Below, one piece after another: positions 1 through 45,820 of a stretch of 45,820 bases of DNA (the stretch's first letter is position 1; every line of letters starts with the position of its first letter). Made by a program: the position numbers and the translations under genes. Below the pieces are notes generated by a model. It was not told the origin of the DNA and did no database searches. It saw only the letters and a list, made by a program, of their open reading frames with translations. The DNA is from Synechococcus sp. BSA11S (GTDB taxonomy: Bacteria; Cyanobacteriota; Cyanobacteriia; PCC-6307; Cyanobiaceae), in the NCBI RefSeq assembly GCF_014224355.1, contig NZ_VNWP01000017.1, positions 1 to 45,820 on the forward strand, written 5' to 3'.

Positions 1-124
1 GCAGGGTGGGGATCATCAGCACACCGAACCAACCGACGTAGAGACGGTTGTTGGTGGAGGTGACCCACTCGCAGAACTGGCTCCAGGCAGACGCGCCCTG
101 GCGCTGCTGAAGGGTGGTGGTCAT
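1..124 (-). CDS. psbA: Photosystem II reaction-centre protein D1 (5' part only)
   Basis: This is the N-terminal end of the photosystem II D1 protein, which carries the pigments and quinone of the reaction centre in the thylakoid membrane. The gene reads leftward out of the window, so only about 41 residues are present. They begin [14 protein letters not shown] and continue through [20 protein letters not shown], the very conserved D1 opening that leads into the first membrane helix. The ATG is at 124-122. A sigma70-like promoter lies about 95 bp upstream. Cyanobacteria usually carry several psbA copies; which D1 isoform this is cannot be told, because the distinguishing residues lie outside the window. 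Confidence 0.97.
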
Positions 125-219
125 GAGGACGGAAATGTGTGCCCCGGAAGGAGCGGGTATGTAGGCCAGGCGATGCAGGAGGGGATCGAAATCCACCCGA
201 GACGTCGATTGGAATTTTC

Positions 220-247
220 ATAATAGCACGAAATTGAGTTTTGTAAA
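220..247 (-). promoter_or_regulatory. Sigma70-type promoter of psbA
   Basis: On the minus strand TTTACA (247-242) is followed after 16 bp by TATTAT (225-220), a good match to housekeeping -35 and -10 boxes. The region is clearly more AT-rich than its surroundings. It would start transcription near 213 and give a leader of about 90 nt before the psbA ATG at 124. Position, orientation and spacing all fit a psbA promoter. The start site itself is inferred. Confidence 0.7.
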
Positions 248-321
248 GCCGTCACCGGCTCAGCAGCCCAAGACCGGTCCACCAAGGCGGATCAACCAGC
301 TGAGCTGGGCTCACAGCCCGT

Positions 322-726
322 GTGAGGGCGGAGGGCCCACGAAAGGGCCACGGAAAAAGCAGATTGTTTCGCAACAAACGCCATTGCGGTGGCGAGCTTT
401 TCCTCGAATCCATCTCGAGCGGTGTCATCACCCACACGGAACTGTTCTGGCTCACCGACCAGCAGGACAATTCCTGCGTTGAAGAGGCCACGGCCCTTCG
501 GCTCGGATGGCTTCTGGACCAGGGGTCCATCCAGCCGGGCTGCCGGCTGGACCCAGCGAAGCTTCGCCGCGACCTGTTTCGGGAACAGTGGATCGAACCC
601 TTCGGCCGCAGACGGCCATCACTGATCCGGGCCTGCGGACGTCCATTCCGCCAATCTCCGACACTTGCGTTGTCGTCAGTTCATCAGCTGCCCTGTCACA
701 GAACTGTTGATTGGCTTGCTGGTTGA
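322..726 (+). CDS. Small conserved-looking hypothetical protein upstream of psbA
   Basis: The frame is open from a GTG at 322. The credible protein begins nearer the TTG at 364, where the product reads as a compact soluble protein: a basic start (FRNKRHCGGELF), then helices with balanced polar and hydrophobic residues (THTELFWLTDQQDN, EEATALRLGWLLDQG). Third codon positions are GC-rich as in the neighbours. After about residue 90 the composition becomes rich in R, P and S and may be read-through. I recall similar short proteins in marine Synechococcus but assign no function. It diverges from psbA. Start and true C-terminus are both uncertain. Confidence 0.5.
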   Translation: MRAEGPRKGHGKSRLFRNKRHCGGELFLESISSGVITHTELFWLTDQQDNSCVEEATALRLGWLLDQGSIQPGCRLDPAKLRRDLFREQWIEPFGRRRPSLIRACGRPFRQSPTLALSSVHQLPCHRTVDWLAG

Positions 727-915
727 GGACGAACGATCACGCAGCCATGGATTGCGCCGTTGACAACGGCCCTGAATCCCAAGGCGGCCAGAGAAACCAG
801 GGTCTGCAATCCCAGCAAGCCATGCTTCGGTGAGGGGCTGGGACTGACCCGGAGCGTCAGGCCCTGATCCGATTCCAGCACCACCGTCAGCGGGAAGAGC
901 ATCCCCTCAACCAAG

Positions 916-1115
916 TTGTCGAAGGTGAACGTCGATCTCTGCGTCCTGCCGATCGAGGTGAATGGGGCCCGCTGTTCGACGCCATTGAGGCCTGCCATGG
1001 GGCGGTGCCTGCCATGGGCTGCCCCGGGACCTACACCACCGTGAAAATCAACACCCGCACCGACCGGGATCAATCGCTTGATGACAAGGTGGCCAGCATC
1101 GAGGCCATGCACTGA
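916..1115 (+). pseudogene. Decayed MTH1187/YqgV (DUF77) thiamine-binding family gene
   Basis: Two pieces of one gene survive in different frames. From a TTG at 916 the first frame reads MSKVNVDLCVLPI, the usual N-terminus of the MTH1187 (DUF77) family of small thiamine-binding proteins. About 40 bp later another frame reads GEWGPLFDAIEACHGAV, AMGCPGTYTTVKINTRTDR and ends DKVASIEAMH at 1115, which is the C-terminal half of the same family. About 33 residues of the usual roughly 100-residue protein are missing at the junction near 957, where the frame also shifts. The gene is therefore an internal-deletion pseudogene. An antisense frame also stays open here, but it has no family match I recognise. 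Confidence 0.65.
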
Positions 1116-1123
1116 AGCACCCG

Positions 1124-1510
1124 CTACCGGCGCCTGATCTCCAGCTCCCGGAACCCTGTGGCCGGATCGATCTGGCGGCGGAAGCACCATTCCGGCAGCA
1201 ATCCCACCACGATCTCGGCGGTGGTGCGCACCAGAGAACCCCCGCAGAGGTGACCACCGACCAGGCGGCCCTCGGCATCTGCGATGCTGAGATGCAGGTG
1301 AGCTCCATCCAGCGAAAGGGTTCCAGCCAACGAGATGATCTCGAGATCCCCCGTCATCCGGGTGGGCGATTCGCGTCCGGCCAGGCGCAGGCAGGCCGTC
1401 GACAGGCTGCCGATGCCGCTGATCACACACCCCGCCTGCTCTCCCCGCTCGACCAGCAGCTGCTCCAGGCCGAGGCGCAGATCAGTGCCAGGCTTCAGGC
1501 GGATCGGCAC
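1124..1510 (-). CDS. PPC/DUF296 domain protein
   Basis: The protein (about 128 residues from a GTG at 1510) is essentially one PPC domain (plants and prokaryotes conserved, DUF296). It has the family opening (PIRLKPGTDLRLGLEQLL), the CVISGIGSLSTACLR segment, the LEIISLAGTLS strand, and the Gly/His core AHLHLSIADAEGRLVGGHL, ending near the last strand RRQIDPATGFRELEIR. In plants this domain sits in AT-hook proteins; in bacteria it stands alone, forms trimers, and its role is not settled. Start choices are GTG 1510 (best fit to family length) or TTG 1525; the frame stays open to 1663, inside the lipase gene. It probably lies in one leftward unit with the lipase. Confidence 0.8.
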   Translation of the reverse strand: MPIRLKPGTDLRLGLEQLLVERGEQAGCVISGIGSLSTACLRLAGRESPTRMTGDLEIISLAGTLSLDGAHLHLSIADAEGRLVGGHLCGGSLVRTTAEIVVGLLPEWCFRRQIDPATGFRELEIRRR

Positions 1511-1548
1511 CAATGGCAGGCCCAAGCCTGCTGATGGAAGGACCGGCC

Positions 1549-2700
1549 TCACAGGCGAGCCTGGCGCTTCACCAGCTGTTCCTGCTCCGCCTCCACAGCA
1601 TTTCGATAAGCACTGATGAAGTGGTTGGGTCCCACATCGCTGCTCATGGGAGGAAACACCCATTGCTCTCCAGCATGGACGTAGGTCAAGGATCTGGCTC
1701 TTGTCGGTGGCAGTGATGGCACCAGATCGCCGAGATTTACAACCCGATAGGTGTTGGGCAGAGTTAGGCTGAAGTGTTCAGCGAATTCGGGATCACCCAA
1801 CCTGGGTCCTGCATAGCTGTAGAGGCGTATCCGATCTCTTAAAGAAGGCAGCTTCTGAGCAATATCAAGGGCTGCGAGCATCGCCAGAGGCGACCCAAGA
1901 CTGTGACCAGACACATAGAGTGGCTTTGATTGATCCAATCGCTTCGCGGCAGCGATGATGGGCTTGGACAACTCAGAATAGATTGTCGCGAAGCCATGGT
2001 GAATGGCACCTTTGAAGTCGAAACGTGGAACAGCATCCGATCGAACCTGATTGGCGCGCAGCGTGTCCAGCCATTCGTTTGCGCGCTGGGTTCCCCGCAG
2101 AACCAGTATATTTCTTGTTTCACCACGAAGAATAAACCCCCAGAAGACGGGGTAACTCCACTTGATCACCAGGGCTTGGCCCGCAAGATGCTGAACCAGA
2201 CTCTTGAGCCTCATTGTTCTTGCCACAAGAGGATCATTCAGGAGATTGCCATCAATATCGATGGTGCGCTTGGCTGTGACTGTGTCAGGTCCTTTGATGG
2301 AAGCCACCTGGGTATACTGATCCAGGCGAGGGCTGTGGCTTGGCAAGCCAGCGATAGTGCCATTAAAGCGCAAGTCAAACTTCCCCGTTAAATACTGCTC
2401 CGTCGCCAGGCGACTGCATTGGATCAGGATCTTTGAAACAGTGCGGTCGTAGGCCGTATTAGGCGACTGCAGGTTCAGCGATGCGTGGATCTTTTCAATT
2501 TCAGCCGAAGACTCCAGGTCACCTTCGATAGCCCGATTTACGGAATTCTGCACATAGTCTGGATTGCCAAGCAAGGTGTCTGTCAGGTTTTTCTGCTCGG
2601 CTTCCAGAAGGCGGCGACGCCGTTGCTCCTGAAGGCCGGAAAGCAACCCACCGGCGCCAAGACCTGCCAGCAGAACTTGCCGACGCGATAGTTTACTCAT
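1549..2700 (-). CDS. Class 3 lipase (alpha/beta hydrolase), probably Tat-exported
   Basis: This 383-residue protein is a fungal-type (class 3) lipase that would cleave acyl esters. The catalytic triad is visible: Ser267 in GHSLGSP, Asp325 in NLGDLVPSLP and His360 in NHFISAY. The oxyanion region LVLRGTQ and the HHGF motif lie in the usual order. The N-terminus MSKLSRRQVLLAGLGAGG has twin arginines before a hydrophobic stretch, which suggests Tat export. I chose ATG 2700 over a start five codons upstream because it begins that signal cleanly. It overlaps the stop of the upstream membrane gene by 8 nt, so the two are probably cotranscribed. Substrate unknown. Confidence 0.88.
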   Translation of the reverse strand: MSKLSRRQVLLAGLGAGGLLSGLQEQRRRRLLEAEQKNLTDTLLGNPDYVQNSVNRAIEGDLESSAEIEKIHASLNLQSPNTAYDRTVSKILIQCSRLATEQYLTGKFDLRFNGTIAGLPSHSPRLDQYTQVASIKGPDTVTAKRTIDIDGNLLNDPLVARTMRLKSLVQHLAGQALVIKWSYPVFWGFILRGETRNILVLRGTQRANEWLDTLRANQVRSDAVPRFDFKGAIHHGFATIYSELSKPIIAAAKRLDQSKPLYVSGHSLGSPLAMLAALDIAQKLPSLRDRIRLYSYAGPRLGDPEFAEHFSLTLPNTYRVVNLGDLVPSLPPTRARSLTYVHAGEQWVFPPMSSDVGPNHFISAYRNAVEAEQEQLVKRQARL

Positions 2701-3142
2701 GACTTCTTGCGGCAAGCTTATGTGAGTTTTGCCGGATAAAGCCGAGAAAGAAAAATTGGTTCACTGCCGCTCCGAATGTCCATGTTCCGCTCATCAGGGC
2801 CCCAGATGTGGCGAAGTGGTCGACAAGTGGAATGGAAACACCCAGTACAACAAGGAGTAGCCAGGTCAGCGATCCAATCGCCAATGCTCCCAGAATGTTC
2901 AAGGCTACACCAGCAATGGTGATGGGATTAATCGAGACTGCAAACTGCCAACATCTCCCGACATGCCAGATCATGGTCAGCAGGAGACCAGCAGCGATGG
3001 TCAGAACAGGCGTCAAAAGCATAGGAGCAAGGCCTAGGATCGCAAGCCCGATGGCATAGTCCACAACCAGCCGTTGCCCGCGTTGATAACGGCGCATCAG
3101 GGTCGGAAACCCAGCCTCTGAAGAGCTTGCTGAAGGTGGCAT
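2693..3142 (-). CDS. Small integral membrane protein of unknown function
   Basis: The 149-residue product has three or four hydrophobic segments (YAIGLAILGLAPMLLTPVLT, IAAGLLLTMIWHV, ITIAGVALNILGALAIGSLT, LLLVVLGVSIPLV) after a short basic stretch (MRRYQRGQRLVV). I do not recognise a family. It overlaps the lipase start by 8 nt, which suggests translational coupling and perhaps a shared role in envelope lipid metabolism, though that is only context. Upstream of the ATG a different frame (to about 3347) also reads like protein, so the N-terminus may be truncated by a frameshift. Confidence 0.65.
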   Translation of the reverse strand: MPPSASSSEAGFPTLMRRYQRGQRLVVDYAIGLAILGLAPMLLTPVLTIAAGLLLTMIWHVGRCWQFAVSINPITIAGVALNILGALAIGSLTWLLLVVLGVSIPLVDHFATSGALMSGTWTFGAAVNQFFFLGFIRQNSHKLAARSHE

Positions 3143-3373
3143 CGCGTTCTTGATGAGAATCTGGCTTCCTGAGAATCTGGACCCAGGAAGCTTGTGTACC
3201 AGTTGCCCACTCTCGAGGGCAGTTGTCGTATTGCTGTTGAAAGGATCCTAGTGGGTCTTTCAGTCTTTGCTTCATCCAGCCGAGCAGCCAAACTGCCCAG
3301 AGGTGAGTTCTCCCCTGCTGAGGCTGGCGAACCGGAACCTTGAGCACGTTCAGACGGTGTTGCCGGCAGACCG

Positions 3374-4492
3374 TTGAGGTCGGTGGATGGTCTCAGTCAT
3401 CATGCGCTGACCACCCCGAGTCCCAGAGGCCAGCCTTTGTCCTTTCCCTCCCGTCTGCCCCGTTCTCTGGTGCTGGGCCTGTCCTTCCCGCTCATCGTGC
3501 TGAATCTGTGGGTGGTTGCCGCGCTCTACCGGGCTTTTGAGGGCATCGCCTCCACCTTCATCCTGGCCGGGGTGATCGCCCTGATCCTCAACCTTCCGGT
3601 GCGGCTTCTGCAGCGTCGCCTGGGAATGGCCCGCAGCTGGGCAATCGGCTCGGTCTTTGCCCGCTTTCTTGGCCTTGTGGGCCTTGCGGCGGCCACCTTG
3701 CTGCCAGTTCTGGTCATTCGCTTCTTCGCGTTGACGCAGGTGGTGCCGGAATGGATCTCGACCACCGCCGACCGGCTGGCGTCAGTCACCGGCCAGGTCT
3801 CCTATCTGGGCGTACCGATCGACGAAGGAGAGATCATCCGTGGAATTGCGGGGAACCTCATTGCTCAGCTGGAGGGGCTGTTGCTGAACATTCCCGGATT
3901 CATCGCGGGGTCGCTGGGTAACTTCTTCAGTCTCTTCTTTCTGTTTGTACTCACCATCTTCTTCCTGATCTATGGCGGTGAACTGGTGCGCAACTGCCTG
4001 GTGTCTTGGCTGCCAGAGGAGAGTGGCCTGAGGGTTCTGGGTGTGCTTCGGCGCAACTTCAACAGCTACATCTTCAACCAGCTGATTCTCTCAGCGGTGC
4101 TGATCGGCGTTCTCACGCCAACCCTGTGGCTGCTGCGGGCTCCATTCCCGCTCCTCTCGGGAGTCACGATCGGTCTGATGGGATTCATCCCCTTCGGCGC
4201 CATCCTCGGCATCCTGGTGATCAGTGTGCTGTTCATGCTCAAGAGCTTCTGGCTCGGGCTGCGAATCTTCACGGTGCTGATCGTGGTGGATCAGGTGATC
4301 GAGAATGTGCTGCCGCCGCGTCTGCTGGGCAAGCTCACAGGCCTCAACCCGATCGTGATCCTCTTCTCGGTGATGGTGGGAGCCACGCTGGCTGATTTCT
4401 ACGGCGTGATCACCGCTGTGCCGATCGCCGCCACCATCAAGGCCCTTGCCCTGGATCCCGCTCCGGATCGGGCCCTGGGGGTCAGAGCCTGA
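3374..4492 (+). CDS. AI-2E family transporter (PerM/TqsA-like permease)
   Basis: This is a polytopic inner-membrane protein of about 350-370 residues with the hydrophobic pattern of the AI-2E/PerM family: paired N-terminal helices (LSFPLIVLNLWVVAALY, FILAGVIALILNLPVRLL), a soluble region near residues 125-175 (TTADRLASVTGQ, LIAQLEGLLLNIPG), and the C-terminal signature (IGLMGFIPFGAILGILV, VDQVIENVLPPRLLGKLTGL). The family includes an autoinducer-2 exporter and Na+/H+ antiporters, so the substrate cannot be named. The start is unclear: TTG 3374, GTG 3383 and TTG 3437 are in frame, and the first helix begins soon after 3437. Its 3' end overlaps the convergent merR gene by 11 bp. Confidence 0.85.
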   Translation: MRSVDGLSHHALTTPSPRGQPLSFPSRLPRSLVLGLSFPLIVLNLWVVAALYRAFEGIASTFILAGVIALILNLPVRLLQRRLGMARSWAIGSVFARFLGLVGLAAATLLPVLVIRFFALTQVVPEWISTTADRLASVTGQVSYLGVPIDEGEIIRGIAGNLIAQLEGLLLNIPGFIAGSLGNFFSLFFLFVLTIFFLIYGGELVRNCLVSWLPEESGLRVLGVLRRNFNSYIFNQLILSAVLIGVLTPTLWLLRAPFPLLSGVTIGLMGFIPFGAILGILVISVLFMLKSFWLGLRIFTVLIVVDQVIENVLPPRLLGKLTGLNPIVILFSVMVGATLADFYGVITAVPIAATIKALALDPAPDRALGVRA

Positions 4493-4871
4493 GATTCGGA
4501 CAGATCAGATCGGCTTCCCGGGCGGGATCGCTGCGCCAGCCCGCGAGCAAGCCCTCCAACTCGGTCCTGAGTTGTCCCAGGTCGCTGATCTGTCGCTCGA
4601 TGCGCTTGATCTGATGCTCGAGCATCGCCTGAATGTCCTGGCAGGGCAGCTCGCCGGCATCGTGCACCGCCAGACAGCTCTGGATCTCCTCCAGGGAGAG
4701 GCCCAGGGTCTTGAGCCGGCGGATGAACTCCAGACGCCGCAGGCTTTCTTCGGCGAACAGGCGGTAGCCACCCTCGCTGCGGCCGATTGCCGGCAGCAGT
4801 CCGAGGTCTTCGTAGTAACGGAGGGTCTTGACCGGCAGTCCGCTGCGGGCGGCCAGGGCACCGATCTTCAT
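4482..4871 (-). CDS. MerR-family metal-responsive regulator
   Basis: The 129-residue protein starts MKIGALAARSGLPVKTLRYY, the classic MerR winged-helix opening, followed by the second wing (SEGGYRLF), the KTLGLSLEEI segment and a long dimerisation helix (residues 80-110). Cys66, Cys77 and Cys124 (in ICPN) are candidate metal ligands. Cys77 sits where ZntR/PbrR-type members carry their conserved cysteine, but the two-cysteine C-terminal loop of CueR is not complete. The ATG at 4871 is preferred over an upstream one because it begins the HTH. A MerR-type promoter/operator lies 40 bp upstream and an identical-core site precedes the DUF305 gene, so it probably controls that gene, the oxidase and itself. 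Metal: copper by context, unproven. Confidence 0.9.
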   Translation of the reverse strand: MKIGALAARSGLPVKTLRYYEDLGLLPAIGRSEGGYRLFAEESLRRLEFIRRLKTLGLSLEEIQSCLAVHDAGELPCQDIQAMLEHQIKRIERQISDLGQLRTELEGLLAGWRSDPAREADLICPNLRL

Positions 4872-4910
4872 GGCGCTGACTGGCGTCGGGCGCAGGGTGG
4901 TCCCCATCGG

Positions 4911-4943
4911 CTTGACTCTCCATTTCTGTGGAGACCTTAAATC
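4911..4943 (+). promoter_or_regulatory. MerR-type operator/promoter, copy 1 (beside merR)
   Basis: TTGACT (4912-4917) and TTAAAT are separated by 19 bp, the overlong spacer typical of promoters activated by MerR proteins. Centred in the spacer is the inverted repeat CTCTCC (4916-4921), 8 bp, GGAGACC (4930-4936). The promoter points rightward, away from merR, but the next gene on that side (DUF305) is transcribed leftward. It may therefore serve merR autoregulation, or be left from a lost divergent target gene. The same half-sites recur at 5835-5860. Confidence 0.75.
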
Positions 4944-5058
4944 CGCCCCGGCTGCAGGGATGTCCTGCCATGGCGTGCTCTGGCCTGGTTCAGCTCATGG
5001 GGGCGGCTCCGATCATCCTCAGCGCTCCCTCCGGCTCCTTTTCCAGCCCAGGCCAGCG

Positions 5059-5805
5059 TCAGAGCCGGAAAAGGGCGTCGAACTTGTGATAGTCGGGCTT
5101 GCGCAATCCCTCCACCGCCAGCATGCGACGCAGCTCGATGATCTCGACCCGCTGGGCGAGAATCACCTCCCGGGCAAAGCGGAGGATGGTGGTGTTGTTG
5201 CTCTTGGCCAGGGCGTCATGGGCCATCATCAGCGCGCCGCCGTGGTGCTCCAGCATGCCCTCAAGGAACCACACCACCCGATTTTCTTTGGTGGGGCCGT
5301 TGCCCATCATCCGCATGGCATCGATCTGGGGCTGGCTCATGCGGGTCAGGCCCGAGAGGCTGTCGGGATCCCCACCTGGAGCCAACGCCACGGGGTACAC
5401 CGGGGCCTCGGGATACCAGGCCTTGCGCCACAGTCCCATGGCCCGGATCTCGTCGGCCTGATCGCGCCAGATCGTCTTCCCCAGGGCCCCGACGCCGGGC
5501 TCGCCGATGCCGAAGACGAATTCACTCATGCGCAGGGCACCGGTGTGGTGCTGCACCATGCCGTCGATGAAGCGCAGGTCGTAGGTGGCACCGGCTGGGC
5601 CCAGGTCATGGTCATGGTCATGGTCATGGGCGCCTTGGTCCATCGGCTGGTTTTCTTCGGCTCCTGGTGCAGGGGAGGCCATCGGCATCGTGTGGTTGTG
5701 ATGCCGGTGATCCGCGGCCGGATCCATCTGGGATCGTGCGGGCGGAGCCGTGATGGTCAGCACGCCAAGACCGATCAGGACGGTAGGGAGCAAGGGGTGG
5801 CGCAT
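5059..5805 (-). CDS. Exported His-rich DUF305 protein (putative metal-binding)
   Basis: This 248-residue protein has a signal-like N-terminus (MRHPLLPTVLIGLGVLTITA, then APPARSQ) and a His/Met-rich linker containing HRHHNHTMPM and HDHDHDHD. It then carries two DUF305 repeats: FIDGMVQHHTGALRMSEFV and FLEGMLEHHGGALMMAHDAL. DUF305 proteins are ferritin-like helical proteins often encoded beside copper genes. The His and Met clusters suggest a periplasmic metal sponge or partner of the oxidase. The ATG at 5805 was chosen because it starts the signal peptide and lies just after the operator at 5835-5860. The HDHDHDH stretch comes from a fourfold GGTCAT repeat at 5604-5627, which may vary in length. 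Confidence 0.88.
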   Translation of the reverse strand: MRHPLLPTVLIGLGVLTITAPPARSQMDPAADHRHHNHTMPMASPAPGAEENQPMDQGAHDHDHDHDLGPAGATYDLRFIDGMVQHHTGALRMSEFVFGIGEPGVGALGKTIWRDQADEIRAMGLWRKAWYPEAPVYPVALAPGGDPDSLSGLTRMSQPQIDAMRMMGNGPTKENRVVWFLEGMLEHHGGALMMAHDALAKSNNTTILRFAREVILAQRVEIIELRRMLAVEGLRKPDYHKFDALFRL

Positions 5806-5827
5806 CGCCGGAAAGCGGATCGCGCCA

Positions 5828-5860
5828 ACCGTATGGTCTCCTGCCCACTGGAGAGTCAAG
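5828..5860 (-). promoter_or_regulatory. MerR-type operator/promoter, copy 2 (DUF305/oxidase intergenic)
   Basis: On the minus strand CTTGACTCTCC (5860-5850) is followed by 8 bp and GGAGACC (5841-5835). These are exactly the half-sites of the copy beside merR, with different bases between them. A 19-bp spacer leads to a weak -10 (ATACGG, or TACGGT one base later). Transcription would start about 15-20 nt before the DUF305 ATG at 5805. The oxidase gene starts on the other side at 5895, so one site could serve both divergent genes. Confidence 0.75.
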
Positions 5861-5894
5861 CTTTCGCGCCGGTTGGAGGTTCTACGGTCAAGGA

Positions 5895-7340
5895 ATGGAC
5901 ACCGACATCAGGCGCCGTCAGGTTCTCGCCCTGGGTCTTGCCGGCCTGGGCTCCACCCTTCTCGGCCGACGGCTATGCGCCCAGCAGGCGACAACCCCTG
6001 GCCTGGCGGATCTGGAGCTGGTGGCACGCCCCGTCGCGGGGAGGATCCCCGGCGGACCCAGCGCCCCGCTCACCTACAACGGTCTCACCCCAGGCCCCTT
6101 GCTGGAGCTGCAACCCGACGTTCCCCTGCGCCTGCGCCTGCGCAATGAGCTCGATCAGCCCACCAACCTGCACTTCCACGGCCTGCACATCCCCCCCAGC
6201 GGCAGCGCCGACAATGTCTTTCTCTCGGTGCTGCCGGGGGAAAGCTTCGACTACGCCTTCACCCTGCCCGCCGATCACCCGGCCGGTCTCTTCTATTACC
6301 ACCCGCACCACCACGGCACCACGGCCGATCAGGTGTTTGCCGGGTTGGGCGGCGCCCTGGTGGTGCGCGGGGCGCTCGATCGAATCCCGGAGGTGGCAGC
6401 CGCCACCGAGGCCATCCTGGTGCTCAAGGATTTCGCCAGCGCCGACGCCCCCCAGGGCCAGAGCCAACGCATGGGGATGGGAATGGGAATGGGGCGTGCG
6501 CTGGGTCGCCAGGGGCCCCTGCTCACGGTCAACGGCCAGCTTCAGCCCTCCCTCGAGCTCGCCAGCGGTGGTCTGATCCGCCTGCGCCTGCTCAACGCCT
6601 CCAACGCCCGCATCTACCGTCTTGCCCTGGAGGGTCACCCCCTGGTGCTGATCGCCACCGACGGCGGTGCCATCGGCGCCCCCCAGACGCTCAAGGAGCT
6701 GGTGCTGGCACCGGGCGAGCGGGCCGATCTGCTGGTGCAGGGCAACCAGCCCCCCGGCACCTACCGCCTGCTCGACCTGTGGAGTGCTGGGCGGCCCCAG
6801 ACCCTGGCGAGGGTGAACTACCGGGGATCCGTGGCGCCCCTGCCGCTGCCGACGACCCTGATCCCCGTGCCGGCCCTGCCGGAGCCCCAGCGGACCCGCC
6901 GCTTCGTGCTCTCCCATGGCATGGGGAGGGGTGGTGGCGGCATGGGCATGGGCATGGGCATGGGTGGCATGGGTGCTGGCGGCCGGATGGGCGGGATGGG
7001 GATGATCTTTCTGATCAATGGCCGGGCCTTTGCCCACGCCCGCACCGACACCCGCGTGACCCTGGGCGACACTGAAGACTGGCTGATCGTCAACGGCGAC
7101 CCCCATCTCGATCATCCTTTTCACCTGCACATCAATCCGTTTCAGGTGATCAGCCGCAACGGCCGGCCAGAACCCCAGCGGCAGTGGAAGGACACGGTGC
7201 TGGTGCGTTCAGGCGAGGAGGTACGCCTGCGGGTGGCCTTCAGGGATTTCCCGGGGCGCACCGTGTACCACTGCCACAACCTCGACCATGAGGAGATGGG
7301 GATGATGGGAGTGCTTCAGATCGAGGAGGCCCGCGGCTGA
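5895..7340 (+). CDS. Multicopper oxidase, Met-rich, Tat-exported (CueO/CopA-type)
   Basis: The 481-residue enzyme belongs to the three-domain multicopper oxidases that oxidise Cu(I) or phenols with O2. All four copper-ligand motifs are intact: HFHGLH (93-98), HPHHHG (136-141), HPFHLH (407-412) and HCHNLDHEEMGMM from residue 459, which contains the type 1 copper ligands. The N-terminus DIRRRQVLALGLAGLGS is a twin-arginine signal. Two low-complexity Gly-Met runs (about residues 194-205 and 345-372) resemble the Met-rich copper-binding inserts of CueO. It diverges from the DUF305 gene across a MerR operator, which supports periplasmic copper detoxification. A GGAGG lies 13 nt before the ATG. Confidence 0.93.
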   Translation: MDTDIRRRQVLALGLAGLGSTLLGRRLCAQQATTPGLADLELVARPVAGRIPGGPSAPLTYNGLTPGPLLELQPDVPLRLRLRNELDQPTNLHFHGLHIPPSGSADNVFLSVLPGESFDYAFTLPADHPAGLFYYHPHHHGTTADQVFAGLGGALVVRGALDRIPEVAAATEAILVLKDFASADAPQGQSQRMGMGMGMGRALGRQGPLLTVNGQLQPSLELASGGLIRLRLLNASNARIYRLALEGHPLVLIATDGGAIGAPQTLKELVLAPGERADLLVQGNQPPGTYRLLDLWSAGRPQTLARVNYRGSVAPLPLPTTLIPVPALPEPQRTRRFVLSHGMGRGGGGMGMGMGMGGMGAGGRMGGMGMIFLINGRAFAHARTDTRVTLGDTEDWLIVNGDPHLDHPFHLHINPFQVISRNGRPEPQRQWKDTVLVRSGEEVRLRVAFRDFPGRTVYHCHNLDHEEMGMMGVLQIEEARG

Positions 7341-7361
7341 GGCCCGGCTCCCAGGCCCAGC

Positions 7362-8435
7362 TCAGCCAACGGCGAGGGCCTCCTTCCCCTTGGTCTGAGT
7401 GGATTCCAGGAAGAGAGTCTGACTGGGATAGGCGAAGTCGATGTTGTTCTGCTGGAATGTTTCCATGATGCCGTGGTTGATCTGCTGCTGCATATCAAGA
7501 AACAGAACGATATCGGAATCGGGAATGAAATACACGAACTCGAACTCCAGAGCGCTGTCGGCAAAACGTGTGAAATGGCAGCGATCGAATTCCGCCGGTG
7601 GATTGGAGCGAATCACAGCCTCCACAAGGCCAGGAATCGCCTTGACCGTTTCCAGTGGTGTTTGATAAAGCACGCCGATGGTGGTGGCCACACGCCGCTT
7701 GGGCAGATCTCCATAGTTCTGGATCACTTTGCCCAGCAGGTCTTCATTGCTGATCACAATTCGCTCCCCACTGAGGCTGCGGATAGCCGTGGAGCGGATC
7801 CCCACCCTTTCCACGGTTCCGAGCACATCCTCAAAGCAGATGAAGTGCCCGATTCTGAACGGCTCATCGAGGAGGATGGTGAGGTAGTTCAGGAAGTTGG
7901 AGATCGGTCCCTTCAGGGCCAGGCCTACCCCGATCCCGGCACCTGCCAGGGAGGCATAAATGGCACCCATCTGAACGCCCTGGTTCTGCAGAAACACCAG
8001 CAGACCCAGAATCCACACAAATGAGCGGATCATCGGCTCAAGGCCTTGCAGCAGTGTGAGCTGGTTGTGGCGGCCGAGACGGCGCAGCGAGCGATCCAGC
8101 AAGATCAGCAGCACCCGATTGAGCAGCCGCACAATCAGCACGATGGCCAGGAACAGCGCCACGGATTCCAGAAACCGATCGATACCCTCTCCAAAGTTGA
8201 GCACTTCGACTTCCGCCACCAGCGACCGCCAGCCCCACCAGAAGACAGCGAGGTAACCGATGGGTGCAGCCGTGCTCAGCACCGAGCGAATCAGATGATC
8301 ATCGGTGGAGCTGGGAGTTCTCCTGGCCAGACGCATCAACCATCGCCCGATCAACTTCAGCGACACCATCACCACGGCGCTGCCCAGCAGAACTTTCGCT
8401 GCGACAATCAGCAACGACCAACCGAATTCCGGCAT
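7362..8435 (-). CDS. MscS-family mechanosensitive channel (short type)
   Basis: The 357-residue protein has four or five N-terminal hydrophobic segments, then the MscS pore helix and beta domain: GAIYASLAGAGIGVGLALKG, ISNFLNYLTILLDEPFRIGH and GTVERVGIRSTAIRSLSGER, followed by the ISNEDLLGKVIQNY segment and an alpha/beta C-terminus (residues 240-345). Such channels open under membrane tension and release solutes on osmotic downshock. The pore helix is Gly/Ala-rich as expected. It converges on the oxidase gene with 21 bp between stops. ATG 8435 fits the first membrane helix. A second, longer MscS-like gene lies at 40.8-42.8 kb. Confidence 0.9.
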   Translation of the reverse strand: MPEFGWSLLIVAAKVLLGSAVVMVSLKLIGRWLMRLARRTPSSTDDHLIRSVLSTAAPIGYLAVFWWGWRSLVAEVEVLNFGEGIDRFLESVALFLAIVLIVRLLNRVLLILLDRSLRRLGRHNQLTLLQGLEPMIRSFVWILGLLVFLQNQGVQMGAIYASLAGAGIGVGLALKGPISNFLNYLTILLDEPFRIGHFICFEDVLGTVERVGIRSTAIRSLSGERIVISNEDLLGKVIQNYGDLPKRRVATTIGVLYQTPLETVKAIPGLVEAVIRSNPPAEFDRCHFTRFADSALEFEFVYFIPDSDIVLFLDMQQQINHGIMETFQQNNIDFAYPSQTLFLESTQTKGKEALAVG

Positions 8436-8550
8436 AGGTAAGCGTTAATAATTTGTCAGGGTAACAAACCTTCCCCGTCACTGCGTTCGTGCCACCCCAG
8501 CAGTTGGCAGTCGCCCATACAGTTCACTGGCACAACCTGAGACTGCTGCG

Positions 8551-8958
8551 GTGCTGAGCCGACTCCTCGGCGTGATTGCCGCCACCGCCTGGCTGTCGAG
8601 CCCTCTGGGCCTGGCCCAGGAGAGCCCGAACTGCACGGCCCTGCAGGAGCGCCACCGGGCCCTCTCCGCCCAGGCCCTGCAGCAGGAGATTCTTCTGCTC
8701 AAGGCCGTGCGGCAGAGGCTCTGCCCCGCCATCAGCCAGCAGGCGGACAACCCTCAGCCGAACAAGGCGGCGGTGGAGCCGCTCGACTTCGACGCCCTGC
8801 TCAGCTGCCGCCATCGCGCCGAAGCCGAGCTCAAGGCCACACGCACGCCGCTTTACCGCAACCGGAAGCGCCTTGTCTTCTACACACCCCAGGGTGCGTC
8901 CCTGGCCAAGGCCGGCGATGACTGGCTGGAGCGCAAGGACCAGGCCGGCTGTCCCTGA
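8551..8958 (+). CDS. Small exported protein of unknown function
   Basis: A GTG start at 8551 gives 135 residues opening with a clear signal peptide (MLSRLLGVIAATAWLSSPLG, then LAQ). The mature part is helical and charged, with four cysteines (NCTALQ, RLCPAI, LSCRHR, AGCP) that could form two disulfides, which fits a periplasmic location. I do not recognise a family. It diverges from the MscS gene and converges on the FAD oxidoreductase with an 11-bp gap. Codon use is like that of its neighbours. Confidence 0.65.
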   Translation: MLSRLLGVIAATAWLSSPLGLAQESPNCTALQERHRALSAQALQQEILLLKAVRQRLCPAISQQADNPQPNKAAVEPLDFDALLSCRHRAEAELKATRTPLYRNRKRLVFYTPQGASLAKAGDDWLERKDQAGCP

Positions 8959-8969
8959 ACCAGCGGGAG

Positions 8970-10190
8970 TCAGCCAGGGGCTGCCCCCATGGCCGCCAGC
9001 AGCCGTGGCGCCAGCCCCTCGCCGCTGCGCAGGGCACCCTCGATCCGGCCGAAACCGGGGCCGCTGATGAAATCCCCGCAGAAGCCGATCCGGCTCTGCG
9101 GGCAGAGTGTCAACCGGCTGGGAAGCCCGGGGCCTTCGGGGAAGGCTGCCCCCCAGCGCATCAGCTGAGGCTCGGCGCCCTCCAGTGCCGGTGACGTGAT
9201 CCAGGGTTTCAACACCGCCAGGAGGGCCGCGCTGAGCGCTTCGATCAGTTCCTGCTCCCGCTGAAGCGAGGGGGTGACTCCAGGCAGCCGGGCCACCGAC
9301 GATCGCGACCCGATCACATCCGCATGGAGCGTGGCGACCTCGGCCGTGGAATGGGCCACCACCACGCAGCGTCCATCCTCCAGGGGCTGAATCGAGAGCC
9401 GCGAGAGACCCCAGCGCGCCTGGGCCGCTGTGTCGAAGCTCAGCAGGCGAAAGGGAAGCCGCCGCCAGGCTTCAGCCAGCGGTGGCTGGATCAGCAGCAT
9501 CAGCGCGCAGCGCGGACTGCACTCGATCGAGGCGATGGCCGCAGCAGCCTGCTCCAGCAGCCCGTCCCCCAGCTGCCTGACCAGCGGCTGCAGCGGTGGT
9601 TCAGACCAGCCCAGCAGCGCCTGACAGCGGGGATGCGCCAGCAGGGTGCCATTGAGCACCAGCCAGTCGGCAACTCCCAGCCGCTGCTGCTGGTGATCGA
9701 GCAGGTCCCAGCCGCCGGCTGCGCTCCGCTCCAGATGCCGCACCAGGCAGCCGCCATTCAGCTGAAGGTCGGCGCCGCCGAGCTCCAGCATCCCCCGGCA
9801 GAGCTGGTCCATGCCGCCACGGCCCCGGTAGAGCGCCCCCTGCGTGAGCGGATCGGTGGCCCCGGCGATGAGCTGACCCTGGCCATCGAGCTGTGCCAGG
9901 GGACCTGACCACGGCTCGATCCACCCCCCCTCCAGCAAGGGAGCCAGCAGCGCCGGCTCCGTGGTCGTGGTGATCGAGAACAGCGGTGCTCCGTGATCGA
10001 AACGCAGCAGGGGGTCATGGCGGGAACGGCGGCTGCTGGCCCGCCCCCCGGGTCCCCGGCCAGATTCCCAGAGGCCGATCGGACCACGCCAGCCCAGCTG
10101 ACGCACCCGGGCGGCCAGGGCACAACCACCAATCCCGGCACCGATCACCGCCAATGACGGGGCAGCCGGATCACAGCCGCGTCCCGTCAT
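8970..10190 (-). CDS. NAD(P)/FAD-dependent oxidoreductase (renalase/amine-oxidase-like)
   Basis: The 406-residue protein begins with an FAD-binding Rossmann motif (SLAVIGAGIGGCALAARVRQ, then LWESGRGPGGRASSRR with the acidic residue and GGR typical of flavin amine oxidases). It ends with a second FAD segment (IGFCGDFISGPGFGRIEGAL). The middle is a substrate domain without a diagnostic motif. The overall shape is that of the renalase-like group common in cyanobacteria; the substrate is unknown. ATG 10190 is preferred to a TTG three codons upstream. The methyltransferase and small membrane gene upstream face the same way, so a leftward unit is possible. Confidence 0.8.
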   Translation of the reverse strand: MTGRGCDPAAPSLAVIGAGIGGCALAARVRQLGWRGPIGLWESGRGPGGRASSRRSRHDPLLRFDHGAPLFSITTTTEPALLAPLLEGGWIEPWSGPLAQLDGQGQLIAGATDPLTQGALYRGRGGMDQLCRGMLELGGADLQLNGGCLVRHLERSAAGGWDLLDHQQQRLGVADWLVLNGTLLAHPRCQALLGWSEPPLQPLVRQLGDGLLEQAAAAIASIECSPRCALMLLIQPPLAEAWRRLPFRLLSFDTAAQARWGLSRLSIQPLEDGRCVVVAHSTAEVATLHADVIGSRSSVARLPGVTPSLQREQELIEALSAALLAVLKPWITSPALEGAEPQLMRWGAAFPEGPGLPSRLTLCPQSRIGFCGDFISGPGFGRIEGALRSGEGLAPRLLAAMGAAPG

Positions 10191-10240
10191 CAACTCCAAC
10201 GGTCTCAGATCAGGCTCAGGTCACAGTTTCGGCCACGCTC

Positions 10241-10480
10241 TCAGGCGCCCTGGCCCGCCGAGGAGGCCTGCTGGTAGAGCTGCTCGAGTCGCTCACGGCT
10301 GAGGTCCACCATCATCACTTCTTCGCCGGGGCTTGGGGCCTCGGGGTGGCGCCGACGCGGAGAGGCGGTGCGCTCGCTGCTGCGCAGGTTCTGGGTCATC
10401 AGGGCGAAGGCGCCGCCCAGGATGACGGCGAAGCAGACCATATAAATCAGTGGGGCAATCACGTTGATCAGGGTGGTCAT
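10241..10480 (-). CDS. Small single-pass membrane protein (DUF2973-like?)
   Basis: The 79-residue product starts with one membrane helix (VIAPLIYMVCFAVILGGAFAL), followed by a charged, proline-containing linker (ASPRRRHPEAPSPGEE) and an amphipathic end (DLSRERLEQLYQQAS). This layout resembles the short cyanobacterial DUF2973 proteins, but I cannot confirm that match. It lies 23 bp downstream of the methyltransferase stop and 50 bp before the oxidoreductase start, all on the same strand. No function can be proposed. Confidence 0.6.
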   Translation of the reverse strand: MTTLINVIAPLIYMVCFAVILGGAFALMTQNLRSSERTASPRRRHPEAPSPGEEVMMVDLSRERLEQLYQQASSAGQGA

Positions 10481-10503
10481 GGGTCTCAGGCGTTCAGGGC
10501 ATC

Positions 10504-11199
10504 CTAGTGTGAAGAACTGTTAAACGTGGTTGGCTCCTCGCGGCGGCCGGGTCCCGGCTTCTGGGCGATCACTGCAAAGAACGGATCCCCGTGGCCCCCC
10601 AGCCAGCCCAGCGCCCCCTGGGCCCGGGTCGACTCGGCGACCAGCTTCGGCAGCGGCCAGCCCTGGGCCACCAGCACCCGCACCACGTACTCCAGGTGAT
10701 CCCGGTCACTGCCGTCGGTCCAGATCTGGGGAGCTTTCTGCATGAACATCCGATTGGAGAAGGCCACGATCAGTTGCCCCTGCGGCCGCAGGATCCGCAG
10801 CAGCTCTGCCGCGATCGCCTCCGGTTGCTGCAGGTACTGCCATCCCGCCACGATCAGCACCGCATCCACGCTCGCGTCCGCCAGGGGCAGAACCTGGTCG
10901 CGGTTGAGGTTCTGCAGCCAGTGCTGATCCAGGCGCGGGTTCGCCTCCAGCTCCCGGGCGTTGAGGCCATGGCCGATCACCCGCTCGTAGCGGACCTCCT
11001 CGGGGAGATGGCTGACCCAGCTGCTCATCAGGTCCAGCACCACCGCGCAGGGCGGAATCCGCTCGCGGTAGAGCGCTGTCAGCCGGTCGCGGAAGCCGCC
11101 GTCGAGGTGCTGCACGAAGCGGGGCTCGGCGTAGAAGGCGGCGTCATCGGAGCGATCCAGCTTGAACCGCTCGGCCTCGCTCAGCACCTGCACCGCCAT
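10504..11199 (-). CDS. SAM-dependent methyltransferase, class I-like
   Basis: About 231 residues from ATG 11199. A Rossmann-type methyltransferase core is visible: CAVVLDLMSSWVSHLPE (motif I region), IGHGLNARELEANPRL, LPLADASVDAVLIVAGWQYL (motif IV region), LLRILRPQGQLIVAFSNRMF (motif VI). The first motif is less glycine-rich than the canonical form, as in a cyanobacterial group I remember with the opening VLSESERFRLD. The frame is open to 11316, but starting there would run into the umuD promoter, so the inner ATG is preferred. Substrate unknown. It diverges from umuD. Confidence 0.72.
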   Translation of the reverse strand: MAVQVLSEAERFKLDRSDDAAFYAEPRFVQHLDGGFRDRLTALYRERIPPCAVVLDLMSSWVSHLPEEVRYERVIGHGLNARELEANPRLDQHWLQNLNRDQVLPLADASVDAVLIVAGWQYLQQPEAIAAELLRILRPQGQLIVAFSNRMFMQKAPQIWTDGSDRDHLEYVVRVLVAQGWPLPKLVAESTRAQGALGWLGGHGDPFFAVIAQKPGPGRREEPTTFNSSSH

Positions 11200-11324
11200 C
11201 GCCCGTCCTGCAACGTCATTGATGTGCCCCATGCTGGCCACAACAAGCGCCCCACGATCGATCAGATCGTCGGATGGGCATGGAGACCATGCCGTCATGA
11301 AGCGGCCGCCACGCAACAGGGATC

Positions 11325-11338
11325 AGTACACCTGAACT
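11325..11338. promoter_or_regulatory. Candidate SOS (LexA) box upstream of umuDC
   Basis: AGTACACCTGAACT is a near-palindrome that matches the cyanobacterial LexA site pattern (RGTAC, four bases, GTWCB) at all but one position. It lies 27 bp before the umuD ATG, where a repressor would block transcription. Control of umuDC by DNA damage through LexA is the expected arrangement. Binding is inferred. Confidence 0.6.
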
Positions 11339-11365
11339 ACTCTGGCAATTCCTGAGTGGCTGCCC

Positions 11366-11842
11366 ATGACCACCGACCCAGCCGGCAACCCAGCCGCCAT
11401 CACCGCAGGGTTCAGCGATCCGCTCACGCCCCTGCCGCTGCGTGAGCGGCGCCGGGCCCTGACGCTGCCCCTGGCCGGCGGCAGCGTGGCGGCCGGCTTC
11501 CCCAGTCCCGCCGACGACTACGTCGAAACCGGCATCGACCTCAACGAGCAGCTGATCGCCCGCCCCAGCAGCACCTTCTTCCTGCGCGTCAGTGGCGATT
11601 CGATGATCGGCGCCGGCATCCACCACGGCGACCTGCTGATCGTCGACCGCAGCGTCGAGCCCCGCCACGGCCGGGTGGTGGTGGCAGCGGTTGAGGGGGC
11701 CTTCACGCTCAAGCGCCTGGTGCGTCACCAGGGCCGGCTGCGGCTGGAAGCCGCCCATCCCGCCTACCCGCCCCTGGAGCTCAGCGATGCCGACGACACC
11801 CGCCTCTGGGGTGTGGCCATCCATGTGATCCACCCGCTCTGA
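11366..11842 (+). CDS. umuD: UmuD-like S24 protease subunit of translesion polymerase
   Basis: This 158-residue protein is a UmuD homologue that cleaves itself on RecA filaments and then joins UmuC to form DNA polymerase V. The self-cleavage site is Ala43-Gly44 in AAGFPSPADDY. Catalytic Ser79 (RVSGDSMIGAG) and Lys116 (GAFTLKRL) have the 37-residue spacing of E. coli UmuD. The product is slightly longer than E. coli UmuD (139) because of an N-terminal extension, so a later start is possible. umuC begins 8 bp after the stop, and a LexA-like box lies upstream. Confidence 0.92.
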   Translation: MTTDPAGNPAAITAGFSDPLTPLPLRERRRALTLPLAGGSVAAGFPSPADDYVETGIDLNEQLIARPSSTFFLRVSGDSMIGAGIHHGDLLIVDRSVEPRHGRVVVAAVEGAFTLKRLVRHQGRLRLEAAHPAYPPLELSDADDTRLWGVAIHVIHPL

Positions 11843-11850
11843 GGGCGCCG

Positions 11851-13131
11851 ATGGGCTGGGCCACCGTGCTGATCGACGGCAACAACTTCTATGCCTCCTG
11901 CGAAGCGGCGCTCGACCCGTCCCTGATCGGCCGGCCGCTGGTGGTGCTCTCCAACAACGACGGCTGCATCGTGGCCCGCAGCGCCGAGGCCCGCGCCCTG
12001 GGCATCCCGATGGGCAAGCCCTACTTCCAGGTGCGGCGGGAGCTGGAGTGCCTCGGCGTGGTGGTGCGCAGCTCCAACTACGCCCTCTACGCCGACATGA
12101 GTCAGCGGCTGATGCTCACCCTGGAGCCCTGGGTGGAGGAGCTGGAGGTGTATTCGATCGACGAGGCCTTCGGCCGGCTGCACCGGCCCGCCGCCGGCGA
12201 CCTCAGCGCCTGGGGCCGCGCCCTGCGCCAGCAGGTGCGACGCCACCTGGGACTGCCGGTGGCGGTGGGCATCGCCCCCTCCAAGGTGCTCGCCAAGCTG
12301 GCCAACAAGCTGGCCAAGGGCGATCCGGCCCACGGTGGTGTGTTCGATCTGGGGGCCCTGGCTGATCCCGACCCCTGGCTGGAGGCCGTGGCGATAGAGG
12401 ACGTCTGGGGCATCGGCCGCAAGCTCTCGCGCTGGTGCCGCCTGCGCGGCGTGGCCAATGCGCTCCAGCTGCGCGAGCTGGCCAGCGGAGAGCTGCGGGC
12501 CAGGGCCGGTGTGGTGGGGCTGCGCCTGCAGCAGGAACTGCGCGGCCACAGCTGCCTGCCCCTGGTGGCCGCCCCGCCCGCCAAGCAGGAAACCTGCGTG
12601 AGCCGCAGCTTCAGCGAACCGATCCGGGAACTGGGGCAGCTGCGTGAGGCGATCGCCACCTACATCAGCCGTGCCGCCGAGAAGCTGCGCCGCCAGCGCC
12701 AGCGTGCCGGCACCATCACCGTGTTCGTGCGCAGCAGCCCCTTCAACGGCACCCGCTTCTACGCCAACGCCGCCACCGCGACCTTGCCACTGGCCAGCAA
12801 CGACACCGCCGTGCTGCTGGCCGCCGCCCTGCCCCTGGCCGAGCGGCTGCTGCGGCCCCACAACCCTCTGCAGAAGGCCGGTGTGCTGCTGCAGAACCTG
12901 CAGCCGCTGGAGCAGTTGCAGCCCCATCTGCTCGCCCCCCTGCCGCCGGAGCAACAACGGCGCCGGGAGGTGCTGATGGCCACCCTCGACGGCCTCAACC
13001 GCCGCTTCGGCCGCGGCACGGTGCAGTGGGCCGCCTGCGGCCTCCAGCCGGCCTGGGCGATGAAGCGCCAGCGCCTGTCGCGGGCCGCCACCACCCGCCT
13101 GAGCGACATTCCCGTGGTGCACAGCGATTGA
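11851..13131 (+). CDS. umuC: UmuC-like Y-family DNA polymerase (Pol V catalytic subunit)
   Basis: The 426-residue protein is a full-length Y-family polymerase for error-prone synthesis past DNA damage. Metal-binding residues are present: Asp9 in LIDGNNFYASCE, and Asp104/Glu105 in VYSIDEAF. The VVLSNNDGCIVARS finger segment, the GIAPSKVLAKLANKLAK palm segment, the WGIGRK helix-hairpin, and a C-terminal little finger (SRSFSEPI, ITVFVRSS) with the DUF4113-like tail (RFGRGTVQWAACGLQ) follow in order. It is coupled to umuD (8 bp gap), and both should be induced with the SOS response. The 3' end is 10 bp from a convergent gene. Confidence 0.95.
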   Translation: MGWATVLIDGNNFYASCEAALDPSLIGRPLVVLSNNDGCIVARSAEARALGIPMGKPYFQVRRELECLGVVVRSSNYALYADMSQRLMLTLEPWVEELEVYSIDEAFGRLHRPAAGDLSAWGRALRQQVRRHLGLPVAVGIAPSKVLAKLANKLAKGDPAHGGVFDLGALADPDPWLEAVAIEDVWGIGRKLSRWCRLRGVANALQLRELASGELRARAGVVGLRLQQELRGHSCLPLVAAPPAKQETCVSRSFSEPIRELGQLREAIATYISRAAEKLRRQRQRAGTITVFVRSSPFNGTRFYANAATATLPLASNDTAVLLAAALPLAERLLRPHNPLQKAGVLLQNLQPLEQLQPHLLAPLPPEQQRRREVLMATLDGLNRRFGRGTVQWAACGLQPAWAMKRQRLSRAATTRLSDIPVVHSD

Positions 13132-13141
13132 GCTGCGGCAC

Positions 13142-14512
13142 TCAGCTCCGGTTGCGGGGCGGCCGGTCGTTGCCGGTCAGCAGCAGGCGTTCCCACTGGC
13201 CGAGCTTCCAGAAGCCGGCGCCCGCCAGGCCGGCCACGCCCACGCCGGCGGCCAGGGCCAGGGGTGTGTGGAACCAGGCGATCGCCAGCAAGGCCAGCCA
13301 GGCCAGGGGGGGCAGCAGCGGCCGCCAGCGCCGGATCCGGCGCAGGGCGCCGGAGCAGCTGCGGCAGTGGCGTGTGTGGCTCTCGTAGCGCTCCACCAGC
13401 GCACGGCGCCCCAGGCGCGGTGGCAGCGGCTGAGCAGGGAACGGCTCGCCAGCCCCGCTCACCACCCAGTCGCGCAGGGCCTTGACGTAGGCATCGGCAC
13501 CGGTGGCCAGGTGGCAGGCGCGGCTGAGGCCCTCACTGCCGCCACGGGCCTCCAGCACCCGCTCCTGCCAGTGGAGGAAGATCTGGTCGTCTTCCAGCAC
13601 GGTGTGGTTGCCGATGTGCTGGAGCCACTGGGGACGCAGGCGCAGCAGCCGGCCCGGCCAGGGGGACTCGAACTGGAACGGGAAGCGGGCGAACAGCCGG
13701 CACTCGCCCGGCCGGGTCGGCGTGGCGTACACCACGGTGAGGATGCGGGCGAAACCACGGGCGGTGAGGTCGTGCCACATCAGGCCCGGAGCGAGGAAGG
13801 TGGTGAACTGGCTGCCGAGCTTGCCCCGGCGGGGGCCCTCCTCCCAGACGCCGCTGAACCCCCCGGGGCCGGCCTGCTCCAGCCGCAGGTCCACCGGGCC
13901 GGCCGTCTCGCGTCGACCCACCGTGGCGTGATGGGTGAAGGGAACGTGGCTCACATCGAGCACGTTCTCCAGCAGGGTGAGGGCGTCGTAGGGGAGGTCG
14001 CGGAAGGTGTCCTGCACCAGCCAGCCGGCCTCCGCGTCCTCCAGGATGGGAACAAGGGGAAGGGGCACCGCGGCGGCCGCCTCGGGAACTCCGGCGAACA
14101 CGAACAGCATCCCCTGGCCGGTGGCGGTGGCGTAGGGGCGGCAGGAGCTGCGGCGGTCACTGGGCTGGCTGCCGGCGCTGGCCTGGGGGATGGCGGTGCA
14201 GTGGCCTTCACCGTCGAAGCTCCAGCCGTGGTACGGGCACTCCAGCTCACCGGCGCCATTGAGCCGCCCTTCGGAGAGCGGCACCAGGCGGTGGGGGCAG
14301 ACATCGGCGAAGGCCCGCCACTGACCCCCTTCAGACGCGGAATCGCCTTTCCGCTCGAACCAGAGCACCAGGTCATCGCCCAGGAGGGTGAAACCCGTGG
14401 GCCGAGCTGGATCCAGATCATGCAGATAGGCCACCGGATACCAGGCGTTGCGCCAGGCCAGGCTCTGCTGAGCGGAAGCCGTGGGGAGGGTTTCGGCGCT
14501 GACGCTGCTCAC
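13142..14512 (-). CDS. PaO/Tic55-type Rieske non-haem iron oxygenase, membrane-anchored
   Basis: About 456 residues from a GTG at 14512 (an upstream start at 14578 is also open). The Rieske [2Fe-2S] ligands are in CPHRLVPL (Cys72, His74) and CPYHGWSF (Cys92, His95). The mononuclear iron site is ENVLDVSHVPFTHH. The C-terminus has the CxxC motif (HTRHCRSC) and two hydrophobic helices (PPLAWLALLAIAW, GVGVAGLAGAG). This set of features is that of the chlorophyllide a oxygenase, pheophorbide a oxygenase and Tic55 group. Substrate could be a chlorophyll derivative or a carotenoid-like compound; the sequence does not decide. An upstream small gene overlaps its 5' end. Confidence 0.88.
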   Translation of the reverse strand: MSSVSAETLPTASAQQSLAWRNAWYPVAYLHDLDPARPTGFTLLGDDLVLWFERKGDSASEGGQWRAFADVCPHRLVPLSEGRLNGAGELECPYHGWSFDGEGHCTAIPQASAGSQPSDRRSSCRPYATATGQGMLFVFAGVPEAAAAVPLPLVPILEDAEAGWLVQDTFRDLPYDALTLLENVLDVSHVPFTHHATVGRRETAGPVDLRLEQAGPGGFSGVWEEGPRRGKLGSQFTTFLAPGLMWHDLTARGFARILTVVYATPTRPGECRLFARFPFQFESPWPGRLLRLRPQWLQHIGNHTVLEDDQIFLHWQERVLEARGGSEGLSRACHLATGADAYVKALRDWVVSGAGEPFPAQPLPPRLGRRALVERYESHTRHCRSCSGALRRIRRWRPLLPPLAWLALLAIAWFHTPLALAAGVGVAGLAGAGFWKLGQWERLLLTGNDRPPRNRS

Positions 14513-14759
14513 AACAAGGGATGCATGCAAAGGGGATGGTGGCAGGCCTTGCCCGGCGACTGTGAAGATCCGCATCAAGAGCGGTGATGGCCTCCTGGAG
14601 ATAGTCGGTGGCTTCCCGGGCCCGCTCGAGGGTCCCGGCAGACCAGAACAGGCCGGGTTGACTGGCCGTCTCGGCCACCAGCTCCTCGAGAACGCCGTGG
14701 ACCTTGGCCATCACGACATAGAAGTTCAGCAGCGTCTCGCGAGGGCTCTCCCCCACCAC
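14418..14759 (-). CDS. Small helical hypothetical protein overlapping the Rieske start
   Basis: From a GTG at 14759 the first 60 or so residues look like a real soluble helical protein (RETLLNFYVVMAKVHGVLEE, LERAREATDYLQEAITALDA). Beyond about 14580 the frame turns into a basic, cysteine- and proline-containing tail that is simply the other frame of the Rieske gene's 5' end. The natural stop is probably lost or the gene frameshifted near 14575, producing a read-through of about 50 residues. It would be translated just ahead of the oxygenase. Family not recognised. Confidence 0.4.
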   Translation of the reverse strand: MVGESPRETLLNFYVVMAKVHGVLEELVAETASQPGLFWSAGTLERAREATDYLQEAITALDADLHSRRARPATIPFACIPCCEQRQRRNPPHGFRSAEPGLAQRLVSGGLSA

Positions 14760-14896
14760 CTGAGCAATCGGGGCCTCCCGCCAGCGCTGTCAGCCAGAGC
14801 CAGGGCCAGCGGCCGACGACGTCTGCTGCGGGGGGTCCCGAGTTCCATGGAAGTCGTTGTGACCGCTGCAGGATCTAGCCAGCGTGCCACTCGCCC

Positions 14897-15619
14897 TCAG
14901 GAAAAGCCCCCGGGCTTGGGGCGGCGGCTGGAGAGGGAGAGGTTCACGTTGCCGCTGGGAGTGACGTTGGTGGCGGCACCTGGAGGGCGGAGCCCAGCCG
15001 GCTGCGGCCCGGCGATCACGTTGAAGGCCAGGGACCAGCGCTCCCCCTCGCCTCGGAACGGCGGCACCGAATGGGGCTGCCAGGCGGGAAACACATAGAA
15101 ATCACCCGGCACGGGATGGGCGTAGTGCACCATGCCGGTGTGGAAGCTCTGGATGTGCCACTCCTCCGGACCGTGGAAGCAGAGCTGGCCATCGAAGCTG
15201 TCGGGTCGGATCTGGGGTGGAACCTTCAGGAACACCACCCCCGAGAAGCTGCCGCCATGGGTGTGGACCGGGTTGTAATCGCCGGAGCGCTGGGCATTGA
15301 GCCAGACATCCACCAGCTGCAGGCTGTAACGCCCGGGGATCCAGGGTCCTCGACCCTGGGGGGGCTGCCGCTCGATCACATGGCGGATCCAGTGGTCACA
15401 GCCCGGCAGGATCACCGTGCTGGCCAGGCTGCTCACGGCCGGGTGCTGGGGTGGCAGCTCCCGCTGCTGGTCCAGCTGACCGGCCAGTTTGACCGAGGCA
15501 TCCGGGGATGTGTCCGGATCGGCGAGCACCTGGCCGGCCAGGGTGATGAGCTGGGTGAGCAGCGCCTGCTGGAGATGCCCCTTGAGCACGTAGCGGGGGA
15601 ACAGGCTCAGCATCTCCAT
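14897..15619 (-). CDS. Putative 2OG-Fe(II) oxygenase-like protein
   Basis: About 240 residues from ATG 15619 (15613 is also possible). The core has a double-stranded beta-helix pattern: YSLQLVDVWLNAQRSGDYNP, then VHTHGGSFSGVVFLKVP, the HYAHPVPGDFYVFPAWQPHS segment and RWSLAFNVI. HTH followed after about 60 residues by PHSVPPF matches the iron-binding histidines of the putative 2OG-Fe(II) oxygenases (TIGR02466-like) found in cyanobacteria and their phages. The N-terminal part (LFPRYVLKGHL) is typical of the family. The C-terminal 30 residues are low-complexity. Substrate unknown. Same strand as the next gene to the right, 57 bp away. Confidence 0.68.
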   Translation of the reverse strand: MEMLSLFPRYVLKGHLQQALLTQLITLAGQVLADPDTSPDASVKLAGQLDQQRELPPQHPAVSSLASTVILPGCDHWIRHVIERQPPQGRGPWIPGRYSLQLVDVWLNAQRSGDYNPVHTHGGSFSGVVFLKVPPQIRPDSFDGQLCFHGPEEWHIQSFHTGMVHYAHPVPGDFYVFPAWQPHSVPPFRGEGERWSLAFNVIAGPQPAGLRPPGAATNVTPSGNVNLSLSSRRPKPGGFS

Positions 15620-15676
15620 CGAGGGGGCGTCCTGCAAACCCGTTCCAGCAGAGGTCTTGAAGCCTACGGGACCCCC

Positions 15677-16075
15677 TCAGAGAGCTTCGTAGCGCACGTT
15701 GAGATTCAGCTTGCCCGGACCCAGCGCCGTGGCCTGCAGCACCAGTACGGCGGTTTTGCCGGCCGGAGTGCCGTCCACGCTCGTGCCCGCCGGAGGATCG
15801 AAGACCAGATTCAGGCCCCACGGGCCTGAGACGGTGTTGATCGTGCGCTCGCTGTAGCCCTGGCTGCTGAGCGAAGCGCGCAGCTTGGCGAGCAAGCCCT
15901 CGGGCGTTCCGCCCAGCTGGCCGTTGAGGCTGATCTGCCCCACGGCGTTGGCCGCGAACAGGCTGGGCAGGCTGGCTGGGACCGGCAGCTTCAGCCCCTT
16001 GAGCAGAGAGGCGGCCGGGGCGGCGAAGGCCGCTGTGGCCCCAAGGAGCACCGCCGCGGTGGCCGTGAGCAGCAT
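15677..16075 (-). CDS. Exported hypothetical protein
   Basis: ATG 16075 gives 132 residues with a clear signal peptide (MLLTATAAVLLGATAAFAAP). The mature region is a small alpha/beta domain (GLLAKLRASLSSQGYSERTI, WGLNLVFDPP, KTAVLVLQATALGPGKLNL) without cysteines. The frame is open far upstream, but the sequence before the ATG is proline- and arginine-rich and not convincing. I do not recognise the family; a periplasmic or outer-surface location is likely. It may share a transcript with the oxygenase-like gene downstream. Confidence 0.68.
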   Translation of the reverse strand: MLLTATAAVLLGATAAFAAPAASLLKGLKLPVPASLPSLFAANAVGQISLNGQLGGTPEGLLAKLRASLSSQGYSERTINTVSGPWGLNLVFDPPAGTSVDGTPAGKTAVLVLQATALGPGKLNLNVRYEAL

Positions 16076-16110
16076 GCGCAGAAGGGTCAAGCGTGGAGGT
16101 GCGGCTTGGA

Positions 16111-16293
16111 TCAAGCTAGGGCGGTTGGATTCAGGCACTTTTCTGCGCTGCCCTGGGCGGCATGACGGGACGGTCGCTGGGGATGTTGCCAGCTGAGCCA
16201 GCCCGAGCCGCTCAGGCAGAGCGCCATCAGCACCCCGGCAATCAGCCACCAGGGGGGGCGGGGCGAGCGGTGGTGGCGTTGGAGATCTGGCAC
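16111..16293 (-). CDS. Possible 60-residue single-pass membrane protein
   Basis: A GTG at 16293 opens a 60-residue frame with a basic start (LQRHHRSPRPP), one strong hydrophobic segment (WWLIAGVLMALCLSGSGWLS) and a polar tail. GC-rich third positions and the position just upstream of the exported-protein gene make it plausible, but I recognise no relative and a shadow frame cannot be excluded. Confidence 0.3.
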   Translation of the reverse strand: MPDLQRHHRSPRPPWWLIAGVLMALCLSGSGWLSWQHPQRPSRHAAQGSAEKCLNPTALA

Positions 16294-16590
16294 GGGCCAA
16301 CGATGCCGTCGACCTGTGGCTGTGGCGTGATCCTGGTGGCCACAGCTGTGGCTGGATGTGACTGGGGCGTTGCGCCTGATCAGCAACCACAGCTCAGCAG
16401 TCGCAGCTCAGCAGCAGAAAGGCCCTGGTTGTCCAGGGCTTTTTGCTGCACCGTTCCCGTGCTGCGGGGACTGCGGGGATGCAGACCTTCGCTCGCCGGT
16501 GCCAGTTGAGTCTCGCCCTTCTCGCTCCGAATTGGGGTGGGGTATGCCACAGGCTCAGACTGAAGCTGAATCGGAGTGAGCAGGAGTGCC
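16294..16590. other. Gene-poor stretch with hairpins
   Basis: No convincing protein gene is seen between 16294 and 16590. The stretch holds a + strand hairpin (CTGTGGC 16320-16326 with GCCACAG 16339-16345), a short direct repeat (CAGCTCAGCAG at 16390 and 16405), and a strong intrinsic terminator at 16422-16444. The last 100 bp should hold the promoter of the phosphoribosyltransferase gene. Confidence 0.5.
16422..16444 (+). terminator. Intrinsic terminator without an obvious upstream gene
   Basis: GCCCTGG, TTGT, CCAGGGC form a perfect 7-bp stem with a 4-nt loop followed directly by TTTTT on the + strand. On the other strand the tail is only CTTTCT. No + strand gene ends nearby (the last is umuC, 3.3 kb away), so it may end a small non-coding RNA. 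Confidence 0.75.
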
Positions 16591-17235
16591 ATGGATCGCT
16601 CGCGCTTCGCCGACCGCAGGGAAGCAGGAGAGCAGCTGACCGTTGCCCTTCAGGCCTGGAGCGGCTGCGGCGCCAACAGCAGCGTGATCGCCCTGCCCAG
16701 GGGGGGAGTGGTGGTGGGAGCGGCGGTGGCGCAGGGCCTGCAGCTGCCGCTGCGCACCTGGGCCGTACGCAAGCTCGCCGATCCCAGGGAGCCCGAGGTG
16801 GCCATCGGTGCGATTGCCCCCGGGGGGGTGGCGCTCTGGAATGAGTCGGCCGGTGGGATGGAGCAGCTGACACCCCAGGTCAGGAAACAGGTGCTGGCCG
16901 GACAGGAGCAGGAACTGCGGCGCCGCCGCCGTCTCTACGGCGACCCGGCTCCAGAGGAGCTCAGTGGACGCCATCTGATCGTGGTGGACGACGGGATCGC
17001 CACCGGATGGACAGCCCGGGCCGCGCTCTTGTCACTGCGACAGCTGAATCCCGCGAGTCTTGTGCTGGCAGCTCCAGTCTGCGAAAGGACGCTCAGACCG
17101 GAGCTGGAGACCTTGGTGGAGCAGCTGGTGGTGCTGCGCTGGGTCCACCGGCTGCAGGCGGTGGGCCAGTGGTACGACCACTTCGAGCCCGTCGAGGATG
17201 AGCAGGTGCTGGCCCTGCTGGCCGGACGGGTCTGA
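16591..17235 (+). CDS. Type I phosphoribosyltransferase domain protein
   Basis: The 214-residue protein has the PRPP-binding loop of type I phosphoribosyltransferases (IVVDDGIATGWTARAAL, residues 131-147). It also has the hood-side N-terminal motif SVIALPRGGVVVGAAVAQ and the acidic patch EPEVAIGAIAPGGVALWNE. This subtype is common beside stress or hydrolase genes and its substrate is usually not known. ATG 16591 is preceded by CAGGAG at suitable spacing, which decides it over a GTG at 16576. It converges on cpcB with 22 bp between stops. No operon partner on its strand. Confidence 0.85.
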   Translation: MDRSRFADRREAGEQLTVALQAWSGCGANSSVIALPRGGVVVGAAVAQGLQLPLRTWAVRKLADPREPEVAIGAIAPGGVALWNESAGGMEQLTPQVRKQVLAGQEQELRRRRRLYGDPAPEELSGRHLIVVDDGIATGWTARAALLSLRQLNPASLVLAAPVCERTLRPELETLVEQLVVLRWVHRLQAVGQWYDHFEPVEDEQVLALLAGRV

Positions 17236-17257
17236 GGGCCAGCCGTGGGTGTTCGGC

Positions 17258-17776
17258 TCAGCCGACAGCGGCGGCAGCGCGATCGAAGTAGGTGCCGATC
17301 TCGGAAGCGAGGGCGGAGCAGTCACCGGGGGTGATGCCGTTGCGGTCGTTGACGAGAGCCATGGCGGCGTCCTTCATCTTGCGGACCCCTTCGGCCACGG
17401 AAGCGCCGGGGACGCCGAGGGCGAGATAGGTTTCACGCAGGCCGTTGAGGCAGCGATCTTCCAGGACGGAAGCATCGCCGGTGAAGACGGCGTAGGTGAT
17501 GTAGCGGAGGATGATCTCCATGTCGCGCAGGCAGGCAGCCATGCGGCGATGGGTGTAGGCGTTGCCACCGGGGGCGATCAGGGCCGGCTGCTGATCGAAC
17601 AGATCGCGAGCTGCGTTGGTGACGATCCTGGAGGCGTTGGAGGTGATGCGGTTGACGGCATCCATCCGCTTGTTGCCGCCGGAAACGATGGCGCCGAGTG
17701 CATCGAGCTGGGCAGGGCTGAGGAATTCGCCGCGGGCATCAGCCTGGGCCACGACCTTGGTGAAGGCGTCGAACAT
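17258..17776 (-). CDS. cpcB: C-phycocyanin beta subunit, without adjacent cpcA
   Basis: This 172-residue protein is the beta subunit of phycocyanin, the rod protein of the phycobilisome antenna. It begins [20 protein letters not shown]. Bilin-binding Cys82 ([13 protein letters not shown]) and Cys153 (TPGDCSAL) are present, as is the methylated Asn72 (PGGNAYT). Length is exactly that of the family. In most cyanobacteria cpcA follows within about 100 bp, but here the stop at 17258 faces a convergent phosphoribosyltransferase gene and no alpha subunit is seen on either side. It is therefore an isolated copy, which must pair with CpcA encoded elsewhere. Confidence 0.96.
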
Positions 17777-17889
17777 CGGATCAGAAACGTTGTGGGTTGA
17801 CGCTAGGAATCGGGGCCACCGCAGCGCGAGGCGCCCGTCATCGGCTCCTAGCCTGGCCTCACAGAGCTGATGGACCTGCGCTGGTGTGG

Positions 17890-19152
17890 ATGGCCCCGTC
17901 GCCTGAATCGTGCGAACCCCTTGGATGGGAGCAACTGTCGGAGCTGGCACCGGCCGAACCCGATCGGGTCAACGGTCCTGGCAATGCCCAGGCCCTGCTG
18001 CGCCTGTTCGGGACCAACGAGGCGGCGGTCCGCGTCACCCTCTTCCGCGACCATCACGCCTGGTGCCCCTACTGCCAGAAGGTGTGGCTGTGGCTGGAGG
18101 AGAAACGGATCCCGTACCGGATTCGCAAGGTCACGATGTTCTGCTACGGGGAGAAGGAAAGCTGGTTTCGTCAGCTGGTGCCCTCCGGCATGCTGCCCGC
18201 CCTGCAGCTGGATGGCCGCCTGATCACCGAGAGCGACGACATCCTGCTGGCCCTGGAGCGGGCCTTCGGGCCACTGGCCCGGGGCATGACGGATCCCTCC
18301 GTGCTGCCTTTGCGGCAACTGGAGCGGCTGCTGTTCCGTGCCTGGTGCCAGTGGCTGTGCAGCCCCGGACTGAGCCCCGCCCAGGAGCAACGGGCCGGCG
18401 CCCAGTTCGATCGCGTGGCCGCCGCCGTGGATCAGGCCCTGCTCTCCACCCCAGGCCCCTACCTGCTGGAGACATTCAGCAGCGCTGATGTGGTGATCAC
18501 GCCCTACATCGAGCGCATGAACGCCAGCCTCTTCTATTACAAGGGTTACAACCTGAGGGCCCGTCACTCCGCCATCGCAACCTGGTTCGAGGCAATGGAA
18601 ACCCGTCCCACCTACCTGGGCACCCAGAGCGATTTCCACACCCACGCCCATGACCTGCCCCCCCAGATGGGAGGCTGCCACGCCTGGATCACGCCGGAGC
18701 AACAGGCCGCCCAGCAACGGGTGGATGAAGGTCCCTGGCCCCTGGCCAGCCCTGATCCGGAAACCACCCAGCCGGAGCCGGAAGGCTCAGGGCTGCTGGC
18801 CCTGGCGCGGGTGCTGAAGCACCGCCACGCGATTGCGGCGGTCAACCCGGATCGGCCAGAGCGCTTCGATCGGGCCCTGCGCTGCGCTCTCAGCGCCCTG
18901 GTGGGATCCTCGCTGCCTCGGCCGCCGGTGGGGGCCGCCCGAGGCCTGCGCTACCTGCGCGACCGCATCAGCGTGCCTCGGGACATGCCGCTGCACGCCG
19001 CCCGGCGGCTCCGCCAGGTGCTGGGGGCCACCATCGCGGCGGCAGAGGATCCAGGGGAACCCTCCTCCCCCCTGCCGCGTCAACACCGCCGCGACCAGGA
19101 CCCCAGACCGTTTCTGCGAGAACATCCAACCCTGGAGAGGCTCTCCCGATGA
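17890..19152 (+). CDS. Glutathione S-transferase N-terminal domain protein
   Basis: The 420-residue product starts with a variable lead and then a thioredoxin-fold GST domain: [20 protein letters not shown] carries the CPYC redox motif, with [20 protein letters not shown] as the glutathione-binding cis-Pro and Ser region. A helical domain follows (to about residue 250). The last 130 residues are Arg/Pro-rich and predicted less ordered. ATG 17890 was chosen because family members open shortly before the [14 protein letters not shown] segment; the frame is open to 17797. The stop overlaps the next start as ATGA, so the DUF2808 gene is translationally coupled. It diverges from cpcB. Confidence 0.82.
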
Positions 19153-19718
19153 AGGCAAGGGGGGATGTCTTCAAGCTGCTGGCGGCCTCGGCCACCAGCC
19201 TGGTGCTCTGGGGTGCGATGCCCCTGGTGCCCTCACCCCTTGGCGCCACCGAGCTCGACGGCCAGACCTACTTCCTGCGTGCCCCCTGGAAGCTGCGCTG
19301 GCGCACCTACTCCTCCAACGTCTTCGAGCGTGGAGGGGAGTACTACGTCACGATCGAGATGCCTGAGGAGGCAGGAGCCGGACTTGGCGCTCTGGAGATC
19401 CGTCAGATTTCAGGGGCCGACTGGCGCTTCTCCTTCGACGACTCCCGCACCCGCGCCTTCCTGGGTCAGCCCCGACGGGAGGGGCCGAGCCTGCCGGTTC
19501 AGGCCAGCTTCGACGATGCGGCTCGCCTGTTCCGCATCAGCTTCCCGGAGCCGCCCACACCCGGGCAGACCGTGACGGTGGCCCTCAAGCCCTGGCACAA
19601 TCCCTCCACTGCCGATGTCTATCAATTCGCGGTGGTGGCCTACCCGGCAGGCCCAGATCCCGTAGGGCAGCAGGTGGGAATCGCCAGAATGTCGATCTAC
19701 CAGCGGGTCGATTACTGA
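19149..19718 (+). CDS. Exported DUF2808 protein
   Basis: The 189-residue protein has an N-terminal hydrophobic signal region ([20 protein letters not shown]), followed by a single DUF2808 domain. This cyanobacterial family consists of secreted beta-rich proteins with the [16 protein letters not shown] and [17 protein letters not shown] segments and the terminal [11 protein letters not shown] strand. Function unknown. It overlaps the GST-like gene by 4 nt (ATGA) and overlaps the convergent VOC gene by 7 bp at the 3' end. Confidence 0.8.
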
Positions 19719-20155
19719 TTGCCGCCGCGCTCCCCCACCTGCTGGTGATCCTCCAGGCCGGTGATCGCCTCGGGGTTCACGTAGTGCTTGAACTCCAGCC
19801 AGTTGCCGGAGGGATCGATCAGAAAAACGCTGCGGTGCTCCAGGGGGGTACCGGGGAAACGCCAACGCGGCTCACACCCCTGCCGCAGCCCCTGCTCATG
19901 GGCCCGGCGCTCCAGGGCATTGAGCTCCTGGGGGGTGGCGAACACCAGGCCGAAGTGGCGGGGGTAGATGCCCTTCTGGGCCGGGGGCAGCACCCGCTCC
20001 AGGTGAGCCACCAGCTGATGACCGCCGAGCTCCAGCACCAGGGCCTCGGCACTGCGGCGGCCCCGACGGCAGCCCAGCCCCTGCACGTACCAGCGTTCGG
20101 TGGCCTCAAGATCGCTGACGGGAAAGGCCAGATGGAACAGGGGGGAGGGCAGCAT
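19712..20155 (-). CDS. VOC (glyoxalase/dioxygenase fold) family protein
   Basis: The 147-residue protein has two beta-alpha-beta-beta-beta units. It begins FHLAFPVSDLEATERWYVQG and ends FLIDPSGNWLEFKHY, with the first-strand His and the penultimate Glu as likely metal ligands. HFGLVFATPQELNALERRAHE is the second unit. VOC members include glyoxalase I, extradiol dioxygenases and antibiotic-binding proteins; this small single-domain type is not assigned. ATG 20155 was chosen because the sequence before it is a low-complexity frame. The last 7 bp overlap the DUF2808 stop. Confidence 0.8.
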   Translation of the reverse strand: MLPSPLFHLAFPVSDLEATERWYVQGLGCRRGRRSAEALVLELGGHQLVAHLERVLPPAQKGIYPRHFGLVFATPQELNALERRAHEQGLRQGCEPRWRFPGTPLEHRSVFLIDPSGNWLEFKHYVNPEAITGLEDHQQVGERGGNQ

Positions 20156-20199
20156 CACAGCGGGTGCAGGGGCCTGGTGGCTCAGTCTGTCCGCCCACA

Positions 20200-20232
20200 G
20201 AAAAGCCCCCGGTGGACACGCGGGGGCTTTTC
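20200..20232. terminator. Strong bidirectional intrinsic terminator
   Basis: GAAAAGCCCCCG (20200-20211), 9-nt loop, CGGGGGCTTTTC (20221-20232) is a perfect 12-bp inverted repeat with A and T flanks on both sides, so it can stop transcription in either direction. It lies downstream of the leftward gene at 20381-20854 and insulates the VOC gene from it. Confidence 0.85.
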
Positions 20233-20380
20233 CGGAGCCAGCCATGCAGCCTGGCGGCGCACGAGGCTCTGGGGCCGACGGGGTGGAGGGTTCGCCGGTG
20301 ATTCATAGCTAGCCCTGGAGCTTCAGGCCACGCTGCTGCCGGAGACCAAACGCAACACGCCGACTTGGCGAGGCGAGGCG

Positions 20381-20854
20381 TCAGAGGCGACGACGGAAGC
20401 CGTCGTTGAAGCCCACCGAAGGGGTGGACCGTTCATCGCTGGCGCGGCTGAGCTGCCAGACGTTGCGACTGAGGCGCTGGGCACTGATGCCGGCACGGCG
20501 CACCGCGGCGGTTCCCGGGCGGGCCCCCAGCAGCAGGGTCACCTCCTGGGTGGTGAGGGGGGCACCGGTCTGGATGGCCAGGGAGATCGCTTCGAGGCGG
20601 CCCTTCAGGGTCGAGACAGTGGCGGATCCTTCGGTTTCGGCGTCGAGGTCGAGCAGGGGAAGCTCAGCCCCCGTGCTCGCCATGCCACGCATCAGGCCCA
20701 GTCCAACCACGGCCAGGGCCTGCTCGGGCTTGACGCCCTGCTCGATCGCCCCGCTGATCCACTCCGAGAAGGAAGCCTGGGCTTCAGAGCGGACAGAAGC
20801 TGATGGGTTGACCGTCGCGGCGGGGTTCACCGTGCTGGTGGATTTCGAAGCCAC
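20381..20854 (-). CDS. Conserved-looking cyanobacterial hypothetical protein
   Basis: From a GTG at 20854 the 157-residue product has a Ser/Thr/Ala-rich start, a middle helix (ASFSEWISGAIEQGVKPEQA) and a C-terminal part that looks like a small winged-helix or HTH-type module (LTTQEVTLLLGARPGTAAVR, then RLSRNVWQLSR). That tail occurs in several marine Synechococcus proteins I recall, but its ligand is unknown. It stands alone, with a strong terminator 150 bp downstream and csoS1D diverging upstream. Confidence 0.6.
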   Translation of the reverse strand: MASKSTSTVNPAATVNPSASVRSEAQASFSEWISGAIEQGVKPEQALAVVGLGLMRGMASTGAELPLLDLDAETEGSATVSTLKGRLEAISLAIQTGAPLTTQEVTLLLGARPGTAAVRRAGISAQRLSRNVWQLSRASDERSTPSVGFNDGFRRRL

Positions 20855-21046
20855 GGCACTGATTCTCAGGGGTCTTGAAGCGAAGGTATCGGCTGAGCCC
20901 GGGCGCGCAAGGGGGCAGCGGGACTGGAGCGAGAAGCGAGAAGGGGCTGAAGGGTAGGATCCGGCAGCTTCCTCGAGAACGCAGTCCCCTGGGGACGTGA
21001 CCTGTTCATTCAGGTCGTCGAGCCATCCAGTCCACAGGTCGCCTTG

Positions 21047-21763
21047 ATGCCCCGTTCGTCACGGATGGATTCCCGCCCGCCGAACGATTCAGGTCGAGGT
21101 CGTCAGGTCCGCCTCACCGGCAGCCACAGCCCCTCGGTACAGCCGCGCCAGACGATTGAGCTGCGCGCCTATGTCTTTCTCGATTCATTGCAACCCCAGC
21201 TGGCGGCCTACATGGGCACCGTGTCCCAGGGGTTTCTGCCCATTCCCGGCGACGCCTGTCTGTGGCTTGAGGTAGCCCCTGGCATGGCCGTCCACCGCCT
21301 CACCGACATCGCCCTGAAGGCCAGCACCGTGCGCCTCGGCCAGAAGGTGGTGGAGCGGGCCTTCGGATCGCTGGCCCTCTACCACCGGGATCAGAGCAGC
21401 GTGCTGCTCTCCGGTCAGGCCGTGGTGGAAGCGATGGGTACATCGGTGGAACGCCGGGGTCGCTGTGAGGTCACCTGGGATGAGATCATCCGGGCGATCA
21501 CTCCCGACCATGCGGTGCTGATCAACCGCCAGAACCGACGTGGCTCGATGATCCTGGCCGGCATGAGCATGTTCATCCTCGAGACCGAACCGGCCGGCTA
21601 CGTGCTGATCGCCGCCAACGAGGCGGAGAAGTCGTCGAACATCACCGTGGTGGATGTGAAAGCCGTGGGTGCCTACGGGCGACTCACCCTGGCGGGCCGA
21701 GAGGGGGACATCGATGAAGCCGCCGCCGCCGCCATGCGGGCGATCGAGATGATCAACCGCTGA
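21047..21763 (+). CDS. csoS1D: CsoS1D, tandem-BMC carboxysome shell protein
   Basis: The 238-residue protein is CsoS1D, a two-domain BMC shell protein that forms stacked trimers with a gated pore in alpha-carboxysomes. After a variable Ser/Arg-rich lead (1-40), domain one reads [20 protein letters not shown], with the pore-gating Glu-Arg in [13 protein letters not shown]. Domain two contains [39 protein letters not shown] and [20 protein letters not shown]. These match the picocyanobacterial protein closely. ATG 21047 directly follows an in-frame TTG. In Prochlorococcus and Synechococcus the next genes are HAM1 and then the cso operon; here only HAM1 follows. Confidence 0.95.
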
Positions 21764-21778
21764 AGCCCCGGCACCCCT

Positions 21779-22378
21779 TCAGGGGCCATTCACGTTCAGG
21801 CCCAGCACCCTGGGCAGATCGACCGCCAGAGAGCGCAGGGCCTTGGCACGGCTGCCAAGCTTCTCGAGCTGATGGGGGGGCATCTCCGCGAGGGTGCAGC
21901 CCGCTTCACGCACATGCAGCAGCCGGTTGTAGCCGTAGCCGGGGGAAGCCACGGGCTGGCTCAGGATCTCCCCCCGACAGATCCCCTCAGCTTCGAGGAC
22001 GAGGCTGCCGCTGGGGTCGGCCACGGCCAGGGCGCTGACCAGGGCCGCACTGCGGTAGGGGGTGTCCCCCAGCTCCAGCAACAGGCGGGCCATGCGCTGG
22101 CTGTCGTCAGGGGCGTAGCGGGCGGAATACACCCCGGGGGCACCGCCGAGGGCATCCACCACCAGGCCGGAATCATCGGCCAGGGCCCAGTGGCCGGTGA
22201 TCCGGGACACAGTCTGGGCCTTCAACCGGGCGTTCTCGGAGAACGTGCGGCCGGTTTCCTCCACCTCAAGCCCCTCGGGCTGGGCGTGCAGCTCAATCTC
22301 CAGCTCAGCCAGCAGGTCCACGATCTCGCGGATCTTGTGGCGGTTGCCGCTGGCGATCACCAGCACGGGCCGGGACAT
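21779..22378 (-). CDS. HAM1/RdgB-family NTP pyrophosphatase with altered active-site motifs
   Basis: The 199-residue protein is of the HAM1/RdgB family, which removes ITP, dITP and XTP. The N-terminal motif ASGNRHKIREI, the EVEETGRTFSENARLKA segment and the metal site ALADDSGLVVDALGG are intact. The C-terminal motifs are not: the usual GFGYDP reads GYGYNR and the usual SHRG reads GSRA, so residues for base recognition and catalysis are changed. This gene normally sits between csoS1D and csoS1 in picocyanobacteria, on the strand opposite to the cso genes, which is its place here. It lies 3 bp after the stop of the next gene upstream, forming a leftward unit. Confidence 0.87.
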   Translation of the reverse strand: MSRPVLVIASGNRHKIREIVDLLAELEIELHAQPEGLEVEETGRTFSENARLKAQTVSRITGHWALADDSGLVVDALGGAPGVYSARYAPDDSQRMARLLLELGDTPYRSAALVSALAVADPSGSLVLEAEGICRGEILSQPVASPGYGYNRLLHVREAGCTLAEMPPHQLEKLGSRAKALRSLAVDLPRVLGLNVNGP

Positions 22379-22381
22379 GGT

Positions 22382-22771
22382 TCAGCTCTGGGTTGCCAGC
22401 GGAAGAGGACGCTGCCTGGGCACGGGACCGTCGCGGTCGGAGCGGAAGATCAGATTCAGGTCGCTGGCGTGCTCCGGCAGCAGGGCAATCAGCGCGCTTA
22501 GGGCCTCCAGGGTCTGGGGTGCTCCCTTGGTCATCGTCTCGGAGCTCATCAGCACCACATCCAGCTCAGGGCCGTCGGCCTGGGGCTGCACGTCGGCGAA
22601 GAGCTGCACCACCATCCCCTGGGGGGAAACCCGCATCGAACCACTGAGATGGGACGGAGCCTGATGGTCGAACTCGGCTTCCAGGCGCTGGAGCGCGGGC
22701 ATCAGCATGGGGATCAGCTCATCGCCGGTGGCTGGACCCCTGGGCTTGAGCACAATGATCAGTCGAGCCAT
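22382..22771 (-). CDS. Hypothetical protein in HAM1 unit
   Basis: ATG 22771 gives 129 residues that look like a compact alpha/beta protein: MARLIIVLKPRGPATGDELI, SHLSGSMRVSPQGMVVQLFA, LDVVLMSSETMTKGAPQTLE. I recognise no family. The tail (DGPVPRQRPLPLATQS) appears disordered. It ends 3 bp before the HAM1 start, so the two are probably translated together. The segment between its start and the tandem repeat at 22816 is short and empty. Confidence 0.6.
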   Translation of the reverse strand: MARLIIVLKPRGPATGDELIPMLMPALQRLEAEFDHQAPSHLSGSMRVSPQGMVVQLFADVQPQADGPELDVVLMSSETMTKGAPQTLEALSALIALLPEHASDLNLIFRSDRDGPVPRQRPLPLATQS

Positions 22772-22815
22772 CAGAGGCGCCCCGTTCGAGCCACGCATCC
22801 TTGCGCAGCGTCGTC

Positions 22816-22875
22816 CCTCAGTGCTCGCGCTGACACCTCAGTGCTCGCGCTGACACCTCAGTGCTCGCGCTGACA
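22816..22875. repeat. Three perfect tandem copies of a 20-bp unit at the SDR stop
   Basis: The unit CCTCAGTGCTCGCGCTGACA occurs three times without a mismatch. In the rightmost copy, read leftward, it encodes the last residues of the SDR gene (Cys-Gln-Arg-Glu-His) and its stop codon. The two further copies lie beyond the stop, so the gene's end has been triplicated and each copy would supply the same tail and stop in the same relative place. Confidence 0.95.
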
Positions 22876-23556
22876 ACTGATGGCGAGCTCGAAGGGCACG
22901 GCACTGGCCGGCAGAGCCAGCAGCAGGCTCACCTGGGCGGCCAGATCCTCGGGCTGGGTCATCGCCAGCGGGGGGATGGCCGTCACCGCTGCCGCCATCT
23001 CGGTGTTCACCCAGCTCGGACAGATGGCCGTGACCCGGATGCCCGACTCCCAGCCCTCCTGGCGCATGCTCTCGCAGAGAGCCATCAGGGCGAACTTGCT
23101 GACGGGGTAGGCGGCCAGGCTCCCCTTCACCCGCTTGCCGCTCATGGACACCAGGGTGATGATGCGACCCTCGCCGCTGCGGGCCAGCCAGGGCCAGGCC
23201 GCCCGTGTCAACCACCAGGGACCCATCAGGTTCACGTTCCAGAGCCGCTGCGGCTCTGCCGCCTCCGCCGCACTGAACAGCAGCCCGGTGCGGGAGAACA
23301 CCCCAGCGCAGTGGATCAGCCCGTCGATCGCGCCGAAGCGCTCGATCGTGTCCGCCACCCAGGCTTCGGCACTGGATGGGTCGGTGGCCTCATAGGGGTG
23401 CAGCAACACCTGAGGAGAGCCCTCCAGCGCCGTGCCCGCGAGACGCTCGGGCGCGCGCACCCCCAGGCTGAGGCGGTGACCCTCAGCCGCCAGGCGCATG
23501 GCGATGGCCCGGCCGATGCCGCGGCTGGCGCCACTGATCAACAGCGTGCGCCGCAT
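22858..23556 (-). CDS. Short-chain dehydrogenase/reductase (SDR)
   Basis: The 232-residue protein is a classical SDR. It has the NAD(P)-binding motif LLISGASRGIGRAIAMRL, the DGLIHCAGVFS (NNAG-like) strand, Asn-x-Asn in LWNVNLMGPW, catalytic Ser in VSMSGKRV and the YPVSK Tyr-Lys pair. The basic residue environment after the first strand (VRAPERLAG) favours NADPH. Substrate unknown. Its start directly abuts the stop of the small gene upstream (TGAATG), so they are coupled. The last codons lie in a 20-bp repeat that is present three times. Confidence 0.9.
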   Translation of the reverse strand: MRRTLLISGASRGIGRAIAMRLAAEGHRLSLGVRAPERLAGTALEGSPQVLLHPYEATDPSSAEAWVADTIERFGAIDGLIHCAGVFSRTGLLFSAAEAAEPQRLWNVNLMGPWWLTRAAWPWLARSGEGRIITLVSMSGKRVKGSLAAYPVSKFALMALCESMRQEGWESGIRVTAICPSWVNTEMAAAVTAIPPLAMTQPEDLAAQVSLLLALPASAVPFELAISCQREH

Positions 23557-23766
23557 TCAGCCCTGGTGGTAGGCCGGGTCAAGCCAGCAGCGGGGCATCA
23601 CCTCATCTGAGGGGAACACCAGCTCGGTCTTGCTGAATGCCTGCGGCTCCTGGAGCTCCTCGCCGGCATGGAAGCGCGCGGTCACGGAGCCGGCGAAGGG
23701 ATCCATCAGCTGTTTGATGTCGAGCACCTCCACCAGGCAGCCGTCGGGACGGTATTTGAGGAACAT
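23557..23766 (-). CDS. Conserved cyanobacterial small protein
   Basis: This 69-residue protein (MFLKYRPDGCLVEVLDIKQL, then VTARFHAGEELQEPQAFSKT and a C-terminal PRCWLDPAYH) matches a short family I recall across cyanobacteria, sometimes loosely annotated as acetyltransferase, although it is far too short for a GNAT fold. The Cys-Trp near the end is characteristic. No function is established. The SDR gene starts immediately after its stop, so the pair forms a coupled unit. Confidence 0.72.
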   Translation of the reverse strand: MFLKYRPDGCLVEVLDIKQLMDPFAGSVTARFHAGEELQEPQAFSKTELVFPSDEVMPRCWLDPAYHQG

Positions 23767-23851
23767 GGGCCTTCCGGGGGATCTATCTCTGCTGTAGAGC
23801 CGCCCGGGCTGTCTGGATCATCAACGTGGTGGAGCGTCACCGAGTGGAGCG

Positions 23852-25435
23852 TCACCGGGTGAGCGAGCGCCGGTGCCCCCAGGCCGCCGCAGCGAACACC
23901 GCCGCCATCGCCAGGTAGCCCAGGGCCCAGTCGGCACCGGTCCCCCAGCCCAGATTCAGGGCGGTGTCGGCGGGGGTGAAACGCCAGGCGTGGATCAGCC
24001 CGAACCAGGAACCCACGCACGCCAGAGCCGCGCAGGCCGAAGCCGCCAGGAAGCGCTGCTCGATCACGTACACCAGCAGTGCTGAAAGCAGCATCGCAGC
24101 CACGATCTGCCCCTGCTCGAGGGCGAAGGCTCCCGCCGCCCAGACATCGGCCTGCTGCAAAGGGAGCAGCACCGCGGGCCCGAAGGGAGGCCCCGTTCCG
24201 CCGGTACCGCCGGCCCGCAGCCCGGCTTTGAGCAGCAGGGCACCCCAGCCCGCCAGCCCCGGCAGCATCCCAAGCACCACGGCCGGGGCGTGGGCGGCCG
24301 GGGTGGCCTGGAAGCTCTGGGCGGCGATCACGATGCCGATGTAGAGCACGATCGCCATGCCGGCCTCGATCGGCACCAACTGGCCCACCAGTCCGAACAG
24401 GCCGAACAGGCAGCCCAGGCCCATCACCATCCCGTTCAGCCAGGAGTAGCCGATTCTGGCGCCCATCCCCTTCCAGCCGGGATGGCCGATGTAGATGGTG
24501 GTGGGGAAGCAGGAGCCCAGCAGAGCCGCCGCGACCGTGCCCACGCCATTGATCAGCAGCGATCCCTTGACCGGGTAGCGGTCGCCGGCGGCCTCGGCGC
24601 TCTCCAGGTTCTGCAGCGAACCGAGGACGTTGAACAGTCCCATCGGCACGATCACACCGATCCAGGGCAGCAGCTGATCGCGGGCCTGCCAGAGCGCCCC
24701 CAGCCGGGGGCTCGGCAGGTGCCAGCCCACCTGGGTGGCATTGGCCTGCCAGCTGATCGGATCAAGGCGCAGCAGGCCGGTGGTCGCCGCCAGAGCAATC
24801 CCCAGCAGCACCGCCAGCAGGCCGCCGGGCAACGGCAGGCGCAGGTTCCCGTAGTAGGTGAGCAGGATCACAGCCAGCACTGCCAGCCCCACCACCGGCT
24901 GGGCATAGGTGCGCAGCAGAAAGCCCAGCGCGATGTAGCCCAGGGCGATGCCGGCCAGAGTGGAGAGCAGGGCTGCCCGCGGCAACCAGCGGCGGAGAGC
25001 CCCGACACACCAGGCCCCCGAGGTTTCGATCAATCCGGAGCCCAGGCAGGCCATCATCCCCGCCTGCCACGAGAGGCGCACGGCCTCCGCGTCGCTCAGG
25101 CCCTGTCCCACGGCCGTGAGCTTGACGGGCAGCATCACCAGAAACACATAGGCAAACAGGCTCACGGTGTTGATGCCGTAGGGCAGGGCGGTGCGGTCGG
25201 CGCGGCCCTCCCGTTGCCCCAGTCGATGGGCTTGCCAGGCATAGGCAGCGTTGCCCACCACCAGGCTCACGCCCGTGGCCGGCAGGATCACGCCGAAGAT
25301 CAGTGCATCGGGGTAACCCAGCACGCCCCGGCAGAGGCCGAGGATCAGCAGGATCTGGATCAGGTTGTCCAGTCCGAGTCCCAGAAGCCCGTCCCAGTCG
25401 CCCGGCACCAGCCAGCGTGGTCCCGTCTCCTGCAT
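23852..25435 (-). CDS. NCS2-like (xanthine/uracil permease family) transporter
   Basis: The 527-residue product has about 12-14 hydrophobic segments. The arrangement is of the NCS2/AzgA type: LDNLIQILLILGLCRGVLGY at the start, ADRTALPYGINTVSLFAYVF (re-entrant loop region), and IGVIVPMGLFNVLGSLQNLE followed by LINGVGTVAAALLGSCFPTT, which resemble the paired NCS2 half-helices with the SAGD-like and NxGxxxxT motifs. Charged positions (E, D) on these helices would bind the base or proton. The substrate may be a purine, a pyrimidine or something else. ATG 25435 was chosen because the long frame upstream is a shadow of the divergent DUF2339 gene. Confidence 0.8.
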   Translation of the reverse strand: MQETGPRWLVPGDWDGLLGLGLDNLIQILLILGLCRGVLGYPDALIFGVILPATGVSLVVGNAAYAWQAHRLGQREGRADRTALPYGINTVSLFAYVFLVMLPVKLTAVGQGLSDAEAVRLSWQAGMMACLGSGLIETSGAWCVGALRRWLPRAALLSTLAGIALGYIALGFLLRTYAQPVVGLAVLAVILLTYYGNLRLPLPGGLLAVLLGIALAATTGLLRLDPISWQANATQVGWHLPSPRLGALWQARDQLLPWIGVIVPMGLFNVLGSLQNLESAEAAGDRYPVKGSLLINGVGTVAAALLGSCFPTTIYIGHPGWKGMGARIGYSWLNGMVMGLGCLFGLFGLVGQLVPIEAGMAIVLYIGIVIAAQSFQATPAAHAPAVVLGMLPGLAGWGALLLKAGLRAGGTGGTGPPFGPAVLLPLQQADVWAAGAFALEQGQIVAAMLLSALLVYVIEQRFLAASACAALACVGSWFGLIHAWRFTPADTALNLGWGTGADWALGYLAMAAVFAAAAWGHRRSLTR

Positions 25436-25514
25436 GCCCCTGACCCTTCTCTCTCCCACCGATCCTGCAGGCACGCCCTGCGGATGCCAAGTCGCCGGGG
25501 TTCCATCCCTGAAT

Positions 25515-25534
25515 CTCTGGGCTGGAACCCAGAG
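25515..25534 (+). other. Hairpin just upstream of the DUF2339 start
   Basis: CTCTGGG, CTGGAA, CCCAGAG forms a perfect 7-bp stem that ends 2 nt before the AGGA ribosome site and 10 bp before the GTG start of the large membrane gene. It could affect translation or simply be chance. Confidence 0.3.
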
Positions 25535-25543
25535 CCAGGAACC

Positions 25544-28357
25544 GTGATCGAGTTTGTGCTCACGCTGCTCGTCCTGATCGGGCTCACCGTTCTGCTGCCG
25601 GTGGTGGCGGTGCTCGGTCTGGGCAGGTTGCTGAGCCGAAGCCGGCGGGGGAGCCTGCGCGGGGCTGAAACGGATCAGCTGCTGCAGCGACTGGAGCGGC
25701 TCGAAGCACGTCTGGATCGGTTGGAGGGAGTGGAGCTGCCGGTGGTGGAGCGGCCTGAGGCAACTCTCGGCTCCGTCGGCTTGGCCCCAGCACCGGAGCC
25801 ATCCCCTGCGCCATCGCCCGTTCCCTCTCGCCGGGGACCCTCGTTCGTGCGACGGCTGGAGCAGGGCGTCGAGAACTGGACCGGCCGGCTGGGTGCGGCG
25901 GCGGTGGTGGCCGGTGTCACCTTTCTGCTGCTGCACAGCGTCTACCGACTGGGTCCTGCCCAGCGGTTCCTGCTCACCCTGATGGCCGCTGCAGGCCTGG
26001 CAGGGCTCTCCTTCTGGCTGGCCCGCCGGCCCAGCTGGCGGGATCTCTCCGAGTGGATCCGCAGCGCGGCGGGGGCGATCACCCTGCTGGCCTGCGCTGC
26101 GGCGGGAGGGTTGCCCGGCCTCGGGCTCCAGTGGATCCAGGAGCCTCTGCCGGCCCTGGCGCTGTTGCTGCTGGGGATCGGCCTGAATCTCCTGCTGGCC
26201 TGGCGTTCGCGGCGACAGGCGCTGGCCGCAGCCCATCTGGTGCTGACGCTGGTGCCCCTGGCGATCGTGCCCCCCTCGGCGATGGCCCTGGCCATCGCCA
26301 GCGCCATCGCCCTGATCGGTCTGGGCCTGGCCCTGCGCCGCCGCTGGGATGGGGAGCTGCTGACCGTGAGTGGTGCCGCGGCGCTGCACCACCTCATCTG
26401 GTATTTCCAGACCGATCTGCCCTTTCGCAACGAGGGTCTGCGTCCTGTGGGTCTGGCCGCCGCCGTGGTGGTGTTCGGAGCCGGCGTGCTGGCGGTGCAT
26501 GGGCGCGGGGACCGGCCAGCTTCACGCATGGGGTTGCCGCTGCTGGCGCTGCTCACCAACTGGCTGGCCCTGGGGCTGGCTCTGCTGGTCTATCCACCGG
26601 GTCCTCTCGGTCGGTCCCTGGGCTGCGGCCTGGCCGCTCTGGTCGTGCTGGCTCTGGCGCGCCGCTCGGACCGCGCGAGCCAGCACTGGCTGCCACTGTC
26701 CGATCGGCTGATCGGACAGGTGCTGGTGATCACCGCACTGTTCAGCCTGGGGCCACTGCTGGCGAACGGGCTGGTCCTGCTGCTGGCGGTGCTGCTGGCC
26801 TCCCTGGTGTTCCTGCGCATCGCCAGCGATGGGACCGATGGCTGGTGGGCACAGATCAGCTGGGCTCTGAGCCTGGGGTTCGGTGGCCTGCTGGCCCTGG
26901 TGGGGCTGATCCCGGCGATCGGACCCAGCAGCAGCCAGAACGCCACCATCCTGTTGCTGGGGACTGCCGCGGCTGCGGCCGCCTCAGTGGATCTGGCCCG
27001 ACCGAGGCCGAGCCTGGGCTGGCTCAGCGCCGGGCTGGTGGTCAGTGCGGCGGTGCAGGCTCTGGCGGACGGGTCGATGGAGTGGCTGGCCCTGCTGGCG
27101 CTGGGGGGGTTGGTTCTGCTGGCCAGCCGGGTGCCGGCCCCGGGGGTGCTGGCGGGTGTCCAGGGCGCTGGCCTGGCGGTGCATGGGCTCTCCTGGGTGA
27201 GCCTGCTGGTGGCGGCCCCCTGGCAGGCCGGACCCGCAAGCCTGAGGCTGCTGCCCCTGCTGCTGCAGGGGTGGCTGTTGCTTCGGGCCGGGGCCCGGGG
27301 GGGTGGTCGCCAGCTGGCGATCGTGCTGCTGGCGGCGGATCTGGGGCTGGCCGCTCAGCTGCTGCTCGCTCCGCTCTCGCCGCTGCTGCCCGCCGCGGCC
27401 TGGTTGCTGATGGCGTTGCCGATGGCGGATCTGGCCGGCCGGGCGTCCGCGCGCACGGCGCAGACCCTGTTGGTGGTGGGGTCTGGATACCTGCTGGCCG
27501 TGCTGATGGTCTGGCCCGTCTGGGTACTGCCTGCCACGGAGCAGCTGGGGGGAATCCCCTGGAGATGGCCGCTGGAGTGGCTGGGCCTGGCGGTGCTGCT
27601 GCGCTGGCGGCGATCCAGCAGCAACTCTCCCCTGAACGGCTATCCCGGCTGGAAGACGCTGCGCCCGTACCTGCTGGAGGCGGTCCTGATCAATCTCAAC
27701 CTGCTCCTCCTCTGGGAGCTCGCCCGCCCGGCGCGGACGCTGGCCTGGTCCCTGATGGCCCTGGGGCTGGTGGGCCAACGCTGGGGTCGATCGCTCGAGC
27801 CCCGGGCCGGGTTGTATGCGCTGCCGATCAGCTGGTTCGGCCTGCTTCAGCTGGTGCTCTCCCTGCGTCGCCTCCGCCTCGATGGGAGCGGCTGGAGTGC
27901 CGGCGATCAGCTGCAGATCGCTCTGGCGGTGCTGCTGCAGATCGCCTTCGTCGTCCTCCAGCACCGGCAGGAGCCCAGGGGAGACCTGGCGGTGCCCAGG
28001 GGACTTGCCGGGGCCACGGGTCTGCTTCAGCGGCTCGAGAGGCAGCCGCTGCTGGCCGTCGATCTACCGATGCTGGTGGGTCTCGCCCTGGCGATCTACT
28101 GGCGTTTCGATCCGGGCCTGCTGACGTTGCTCTGGTCGGCCCAGGCCTTGCTGGTGTTCGCCCTGGCGGCCTGGTTGCGCCACAATCCCCTGCGCCATCT
28201 GGCCCTGGCCGGACTTGGGGTCTGCCTGCTGCGACTGCTGGTGATCGACCTGGCCGGGGCCGACCTGGGCCTGAAGGGGGTTGTGTTCGTGGGGGTGGGG
28301 GTGCTGTTGCTGGCGATGAACGCCCTGGCGAACCGCTTCAGCGACCGCTTCCGCTGA
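25544..28357 (+). CDS. Very large DUF2339 multi-spanning membrane protein
   Basis: The 937-residue protein has one membrane helix at the N-terminus (IEFVLTLLVLIGLTVLLPVV), a short coiled coil (LQRLERLEARLDRLEG, residues 45-65) and a Pro-rich linker (SPAPSPVPSRRGPS). About 25 further hydrophobic helices follow to the end, beginning with ENWTGRLGAAAVVAGVTFLL. This order is typical of DUF2339, found in cyanobacteria and many Gram-negatives; function unknown. GTG 25544 follows AGGA at good spacing and starts the first helix. It stands alone on its strand and diverges from the NCS2 permease. Its stop lies within an 8-bp inverted repeat shared with the convergent nitroreductase stop. Confidence 0.82.
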   Translation: MIEFVLTLLVLIGLTVLLPVVAVLGLGRLLSRSRRGSLRGAETDQLLQRLERLEARLDRLEGVELPVVERPEATLGSVGLAPAPEPSPAPSPVPSRRGPSFVRRLEQGVENWTGRLGAAAVVAGVTFLLLHSVYRLGPAQRFLLTLMAAAGLAGLSFWLARRPSWRDLSEWIRSAAGAITLLACAAAGGLPGLGLQWIQEPLPALALLLLGIGLNLLLAWRSRRQALAAAHLVLTLVPLAIVPPSAMALAIASAIALIGLGLALRRRWDGELLTVSGAAALHHLIWYFQTDLPFRNEGLRPVGLAAAVVVFGAGVLAVHGRGDRPASRMGLPLLALLTNWLALGLALLVYPPGPLGRSLGCGLAALVVLALARRSDRASQHWLPLSDRLIGQVLVITALFSLGPLLANGLVLLLAVLLASLVFLRIASDGTDGWWAQISWALSLGFGGLLALVGLIPAIGPSSSQNATILLLGTAAAAAASVDLARPRPSLGWLSAGLVVSAAVQALADGSMEWLALLALGGLVLLASRVPAPGVLAGVQGAGLAVHGLSWVSLLVAAPWQAGPASLRLLPLLLQGWLLLRAGARGGGRQLAIVLLAADLGLAAQLLLAPLSPLLPAAAWLLMALPMADLAGRASARTAQTLLVVGSGYLLAVLMVWPVWVLPATEQLGGIPWRWPLEWLGLAVLLRWRRSSSNSPLNGYPGWKTLRPYLLEAVLINLNLLLLWELARPARTLAWSLMALGLVGQRWGRSLEPRAGLYALPISWFGLLQLVLSLRRLRLDGSGWSAGDQLQIALAVLLQIAFVVLQHRQEPRGDLAVPRGLAGATGLLQRLERQPLLAVDLPMLVGLALAIYWRFDPGLLTLLWSAQALLVFALAAWLRHNPLRHLALAGLGVCLLRLLVIDLAGADLGLKGVVFVGVGVLLLAMNALANRFSDRFR

Positions 28358-28383
28358 GGGTTTGCTTGGAAGTCGCTCCCTGC

Positions 28384-29030
28384 TCAGCGGTGCTCGATCA
28401 GCTCGGGTCTGGGGAACCGCACCTTCGCAAGGCTGGCGTATTTGTCGTCGGGGCTGCGGTGGCCGGCGGCGCAGACCACGCAGCTGCGGTATGGGGTGCC
28501 GTCAAGGGAGAGCAGCCGGTCGTAGTCGGGCGGGGAGAAGCCTTCGATCGGGCAGGTGTCCACCCCCAGCAGAGCTGCCGCTGTCATGAAGTTGCCCAGG
28601 GCGATGTAGGTCTGATTGCTTGCCCAGGTGGCGATGTGGGCGCTGCGGGGACCCGCCACCAGGTCCTTGTGGATCAGCCGCGATAGAACGCGAGCTGCTT
28701 GGGCGATTGCTTTCGGGCCTCAGCAGTGGCGGCGATCAAACGGTCGAGATCGCTCTCCTCGATGCTGCGTCGTGCCAGGAACAGCACCAGGTGAGAAGCC
28801 TCGGTGATCTGGGCCTGGTTCCAGGAGAACGGTTGCAAGGCAGCGCGCAGGGCCGGGTCGTCGATGACCAGGAACTTCCAGGGCTGCAGGCCGTACGACG
28901 ATGGGGTGAGCACCAGGGCTTGCTCGAGTGCGTCCCAGATTTCGGAGGAAATCCGCCGCTGGCTGTTGAACTTCTTGGTGGCATAGCGCCAGCCCAGAGA
29001 CGCAAGCAGTTCAGGACTGGAGACGGGCAT
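28384..29030 (-). pseudogene. Nitroreductase family gene broken by a single-base frameshift
   Basis: From ATG 29030 the first frame encodes the N-terminal half of an FMN nitroreductase (LGWRYATKKFNSQRRISS, LTPSSYGLQPWKFLVIDD) and stops at 28674 after KQLAFYRG. The next frame continues without loss of sequence (LIHKDLVAGPRSAHIATWAS, QTYIALGNFMTAAALLGVD, CPIEGFSPPDY, VVCAAGHRSPDDKYA) to 28384. Restoring one base near 28676 would rejoin them into a protein of about 215 residues of normal length. All family segments survive, so the damage is recent, or a sequencing error, or a genuine programmed shift. No slippery homopolymer is seen at the site. Confidence 0.8.
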
Positions 29031-29177
29031 GGGCTTGCTGTATGAAGAAAGTCTTAAGGGGCAGGAATCCAGACGCCGTGCTTGTGCCAACCTTGTCAGC
29101 GTCACAGGAGCCGTATGAGCGCGGTCCGGGTTGACCGGAGCTGCCTGGCCATCGTTCCTGTCCAACCCCTCATCCGC

Positions 29178-29399
29178 ATGTCTGCAGCGATGAAGCACTG
29201 TTCTCTCACCGGCCAACCGATCTGGTTGAAGCGCTCCAGGGTCGAAGCGCTGCGCAGCCGTCTGGAAACACTTCAGGCCTGCCTTGAAGGACAGATTCAG
29301 AGTCTGCCGTTCGGACATGAGGGCTGGCTCGACACCGAACGAGAGCTGAATGCCGCCGAGGCGGCCATGGCTCAGATGGGTGACTGGCGGCTGGGCTGA
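29178..29399 (+). CDS. Small hypothetical protein
   Basis: From ATG 29178 the product is 73 residues: a short lead (MSAAMKHCSLTGQPIWLKRS) and then a helical stretch (RVEALRSRLETLQACLEGQI, ERELNAAEAAMAQMGDW) that could form a coiled coil. Another ATG at 29115 is in frame. I recognise no family. It ends 10 bp from the convergent exported-protein gene. Composition is like the neighbourhood, so it is probably real. Confidence 0.5.
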   Translation: MSAAMKHCSLTGQPIWLKRSRVEALRSRLETLQACLEGQIQSLPFGHEGWLDTERELNAAEAAMAQMGDWRLG

Positions 29400-29409
29400 A
29401 GATCCTGTT

Positions 29410-29760
29410 TCAGCGGCTGCAGGAGAAGTTTTCCCTGGATCCCACCAGCAGGCTGAATCTGGGATGCTCTGGGTCGTCGACCCCCCAGAACCACTTGCCA
29501 TCGGAGTAGGAGGGTGGTCCGCTGGAGTTGCTCCTGGGCAGCTGCAGGCTCAGGTCGCGCCAGCGCAACACAACAAAGGCCCCCGGGGCAGTGCCTGCGC
29601 TGGTGTTGGGAATTCCCACAGCATCAACGGCTCCGGCGTGGGCGGTTGCCACGAGTGTGTCTCCGGCGCAGAGATAACTCTGTTCCGAGACGGCCCAGGC
29701 GGCTGAACCAGAAAAGCCGCCCAGAACAAGGACGGCCAGAAGGAAACCAAGCAACGGCAT
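29410..29760 (-). CDS. Small exported hypothetical protein
   Basis: ATG 29760 gives 116 residues beginning with a signal peptide (MPLLGFLLAVLVLGGFSGSA, then AWA). The mature domain is beta-rich (SYLCAGDTLVATAHAGAVDA, APGAFVVLRWRDLSLQL) with two cysteines far apart (SYLCAG near the start, NFSCSR at the end) that could form a disulfide. No family recognised. It lies on the same strand as the HLIP gene, 42 bp downstream of it, and may share its transcript. Confidence 0.6.
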   Translation of the reverse strand: MPLLGFLLAVLVLGGFSGSAAWAVSEQSYLCAGDTLVATAHAGAVDAVGIPNTSAGTAPGAFVVLRWRDLSLQLPRSNSSGPPSYSDGKWFWGVDDPEHPRFSLLVGSRENFSCSR

Positions 29761-29802
29761 GGCAACAGAAACGTCGGGCATCAGGCCCGTTTGGTATCAG
29801 GC

Positions 29803-30075
29803 TCAGCCGATGCCGAGCAGCCCGCGGGTGAAGGCCTCACCACCCAGGGCGAATTCAGTGGCCAGCAGCGCGATGAAACCCAGCATGGCCATCCGGCCAT
29901 TCAGCTTCTCGGCACGCTCATGGAAGCCCCAGCCGCTCTCGGCGCTCACCACTTCCATGCGGGGTTCGGTGGCGAAGGCATTGAGGCGACCGCCGTCTTC
30001 GGTGGTGACGGTGGCGCCGCGGATGGTGGCGCGTTCGCTGGCGGTCACAGGAGCGGTGGCGGTGGCTTGGGCCAT
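29803..30075 (-). CDS. hli: High-light-inducible protein (HLIP, CAB/ELIP family)
   Basis: This 90-residue protein has the chlorophyll-binding helix of the CAB/ELIP/HLIP family: [20 protein letters not shown], with the conserved E, N, R and M of the motif and a single membrane span continuing [13 protein letters not shown]. Such proteins bind chlorophyll and carotenoid near photosystem II and are induced by strong light. The N-terminal 40 residues are the variable polar lead. The start follows GAGGA. It diverges from the carotenoid-isomerase-like gene with little more than 100 bp between starts, which suits joint light regulation. Confidence 0.93.
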
Positions 30076-30184
30076 TGGGTCCTCGTGTTGTTGAGAGAAC
30101 TGTAACACATTGTTGCGGATCATTACAAGTCTCCCTGGTTGGCACGGCTCTCCATCATCAGAATCAGCTCCCAGCGCGCTGTCC

Positions 30185-31744
30185 TTGGCCGCCCCCTCCT
30201 CCCGTTGTGATCTGGTCGTGATCGGCAGCGGCCTGGGCGGGCTCTGCTGCGCAGGACTGGCTGCTCTGCATGGCCTCGAGGTGATCGTGCTGGAAGCCCA
30301 CGATCGAGCAGGCGGCGCGGCCCATGGCTTCGAGCGACGCGGCTTCCGGTTCGAGTCGGGACCCTCCCTCTGGAGCGGCCTGGGCCGCTGGCCCAGCACC
30401 AACCCCCTGGCCCAGGTCCTGCGGGCGCTCGGCGAAACAGTGCCGGTTGCCACATACCACGACTGGGGACTGCTGTTGCCGGAGGGACCGCTGCGGATCG
30501 GGGTGGGCCCCGATCCCTTCCGCGCCACGGTCGCCGAACTGCGGGGGGTGGCCGCCGCCGATGAATGGAGCGCCTTCATGGCCTGGCTCCAGCCCTACAG
30601 CGAAGCCGCCCTGGCCCTCCCCTTGCTGGCGATGCGCCCGGGCCTGGGTATGGCCGGCGTTCTCGGTGCCCGCCGCTCCGCCCGATTGGCCCGGCTGGCC
30701 CCGAAGCTGGCCGCCCTCGGGGGTGCCTTCGGTCCGATGGCACGCCGCCACCTGCGCGATCCCTTTCTGCTCCATTGGGTGGATCTGCTCTGTTTCCTGA
30801 TCTCCGGCCTGCCGATGGATCAGACCAGCGCAGCAGCCATGGCGACCCTGTTCGCCGATTGGTTTGACCCCGGCGCCTGCCTCGAATACCCCCTCGGCGG
30901 GAGCCCAGCGGTGGTGGCGGCCCTGGTGCGGGGCCTGCAGCGCCATGGAGGAGAACTCCACACCAGCAGCGCCGTGGCCGAGATCACGCTGGAGGGAGGA
31001 GCCGCCCGGGGCGTCCGCCTCGAGGACGGGCGGCAGATCCGCGCCCGGCGGGGTGTGGTGAGTAACGCCAGCCCCTGGGACACCCTCAGCCTGCTGCCGC
31101 CCGGATCCCTCAATTCCCGCTGGCGTCAGCAGCGGGAGGCCACCCCGGCCTGCGCCAGCTTCCTGCATCTGCACATGGGCCTGCGCGGTGATGGCCTCCA
31201 GAACCTTCCCGTGCATCACGTCTGGGTGGGCGACTGGCAGCGGGGCATCGGCGCCGAGCGCAATGTGCTGGTGCTCTCGATGCCCTCGCTGCTGGATTCC
31301 TCCCTGGCTCCGGAGGGTCACCAGGTGCTCCACGGCTACACCCCGGCCAATGAACCCTGGGAGCTGTGGCGCGACCTGGAGCCGCGAACGGAGGCCTACG
31401 AGAGACTCAAGCGGGAACGCTGTGGCTTGTTCCGCCAGGTGCTCGGCACGATCGTGCCTGATCTGGAGGAACGGCTGGTGATCGAACTCCACGGCACGCC
31501 CCGCACCCATGCGCGCTTCCTGCGGGTGCATCAGGGCAGCTACGGGCCGGCCCTGGGAGCCGACCAGGGCGTCTTTCCCTCCGGATCGACTCCGATCGAG
31601 GGGCTGAGCCTCTGCGGAGCGGGGATTTTCCCCGGCATCGGTGTGCCCCCTGTGGCGGTCAGTGGGGCGATGGCCGCCCATGGCTTCGTGCCGATCGCTC
31701 GGCACAGAACCCTGCTGGAGAGCCTGAATCTGCTTGGCCGCTGA
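30185..31744 (+). CDS. CrtISO/phytoene-desaturase-like FAD oxidoreductase
   Basis: About 519 residues from a TTG at 30185 (TTG 30110 is also in frame). The N-terminus is a dinucleotide-binding fold ([20 protein letters not shown], then [20 protein letters not shown]), followed by [12 protein letters not shown]. The C-terminal FAD motif is [20 protein letters not shown]. This layout fits the carotenoid isomerase (CrtISO) and phytoene desaturase group. The closest function is likely carotenoid isomerisation or desaturation, but paralogues with unknown substrates are frequent. No clear ATG exists near the fold, so the start is uncertain. It diverges from an HLIP gene, which fits photoprotection. 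Confidence 0.8.
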
Positions 31745-31785
31745 GCCAGGCCGCGTACTCTGCCTCCAGTGCGACAGATCATTGG

Positions 31786-32475
31786 GTGCTGAAGGGCAGC
31801 GACAACCGGGTTGACGAACTGAAGGCCCTGGGCTGGTCGGCCGAGGATCTCAGAAAGTACGAGGAGCTCTGGGAGTACCGCCAACGCTGGGGTGCGATCA
31901 ACCTGGAACGGGAGGATCGGGACTTCCTGCGTCAGGCCGAGGCGGCGCTTCCCAAGAGGGCGGCCCATGGCAAGGGAGCGGGGCGCAAGACGATCCAGGA
32001 CAAATCCCACTACCGCTGGCTGGCCTCCCATCTCGAGGCCATGCGCAGCAGCCCCGTCGAGATGGACCTCGAGAACGGCCGCGTCGGGGCCTGGCCGATC
32101 GTTCTGGAAGAAGAGCTCCGCGCCCTGGCCTACTACGAACCTGTGCTTGGCCTGCCCGACACCCTCAGGGCCAGGGCTCTCACGCCGGTAAGGGAGCGCT
32201 GGATCGAGGAGGCCGCCAAGGACGGCGAGACCCTGGCCTTCGATTTCCCTGCTGCTCTGGAGACCCTTCGGCAAAGCGGCAGCGCCAGCTGGAAGTCTTT
32301 GCGTTCAGAGGCGGCCGAGAACCCCATGAGCTACCCGGTGCTCGACCCCGAAGCCGCCGCAGCTTTCCGCTCCCGGGTGCGCGAGGAGGTGCTGGCACTC
32401 ACCCGCAGCACGTTCCCCTCCCTGGCCGAGACCAGCAAAGTGGAACCGCCTGATGACTGGCAGCCTGCCCGTTGA
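31786..32475 (+). CDS. Conserved-looking hypothetical soluble protein
   Basis: From a GTG at 31786 the product has 229 residues and is acidic, Trp-rich and largely helical: ELKALGWSAEDLRKYEELWE, YRQRWGAINLEREDRDFLRQ, KSHYRWLASHLEAMRSS, WPIVLEEELRALAYYEPVLG. No membrane segment or signal. I recall no named family; related sequences may exist in Synechococcus/Cyanobium. It follows the CrtISO-like gene by 41 bp on the same strand, so joint transcription is possible. Confidence 0.65.
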   Translation: MLKGSDNRVDELKALGWSAEDLRKYEELWEYRQRWGAINLEREDRDFLRQAEAALPKRAAHGKGAGRKTIQDKSHYRWLASHLEAMRSSPVEMDLENGRVGAWPIVLEEELRALAYYEPVLGLPDTLRARALTPVRERWIEEAAKDGETLAFDFPAALETLRQSGSASWKSLRSEAAENPMSYPVLDPEAAAAFRSRVREEVLALTRSTFPSLAETSKVEPPDDWQPAR

Positions 32476-32508
32476 CGCTGGTTGGAGACCCCTGGCCAGG
32501 GTTGGGCT

Positions 32509-32835
32509 TCAGGGCCCGGCGCTGGCGCAGGCTTCGCTCAGGAGCCTGGTCTCGAAGCCGGCCTTGGGCTTCTCCCAGCCTTTCCAGGTCATCCCGGCAC
32601 CGGTGACGTTGATCTGAGCCGCCTTGCAGTTCACCGAGAGATAAAAAAGCTGCTTCTTGGCATTGCGGCTGCGGGTCACCAGGCTGCCGTCCATCAGCTG
32701 CCAGTTGGCCCAGTCGATGGTCAGGGGGCCATACACGCGCCAATCGGCGGCTTTGGGCTGCTGCTGCGCCAGCAGGGAAGGTGTCGACACGGGGGGCACC
32801 GCCGTGATGGCCAGGGCCAGCAGCCAGGCAGACAT
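32509..32835 (-). CDS. Small exported hypothetical protein
   Basis: ATG 32835 gives 108 residues with a signal peptide (MSAWLLALAITAVPPVSTPS, then LLAQQQ). The mature domain is beta-rich and contains two cysteines (VNCKAA, SEACAS). It includes DWRVYGPLTIDWANWQLMDG and KKQLFYLSVNCKAAQINVTG. The pattern of a short, Trp-rich, secreted protein with one possible disulfide is common in picocyanobacteria. Function unknown. It converges on the previous gene with 33 bp between stops. Confidence 0.65.
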   Translation of the reverse strand: MSAWLLALAITAVPPVSTPSLLAQQQPKAADWRVYGPLTIDWANWQLMDGSLVTRSRNAKKQLFYLSVNCKAAQINVTGAGMTWKGWEKPKAGFETRLLSEACASAGP

Positions 32836-32869
32836 GGGCACTCCTGAAGGCAGCTCCCATGCTGCACTC

Positions 32870-33091
32870 CTACGCCCGATCGCGCGACAAGGGCGCTGAA
32901 ACGGTGGCGGCTGTGGGTGGGAGAGGGCGAGGCCTGGGCTCCGGGGTTGGAGCCACGATCAGGCGCACCACCACCACCGCCAGGTTCACCCCGATCAGGA
33001 CGAAGGCCAGAGCCCCCACCCCGGCCAGGACACGCAGGCCCATCGGTCGCGAGGAAGCGGCCAGCTCGAGATCGTCGGGATCCTGGGGCAT
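32870..33091 (-). CDS. Small single-pass membrane protein
   Basis: The 73-residue product has an acidic N-terminus (MPQDPDDLELAASSRPMG), one strong membrane helix (VLAGVGALAFVLIGVNLAVV, then VVRLIV) and a Pro/Arg-rich cytoplasmic or lumenal tail (PTPEPRPRPLPP). No family recognised. It sits between two exported-protein genes on the same strand, with 17-35 bp gaps, suggesting one small operon of envelope proteins. Confidence 0.55.
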   Translation of the reverse strand: MPQDPDDLELAASSRPMGLRVLAGVGALAFVLIGVNLAVVVVRLIVAPTPEPRPRPLPPTAATVSAPLSRDRA

Positions 33092-33107
33092 CGGGATGGG
33101 CGGGAAC

Positions 33108-33359
33108 CTAAGGAGTGAGTGTCGTTGCAGGTGGGGAGGTGCTGTACTCCACGCTGCAGCGGTAGCGGAAGCTGTCGCCGGGCATCACGATCTGCTGGCA
33201 ACGGCTGCCAGTGACCTTGGCTCCCTGGGGAACCTGCTGGGTTGCCTCCTGCAGGGCGCTGTCCTGGTCGATGATCGAATCGGCCGAGATCGATCCGGCG
33301 GCGGCTGGCTGGGCTCCCAGCAACAGAAGGGCACTGAAGCCGCCCAGAGCTCTCAGCAT
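33108..33359 (-). CDS. Small exported protein (DUF4333-like?)
   Basis: ATG 33359 gives 83 residues: a signal peptide (MLRALGGFSALLLLGAQPAA, then AG) and a small mature domain with two cysteines (TGSRCQQIVMPGDSFRYRCS). The spacing of the two Cys around a Pro-Gly turn resembles secreted DUF4333-type domains, but that is a guess. It lies downstream of the binding-protein gene on the same strand (43 bp). Confidence 0.55.
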   Translation of the reverse strand: MLRALGGFSALLLLGAQPAAAGSISADSIIDQDSALQEATQQVPQGAKVTGSRCQQIVMPGDSFRYRCSVEYSTSPPATTLTP

Positions 33360-33402
33360 GGTCGTCAACGCAAAGAAATGGCAGAGGTGGATCGAGATCG
33401 CC

Positions 33403-34293
33403 TCAGGGACTGGTGGGAAGTTCCTCCTTGAAGTCAACCATCAACTGCATGGTTTCGGTGAACAGCCCGGTGACATCCTGAGTGAGGGGAGTCTTCCCCT
33501 GGGGGCCGAACCAACGATCGAAGATCCCCTTCTCCCTGGGTTGCTGGCGCAGGAACCCCTGCATGAAGCGAATCAGGGCCAGATCCACCACCCGCTGAAA
33601 CGCCGAATTGTTCTGAGGCAACATGCAGGCGATCCCTTCCCTGGAGTAGGTGTCCGCCGACACCTCGAAGGGGGTCTGACCGCCCTGGCGCTGCAGCCAG
33701 GCGTAAAGGAGCATGCCGTCGTCGGCAAAGGCATCGATGCGGCCGGCTTGGAGCGCCTCGTAGCCGGCCTGGCGGTCCTTGAGCAGCACCACGGAGGCGG
33801 CAGGCTGACGACGACCCACAGCCAGGACGCTGGTGGTGCGGGGCAGGGCGCCCACCCGCTTGCCCGCCAGCGATTCCGGCGAGGAAAGACCTGAATCGCG
33901 GGGCACCAGCAACTGGGTGCCGGTGATCCCGTAACTCACCGAGAAATCCACCGTCTCATCGCGGCTCCAGGTGAAACTGCTGGCGTCGCAGACCAGGTTG
34001 ACCTCTCCCGACACCAGGCTGGGGAGGCGCTGATCGGTCTCGAGGGGCACCAGCTTCAGGGTGATCGGTCGACCTGTCTGGCGCTCGATCTCCTCCCTGA
34101 TCAGGTTCATCATGTCGATCGAGTAGCCCACCAACTCGCCCGACTCGTTCTGGTAGGCAAAGGGAAAGGCATCCCGGCTGGTGCCCCCCACCAGAACACC
34201 CGAGGCGGCCACCGAGTCGAGCAGGGAGGCTGACGCCGGTGCGGCCAGGGTCAGACCGGCAAGCAGCTGAAGCAGCGGGAGCAGACGTTTCAC
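33403..34293 (-). CDS. Amino-acid ABC-type periplasmic binding protein (SBP family 3)
   Basis: About 296 residues from a GTG at 34293 that begins a signal peptide (MKRLLPLLQLLAGLTLAAPA). The family 3 solute-binding fold is clear: LVGGTSRDAFPFAYQNESGE, LVGYSIDMMNLIREEIER, VNLVCDASSFTWSRDETVDF and SVSYGITGTQLLVPRDS, then the hinge and RIDAFADDGMLL. GltI/AatJ-like proteins bind glutamate, aspartate or related amino acids. No permease or ATPase gene is adjacent, so it must work with components elsewhere or act alone. A gltS glutamate symporter gene lies about 380 bp away in divergent orientation, which fits amino-acid uptake. Confidence 0.9.
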   Translation of the reverse strand: MKRLLPLLQLLAGLTLAAPASASLLDSVAASGVLVGGTSRDAFPFAYQNESGELVGYSIDMMNLIREEIERQTGRPITLKLVPLETDQRLPSLVSGEVNLVCDASSFTWSRDETVDFSVSYGITGTQLLVPRDSGLSSPESLAGKRVGALPRTTSVLAVGRRQPAASVVLLKDRQAGYEALQAGRIDAFADDGMLLYAWLQRQGGQTPFEVSADTYSREGIACMLPQNNSAFQRVVDLALIRFMQGFLRQQPREKGIFDRWFGPQGKTPLTQDVTGLFTETMQLMVDFKEELPTSP

Positions 34294-34353
34294 CGACAAA
34301 ACTGGACTCACCAACAGGATTCCTCAGAAATCAGCATAGCTTGGATGCACAAT

Positions 34354-34509
34354 TCATAGGTCCTGAAAGTAAAGACCTCCCGCCAGAATCACAGAGGCCA
34401 CCAGGAGCAGAACCCCTTCCAGCCAGCCTGAGCGGCCATCGAGCCTGAACAGATTGCTCACCAGCTCCGCCGTGATCAGGGCCTCCAAGCCCGGAGCTCG
34501 ATGCTCAGG
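34354..34509 (-). pseudogene. C-terminal remnant of a Ca2+/H+ antiporter (Cax family)
   Basis: A short minus-strand frame (34509-34354) reads LEALITAELVSNLFRLDGRS, then GWLEGVLLLVASVILAGGLY and FQDL before its stop. The DGxSxWLEGxxLL motif followed by one last hydrophobic helix is the end of Ca2+/H+ antiporters of the CaCA superfamily. Everything upstream of this last helix is missing and the frame is closed by a stop at 34510-34512. With a TTG at 34488 it could still encode a 43-residue peptide, but a degraded gene is more likely. It lies in the 380-bp gap between the binding-protein gene and gltS. Confidence 0.6.
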
Positions 34510-34673
34510 TCAAGGGGATCTCACAGCAGCTGACTGGGTCCACACCAGCAGAGCCACCGAGGGGAGCCGCCCGCAGGGCCAGGGCGAAGGGCCATCGGCT
34601 GGTCATCGGGCGGAGTCTTGTCGCGCCATTTTGAGCCGGTCCCCACCGATAGGCTTCCCCGCTCAGGGCATGG

Positions 34674-35879
34674 TTGATCAGGTTGGAGATCGGAAGTTTC
34701 GCCACGTTCAACATCGCCATCGTGGTGCTGGCGATCGGCCGCTGGCTGAACCAGCGCTTTGTTGTGCTGCGGCAGTTCAACATTCCGGAACCGGTCAGCA
34801 GTGGCCTGCTGGTGTGCGTGCTGCTGGCCCTGGTGCATGCCGTGAGTGGCCTGGAGATCAACTTCAACCTCGCCACCAGGGATTTCCTTCTGCTCTATTT
34901 CTTCGCGACGATCGGCCTCAACGCCGACGTCAAGACCCTGCTGGCCGGTGGTCGGCCGCTCCTGGTGCTGGTGGTCCTGACCGTGGCCTTCATGATCCTG
35001 CAGAACCTCACCGGTGTCGGCGTCGCCAGCCTGCTGGGAGGCGACCCCCTGAAGGGACTGCTGGGGGGGTCGGTGTCTTTGCTGGGGGGTCACGGCACGG
35101 CCATCGCCTGGGCGCCCCGCTTCGCCACGGATTACGGCATCGGCAACGCCATGGAGATCGGCATCGCCTGCGCCACCCTGGGCCTGGTGCTGGCGTCGTT
35201 GATGGGAGGCCCTGTGGCCCGCTTCCTGATCCGCCGCCATCAGCTGCGCTCCACTCCCGCCAGCGGGCTCGGCGAGCGGGCCGACACGCCTGTCGATCCG
35301 CGGCCGGTGGATTTCTTCAGCCTGCTGCGCACCCTGTTCTGGCTGAACATGAGCCTGGCTCTGGGGGAGGCGCTGCATGAGGCCCTGAAAGCGATGGGCA
35401 GCAACCTGCCCCTGTTCGTCTGCGCCCTGTTCAGCGCGATCCTGCTCACCAACATGGTGCCGCGGCTGATCCCCCGCCTGATCTGGCCAGCGCAGAGCCG
35501 TTCGCTGGGGCTGATGTCGGAGATGTCCCTGGGGATCTTTCTGACCATGTCGCTGATGAGCCTTCAGCTCTGGACGATCGCCGAGCTGGCGGGACCGATC
35601 CTGATCATTCTGGCCGCCCAGTTCCTGGTGGCCCTGCTGTTCGCGGTGATGGTGGTGTTCCCCGCCATGGGCGGCAGCTACGACGCCGCAGTGATCTGCT
35701 CCGGCTTCGGCGGGTTCTCCCTGGGGGCCACCCCCACCGCCATGGCGAACATGGCGGCGGTGAGTCACCGCTATGGAGCATCTCCCCAGGCGTTCATCAT
35801 CGTGCCGCTGGTGTCGGGCTTCTTCGTGGACATCAGCAACGCCGTGGTGATCCAGCGCTTCCTCAACTGGCTGGGCTGA
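34674..35879 (+). CDS. gltS: Sodium/glutamate symporter (GltS family)
   Basis: The 401-residue membrane protein matches the GltS (ESS) family over its whole length. It has the N-terminal helices with LRQFNIPEPVSSGLLVCVLL, the first re-entrant loop GGSVSLLGGHGTAIAWAPRF, and the second half with the matching loop AAVICSGFGGFSLGATPTAM and MANMAAVSHRYG. These two Gly-rich loops bind Na+ and glutamate. Length fits the family. The start is odd: TTG 34674 is in frame, while an ATG four bases upstream is not, so either a TTG start or a one-base change at the beginning is possible. gap1 follows on the same strand after 68 bp. Confidence 0.92.
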   Translation: MIRLEIGSFATFNIAIVVLAIGRWLNQRFVVLRQFNIPEPVSSGLLVCVLLALVHAVSGLEINFNLATRDFLLLYFFATIGLNADVKTLLAGGRPLLVLVVLTVAFMILQNLTGVGVASLLGGDPLKGLLGGSVSLLGGHGTAIAWAPRFATDYGIGNAMEIGIACATLGLVLASLMGGPVARFLIRRHQLRSTPASGLGERADTPVDPRPVDFFSLLRTLFWLNMSLALGEALHEALKAMGSNLPLFVCALFSAILLTNMVPRLIPRLIWPAQSRSLGLMSEMSLGIFLTMSLMSLQLWTIAELAGPILIILAAQFLVALLFAVMVVFPAMGGSYDAAVICSGFGGFSLGATPTAMANMAAVSHRYGASPQAFIIVPLVSGFFVDISNAVVIQRFLNWLG

Positions 35880-35914
35880 AGCCGGAGCTCTCCAGGGGGC
35901 AGCCGGTAGGGTGA

Positions 35915-36943
<1,029 letters not shown>

Positions 36944-37008
36944 GGGGCTGGCCGATGCGGGGATCTGCGGTTGATTGAGGCTCGGCAGGTTCCCGTGACA
37001 ACAACTTG

Positions 37009-37206
37009 ATGGAGTTTCCCACCCTGCTGGTCCGCCGCATGAGCCGCGCCCCTGGCCATGACCGGGCACTGCTGCTGCGGGACCGCAAGGGTGGGGTGAC
37101 CGGCGGCTACCACCAGGCCAAGCTGCTGAATTCAGAGCAGGCCCTGGCCCTGCTGGCCCGGCACCACTGGGATGTGGTTCCTCCCGCCGATGGACGCCGC
37201 GACTGA
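37009..37206 (+). CDS. Small hypothetical protein
   Basis: ATG 37009 gives 65 residues: MEFPTLLVRRMSRAPGHDRA, LLLRDRKGGVTGGYHQAKLL and NSEQALALLARHHWDVVPPA. The basic, single-domain, membrane-free character and GC3-rich codons suggest a real small gene. It follows gap1 on the same strand and ends 5 bp before the stop of the large convergent gene. Family not recognised. Confidence 0.5.
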   Translation: MEFPTLLVRRMSRAPGHDRALLLRDRKGGVTGGYHQAKLLNSEQALALLARHHWDVVPPADGRRD

Positions 37207-37211
37207 CTCCC

Positions 37212-39953
37212 TCAACTTTGCAGGGAGCGCATCAGGCTCTGCAGGTGACGACTCTCCAGCTGCAGCACACGCCGGGCGAAGTCTGGGTCACGCTCCAGCA
37301 CCGCATCGAAGCCATCCACCGGAACCGCCAGCAGCCGGGTGCCCTCCTCTTCCGCCACGATCGTGTTCTCCGAGGCGCTGTGGCTCAGCACCTCCAGCTC
37401 ATCCAGCACCTGGCCGGGTTTGAGCGGATCAAGGCGGATGCCACCGGCTTCCTGATACTGCACGGCTGCTTTGCCACTGATCAGCAGCAGCAGTTCGCGG
37501 CAGGTGTCGCCGGTTTCTGTGATCAGCTCCCCGGCGCCGAAGCGGCGCAGCTCCGAGACTGCCGCCAGCTGCTCCAGGCTGGCGTGGCTGGTGCCGCGGA
37601 AGAAATCGCTGGCGGCCAGGTGCGCGCGCATCTCCAGCTCAGGCAGGTCGTGGAGCTCAGGAAGCGGCGCCGACGGCTCTGCCAGGGCCCTGAGCACTTC
37701 GCTCAGAGGAACCGGAGCAGCGCTGGGCTCGAGGTCACTGACCAGGAAACGGGCCCGACCGGGATCAAGCCGTGCCAGCAGGAAAAGGGCGCCGGCCCGC
37801 AGCAGGGGGGTGCGCTCCTGCAGCAGGCCTTCAAGGCTGGCCAGGGTGTCAGCTCGCGACAATGAGGTAGGACCAACGGAGCCGCCATTCGGCTTCTGCT
37901 GCAGGATCGCCAGCACGGGAGCAGAGAGTTGCTCTTCCCAGCCGTCCTCCGCCAGCACCAGGAGCAGATTGACTGGTCTGAGGGCCTGCAGCCGGGCCGC
38001 CCATTCAAGGGCTTCCGGCTGATCCTTGAGCTCGCAGAGCACGCCGAGCATGGCGCGCACACTGAGGTCCTGCCGCTGCAGCAGGGACTCGGCCAGCAGA
38101 TCTCGCACCAGCGGCTGGTCTGCCAGCGAGGGCTGCAGCAGGCTCCGGCGGGCCTTGCGGAGTTCTGAGAACCGCGGCAGCATCGCCTCCAGCTTCTGCA
38201 GCCCGTCGGTTGGTGGGGCGAGTCCTTCGAGCACGCTGGCTTCCTCCTCCGGGGTGATGGAGTATTGGTTGCGCAGGTGGCGGATCGTCTCCGGGTCCGC
38301 CTGACGGCTCTTGAGCGTCATCAGCCGCTCCAGAGATTTGCTGTAGCCACTCAGGCGGATCTGATCCTCGAGGCTGCGGCGTCCGTCGGGATCGAGCAGG
38401 TCCGGGTTCTCCACCCCCACGGTTTCGAGCAGGAGGCCGTGCTCTTCGTCGGTGATGCCGATCTCCCGTCGCATCTGCCGCAGCACCTCCAGGCTGCTGG
38501 AGGCATTGGTGTAACCCTCCTGCAGGGCCTCACGCACCACCCCCTTGTAGACCTGCTGGCGCTTCTCGCGAGTGAAGCTCGGCAGCACCTTGGCGAGCAC
38601 ATACACCTCATGGGGACTGAGGTCGGCCAGCTGCCGTCCATCGAGGTAGCGCCCCACATCGAGGTCGAGCTTCTGCAACTGGCGGCGGAAGCGGCTGGCC
38701 AGGTTCTCACGCTGGTGCAGATCGGCACTGCGCTCCCAGGAGCGGTAGAGCCAGAGACTGCTCACCCCCACCACCACGGCATCGAAAAGGGTCTGCACCC
38801 AGCCGGGAAGCAGCAGCAGCAGGGGGCGACCGGAGAACAGAAAAAAGAAGTTGAAGACCAGAAAGGTGGCCAGAACGAAGATCTGATGCCGTTCCATGCG
38901 GCTGTCGCGCTCGATCCAGCGGCCCACACGCACCCCCAGCCAGGTGAAGAACCCGAGCACAAGCGGAACCGCCACCAGCCGTGGCACGTTCACGCTCTGG
39001 CCGAAGAGAAACAGACCGGGCCGCAGGAGCAGCGACAACTGATCGCTCTGGCGCACCCAGGCGCCTGAGAAGTAGTACTCCCAGCTGCCGGCATAGAGGT
39101 AGTAGTAGAGGAAATAGCCCACCACCAGGCCCACGTAGGCATAGCGCTCGAAGCTGAACTCCCGGGTGCCCAGCCGCGACCAGTACATGCGCTCGGCGTC
39201 GATGTCGATGCAGGGCTGCTGGCAGGCCACGCAGGCGCTCTGTTCACTGCCGTCGGCCAGCACGGTGCGGCACATCGACTGGGTGATCGGCTTCTCGCTC
39301 AGGTGGGCCTTGCTGCCCAGCAGGCCGGCCGGGGTGGAATAGACGCTCTGCACCGGCGCCATCGGGCAGAAGTACTGGCACCAGGCCTTGCCGCCGTAGA
39401 GCCAGCCCACGCCGATGGCGGCGGCGATCGTGAACAGCAGCCAGCCGGCCAGCACCAGGCGGTCAGCATTGAAGAAGAGGATCCGCCCGCACAGGCCCAC
39501 GAACAGCCAGCCGAACTGCAGCTGGGAGTAATGACGAGCCAGCCAGGAGTCGCCCGACACCTTGGCCAGCTGCTGGCGGCGCTCTCCCGTGCGCGGGTTG
39601 ACCTTGGTGCGCTGGCGCTGCCAGCCCAGCGCCCGGGGAATCTGGGAAAGAAAGGAGAGGGGGCAGATCCGCCGCCAGAGTTCATGGCCGAACAGCAGCA
39701 GGATCAGTACCGCCGCCGGCACCACCACACCCCAGAACACGGTGGTGCCCAGGGGGTAAGGGGTCTCCCTCAGGCAGACGCCCTGCACGTCCACGCAGCC
39801 ATCGCCCAGCCGCAGGGGGCTCCAGGGGTGGTCAGCTTCGGTGAAGCGGGGCGTCCAGGGGTCGTAGAAGAGGGAGACGATGATCAGCAGCCAGGCACTG
39901 GTGAGAATCCAGCGGATGCCATGCATCCGTGCCTCAGATACCTCAAAGGCCAT
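37212..39953 (-). CDS. Membrane Fe-S protein fused to helical repeats and a CNB-like domain
   Basis: This 913-residue protein (ATG 39953; 39926 is possible) has an N-terminal half like the membrane ferredoxins NapH/NosR: helices, then RRICPLSFLSQIPR, WCQYFCPMAPVQSVY, and a cluster motif with Cys at CRTVLADGS and SACVACQQPCID (CxxCxxxC). A helical, charged middle (residues about 400-780) has repeat-like segments (LADLSPHEVYVLAKVLPSFT, GITDEEHGLLLETVGVEN). It ends in a CRP/cNMP-binding-like domain, from LAASDFFRGTSHASLEQLAA to the end. The phosphate-binding cassette is unusual: the usual FGE-AL then RAAT reads LDELEV then SENT, so cyclic nucleotide binding is doubtful. Divergent from a phytochelatin-synthase gene. 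Likely a redox sensor or transducer, unproven. Confidence 0.78.
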   Translation of the reverse strand: MAFEVSEARMHGIRWILTSAWLLIIVSLFYDPWTPRFTEADHPWSPLRLGDGCVDVQGVCLRETPYPLGTTVFWGVVVPAAVLILLLFGHELWRRICPLSFLSQIPRALGWQRQRTKVNPRTGERRQQLAKVSGDSWLARHYSQLQFGWLFVGLCGRILFFNADRLVLAGWLLFTIAAAIGVGWLYGGKAWCQYFCPMAPVQSVYSTPAGLLGSKAHLSEKPITQSMCRTVLADGSEQSACVACQQPCIDIDAERMYWSRLGTREFSFERYAYVGLVVGYFLYYYLYAGSWEYYFSGAWVRQSDQLSLLLRPGLFLFGQSVNVPRLVAVPLVLGFFTWLGVRVGRWIERDSRMERHQIFVLATFLVFNFFFLFSGRPLLLLLPGWVQTLFDAVVVGVSSLWLYRSWERSADLHQRENLASRFRRQLQKLDLDVGRYLDGRQLADLSPHEVYVLAKVLPSFTREKRQQVYKGVVREALQEGYTNASSSLEVLRQMRREIGITDEEHGLLLETVGVENPDLLDPDGRRSLEDQIRLSGYSKSLERLMTLKSRQADPETIRHLRNQYSITPEEEASVLEGLAPPTDGLQKLEAMLPRFSELRKARRSLLQPSLADQPLVRDLLAESLLQRQDLSVRAMLGVLCELKDQPEALEWAARLQALRPVNLLLVLAEDGWEEQLSAPVLAILQQKPNGGSVGPTSLSRADTLASLEGLLQERTPLLRAGALFLLARLDPGRARFLVSDLEPSAAPVPLSEVLRALAEPSAPLPELHDLPELEMRAHLAASDFFRGTSHASLEQLAAVSELRRFGAGELITETGDTCRELLLLISGKAAVQYQEAGGIRLDPLKPGQVLDELEVLSHSASENTIVAEEEGTRLLAVPVDGFDAVLERDPDFARRVLQLESRHLQSLMRSLQS

Positions 39954-39984
39954 CAAGGGGGGCCACACTGGCGCGAACCTTAGG

Positions 39985-40725
39985 TTGCTCGCCCTGGCTC
40001 TGCCTGCATCCCGCCCCTGCACTGCCCTGCCGGCTGTTCTGGGCCTGGCACTGCTGGCTCTACCGCCGCCCGGTGCCCTGGCCCAAGCAGCGGCGGCCAC
40101 GATCCCCCTGCCGGAACCCCGAGGCCAGACTCTGTTGCTCCAGAGCGTCGATCGCGCCGACTACGGACCGCTGGCGGAGCAGTTCCTCACCCAGGCCAAC
40201 CTCGCCTATTGCGGCGTGGCCAGCATGGTGATGGTGCTCAACAGCCTGGCGGTGCCGGCTCCGGCGGCAGCCGGCTACGGCAGCTACCGGTTCTGGACCC
40301 AGGAGAACGTGTTCGAAGCCGCCGACACCCGGGCTGTGCTCAGCCCCGAAGTGGTGGCCCGCCAGGGGATGACCCTGCAGGAGCTGGGGGCCCTGCTGAC
40401 CAGTCTTGGGGTGCAGGCCCGGGCCATCCACGGCGATCGGCTGAGCCTGGCCCAGTTCCGACTTCTGGTGCGCAGCAACCTCAGCCAGAGTGGCGATCGC
40501 CTGCTCGTGAACTATCACCGCAAGGCCGTGGGGCAGGCCGGCGGCGGCCACATCTCCCCGCTGGCTGCTTACCACGCCATGACGGATCGGGTGCTGATCC
40601 TTGATGTGGCCCGTTACCGCTATCCGTCGGTCTGGGTGCCCCTGGCCGATCTCTGGCAGGCGATCCGCACCACCGACAGCAGCACCGGCCTCAGCCGCGG
40701 CGTGGTGGTGGTGCGGCGGATCTGA
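39985..40725 (+). CDS. Bacterial phytochelatin synthase-like gamma-glutamylcysteine peptidase
   Basis: About 246 residues from TTG 39985. The N-terminal hydrophobic stretch (ALPAVLGLALLALPPPGALA) is a signal peptide. The papain-like catalytic triad is Cys76 (LAYCGVASM), His189 (GGGHISPL) and Asp207 (VLILDVARY). This matches the bacterial phytochelatin synthase domain (Nostoc Alr0975 type), which mainly cleaves glycine from glutathione and gives gamma-glutamylcysteine. It lacks the plant C-terminal sensor domain. Start choice is uncertain because no ATG precedes the signal; TTG 39985 gives a compact signal. It diverges from the Fe-S/CNB-like gene with only 31 bp between starts. Confidence 0.85.
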   Translation: MLALALPASRPCTALPAVLGLALLALPPPGALAQAAAATIPLPEPRGQTLLLQSVDRADYGPLAEQFLTQANLAYCGVASMVMVLNSLAVPAPAAAGYGSYRFWTQENVFEAADTRAVLSPEVVARQGMTLQELGALLTSLGVQARAIHGDRLSLAQFRLLVRSNLSQSGDRLLVNYHRKAVGQAGGGHISPLAAYHAMTDRVLILDVARYRYPSVWVPLADLWQAIRTTDSSTGLSRGVVVVRRI

Positions 40726-40769
40726 GGACGGGCATCAGCTCCGGCGACATCCGCCAGGCGCGGGCGGCT

Positions 40770-42809
40770 TCAACCGATGTCCCGGGTTCCCTGAACCATG
40801 TCGATCCGACGGTGCGGCATCCCCAGTTCAATGCCATGGGCCTTGAAGGCCTGCTTGATACGCAGCCGGAACTCCCGCCCCACAAGCCATTGCTTCAGGG
40901 GCTTGGTCATGATCCAGACGCGCAGTTGGCTGCCGGAATGCTCGATCCGGTCAAACCCGAGAATCTCGATCGGCTGGAGAATCAGCTCCTTCCAGTCGGG
41001 TTCTGCAGCAAGCTGGTCTGCAACGTCTTTCACCACCTCAAGGACATGGCGGAGATCCGCTGACGCGGAAACATCCACCTCAAAGTTCACCCTCGACCAG
41101 TCTTTGGAAAGATTGGCTACGGTGAGGATCTCACGGTTGGGTATGGTGATCAGCTCTCCATCGGCCGAGCGCAACTGGGTGGCCGACAGGTTCATGTTTT
41201 CCACAAATCCGCCAGAGGGACCAACGTTGATCACATCCCCGATGGCAAATCGATCCGTGGCGAGGATCAGGATTCCATTGATTGTATCTCCGAGCAGGTC
41301 TCTTGAAAGAAAGCCGATGGCCACGGCGATCAATCCGGCCCCTGCCAGCACACTGGGATCGACCCCAAGGGCCATCATGGTGATGTAGATTCCCGACACG
41401 ATACAGAGCATTCTGCCAATACCCTTTGACACCTTGGCGTAGGTGGTGGCGCGCAACTGATAGCGGTTGGAGGATGGATCTTGAACCAATGAATCCTTAA
41501 CCCACTTGTTCAAGGAGTGATCGATGCTGAGGTCGATCAACAGTTCCGCTAGCGAGACCCCGATCCAGATGATCGGAATCAGCACGGCCTGTTGCGCCAG
41601 TGCCAGGGCGAAGATACGAAAATCAGGCTTGATCAGAACGATGACGAGGATTCCAGCAATGATCATGCTGAAGCGCAATAATTGCAGCATTTGAACCAAA
41701 ACTCTCATGCCGCTCTGAACCTGTCGCAGCAAGATCCGCTGATCAATTTCCAGCCTTGACAACCGATGGGTCAGTAGATCTTTCCTCCTCGTCAAAGTAT
41801 TGATGGCAAGCGGGATCTTGCTGCCGAGGTCCTCAGCACGCCAAGGCTTGGCCGTCAGCGTTTGCTTGCTGTCCTGGCAATCCTCCTCGGGTTGATCGAC
41901 ATGGGTAGGAATCGGAGAAGCTTGGTCAGGGAAATCGGAGCTTGCCATCGCCGCACGTTTCGCCAGATCATCCAGCTCATTGAGTCGGGCCTGGATGGCT
42001 CGAAGCCACTGGCTGAAGAATCTCCGTAGGCTCGTGAGCAGGAACACCGTGATGAAGCTGACCGCCAGAATCGCGAGCACCAGCAAGGGCCTGGCAAAGG
42101 GGAAAGCTCTGTTGAACTCGAGTCCCCACACCGCCGAATTGAATGACGACTGAAAGGTCTGCTTCCATCGTGTTGCCAAATCTTCTTTGGGCAATCCTGC
42201 GTGCTGGGCATCGGTGTCGGTGACTGTGGCGAGGATCTGCTGGGAGAGTTCCAACTCCTCATCTGCCAGGACAAAGATCACAGTGGCGTTGTTCAGTTTT
42301 CCAATGTCGATCTTCGGGATGAGCGGATGCAATGGCTTGGGAGTGTTGGCCAGCCAGAACCAGAGCGAATGCTCCTGTTGCATGTCCAGCTTTGACCAGT
42401 CGATTGCATTCGACTGGCTGAACCTGCCCAGGCTTCGTCTCAGCTGGTTGAGCACGGCGTCGAAGCTTTCCACGATCGTCTCGGATCGTTGCTCCACGGT
42501 TCGAGTCAAATCGGATTCCGCTACATTTGTCTCAGCAGCGATAGCCACCACAATATCTTTGTTTTCTCCATCAAAAGTGAAATAGGGGATCAAGACCTGG
42601 CTGCACCACAGGCGTCCACAGCGTTCGGCCTGTGCGGGATCCCACCAGGGTTTCGTTCTGGGGGCAGAGGCTGAAGTGTCGCTGGAGGCAAAGGGGATCT
42701 GGGCTTGGACGGCCGGAGTCACCACAATCAGGGTGCAGGTGAGCATCACCAGCACCAATGACAGCCAACCCCGCAGGCCTCTGGGCCGACGCCTTCCTTC
42801 AATGTGCAT
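40770..42809 (-). CDS. Long MscS-family mechanosensitive channel with N-terminal periplasmic domain
   Basis: The 679-residue protein opens with a signal or first helix (LSLVLVMLTCTLIVVTPAVQ), then a long extracytoplasmic helical domain (about residues 35-230), several membrane helices (PLLVLAILAVSFITVFLL, RFSMIIAGILVIVLI), and the MscS pore and beta domain (VLAGAGLIAVAIGFLSRDLL, DVINVGPSGGFVENMNLSAT, LRSADGELITIPNREIL). The AGLIAVAIGF helix and the GDxI motif are typical. Codon use is less GC-rich than in nearby genes. ATG 42809 begins the first helix. It converges with the phytochelatin-synthase gene, 44 bp apart. Confidence 0.88.
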   Translation of the reverse strand: MHIEGRRRPRGLRGWLSLVLVMLTCTLIVVTPAVQAQIPFASSDTSASAPRTKPWWDPAQAERCGRLWCSQVLIPYFTFDGENKDIVVAIAAETNVAESDLTRTVEQRSETIVESFDAVLNQLRRSLGRFSQSNAIDWSKLDMQQEHSLWFWLANTPKPLHPLIPKIDIGKLNNATVIFVLADEELELSQQILATVTDTDAQHAGLPKEDLATRWKQTFQSSFNSAVWGLEFNRAFPFARPLLVLAILAVSFITVFLLTSLRRFFSQWLRAIQARLNELDDLAKRAAMASSDFPDQASPIPTHVDQPEEDCQDSKQTLTAKPWRAEDLGSKIPLAINTLTRRKDLLTHRLSRLEIDQRILLRQVQSGMRVLVQMLQLLRFSMIIAGILVIVLIKPDFRIFALALAQQAVLIPIIWIGVSLAELLIDLSIDHSLNKWVKDSLVQDPSSNRYQLRATTYAKVSKGIGRMLCIVSGIYITMMALGVDPSVLAGAGLIAVAIGFLSRDLLGDTINGILILATDRFAIGDVINVGPSGGFVENMNLSATQLRSADGELITIPNREILTVANLSKDWSRVNFEVDVSASADLRHVLEVVKDVADQLAAEPDWKELILQPIEILGFDRIEHSGSQLRVWIMTKPLKQWLVGREFRLRIKQAFKAHGIELGMPHRRIDMVQGTRDIG

Positions 42810-43090
42810 GCGCTTGGCCTTCACGTAGTTGCTGCCCGCTCTGGATGCGGCCTGCAACCAGCATGTCTCTACGGTGAAACCGTTGCCAGGCCAAGCCCTT
42901 GTTGATCCCCCAGGAGTCACTGTCAGCACCGCCACTGGGGTGAGAGCCCCTCAAGCCTTGGAACTGCACACGGCATCGATGGTCGGCTGCACAGGTGAGT
43001 GCCAACGGTCTTTCAGCGGCGGCGCCGCGCGGGATCACACCCTCTGGAGACAGCGCAGTTCCGCCTGGGGAGTTGCGGCACTCCATTGAA

Positions 43091-43627
43091 TCAGGGTGCT
43101 GAGCCCCCATCGGAATTGGCCACAAGCCTGGCGGCAGCGAAGGTGGCATTGAACCGCCTGCACCAGATCACAGCTGATTCGAAGTCATCGGTCTGGATCT
43201 CTGGAGGAACGGCATAGCTCTGGGCGCCGCTGTAGCTCTGCAACGGCGCCACCACCACGTAATCCCCCTCGTTGATCGGGAACGCCGGAGGTGTGGTGGA
43301 TCCGATCACATCGCCGGAGCGATGCAGGGCCACCACCAGATCGGGACCGCTGGTCGAGGTGCTGAAGGCCCCATCCAGCTCGAGTGTCGTGGTGCCGCCC
43401 TGCTTCAGCAGCCGAACTGTTCCGGTGGTGGGATGCTCGCCATCAACGAAGGCTCCGGAGCGCAGCACCACCCCCTGCTGCTCAGCCTGCATGCCGGCGG
43501 AATCGGCGGCGGTTGCGGGCGGGCTGCTCGGCGCAGTTGATTCCTTTTGCTTGCTGCAGCCAGGCAGCACAGCACTTGCCAGAGCCAGAGCGAGCAGGCA
43601 ACCAAGGGCGGACCCTCGCCGAATCAT
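43091..43627 (-). CDS. DM13-domain lipoprotein
   Basis: ATG 43627 gives 178 residues. The N-terminus is a lipoprotein signal with lipobox LPGC (SALGCLLALALASAVLPGCS). After a short linker, a DM13 domain follows: VVLRSGAFVDGEHPTTGTVR, LLKQGGTTTLELDGAFSTST, SGPDLVVALHRS, GDYVVVAPLQSYSGAQSYAV and the final ESAVIWCRRFNATFAAARL. DM13 is thought to be a redox or haem-linked beta-sandwich, and its conserved cysteine is present (IWCRRF). Outer-membrane or periplasmic anchoring is expected. A start at 43651 is possible. Upstream 42810-43090 (281 bp) shows no gene or site I can support. Confidence 0.8.
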   Translation of the reverse strand: MIRRGSALGCLLALALASAVLPGCSKQKESTAPSSPPATAADSAGMQAEQQGVVLRSGAFVDGEHPTTGTVRLLKQGGTTTLELDGAFSTSTSGPDLVVALHRSGDVIGSTTPPAFPINEGDYVVVAPLQSYSGAQSYAVPPEIQTDDFESAVIWCRRFNATFAAARLVANSDGGSAP

Positions 43628-43707
43628 GATCCGATTGCGCTGAGCACCCATGAAGGCGATGGACCACTGAAGTCCCAGAATCACTGTATGCCTGCCGGAG
43701 TCACAAC

Positions 43708-44196
43708 TCAGCGGCGACCCCGCCTGAACTCCCAGGGCCTCGTCATCCCTCCGGGCACCTGCCAGACGCCGTAACGCCGCCGGCTGGCCCGGAACTCCGC
43801 GCCCAGATACTCCTTCTCGTCGCACTGGCCCAGGTACTTCCGGTAGGCAAAGGCCTGGCCGTCTTCCACCATCGCCAGGCCCAGGTTGATCTCGCCGATC
43901 ACCTCAGCCACGGTGCGGCCGAAGCGGTCCGTGGCTTTGATGGCCAGCATCACCGGTGTGCCGATCGGCAGCCGAGTCTGCAGATACTCGCGGGCCTTCT
44001 GGCCGTAGGGGGCCTGGGCCAGCTCCGGTGCATCGATGCAGGCCAGCCGCAGCGTGATCGTTCGGCCCGCCTGCCTGACGCGGATCGTGTCGCCATCCCC
44101 GATTGAGAGCACCGTGGCTGTTCGTATCTGCCCCATTGCCGGCCACGGCAGCAGGGCCCCAACAGAAATGAGCCCAACGAGGAAGGCTCCCCGCAT
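43708..44196 (-). CDS. Exported staphylococcal-type nuclease (SNase-like)
   Basis: ATG 44196 gives 162 residues with a signal peptide (MRGAFLVGLISVGALLPWPA). The SNase/thermonuclease domain follows: VLSIGDGDTIRVRQAGRTIT (metal-binding Asp), LRLACIDAPELAQAPYG (catalytic Arg and Asp), KAREYLQTRLPIGTPVMLAI, DRFGRTVAEV (second Arg region) and EINLGLAMVEDGQAFAYRKY. It ends with the usual short basic tail (WQVPGGMTRPWEF). Such secreted nucleases degrade DNA or RNA. Its start overlaps the stop of the upstream gene (TGATG), so the two are translationally coupled. Confidence 0.85.
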   Translation of the reverse strand: MRGAFLVGLISVGALLPWPAMGQIRTATVLSIGDGDTIRVRQAGRTITLRLACIDAPELAQAPYGQKAREYLQTRLPIGTPVMLAIKATDRFGRTVAEVIGEINLGLAMVEDGQAFAYRKYLGQCDEKEYLGAEFRASRRRYGVWQVPGGMTRPWEFRRGRR

Positions 44197-44873
44197 CAGG
44201 GGCGGATGGACTCCGCAGGAGCAGTGCGCTGCAGAAGCAGTTCCAGCTTGCGATCCTGTCGCTCCAGCACGGCCAGGAACCCGGCAACGGTGATGCCCAG
44301 CACGACCAGCCAAACCAATGAAGTGCAGCCCACCACCTGCCAGCGGTTGGGGCCAACTGCAGGCATTGTCGAGGCCGTTGGAGGCATTCCCTCAGGTGCC
44401 GGTTCCGGCCGCAACGATCGGCTGGTCATCACCTGCTGATGCGGCTTCATGTCGAGCATCAGCTGCAGCACGGCTTCCGGTGTGGCCGGCACGAGAACGG
44501 GGATGGCCTCGGCATCACTGACCCGATCAGCAAGGAGCTCACGGCAGCGCTGCAGCCCCCCGCCGGCCCAGAACAGTCCCCAGGCACGCTTGTCCATCTG
44601 CAAGGCCACCCAACGGTGCGGGCGGGCGTCGGTGCGGATCAGCTGAGCGGCCTTGGCCAGCGTCCAGCTGCGTCCTGCCGCCACCGAGGTCTGCGCCTCC
44701 AGCAGCAGGCGGCCCTGCGGATCTCTGCTGTATCCCGTGGCCACCTGCAGGGAGAACACGTCGATGATCTGCACCCGGCTGCTGTACCGCCGAGGTTGCT
44801 GGTCTGGCGCCCAGAACACCAAGGCACCACGCTCTGTTCTGAGGCAGGCGTCGGTCTTGTTGTTGGTGGGCAT
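44196..44873 (-). CDS. Membrane-anchored hypothetical protein coupled to a nuclease
   Basis: ATG 44873 gives 225 residues. The first 130 form a soluble domain (RRYSSRVQIIDVFSLQVATG, WTLAKAAQLIRTDARPHRWV, WGLFWAGGGLQRCRELLADR), followed by a polar linker (about 150-180) and one C-terminal membrane helix (WQVVGCTSLVWLVVLGITVA, then GFLAVL). No family recognised. It probably has a cytoplasmic N-terminal domain and a tail anchor. Stop and nuclease start overlap (TGATG). The 230 bp upstream (44874-45103) shows nothing I can support. Confidence 0.6.
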   Translation of the reverse strand: MPTNNKTDACLRTERGALVFWAPDQQPRRYSSRVQIIDVFSLQVATGYSRDPQGRLLLEAQTSVAAGRSWTLAKAAQLIRTDARPHRWVALQMDKRAWGLFWAGGGLQRCRELLADRVSDAEAIPVLVPATPEAVLQLMLDMKPHQQVMTSRSLRPEPAPEGMPPTASTMPAVGPNRWQVVGCTSLVWLVVLGITVAGFLAVLERQDRKLELLLQRTAPAESIRP

Positions 44874-45103
44874 CGTGCTCGCAGGCGGAGGGCCGCAGCT
44901 GAGACCTGGTGGTCTGCAGCCATTCAAGGGCACGCTTTGGGTGGCACGACCATTCCTGCAGAAACGGTTGTCCGTGGCTTCCACTGAGGACCTGATGGTG
45001 GGACCGCTTTGGTCTGGGGCACCTTCCGTTTGGTGTCCGTCTCAGGTGTTCCCTGGCCTGGCGCGCTCAAGCAACAGCACGCGTATTTCCTAGAGAGGGG
45101 CCA

Positions 45104-45440
45104 TCACCCGGTTGTCCGGCAGCCCACCGCTCCTGAGGCTGGGGAGGTAGGCGTCAAATCGGCTGCAGGGACGGGTTCGAGCACGGTGATCTGCTTTCCC
45201 TTCACCCCTGCGTAAACCACCACGATCTCGGCGGGTTCCGTGCCGTTGTTGGTTCAGTAGTGAGGCTGATTCACCATCTCGATCAACCCGTCTCCCGCTA
45301 TCAGCTGCAAGCTGGGGCCCGCCTCGTTGATCACCAACAGCTGCCCGCGTGCTTGCCAGCAGCAGGCCGCCACCAAGCAGAAACAGGGCCAGCCAGCATT
45401 GACGGGTCTTGAGCCTTGTCGCGGGAAAGAAGAAGGACAT
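45104..45440 (-). pseudogene. Cupin-domain exported protein, degraded
   Basis: Remains of a secreted cupin. From ATG 45440 one frame encodes a signal peptide (FPATRLKTRQCWLALFLLGG, then GLLLASTRA). The second part lies in another frame: LLVINEAGPSLQLIAGDGLI, then EMVNQPHY, a stop (TGA) where Gly would be expected, TNNGTEPAEIVVVYAGVKGK and QITVLEPV, ending at 45104. The strand order (GDG-IEMVNQPHYG, EPAEIVVVYAG) matches the end of bacterial cupins. The N-terminal metal site (HxH) is gone, so the gene has a deletion with frameshift plus a nonsense codon. It lies about 300 bp from a transposase. Confidence 0.6.
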
Positions 45441-45734
45441 GGGACGTGTGCGAATGAAGGGAAGTCTGGGCGGGCCGGCGCAGATGTATTGCGGTGTTAG
45501 CGGGGGAGCGGCTTCAAGAGAGTGGGTGGCGCTCCACGCAGAGGAGCTGGCGTGGCTCCTGGGATCGCTCCAGGGTGAATGACAGTCCTCAGCAGGCCAG
45601 ACTGGGTTGTGGACATCGCCATCTAGTGAATCCGCCACACACCCGAGCAGATCAACCGCAAGCTCAAGGCCCCCTGCGTCAGGAAAGAAGTCCGCTCGGT
45701 CTGACCCATCCACCAGGGGGCCAAACCGAGGACC
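45441..45734. other. Non-coding stretch before the transposase
   Basis: About 290 bp without a convincing gene. It lies between the dead cupin gene and the transposase start, and may contain the left end of an insertion sequence. No inverted terminal repeat can be fixed because the right end of the element is outside the window. Confidence 0.4.
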
Positions 45735-45820
45735 ATGAAACCGATCTATGACCAGGCCATGCGGGCCGAGATCCGCAATCGCATGAGCCCGCCCAACCGG
45801 GAGAGCGTGGCCGAGATCGC
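45735..45820 (+). CDS. Transposase N-terminus (partial)
   Basis: From ATG 45735 the first 28 residues are MKPIYDQAMRAEIRNRMSPP and NRESVAEI, running off the window. This start, with its RMSPPxRESVAEIA helix, is typical of the helix-turn-helix domain of IS-element transposases (IS3-type orfA or similar). Only the DNA-binding start is visible; the family, completeness and ends of the element cannot be judged. Its presence suggests mobile-element activity next to the degraded cupin gene. Confidence 0.6.
   Translation, partial: MKPIYDQAMRAEIRNRMSPPNRESVAEI

What the first reader, a model, noticed from the sequence alone, without database searches (positions are those of the whole stretch)
4482..7340. 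Metal-response module: one MerR operator repeated at two sites around a DUF305-multicopper oxidase pair
Seen: TTGACTCTCC, 8 bp, GGAGACC occurs at 4912-4936 beside merR and, inverted, at 5859-5835 between the divergent DUF305 and oxidase genes. Only the core between the half-sites differs. Both have the 19-bp-spacer layout of MerR-activated promoters. Known: MerR proteins bind such spacers; oxidases of this type detoxify copper; DUF305 is often near copper genes. Inference: a self-contained periplasmic copper defence regulon whose His-rich DUF305 protein is a partner of the oxidase. No P-type copper ATPase is present, so the module differs from the textbook CueR set.
Basis: partly seen in the sequence, partly recalled or inferred. 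Interest (0 to 1): 0.7.

Follow-up and report, generated by a model that had tools for sequence, protein, structure and literature searches.

The report
Cyanobacterial MerR copper regulon, partly eroded
The two matching control sites belong to a copper-defence gene set run by a MerR-type protein that recurs in many cyanobacteria, and whose metal-binding residues differ from those of the textbook copper sensor.

Summary
The two sites are real: TTGACTCTCC-N8-GGAGACC occurs exactly twice in the window, and 0 of 100 shuffles gave two hits even at 2 mismatches. They are MerR-type promoter-operators, with a 20-bp, not 19-bp, spacer. The site type is cyanobacterial property: its 22-base core occurs in 82 of 290 genomes of the class, the reversed control in 6; 82 of 102 distinct sites examined there precede a CopZ-like, copper-ATPase, DUF305, oxidase, DUF3721 or the same merR gene. 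The window's own genome has a third site (2 mismatches) 55 bp before a copper P-type ATPase gene on another contig, so 'no ATPase, unlike CueR' fails at genome level. Site 2 serves DUF305 only. The oxidase had its own operator in relatives; here its left half is deleted. Site 1 now faces no credible gene: the DUF3721 pair it drives in relatives is gone. The regulator works like CueR but fails CueR's residue tests (Ser77 is Cys, Cys112 is Trp); Cys77 and Cys124 are invariant in the homologues aligned. Copper as inducer is inferred from gene content, not shown.

The parts
4482..4871 (-). MerR-family regulator (129 aa from MKIGALAA); Cys77, Trp112, Cys124
   Evidence: PF13411 and PF09278; aligned with E. 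coli CueR and ZntR; only match to this query in the window's genome at E <= 0.001
4912..4943 (+). Site 1: MerR operator with -35 TTGACT, dyad CTCC-N8-GGAG and a degraded -10 (TAAATC at 20 bp; TTAAAT at 19 bp); now probably only merR's own operator
4944..5058 (+). Scar where relatives carry one or two DUF3721 genes; flanks match both sides of the pair in G004 and G007
   Evidence: blocks 4812-4996 and 4993-5042 to G004; 4801-4941 and 5009-5048 to G007; the right block is weak in G001; no DUF3721 match in the genome
5059..5805 (-). DUF305 secreted-type protein, 248 aa, two HH motifs inside the domain and a His-rich N-terminal part
   Evidence: PF03713; motifs
5828..5859 (-). Site 2: MerR operator-promoter of DUF305, -35 TTGACT, 20-bp spacer, -10 TACGGT
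   Evidence: same arrangement in relatives
5872..5888 (+). Relic of the oxidase-side operator: right arm GGAG and -10 TACGGT, left arm and -35 missing
   Evidence: alignment with relatives, position
5895..7340 (+). Multicopper oxidase, 481 aa, twin-arginine start, four copper-ligand motifs, Met-rich stretches

Best explanation
The locus is part of a copper-detoxification regulon run by a one-component MerR-type activator. The regulator sits on the dyad CTCC-N8-GGAG inside promoters whose -35 and -10 boxes are 20 bp apart; on binding metal it twists the DNA so that RNA polymerase can use them (established MerR mechanism; not shown here). In this genome the complete targets are DUF305 (site 2) and a copper P-type ATPase on another contig. 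Site 1 is the regulator's own operator, left after its divergent DUF3721 targets were deleted, and the oxidase has lost half of its operator and has probably dropped out of tight control. The inducer is most likely Cu(I).
For: Exact sites; 20-bp spacing; third site before a copper-family ATPase, TIGR01511 604.2 bits against a cut-off of 397; in 290 cyanobacterial genomes 82 carry the core, the reversed control 6; first recognised gene after 102 distinct sites: CopZ-like 33, DUF305 17, ATPase 16, this MerR 10, oxidase 4, DUF3721 2, none 20; three of nine unassigned ones scanned are DUF411, cupredoxin and CusB-type. Operator and regulator co-occur: 23 of 32 genomes with a MerR homologue of 105 bits or more, 0 of 67 without. 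Decay at merR-side sites follows loss of the target: -10 kept in 26 of 27 with a divergent target, 0 of 15 without.
Against: No binding or expression data. NCBIfam CueR cut-off not met (80.4 against 147.4); the best models are CadR-PbrR and MerR, also below cut-off. Cys77 is the mark of divalent-metal sensors in the published rule (PMC11591864, passages). 17 of the 20 unassigned sites have no copper link shown. The third site is a 2-mismatch hit; at 3 mismatches the scan gave 9 matches and the reversed control 5. The 105-bit cut was set after seeing the list, and related genomes are not independent.
Confidence: 0.77

Rival explanations
1. The regulator is a divalent-metal sensor (Zn, Cd, Pb or Hg) of the ZntR/CadR/MerR kind, or a broad one, and the copper genes answer to several metals.
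For: Cys77 where CueR has Ser77, and ZntR's Cys79 and Cys124 counterparts kept; best NCBIfam models are CadR-PbrR 92.4 and MerR 91.5 bits, all below cut-off; in Rubrivivax CadR also drives copper genes (PMC11591864, passages).
Against: The first loop Cys of ZntR and CadR (ZntR Cys114) is Trp here; 72 of the 102 sites counted lead to CopZ-like, ATPase, DUF305, oxidase or DUF3721 genes, and the window genome's ATPase scores best with copper models, cadmium model 389.2 against copper 604.2.
Confidence: 0.17
2. Site 1 still drives a small gene or RNA on the + strand in this genome.
For: The -35 is exact and short + strand ORFs open just downstream.
Against: The -10 is degraded at 20 bp; flanks match both sides of the DUF3721 genes of relatives; no DUF3721 match in the genome, 2 to 6 in each of 13 relatives.
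Confidence: 0.1
3. The oxidase is still copper-controlled through site 2 or a promoter not recognised here.
For: The -10 TACGGT and right arm remain at 5872-5888 and the gene is intact.
Against: Site 2 is oriented towards DUF305; the -35 and left arm on the oxidase side are gone and no good -35 is seen at 16 to 20 bp upstream (read by eye).
Confidence: 0.25

Closest known systems
CueR regulon of Escherichia coli (copA, cueO)
   Same: MerR-type activator, operator inside an over-long promoter spacer, targets a copper ATPase and a periplasmic oxidase.
   Different: Ser77 to Cys77, Cys112 to Trp112; even 22-bp dyad with 20-bp spacer instead of a 21-bp site; adds DUF305, DUF3721 and CopZ-like genes.
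HMRTR subfamily of MerR regulators, cyanobacterial branch (PMC5045206, in-silico prediction; passages read)
   Same: 22-bp site, centre 8 bp from the -35 box, 19-20-bp spacer; a cyanobacterial branch is named.
   Different: I could not see their list of sites or targets; no metal or regulon is assigned to that branch in the passages read.
CopM of Synechocystis PCC 6803 (PMC4335983, passages read)
   Same: Secreted DUF305 protein with HH motifs, copper-linked.
   Different: CopM is under the CopRS two-component system; here a one-component MerR operator. Score 66.9 against the CopM model's cut-off of 90.
ZntR and CadR
   Same: Cys at position 77/79 and at 124; even, long dyad for ZntR (recalled).
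   Different: First loop Cys missing; model cut-offs not met; copper gene set.

Membership tests
CueR (Cu(I)-responsive MerR) | CueR equivalog model TIGR02044 at its cut-off | tested here: not met
   80.4 bits against 147.4
CueR (Cu(I)-responsive MerR) | Cu(I) ligands Cys112 and Cys120, Ser77 | tested here: not met
   Trp112, Cys124 (aligned with Cys120), Cys77
CueR (Cu(I)-responsive MerR) | Regulon with copper ATPase, chaperone, oxidase | tested here: met
   by gene context; oxidase operator truncated in the window
CueR (Cu(I)-responsive MerR) | 21-bp site, centre 7 bp from the -35 box | tested here: not met
   even dyad, centre 8 bp from the -35 (sequence; rule from PMC5045206)
CueR (Cu(I)-responsive MerR) | Activation by Cu(I) | not testable with these tools
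   needs an experiment
ZntR / CadR-PbrR | Three metal Cys (79, 114, 123/124) and model cut-off | tested here: not met
   position 114 is Trp; CadR-PbrR 92.4 against 151.45, ZntR 87.7 against 167.95
HMRTR MerR subfamily (PMC5045206) | 22-bp site, centre 8 bp from the -35, 19-20-bp spacer | tested here: met
HMRTR MerR subfamily (PMC5045206) | HTH_HMRTR conserved-domain assignment | not testable with these tools
   that domain library is not among those held
DUF305 (PF03713) | Pfam gathering score and HH motif | tested here: met
   88.8 bits against 27; HH at 86 and 187
CopM equivalog (NF049983) | Model cut-off | tested here: not met
   66.9 bits against 90
Multicopper oxidase | Three Cu-oxidase domains and ligand motifs HxH, HxH, HPxHxH, HCHxxxH | tested here: met
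CueO equivalog (NF008205) | Model cut-off | tested here: not met
   188.8 bits against 525
Copper P-type ATPase (third site, G000:C38) | TIGR01511 cut-off; CPC, YN and MxxSS motifs (meaning of motifs recalled) | tested here: met
   604.2 bits against 397; motifs at 332, 644, 673

The most novel reading that the evidence does not exclude
Cyanobacteria have their own class of one-component MerR copper sensor in which Cu(I) is held by two cysteines from different subunits (Cys77 and Cys124), with Trp in place of CueR's Cys112. It breaks the published rule that Ser77 marks copper sensors and Cys77 divalent-metal sensors, and runs a regulon of CopZ-like, copA, DUF305, oxidase, DUF411, DUF3721 and, in at least one genome, plastocyanin genes.
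Probability: 0.5. Interest if true: 0.65.

Novelty: new variant of a known kind. Interest (0 to 1): 0.5.

Why it matters
A survey of copper signalling in marine bacteria reports no one-component copper system homologues in its representative Cyanobacteriota (PMC10141476, passages read). The pattern here predicts one in 82 of 290 cyanobacterial genomes sampled, with a defined operator, defined targets and an unusual two-cysteine metal site. That makes metal selectivity in MerR proteins a direct mutational test, gives a functional lead for the small DUF3721 proteins (0 papers in the held library name that family), and the eroded promoters are natural before-and-after pairs for dissecting MerR promoters.

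Tried and rejected
Rejected: 19-bp spacer; no P-type ATPase; one site serving both divergent genes. The loose pattern at 3 mismatches gives chance numbers, and the six 3-mismatch genome hits (reversed control 5) were not followed.

Literature: no paper in the held library names DUF3721. Searches for a MerR-type copper regulator in cyanobacteria listed none that I recognised as describing one; most listed papers were seen only as a listing with the start of the abstract, passages were read in eight, and subscription papers are not held.

I did not model the MerR dimer: the tool folds single chains. I first took the oxidase as the first gene after its operator in all relatives; one search showed that this is so in G007, whereas in G006, G031, G044 and G054 a separate ORF lies between (DUF411 by Pfam in G031; similar sequence by eye in the other three). 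I first took position 112 as never Cys; in the wider alignment two distant rows of 57 (L044, acidobacterial; L144) have Cys there. In one search the regular expression read the L016 site out of register (by eye its -35 is GTGACT and its -10 still not TAnnnT, so the count stands), and L034 was dropped (38 bp upstream only). One duplicate site (L266) was dropped.
Full report
What was checked. The window lies in a 2.88-Mb, 42-contig genome (G000:C9); the nearest named homologues of its merR come from Synechococcus and Cyanobium strains. Both 25-base sites are exact and alone in the window at up to 2 mismatches.

Promoter layout. In 51 distinct sites from 35 fetched stretches and the window, TAnnnT stands 20 bp after the -35 in 45 and at no other spacing from 16 to 22; one of the six exceptions is site 1. 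In 102 further sites TAnnnT is at 20 bp in only 44, but nowhere else, and nAnnnT at 20 bp in 93 against at most 3 at any other spacing. So the spacer is 20 bp, within the 19-20 bp of the MerR literature (PMC5045206, passages). Site 2 has TACGGT at 20 bp and points to DUF305; site 1 has TAAATC and points away from merR.

The missing target of site 1. In relatives the merR-side site drives one or two small secreted-type DUF3721 proteins (PF12518), or a copper ATPase directly (SynAce01 L031; G031). PF12518 has 0 matches in the window's genome and 2 to 6 in each of 13 relatives. The window's flanks align on both sides of the DUF3721 genes in G004 and G007 (weak on the right side in G001), which I read as a deletion. 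Over 42 merR-side sites (L034 left out), the -10 is kept in 26 of 27 with a divergent target and 0 of 15 without; the exact -35 in 24 of 27 and 2 of 15 (Fisher 1.6e-10 and 1.9e-6; relatedness ignored). The dyad CTCC-N8-GGAG remains in 13 of the 15 without a target (read; not in L016 and L036). The two target-less sites that keep TTGACT are the window's and L039's; in L039 an ORF that looks like a transposase by eye stands in that place. This separates the roles: boxes for the divergent gene, dyad for merR.

The truncated oxidase operator. Back to back with the DUF305 operator, an exact operator points towards the oxidase in G006, G007, G031, G044 and G054; in G055 it reads GGAA for GGAG. In G007 the oxidase follows directly; in the other four an ORF stands between. 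From the DUF305 -35 to the oxidase-side -10 is 77 bp in four (G006, G007, G044, G054), 87 in G031, and 24 in the window (coordinates). What is left at 5872-5888 is the right arm and the -10. In G008 the oxidase follows DUF305 in the same direction, in pieces. Of 14 genomes, DUF305 is found in 14; the oxidase in one piece in 6, in pieces in 2, no match in 6.

The rest of the regulon. The genome scan at up to 3 mismatches gives nine matches, the reversed control five. After the two window sites the best, with 2 mismatches (C38:148138), lies 55 bp before a 698-aa ATPase gene of the copper subfamily. Its neighbours are a CutA1-family gene (PF03091) and a short DUF305-like ORF just below cut-off (24.7 against 27). 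The genome has six other ATPase-like matches at six places, some of them parts of one gene, which were not examined. In 290 genomes of the class the 22-base core has 115 places in 82 genomes; the reversed pattern occurs in 6 genomes. I fetched 103 of the 115 (the other 12 belong to genomes already seen or to the window); one was a duplicate. Of the 102, the first recognised gene starting within 600 bases is CopZ-like in 33, DUF305 in 17, ATPase in 16, this MerR in 10, oxidase in 4 (two of them over 500 bases away), DUF3721 in 2, none in 20; 13 of the 102 are from the window's own family. Of the 20 I scanned nine: one DUF411, one cupredoxin, one CusB-type fusion protein, one flavodoxin-like, one TPR protein, four without a family. 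In one search the operator also precedes plastocyanin in G079 (134.8 bits, cut-off 87.85) and a plastocyanin-like protein in G062 (71.3, below cut-off). 'CopZ-like' rests on the HMA domain (PF00403); the copper-chaperone models of NCBIfam were below cut-off.

Regulator and operator go together. In 99 relatives the core occurs in 23 of 32 genomes with a MerR homologue of at least 105 bits and in 0 of 67 without (Fisher 1.5e-15, relatedness ignored; cut set after seeing the list). The reversed control gave no match in those 99. Nine of the 32 have the regulator but no exact core, all outside the window's family. In the window's genome it is the only match to the query.

The sensor. Aligned with E. 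coli CueR and ZntR from the K-12 record, the window protein has Cys77 for CueR's Ser77, Trp112 for Cys112 and Cys124 for Cys120. Cys77 and Cys124 are in 57 of 57 rows and 19 of 19 in a second set that shares only the window row. Position 112 is Trp in 54 of 57, Cys in 2 distant rows, Pro in 1, and Trp 16, Gln 1, Asp 1, Ser 1 in the second set, which includes the ten MerRs that themselves stand under the operator. So it works like CueR by its targets but is not a CueR by residues or model score. That Cys77 of one subunit faces the metal loop of the other is recalled from MerR and ZntR structures and was not tested.

Literature, all seen as passages. PMC5045206 predicted 22-bp sites for an HMRTR subfamily with a cyanobacterial branch, so the site type is not new. 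PMC4335983 supports copper binding for the DUF305 protein CopM. PMC10141476 found no one-component copper systems in its Cyanobacteriota set. PMC11591864 gives the Ser77/Cys rule and a case where CadR also answers copper. PMC4284471 and PMC4182526 describe cyanobacterial copper resistance through CopRS.

Shown: sites, layout, gene context, co-occurrence, residue pattern, decay. Inferred: binding, activation, copper as inducer, subunit-bridging site.

Noticed in passing
G003:C4:30836, G005:C9:835879, G008:C25:11264, G031:C1:2531580, G055:C25:20821: A second, 38-40% identical MerR homologue lies next to another tandem pair of DUF3721 genes in these five genomes: DUF3721 proteins may be general targets of MerR-type metal regulators.
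   Followed up: no
L094 (G079:C31:243192) and L092 (G062:C403:2023): The same operator stands before a plastocyanin gene and a plastocyanin-like gene, in L092 with a perfect TATAAT at 20 bp.
   Followed up: partly
L003:897-1430 (G000:C38): CutA1-family gene and a short DUF305-like ORF divergent from the copper ATPase operator.
   Followed up: partly
L099:8161 (G044) and L243 (G325): Operator before a short secreted-type peptide ending in a CCCC run: possible metal-binding peptide.
   Followed up: no
L196, L203, L209, L230: Operator before short ORFs that share, by eye, a W-x-K/R..G..W motif; the L209 one has no Pfam match: possible unknown regulon member.
   Followed up: partly
L097:9897-10391 and counterparts in L099, L102, L109: A DUF411 gene stands between the operator and the oxidase in these relatives but not in the window or G007.
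   Followed up: partly
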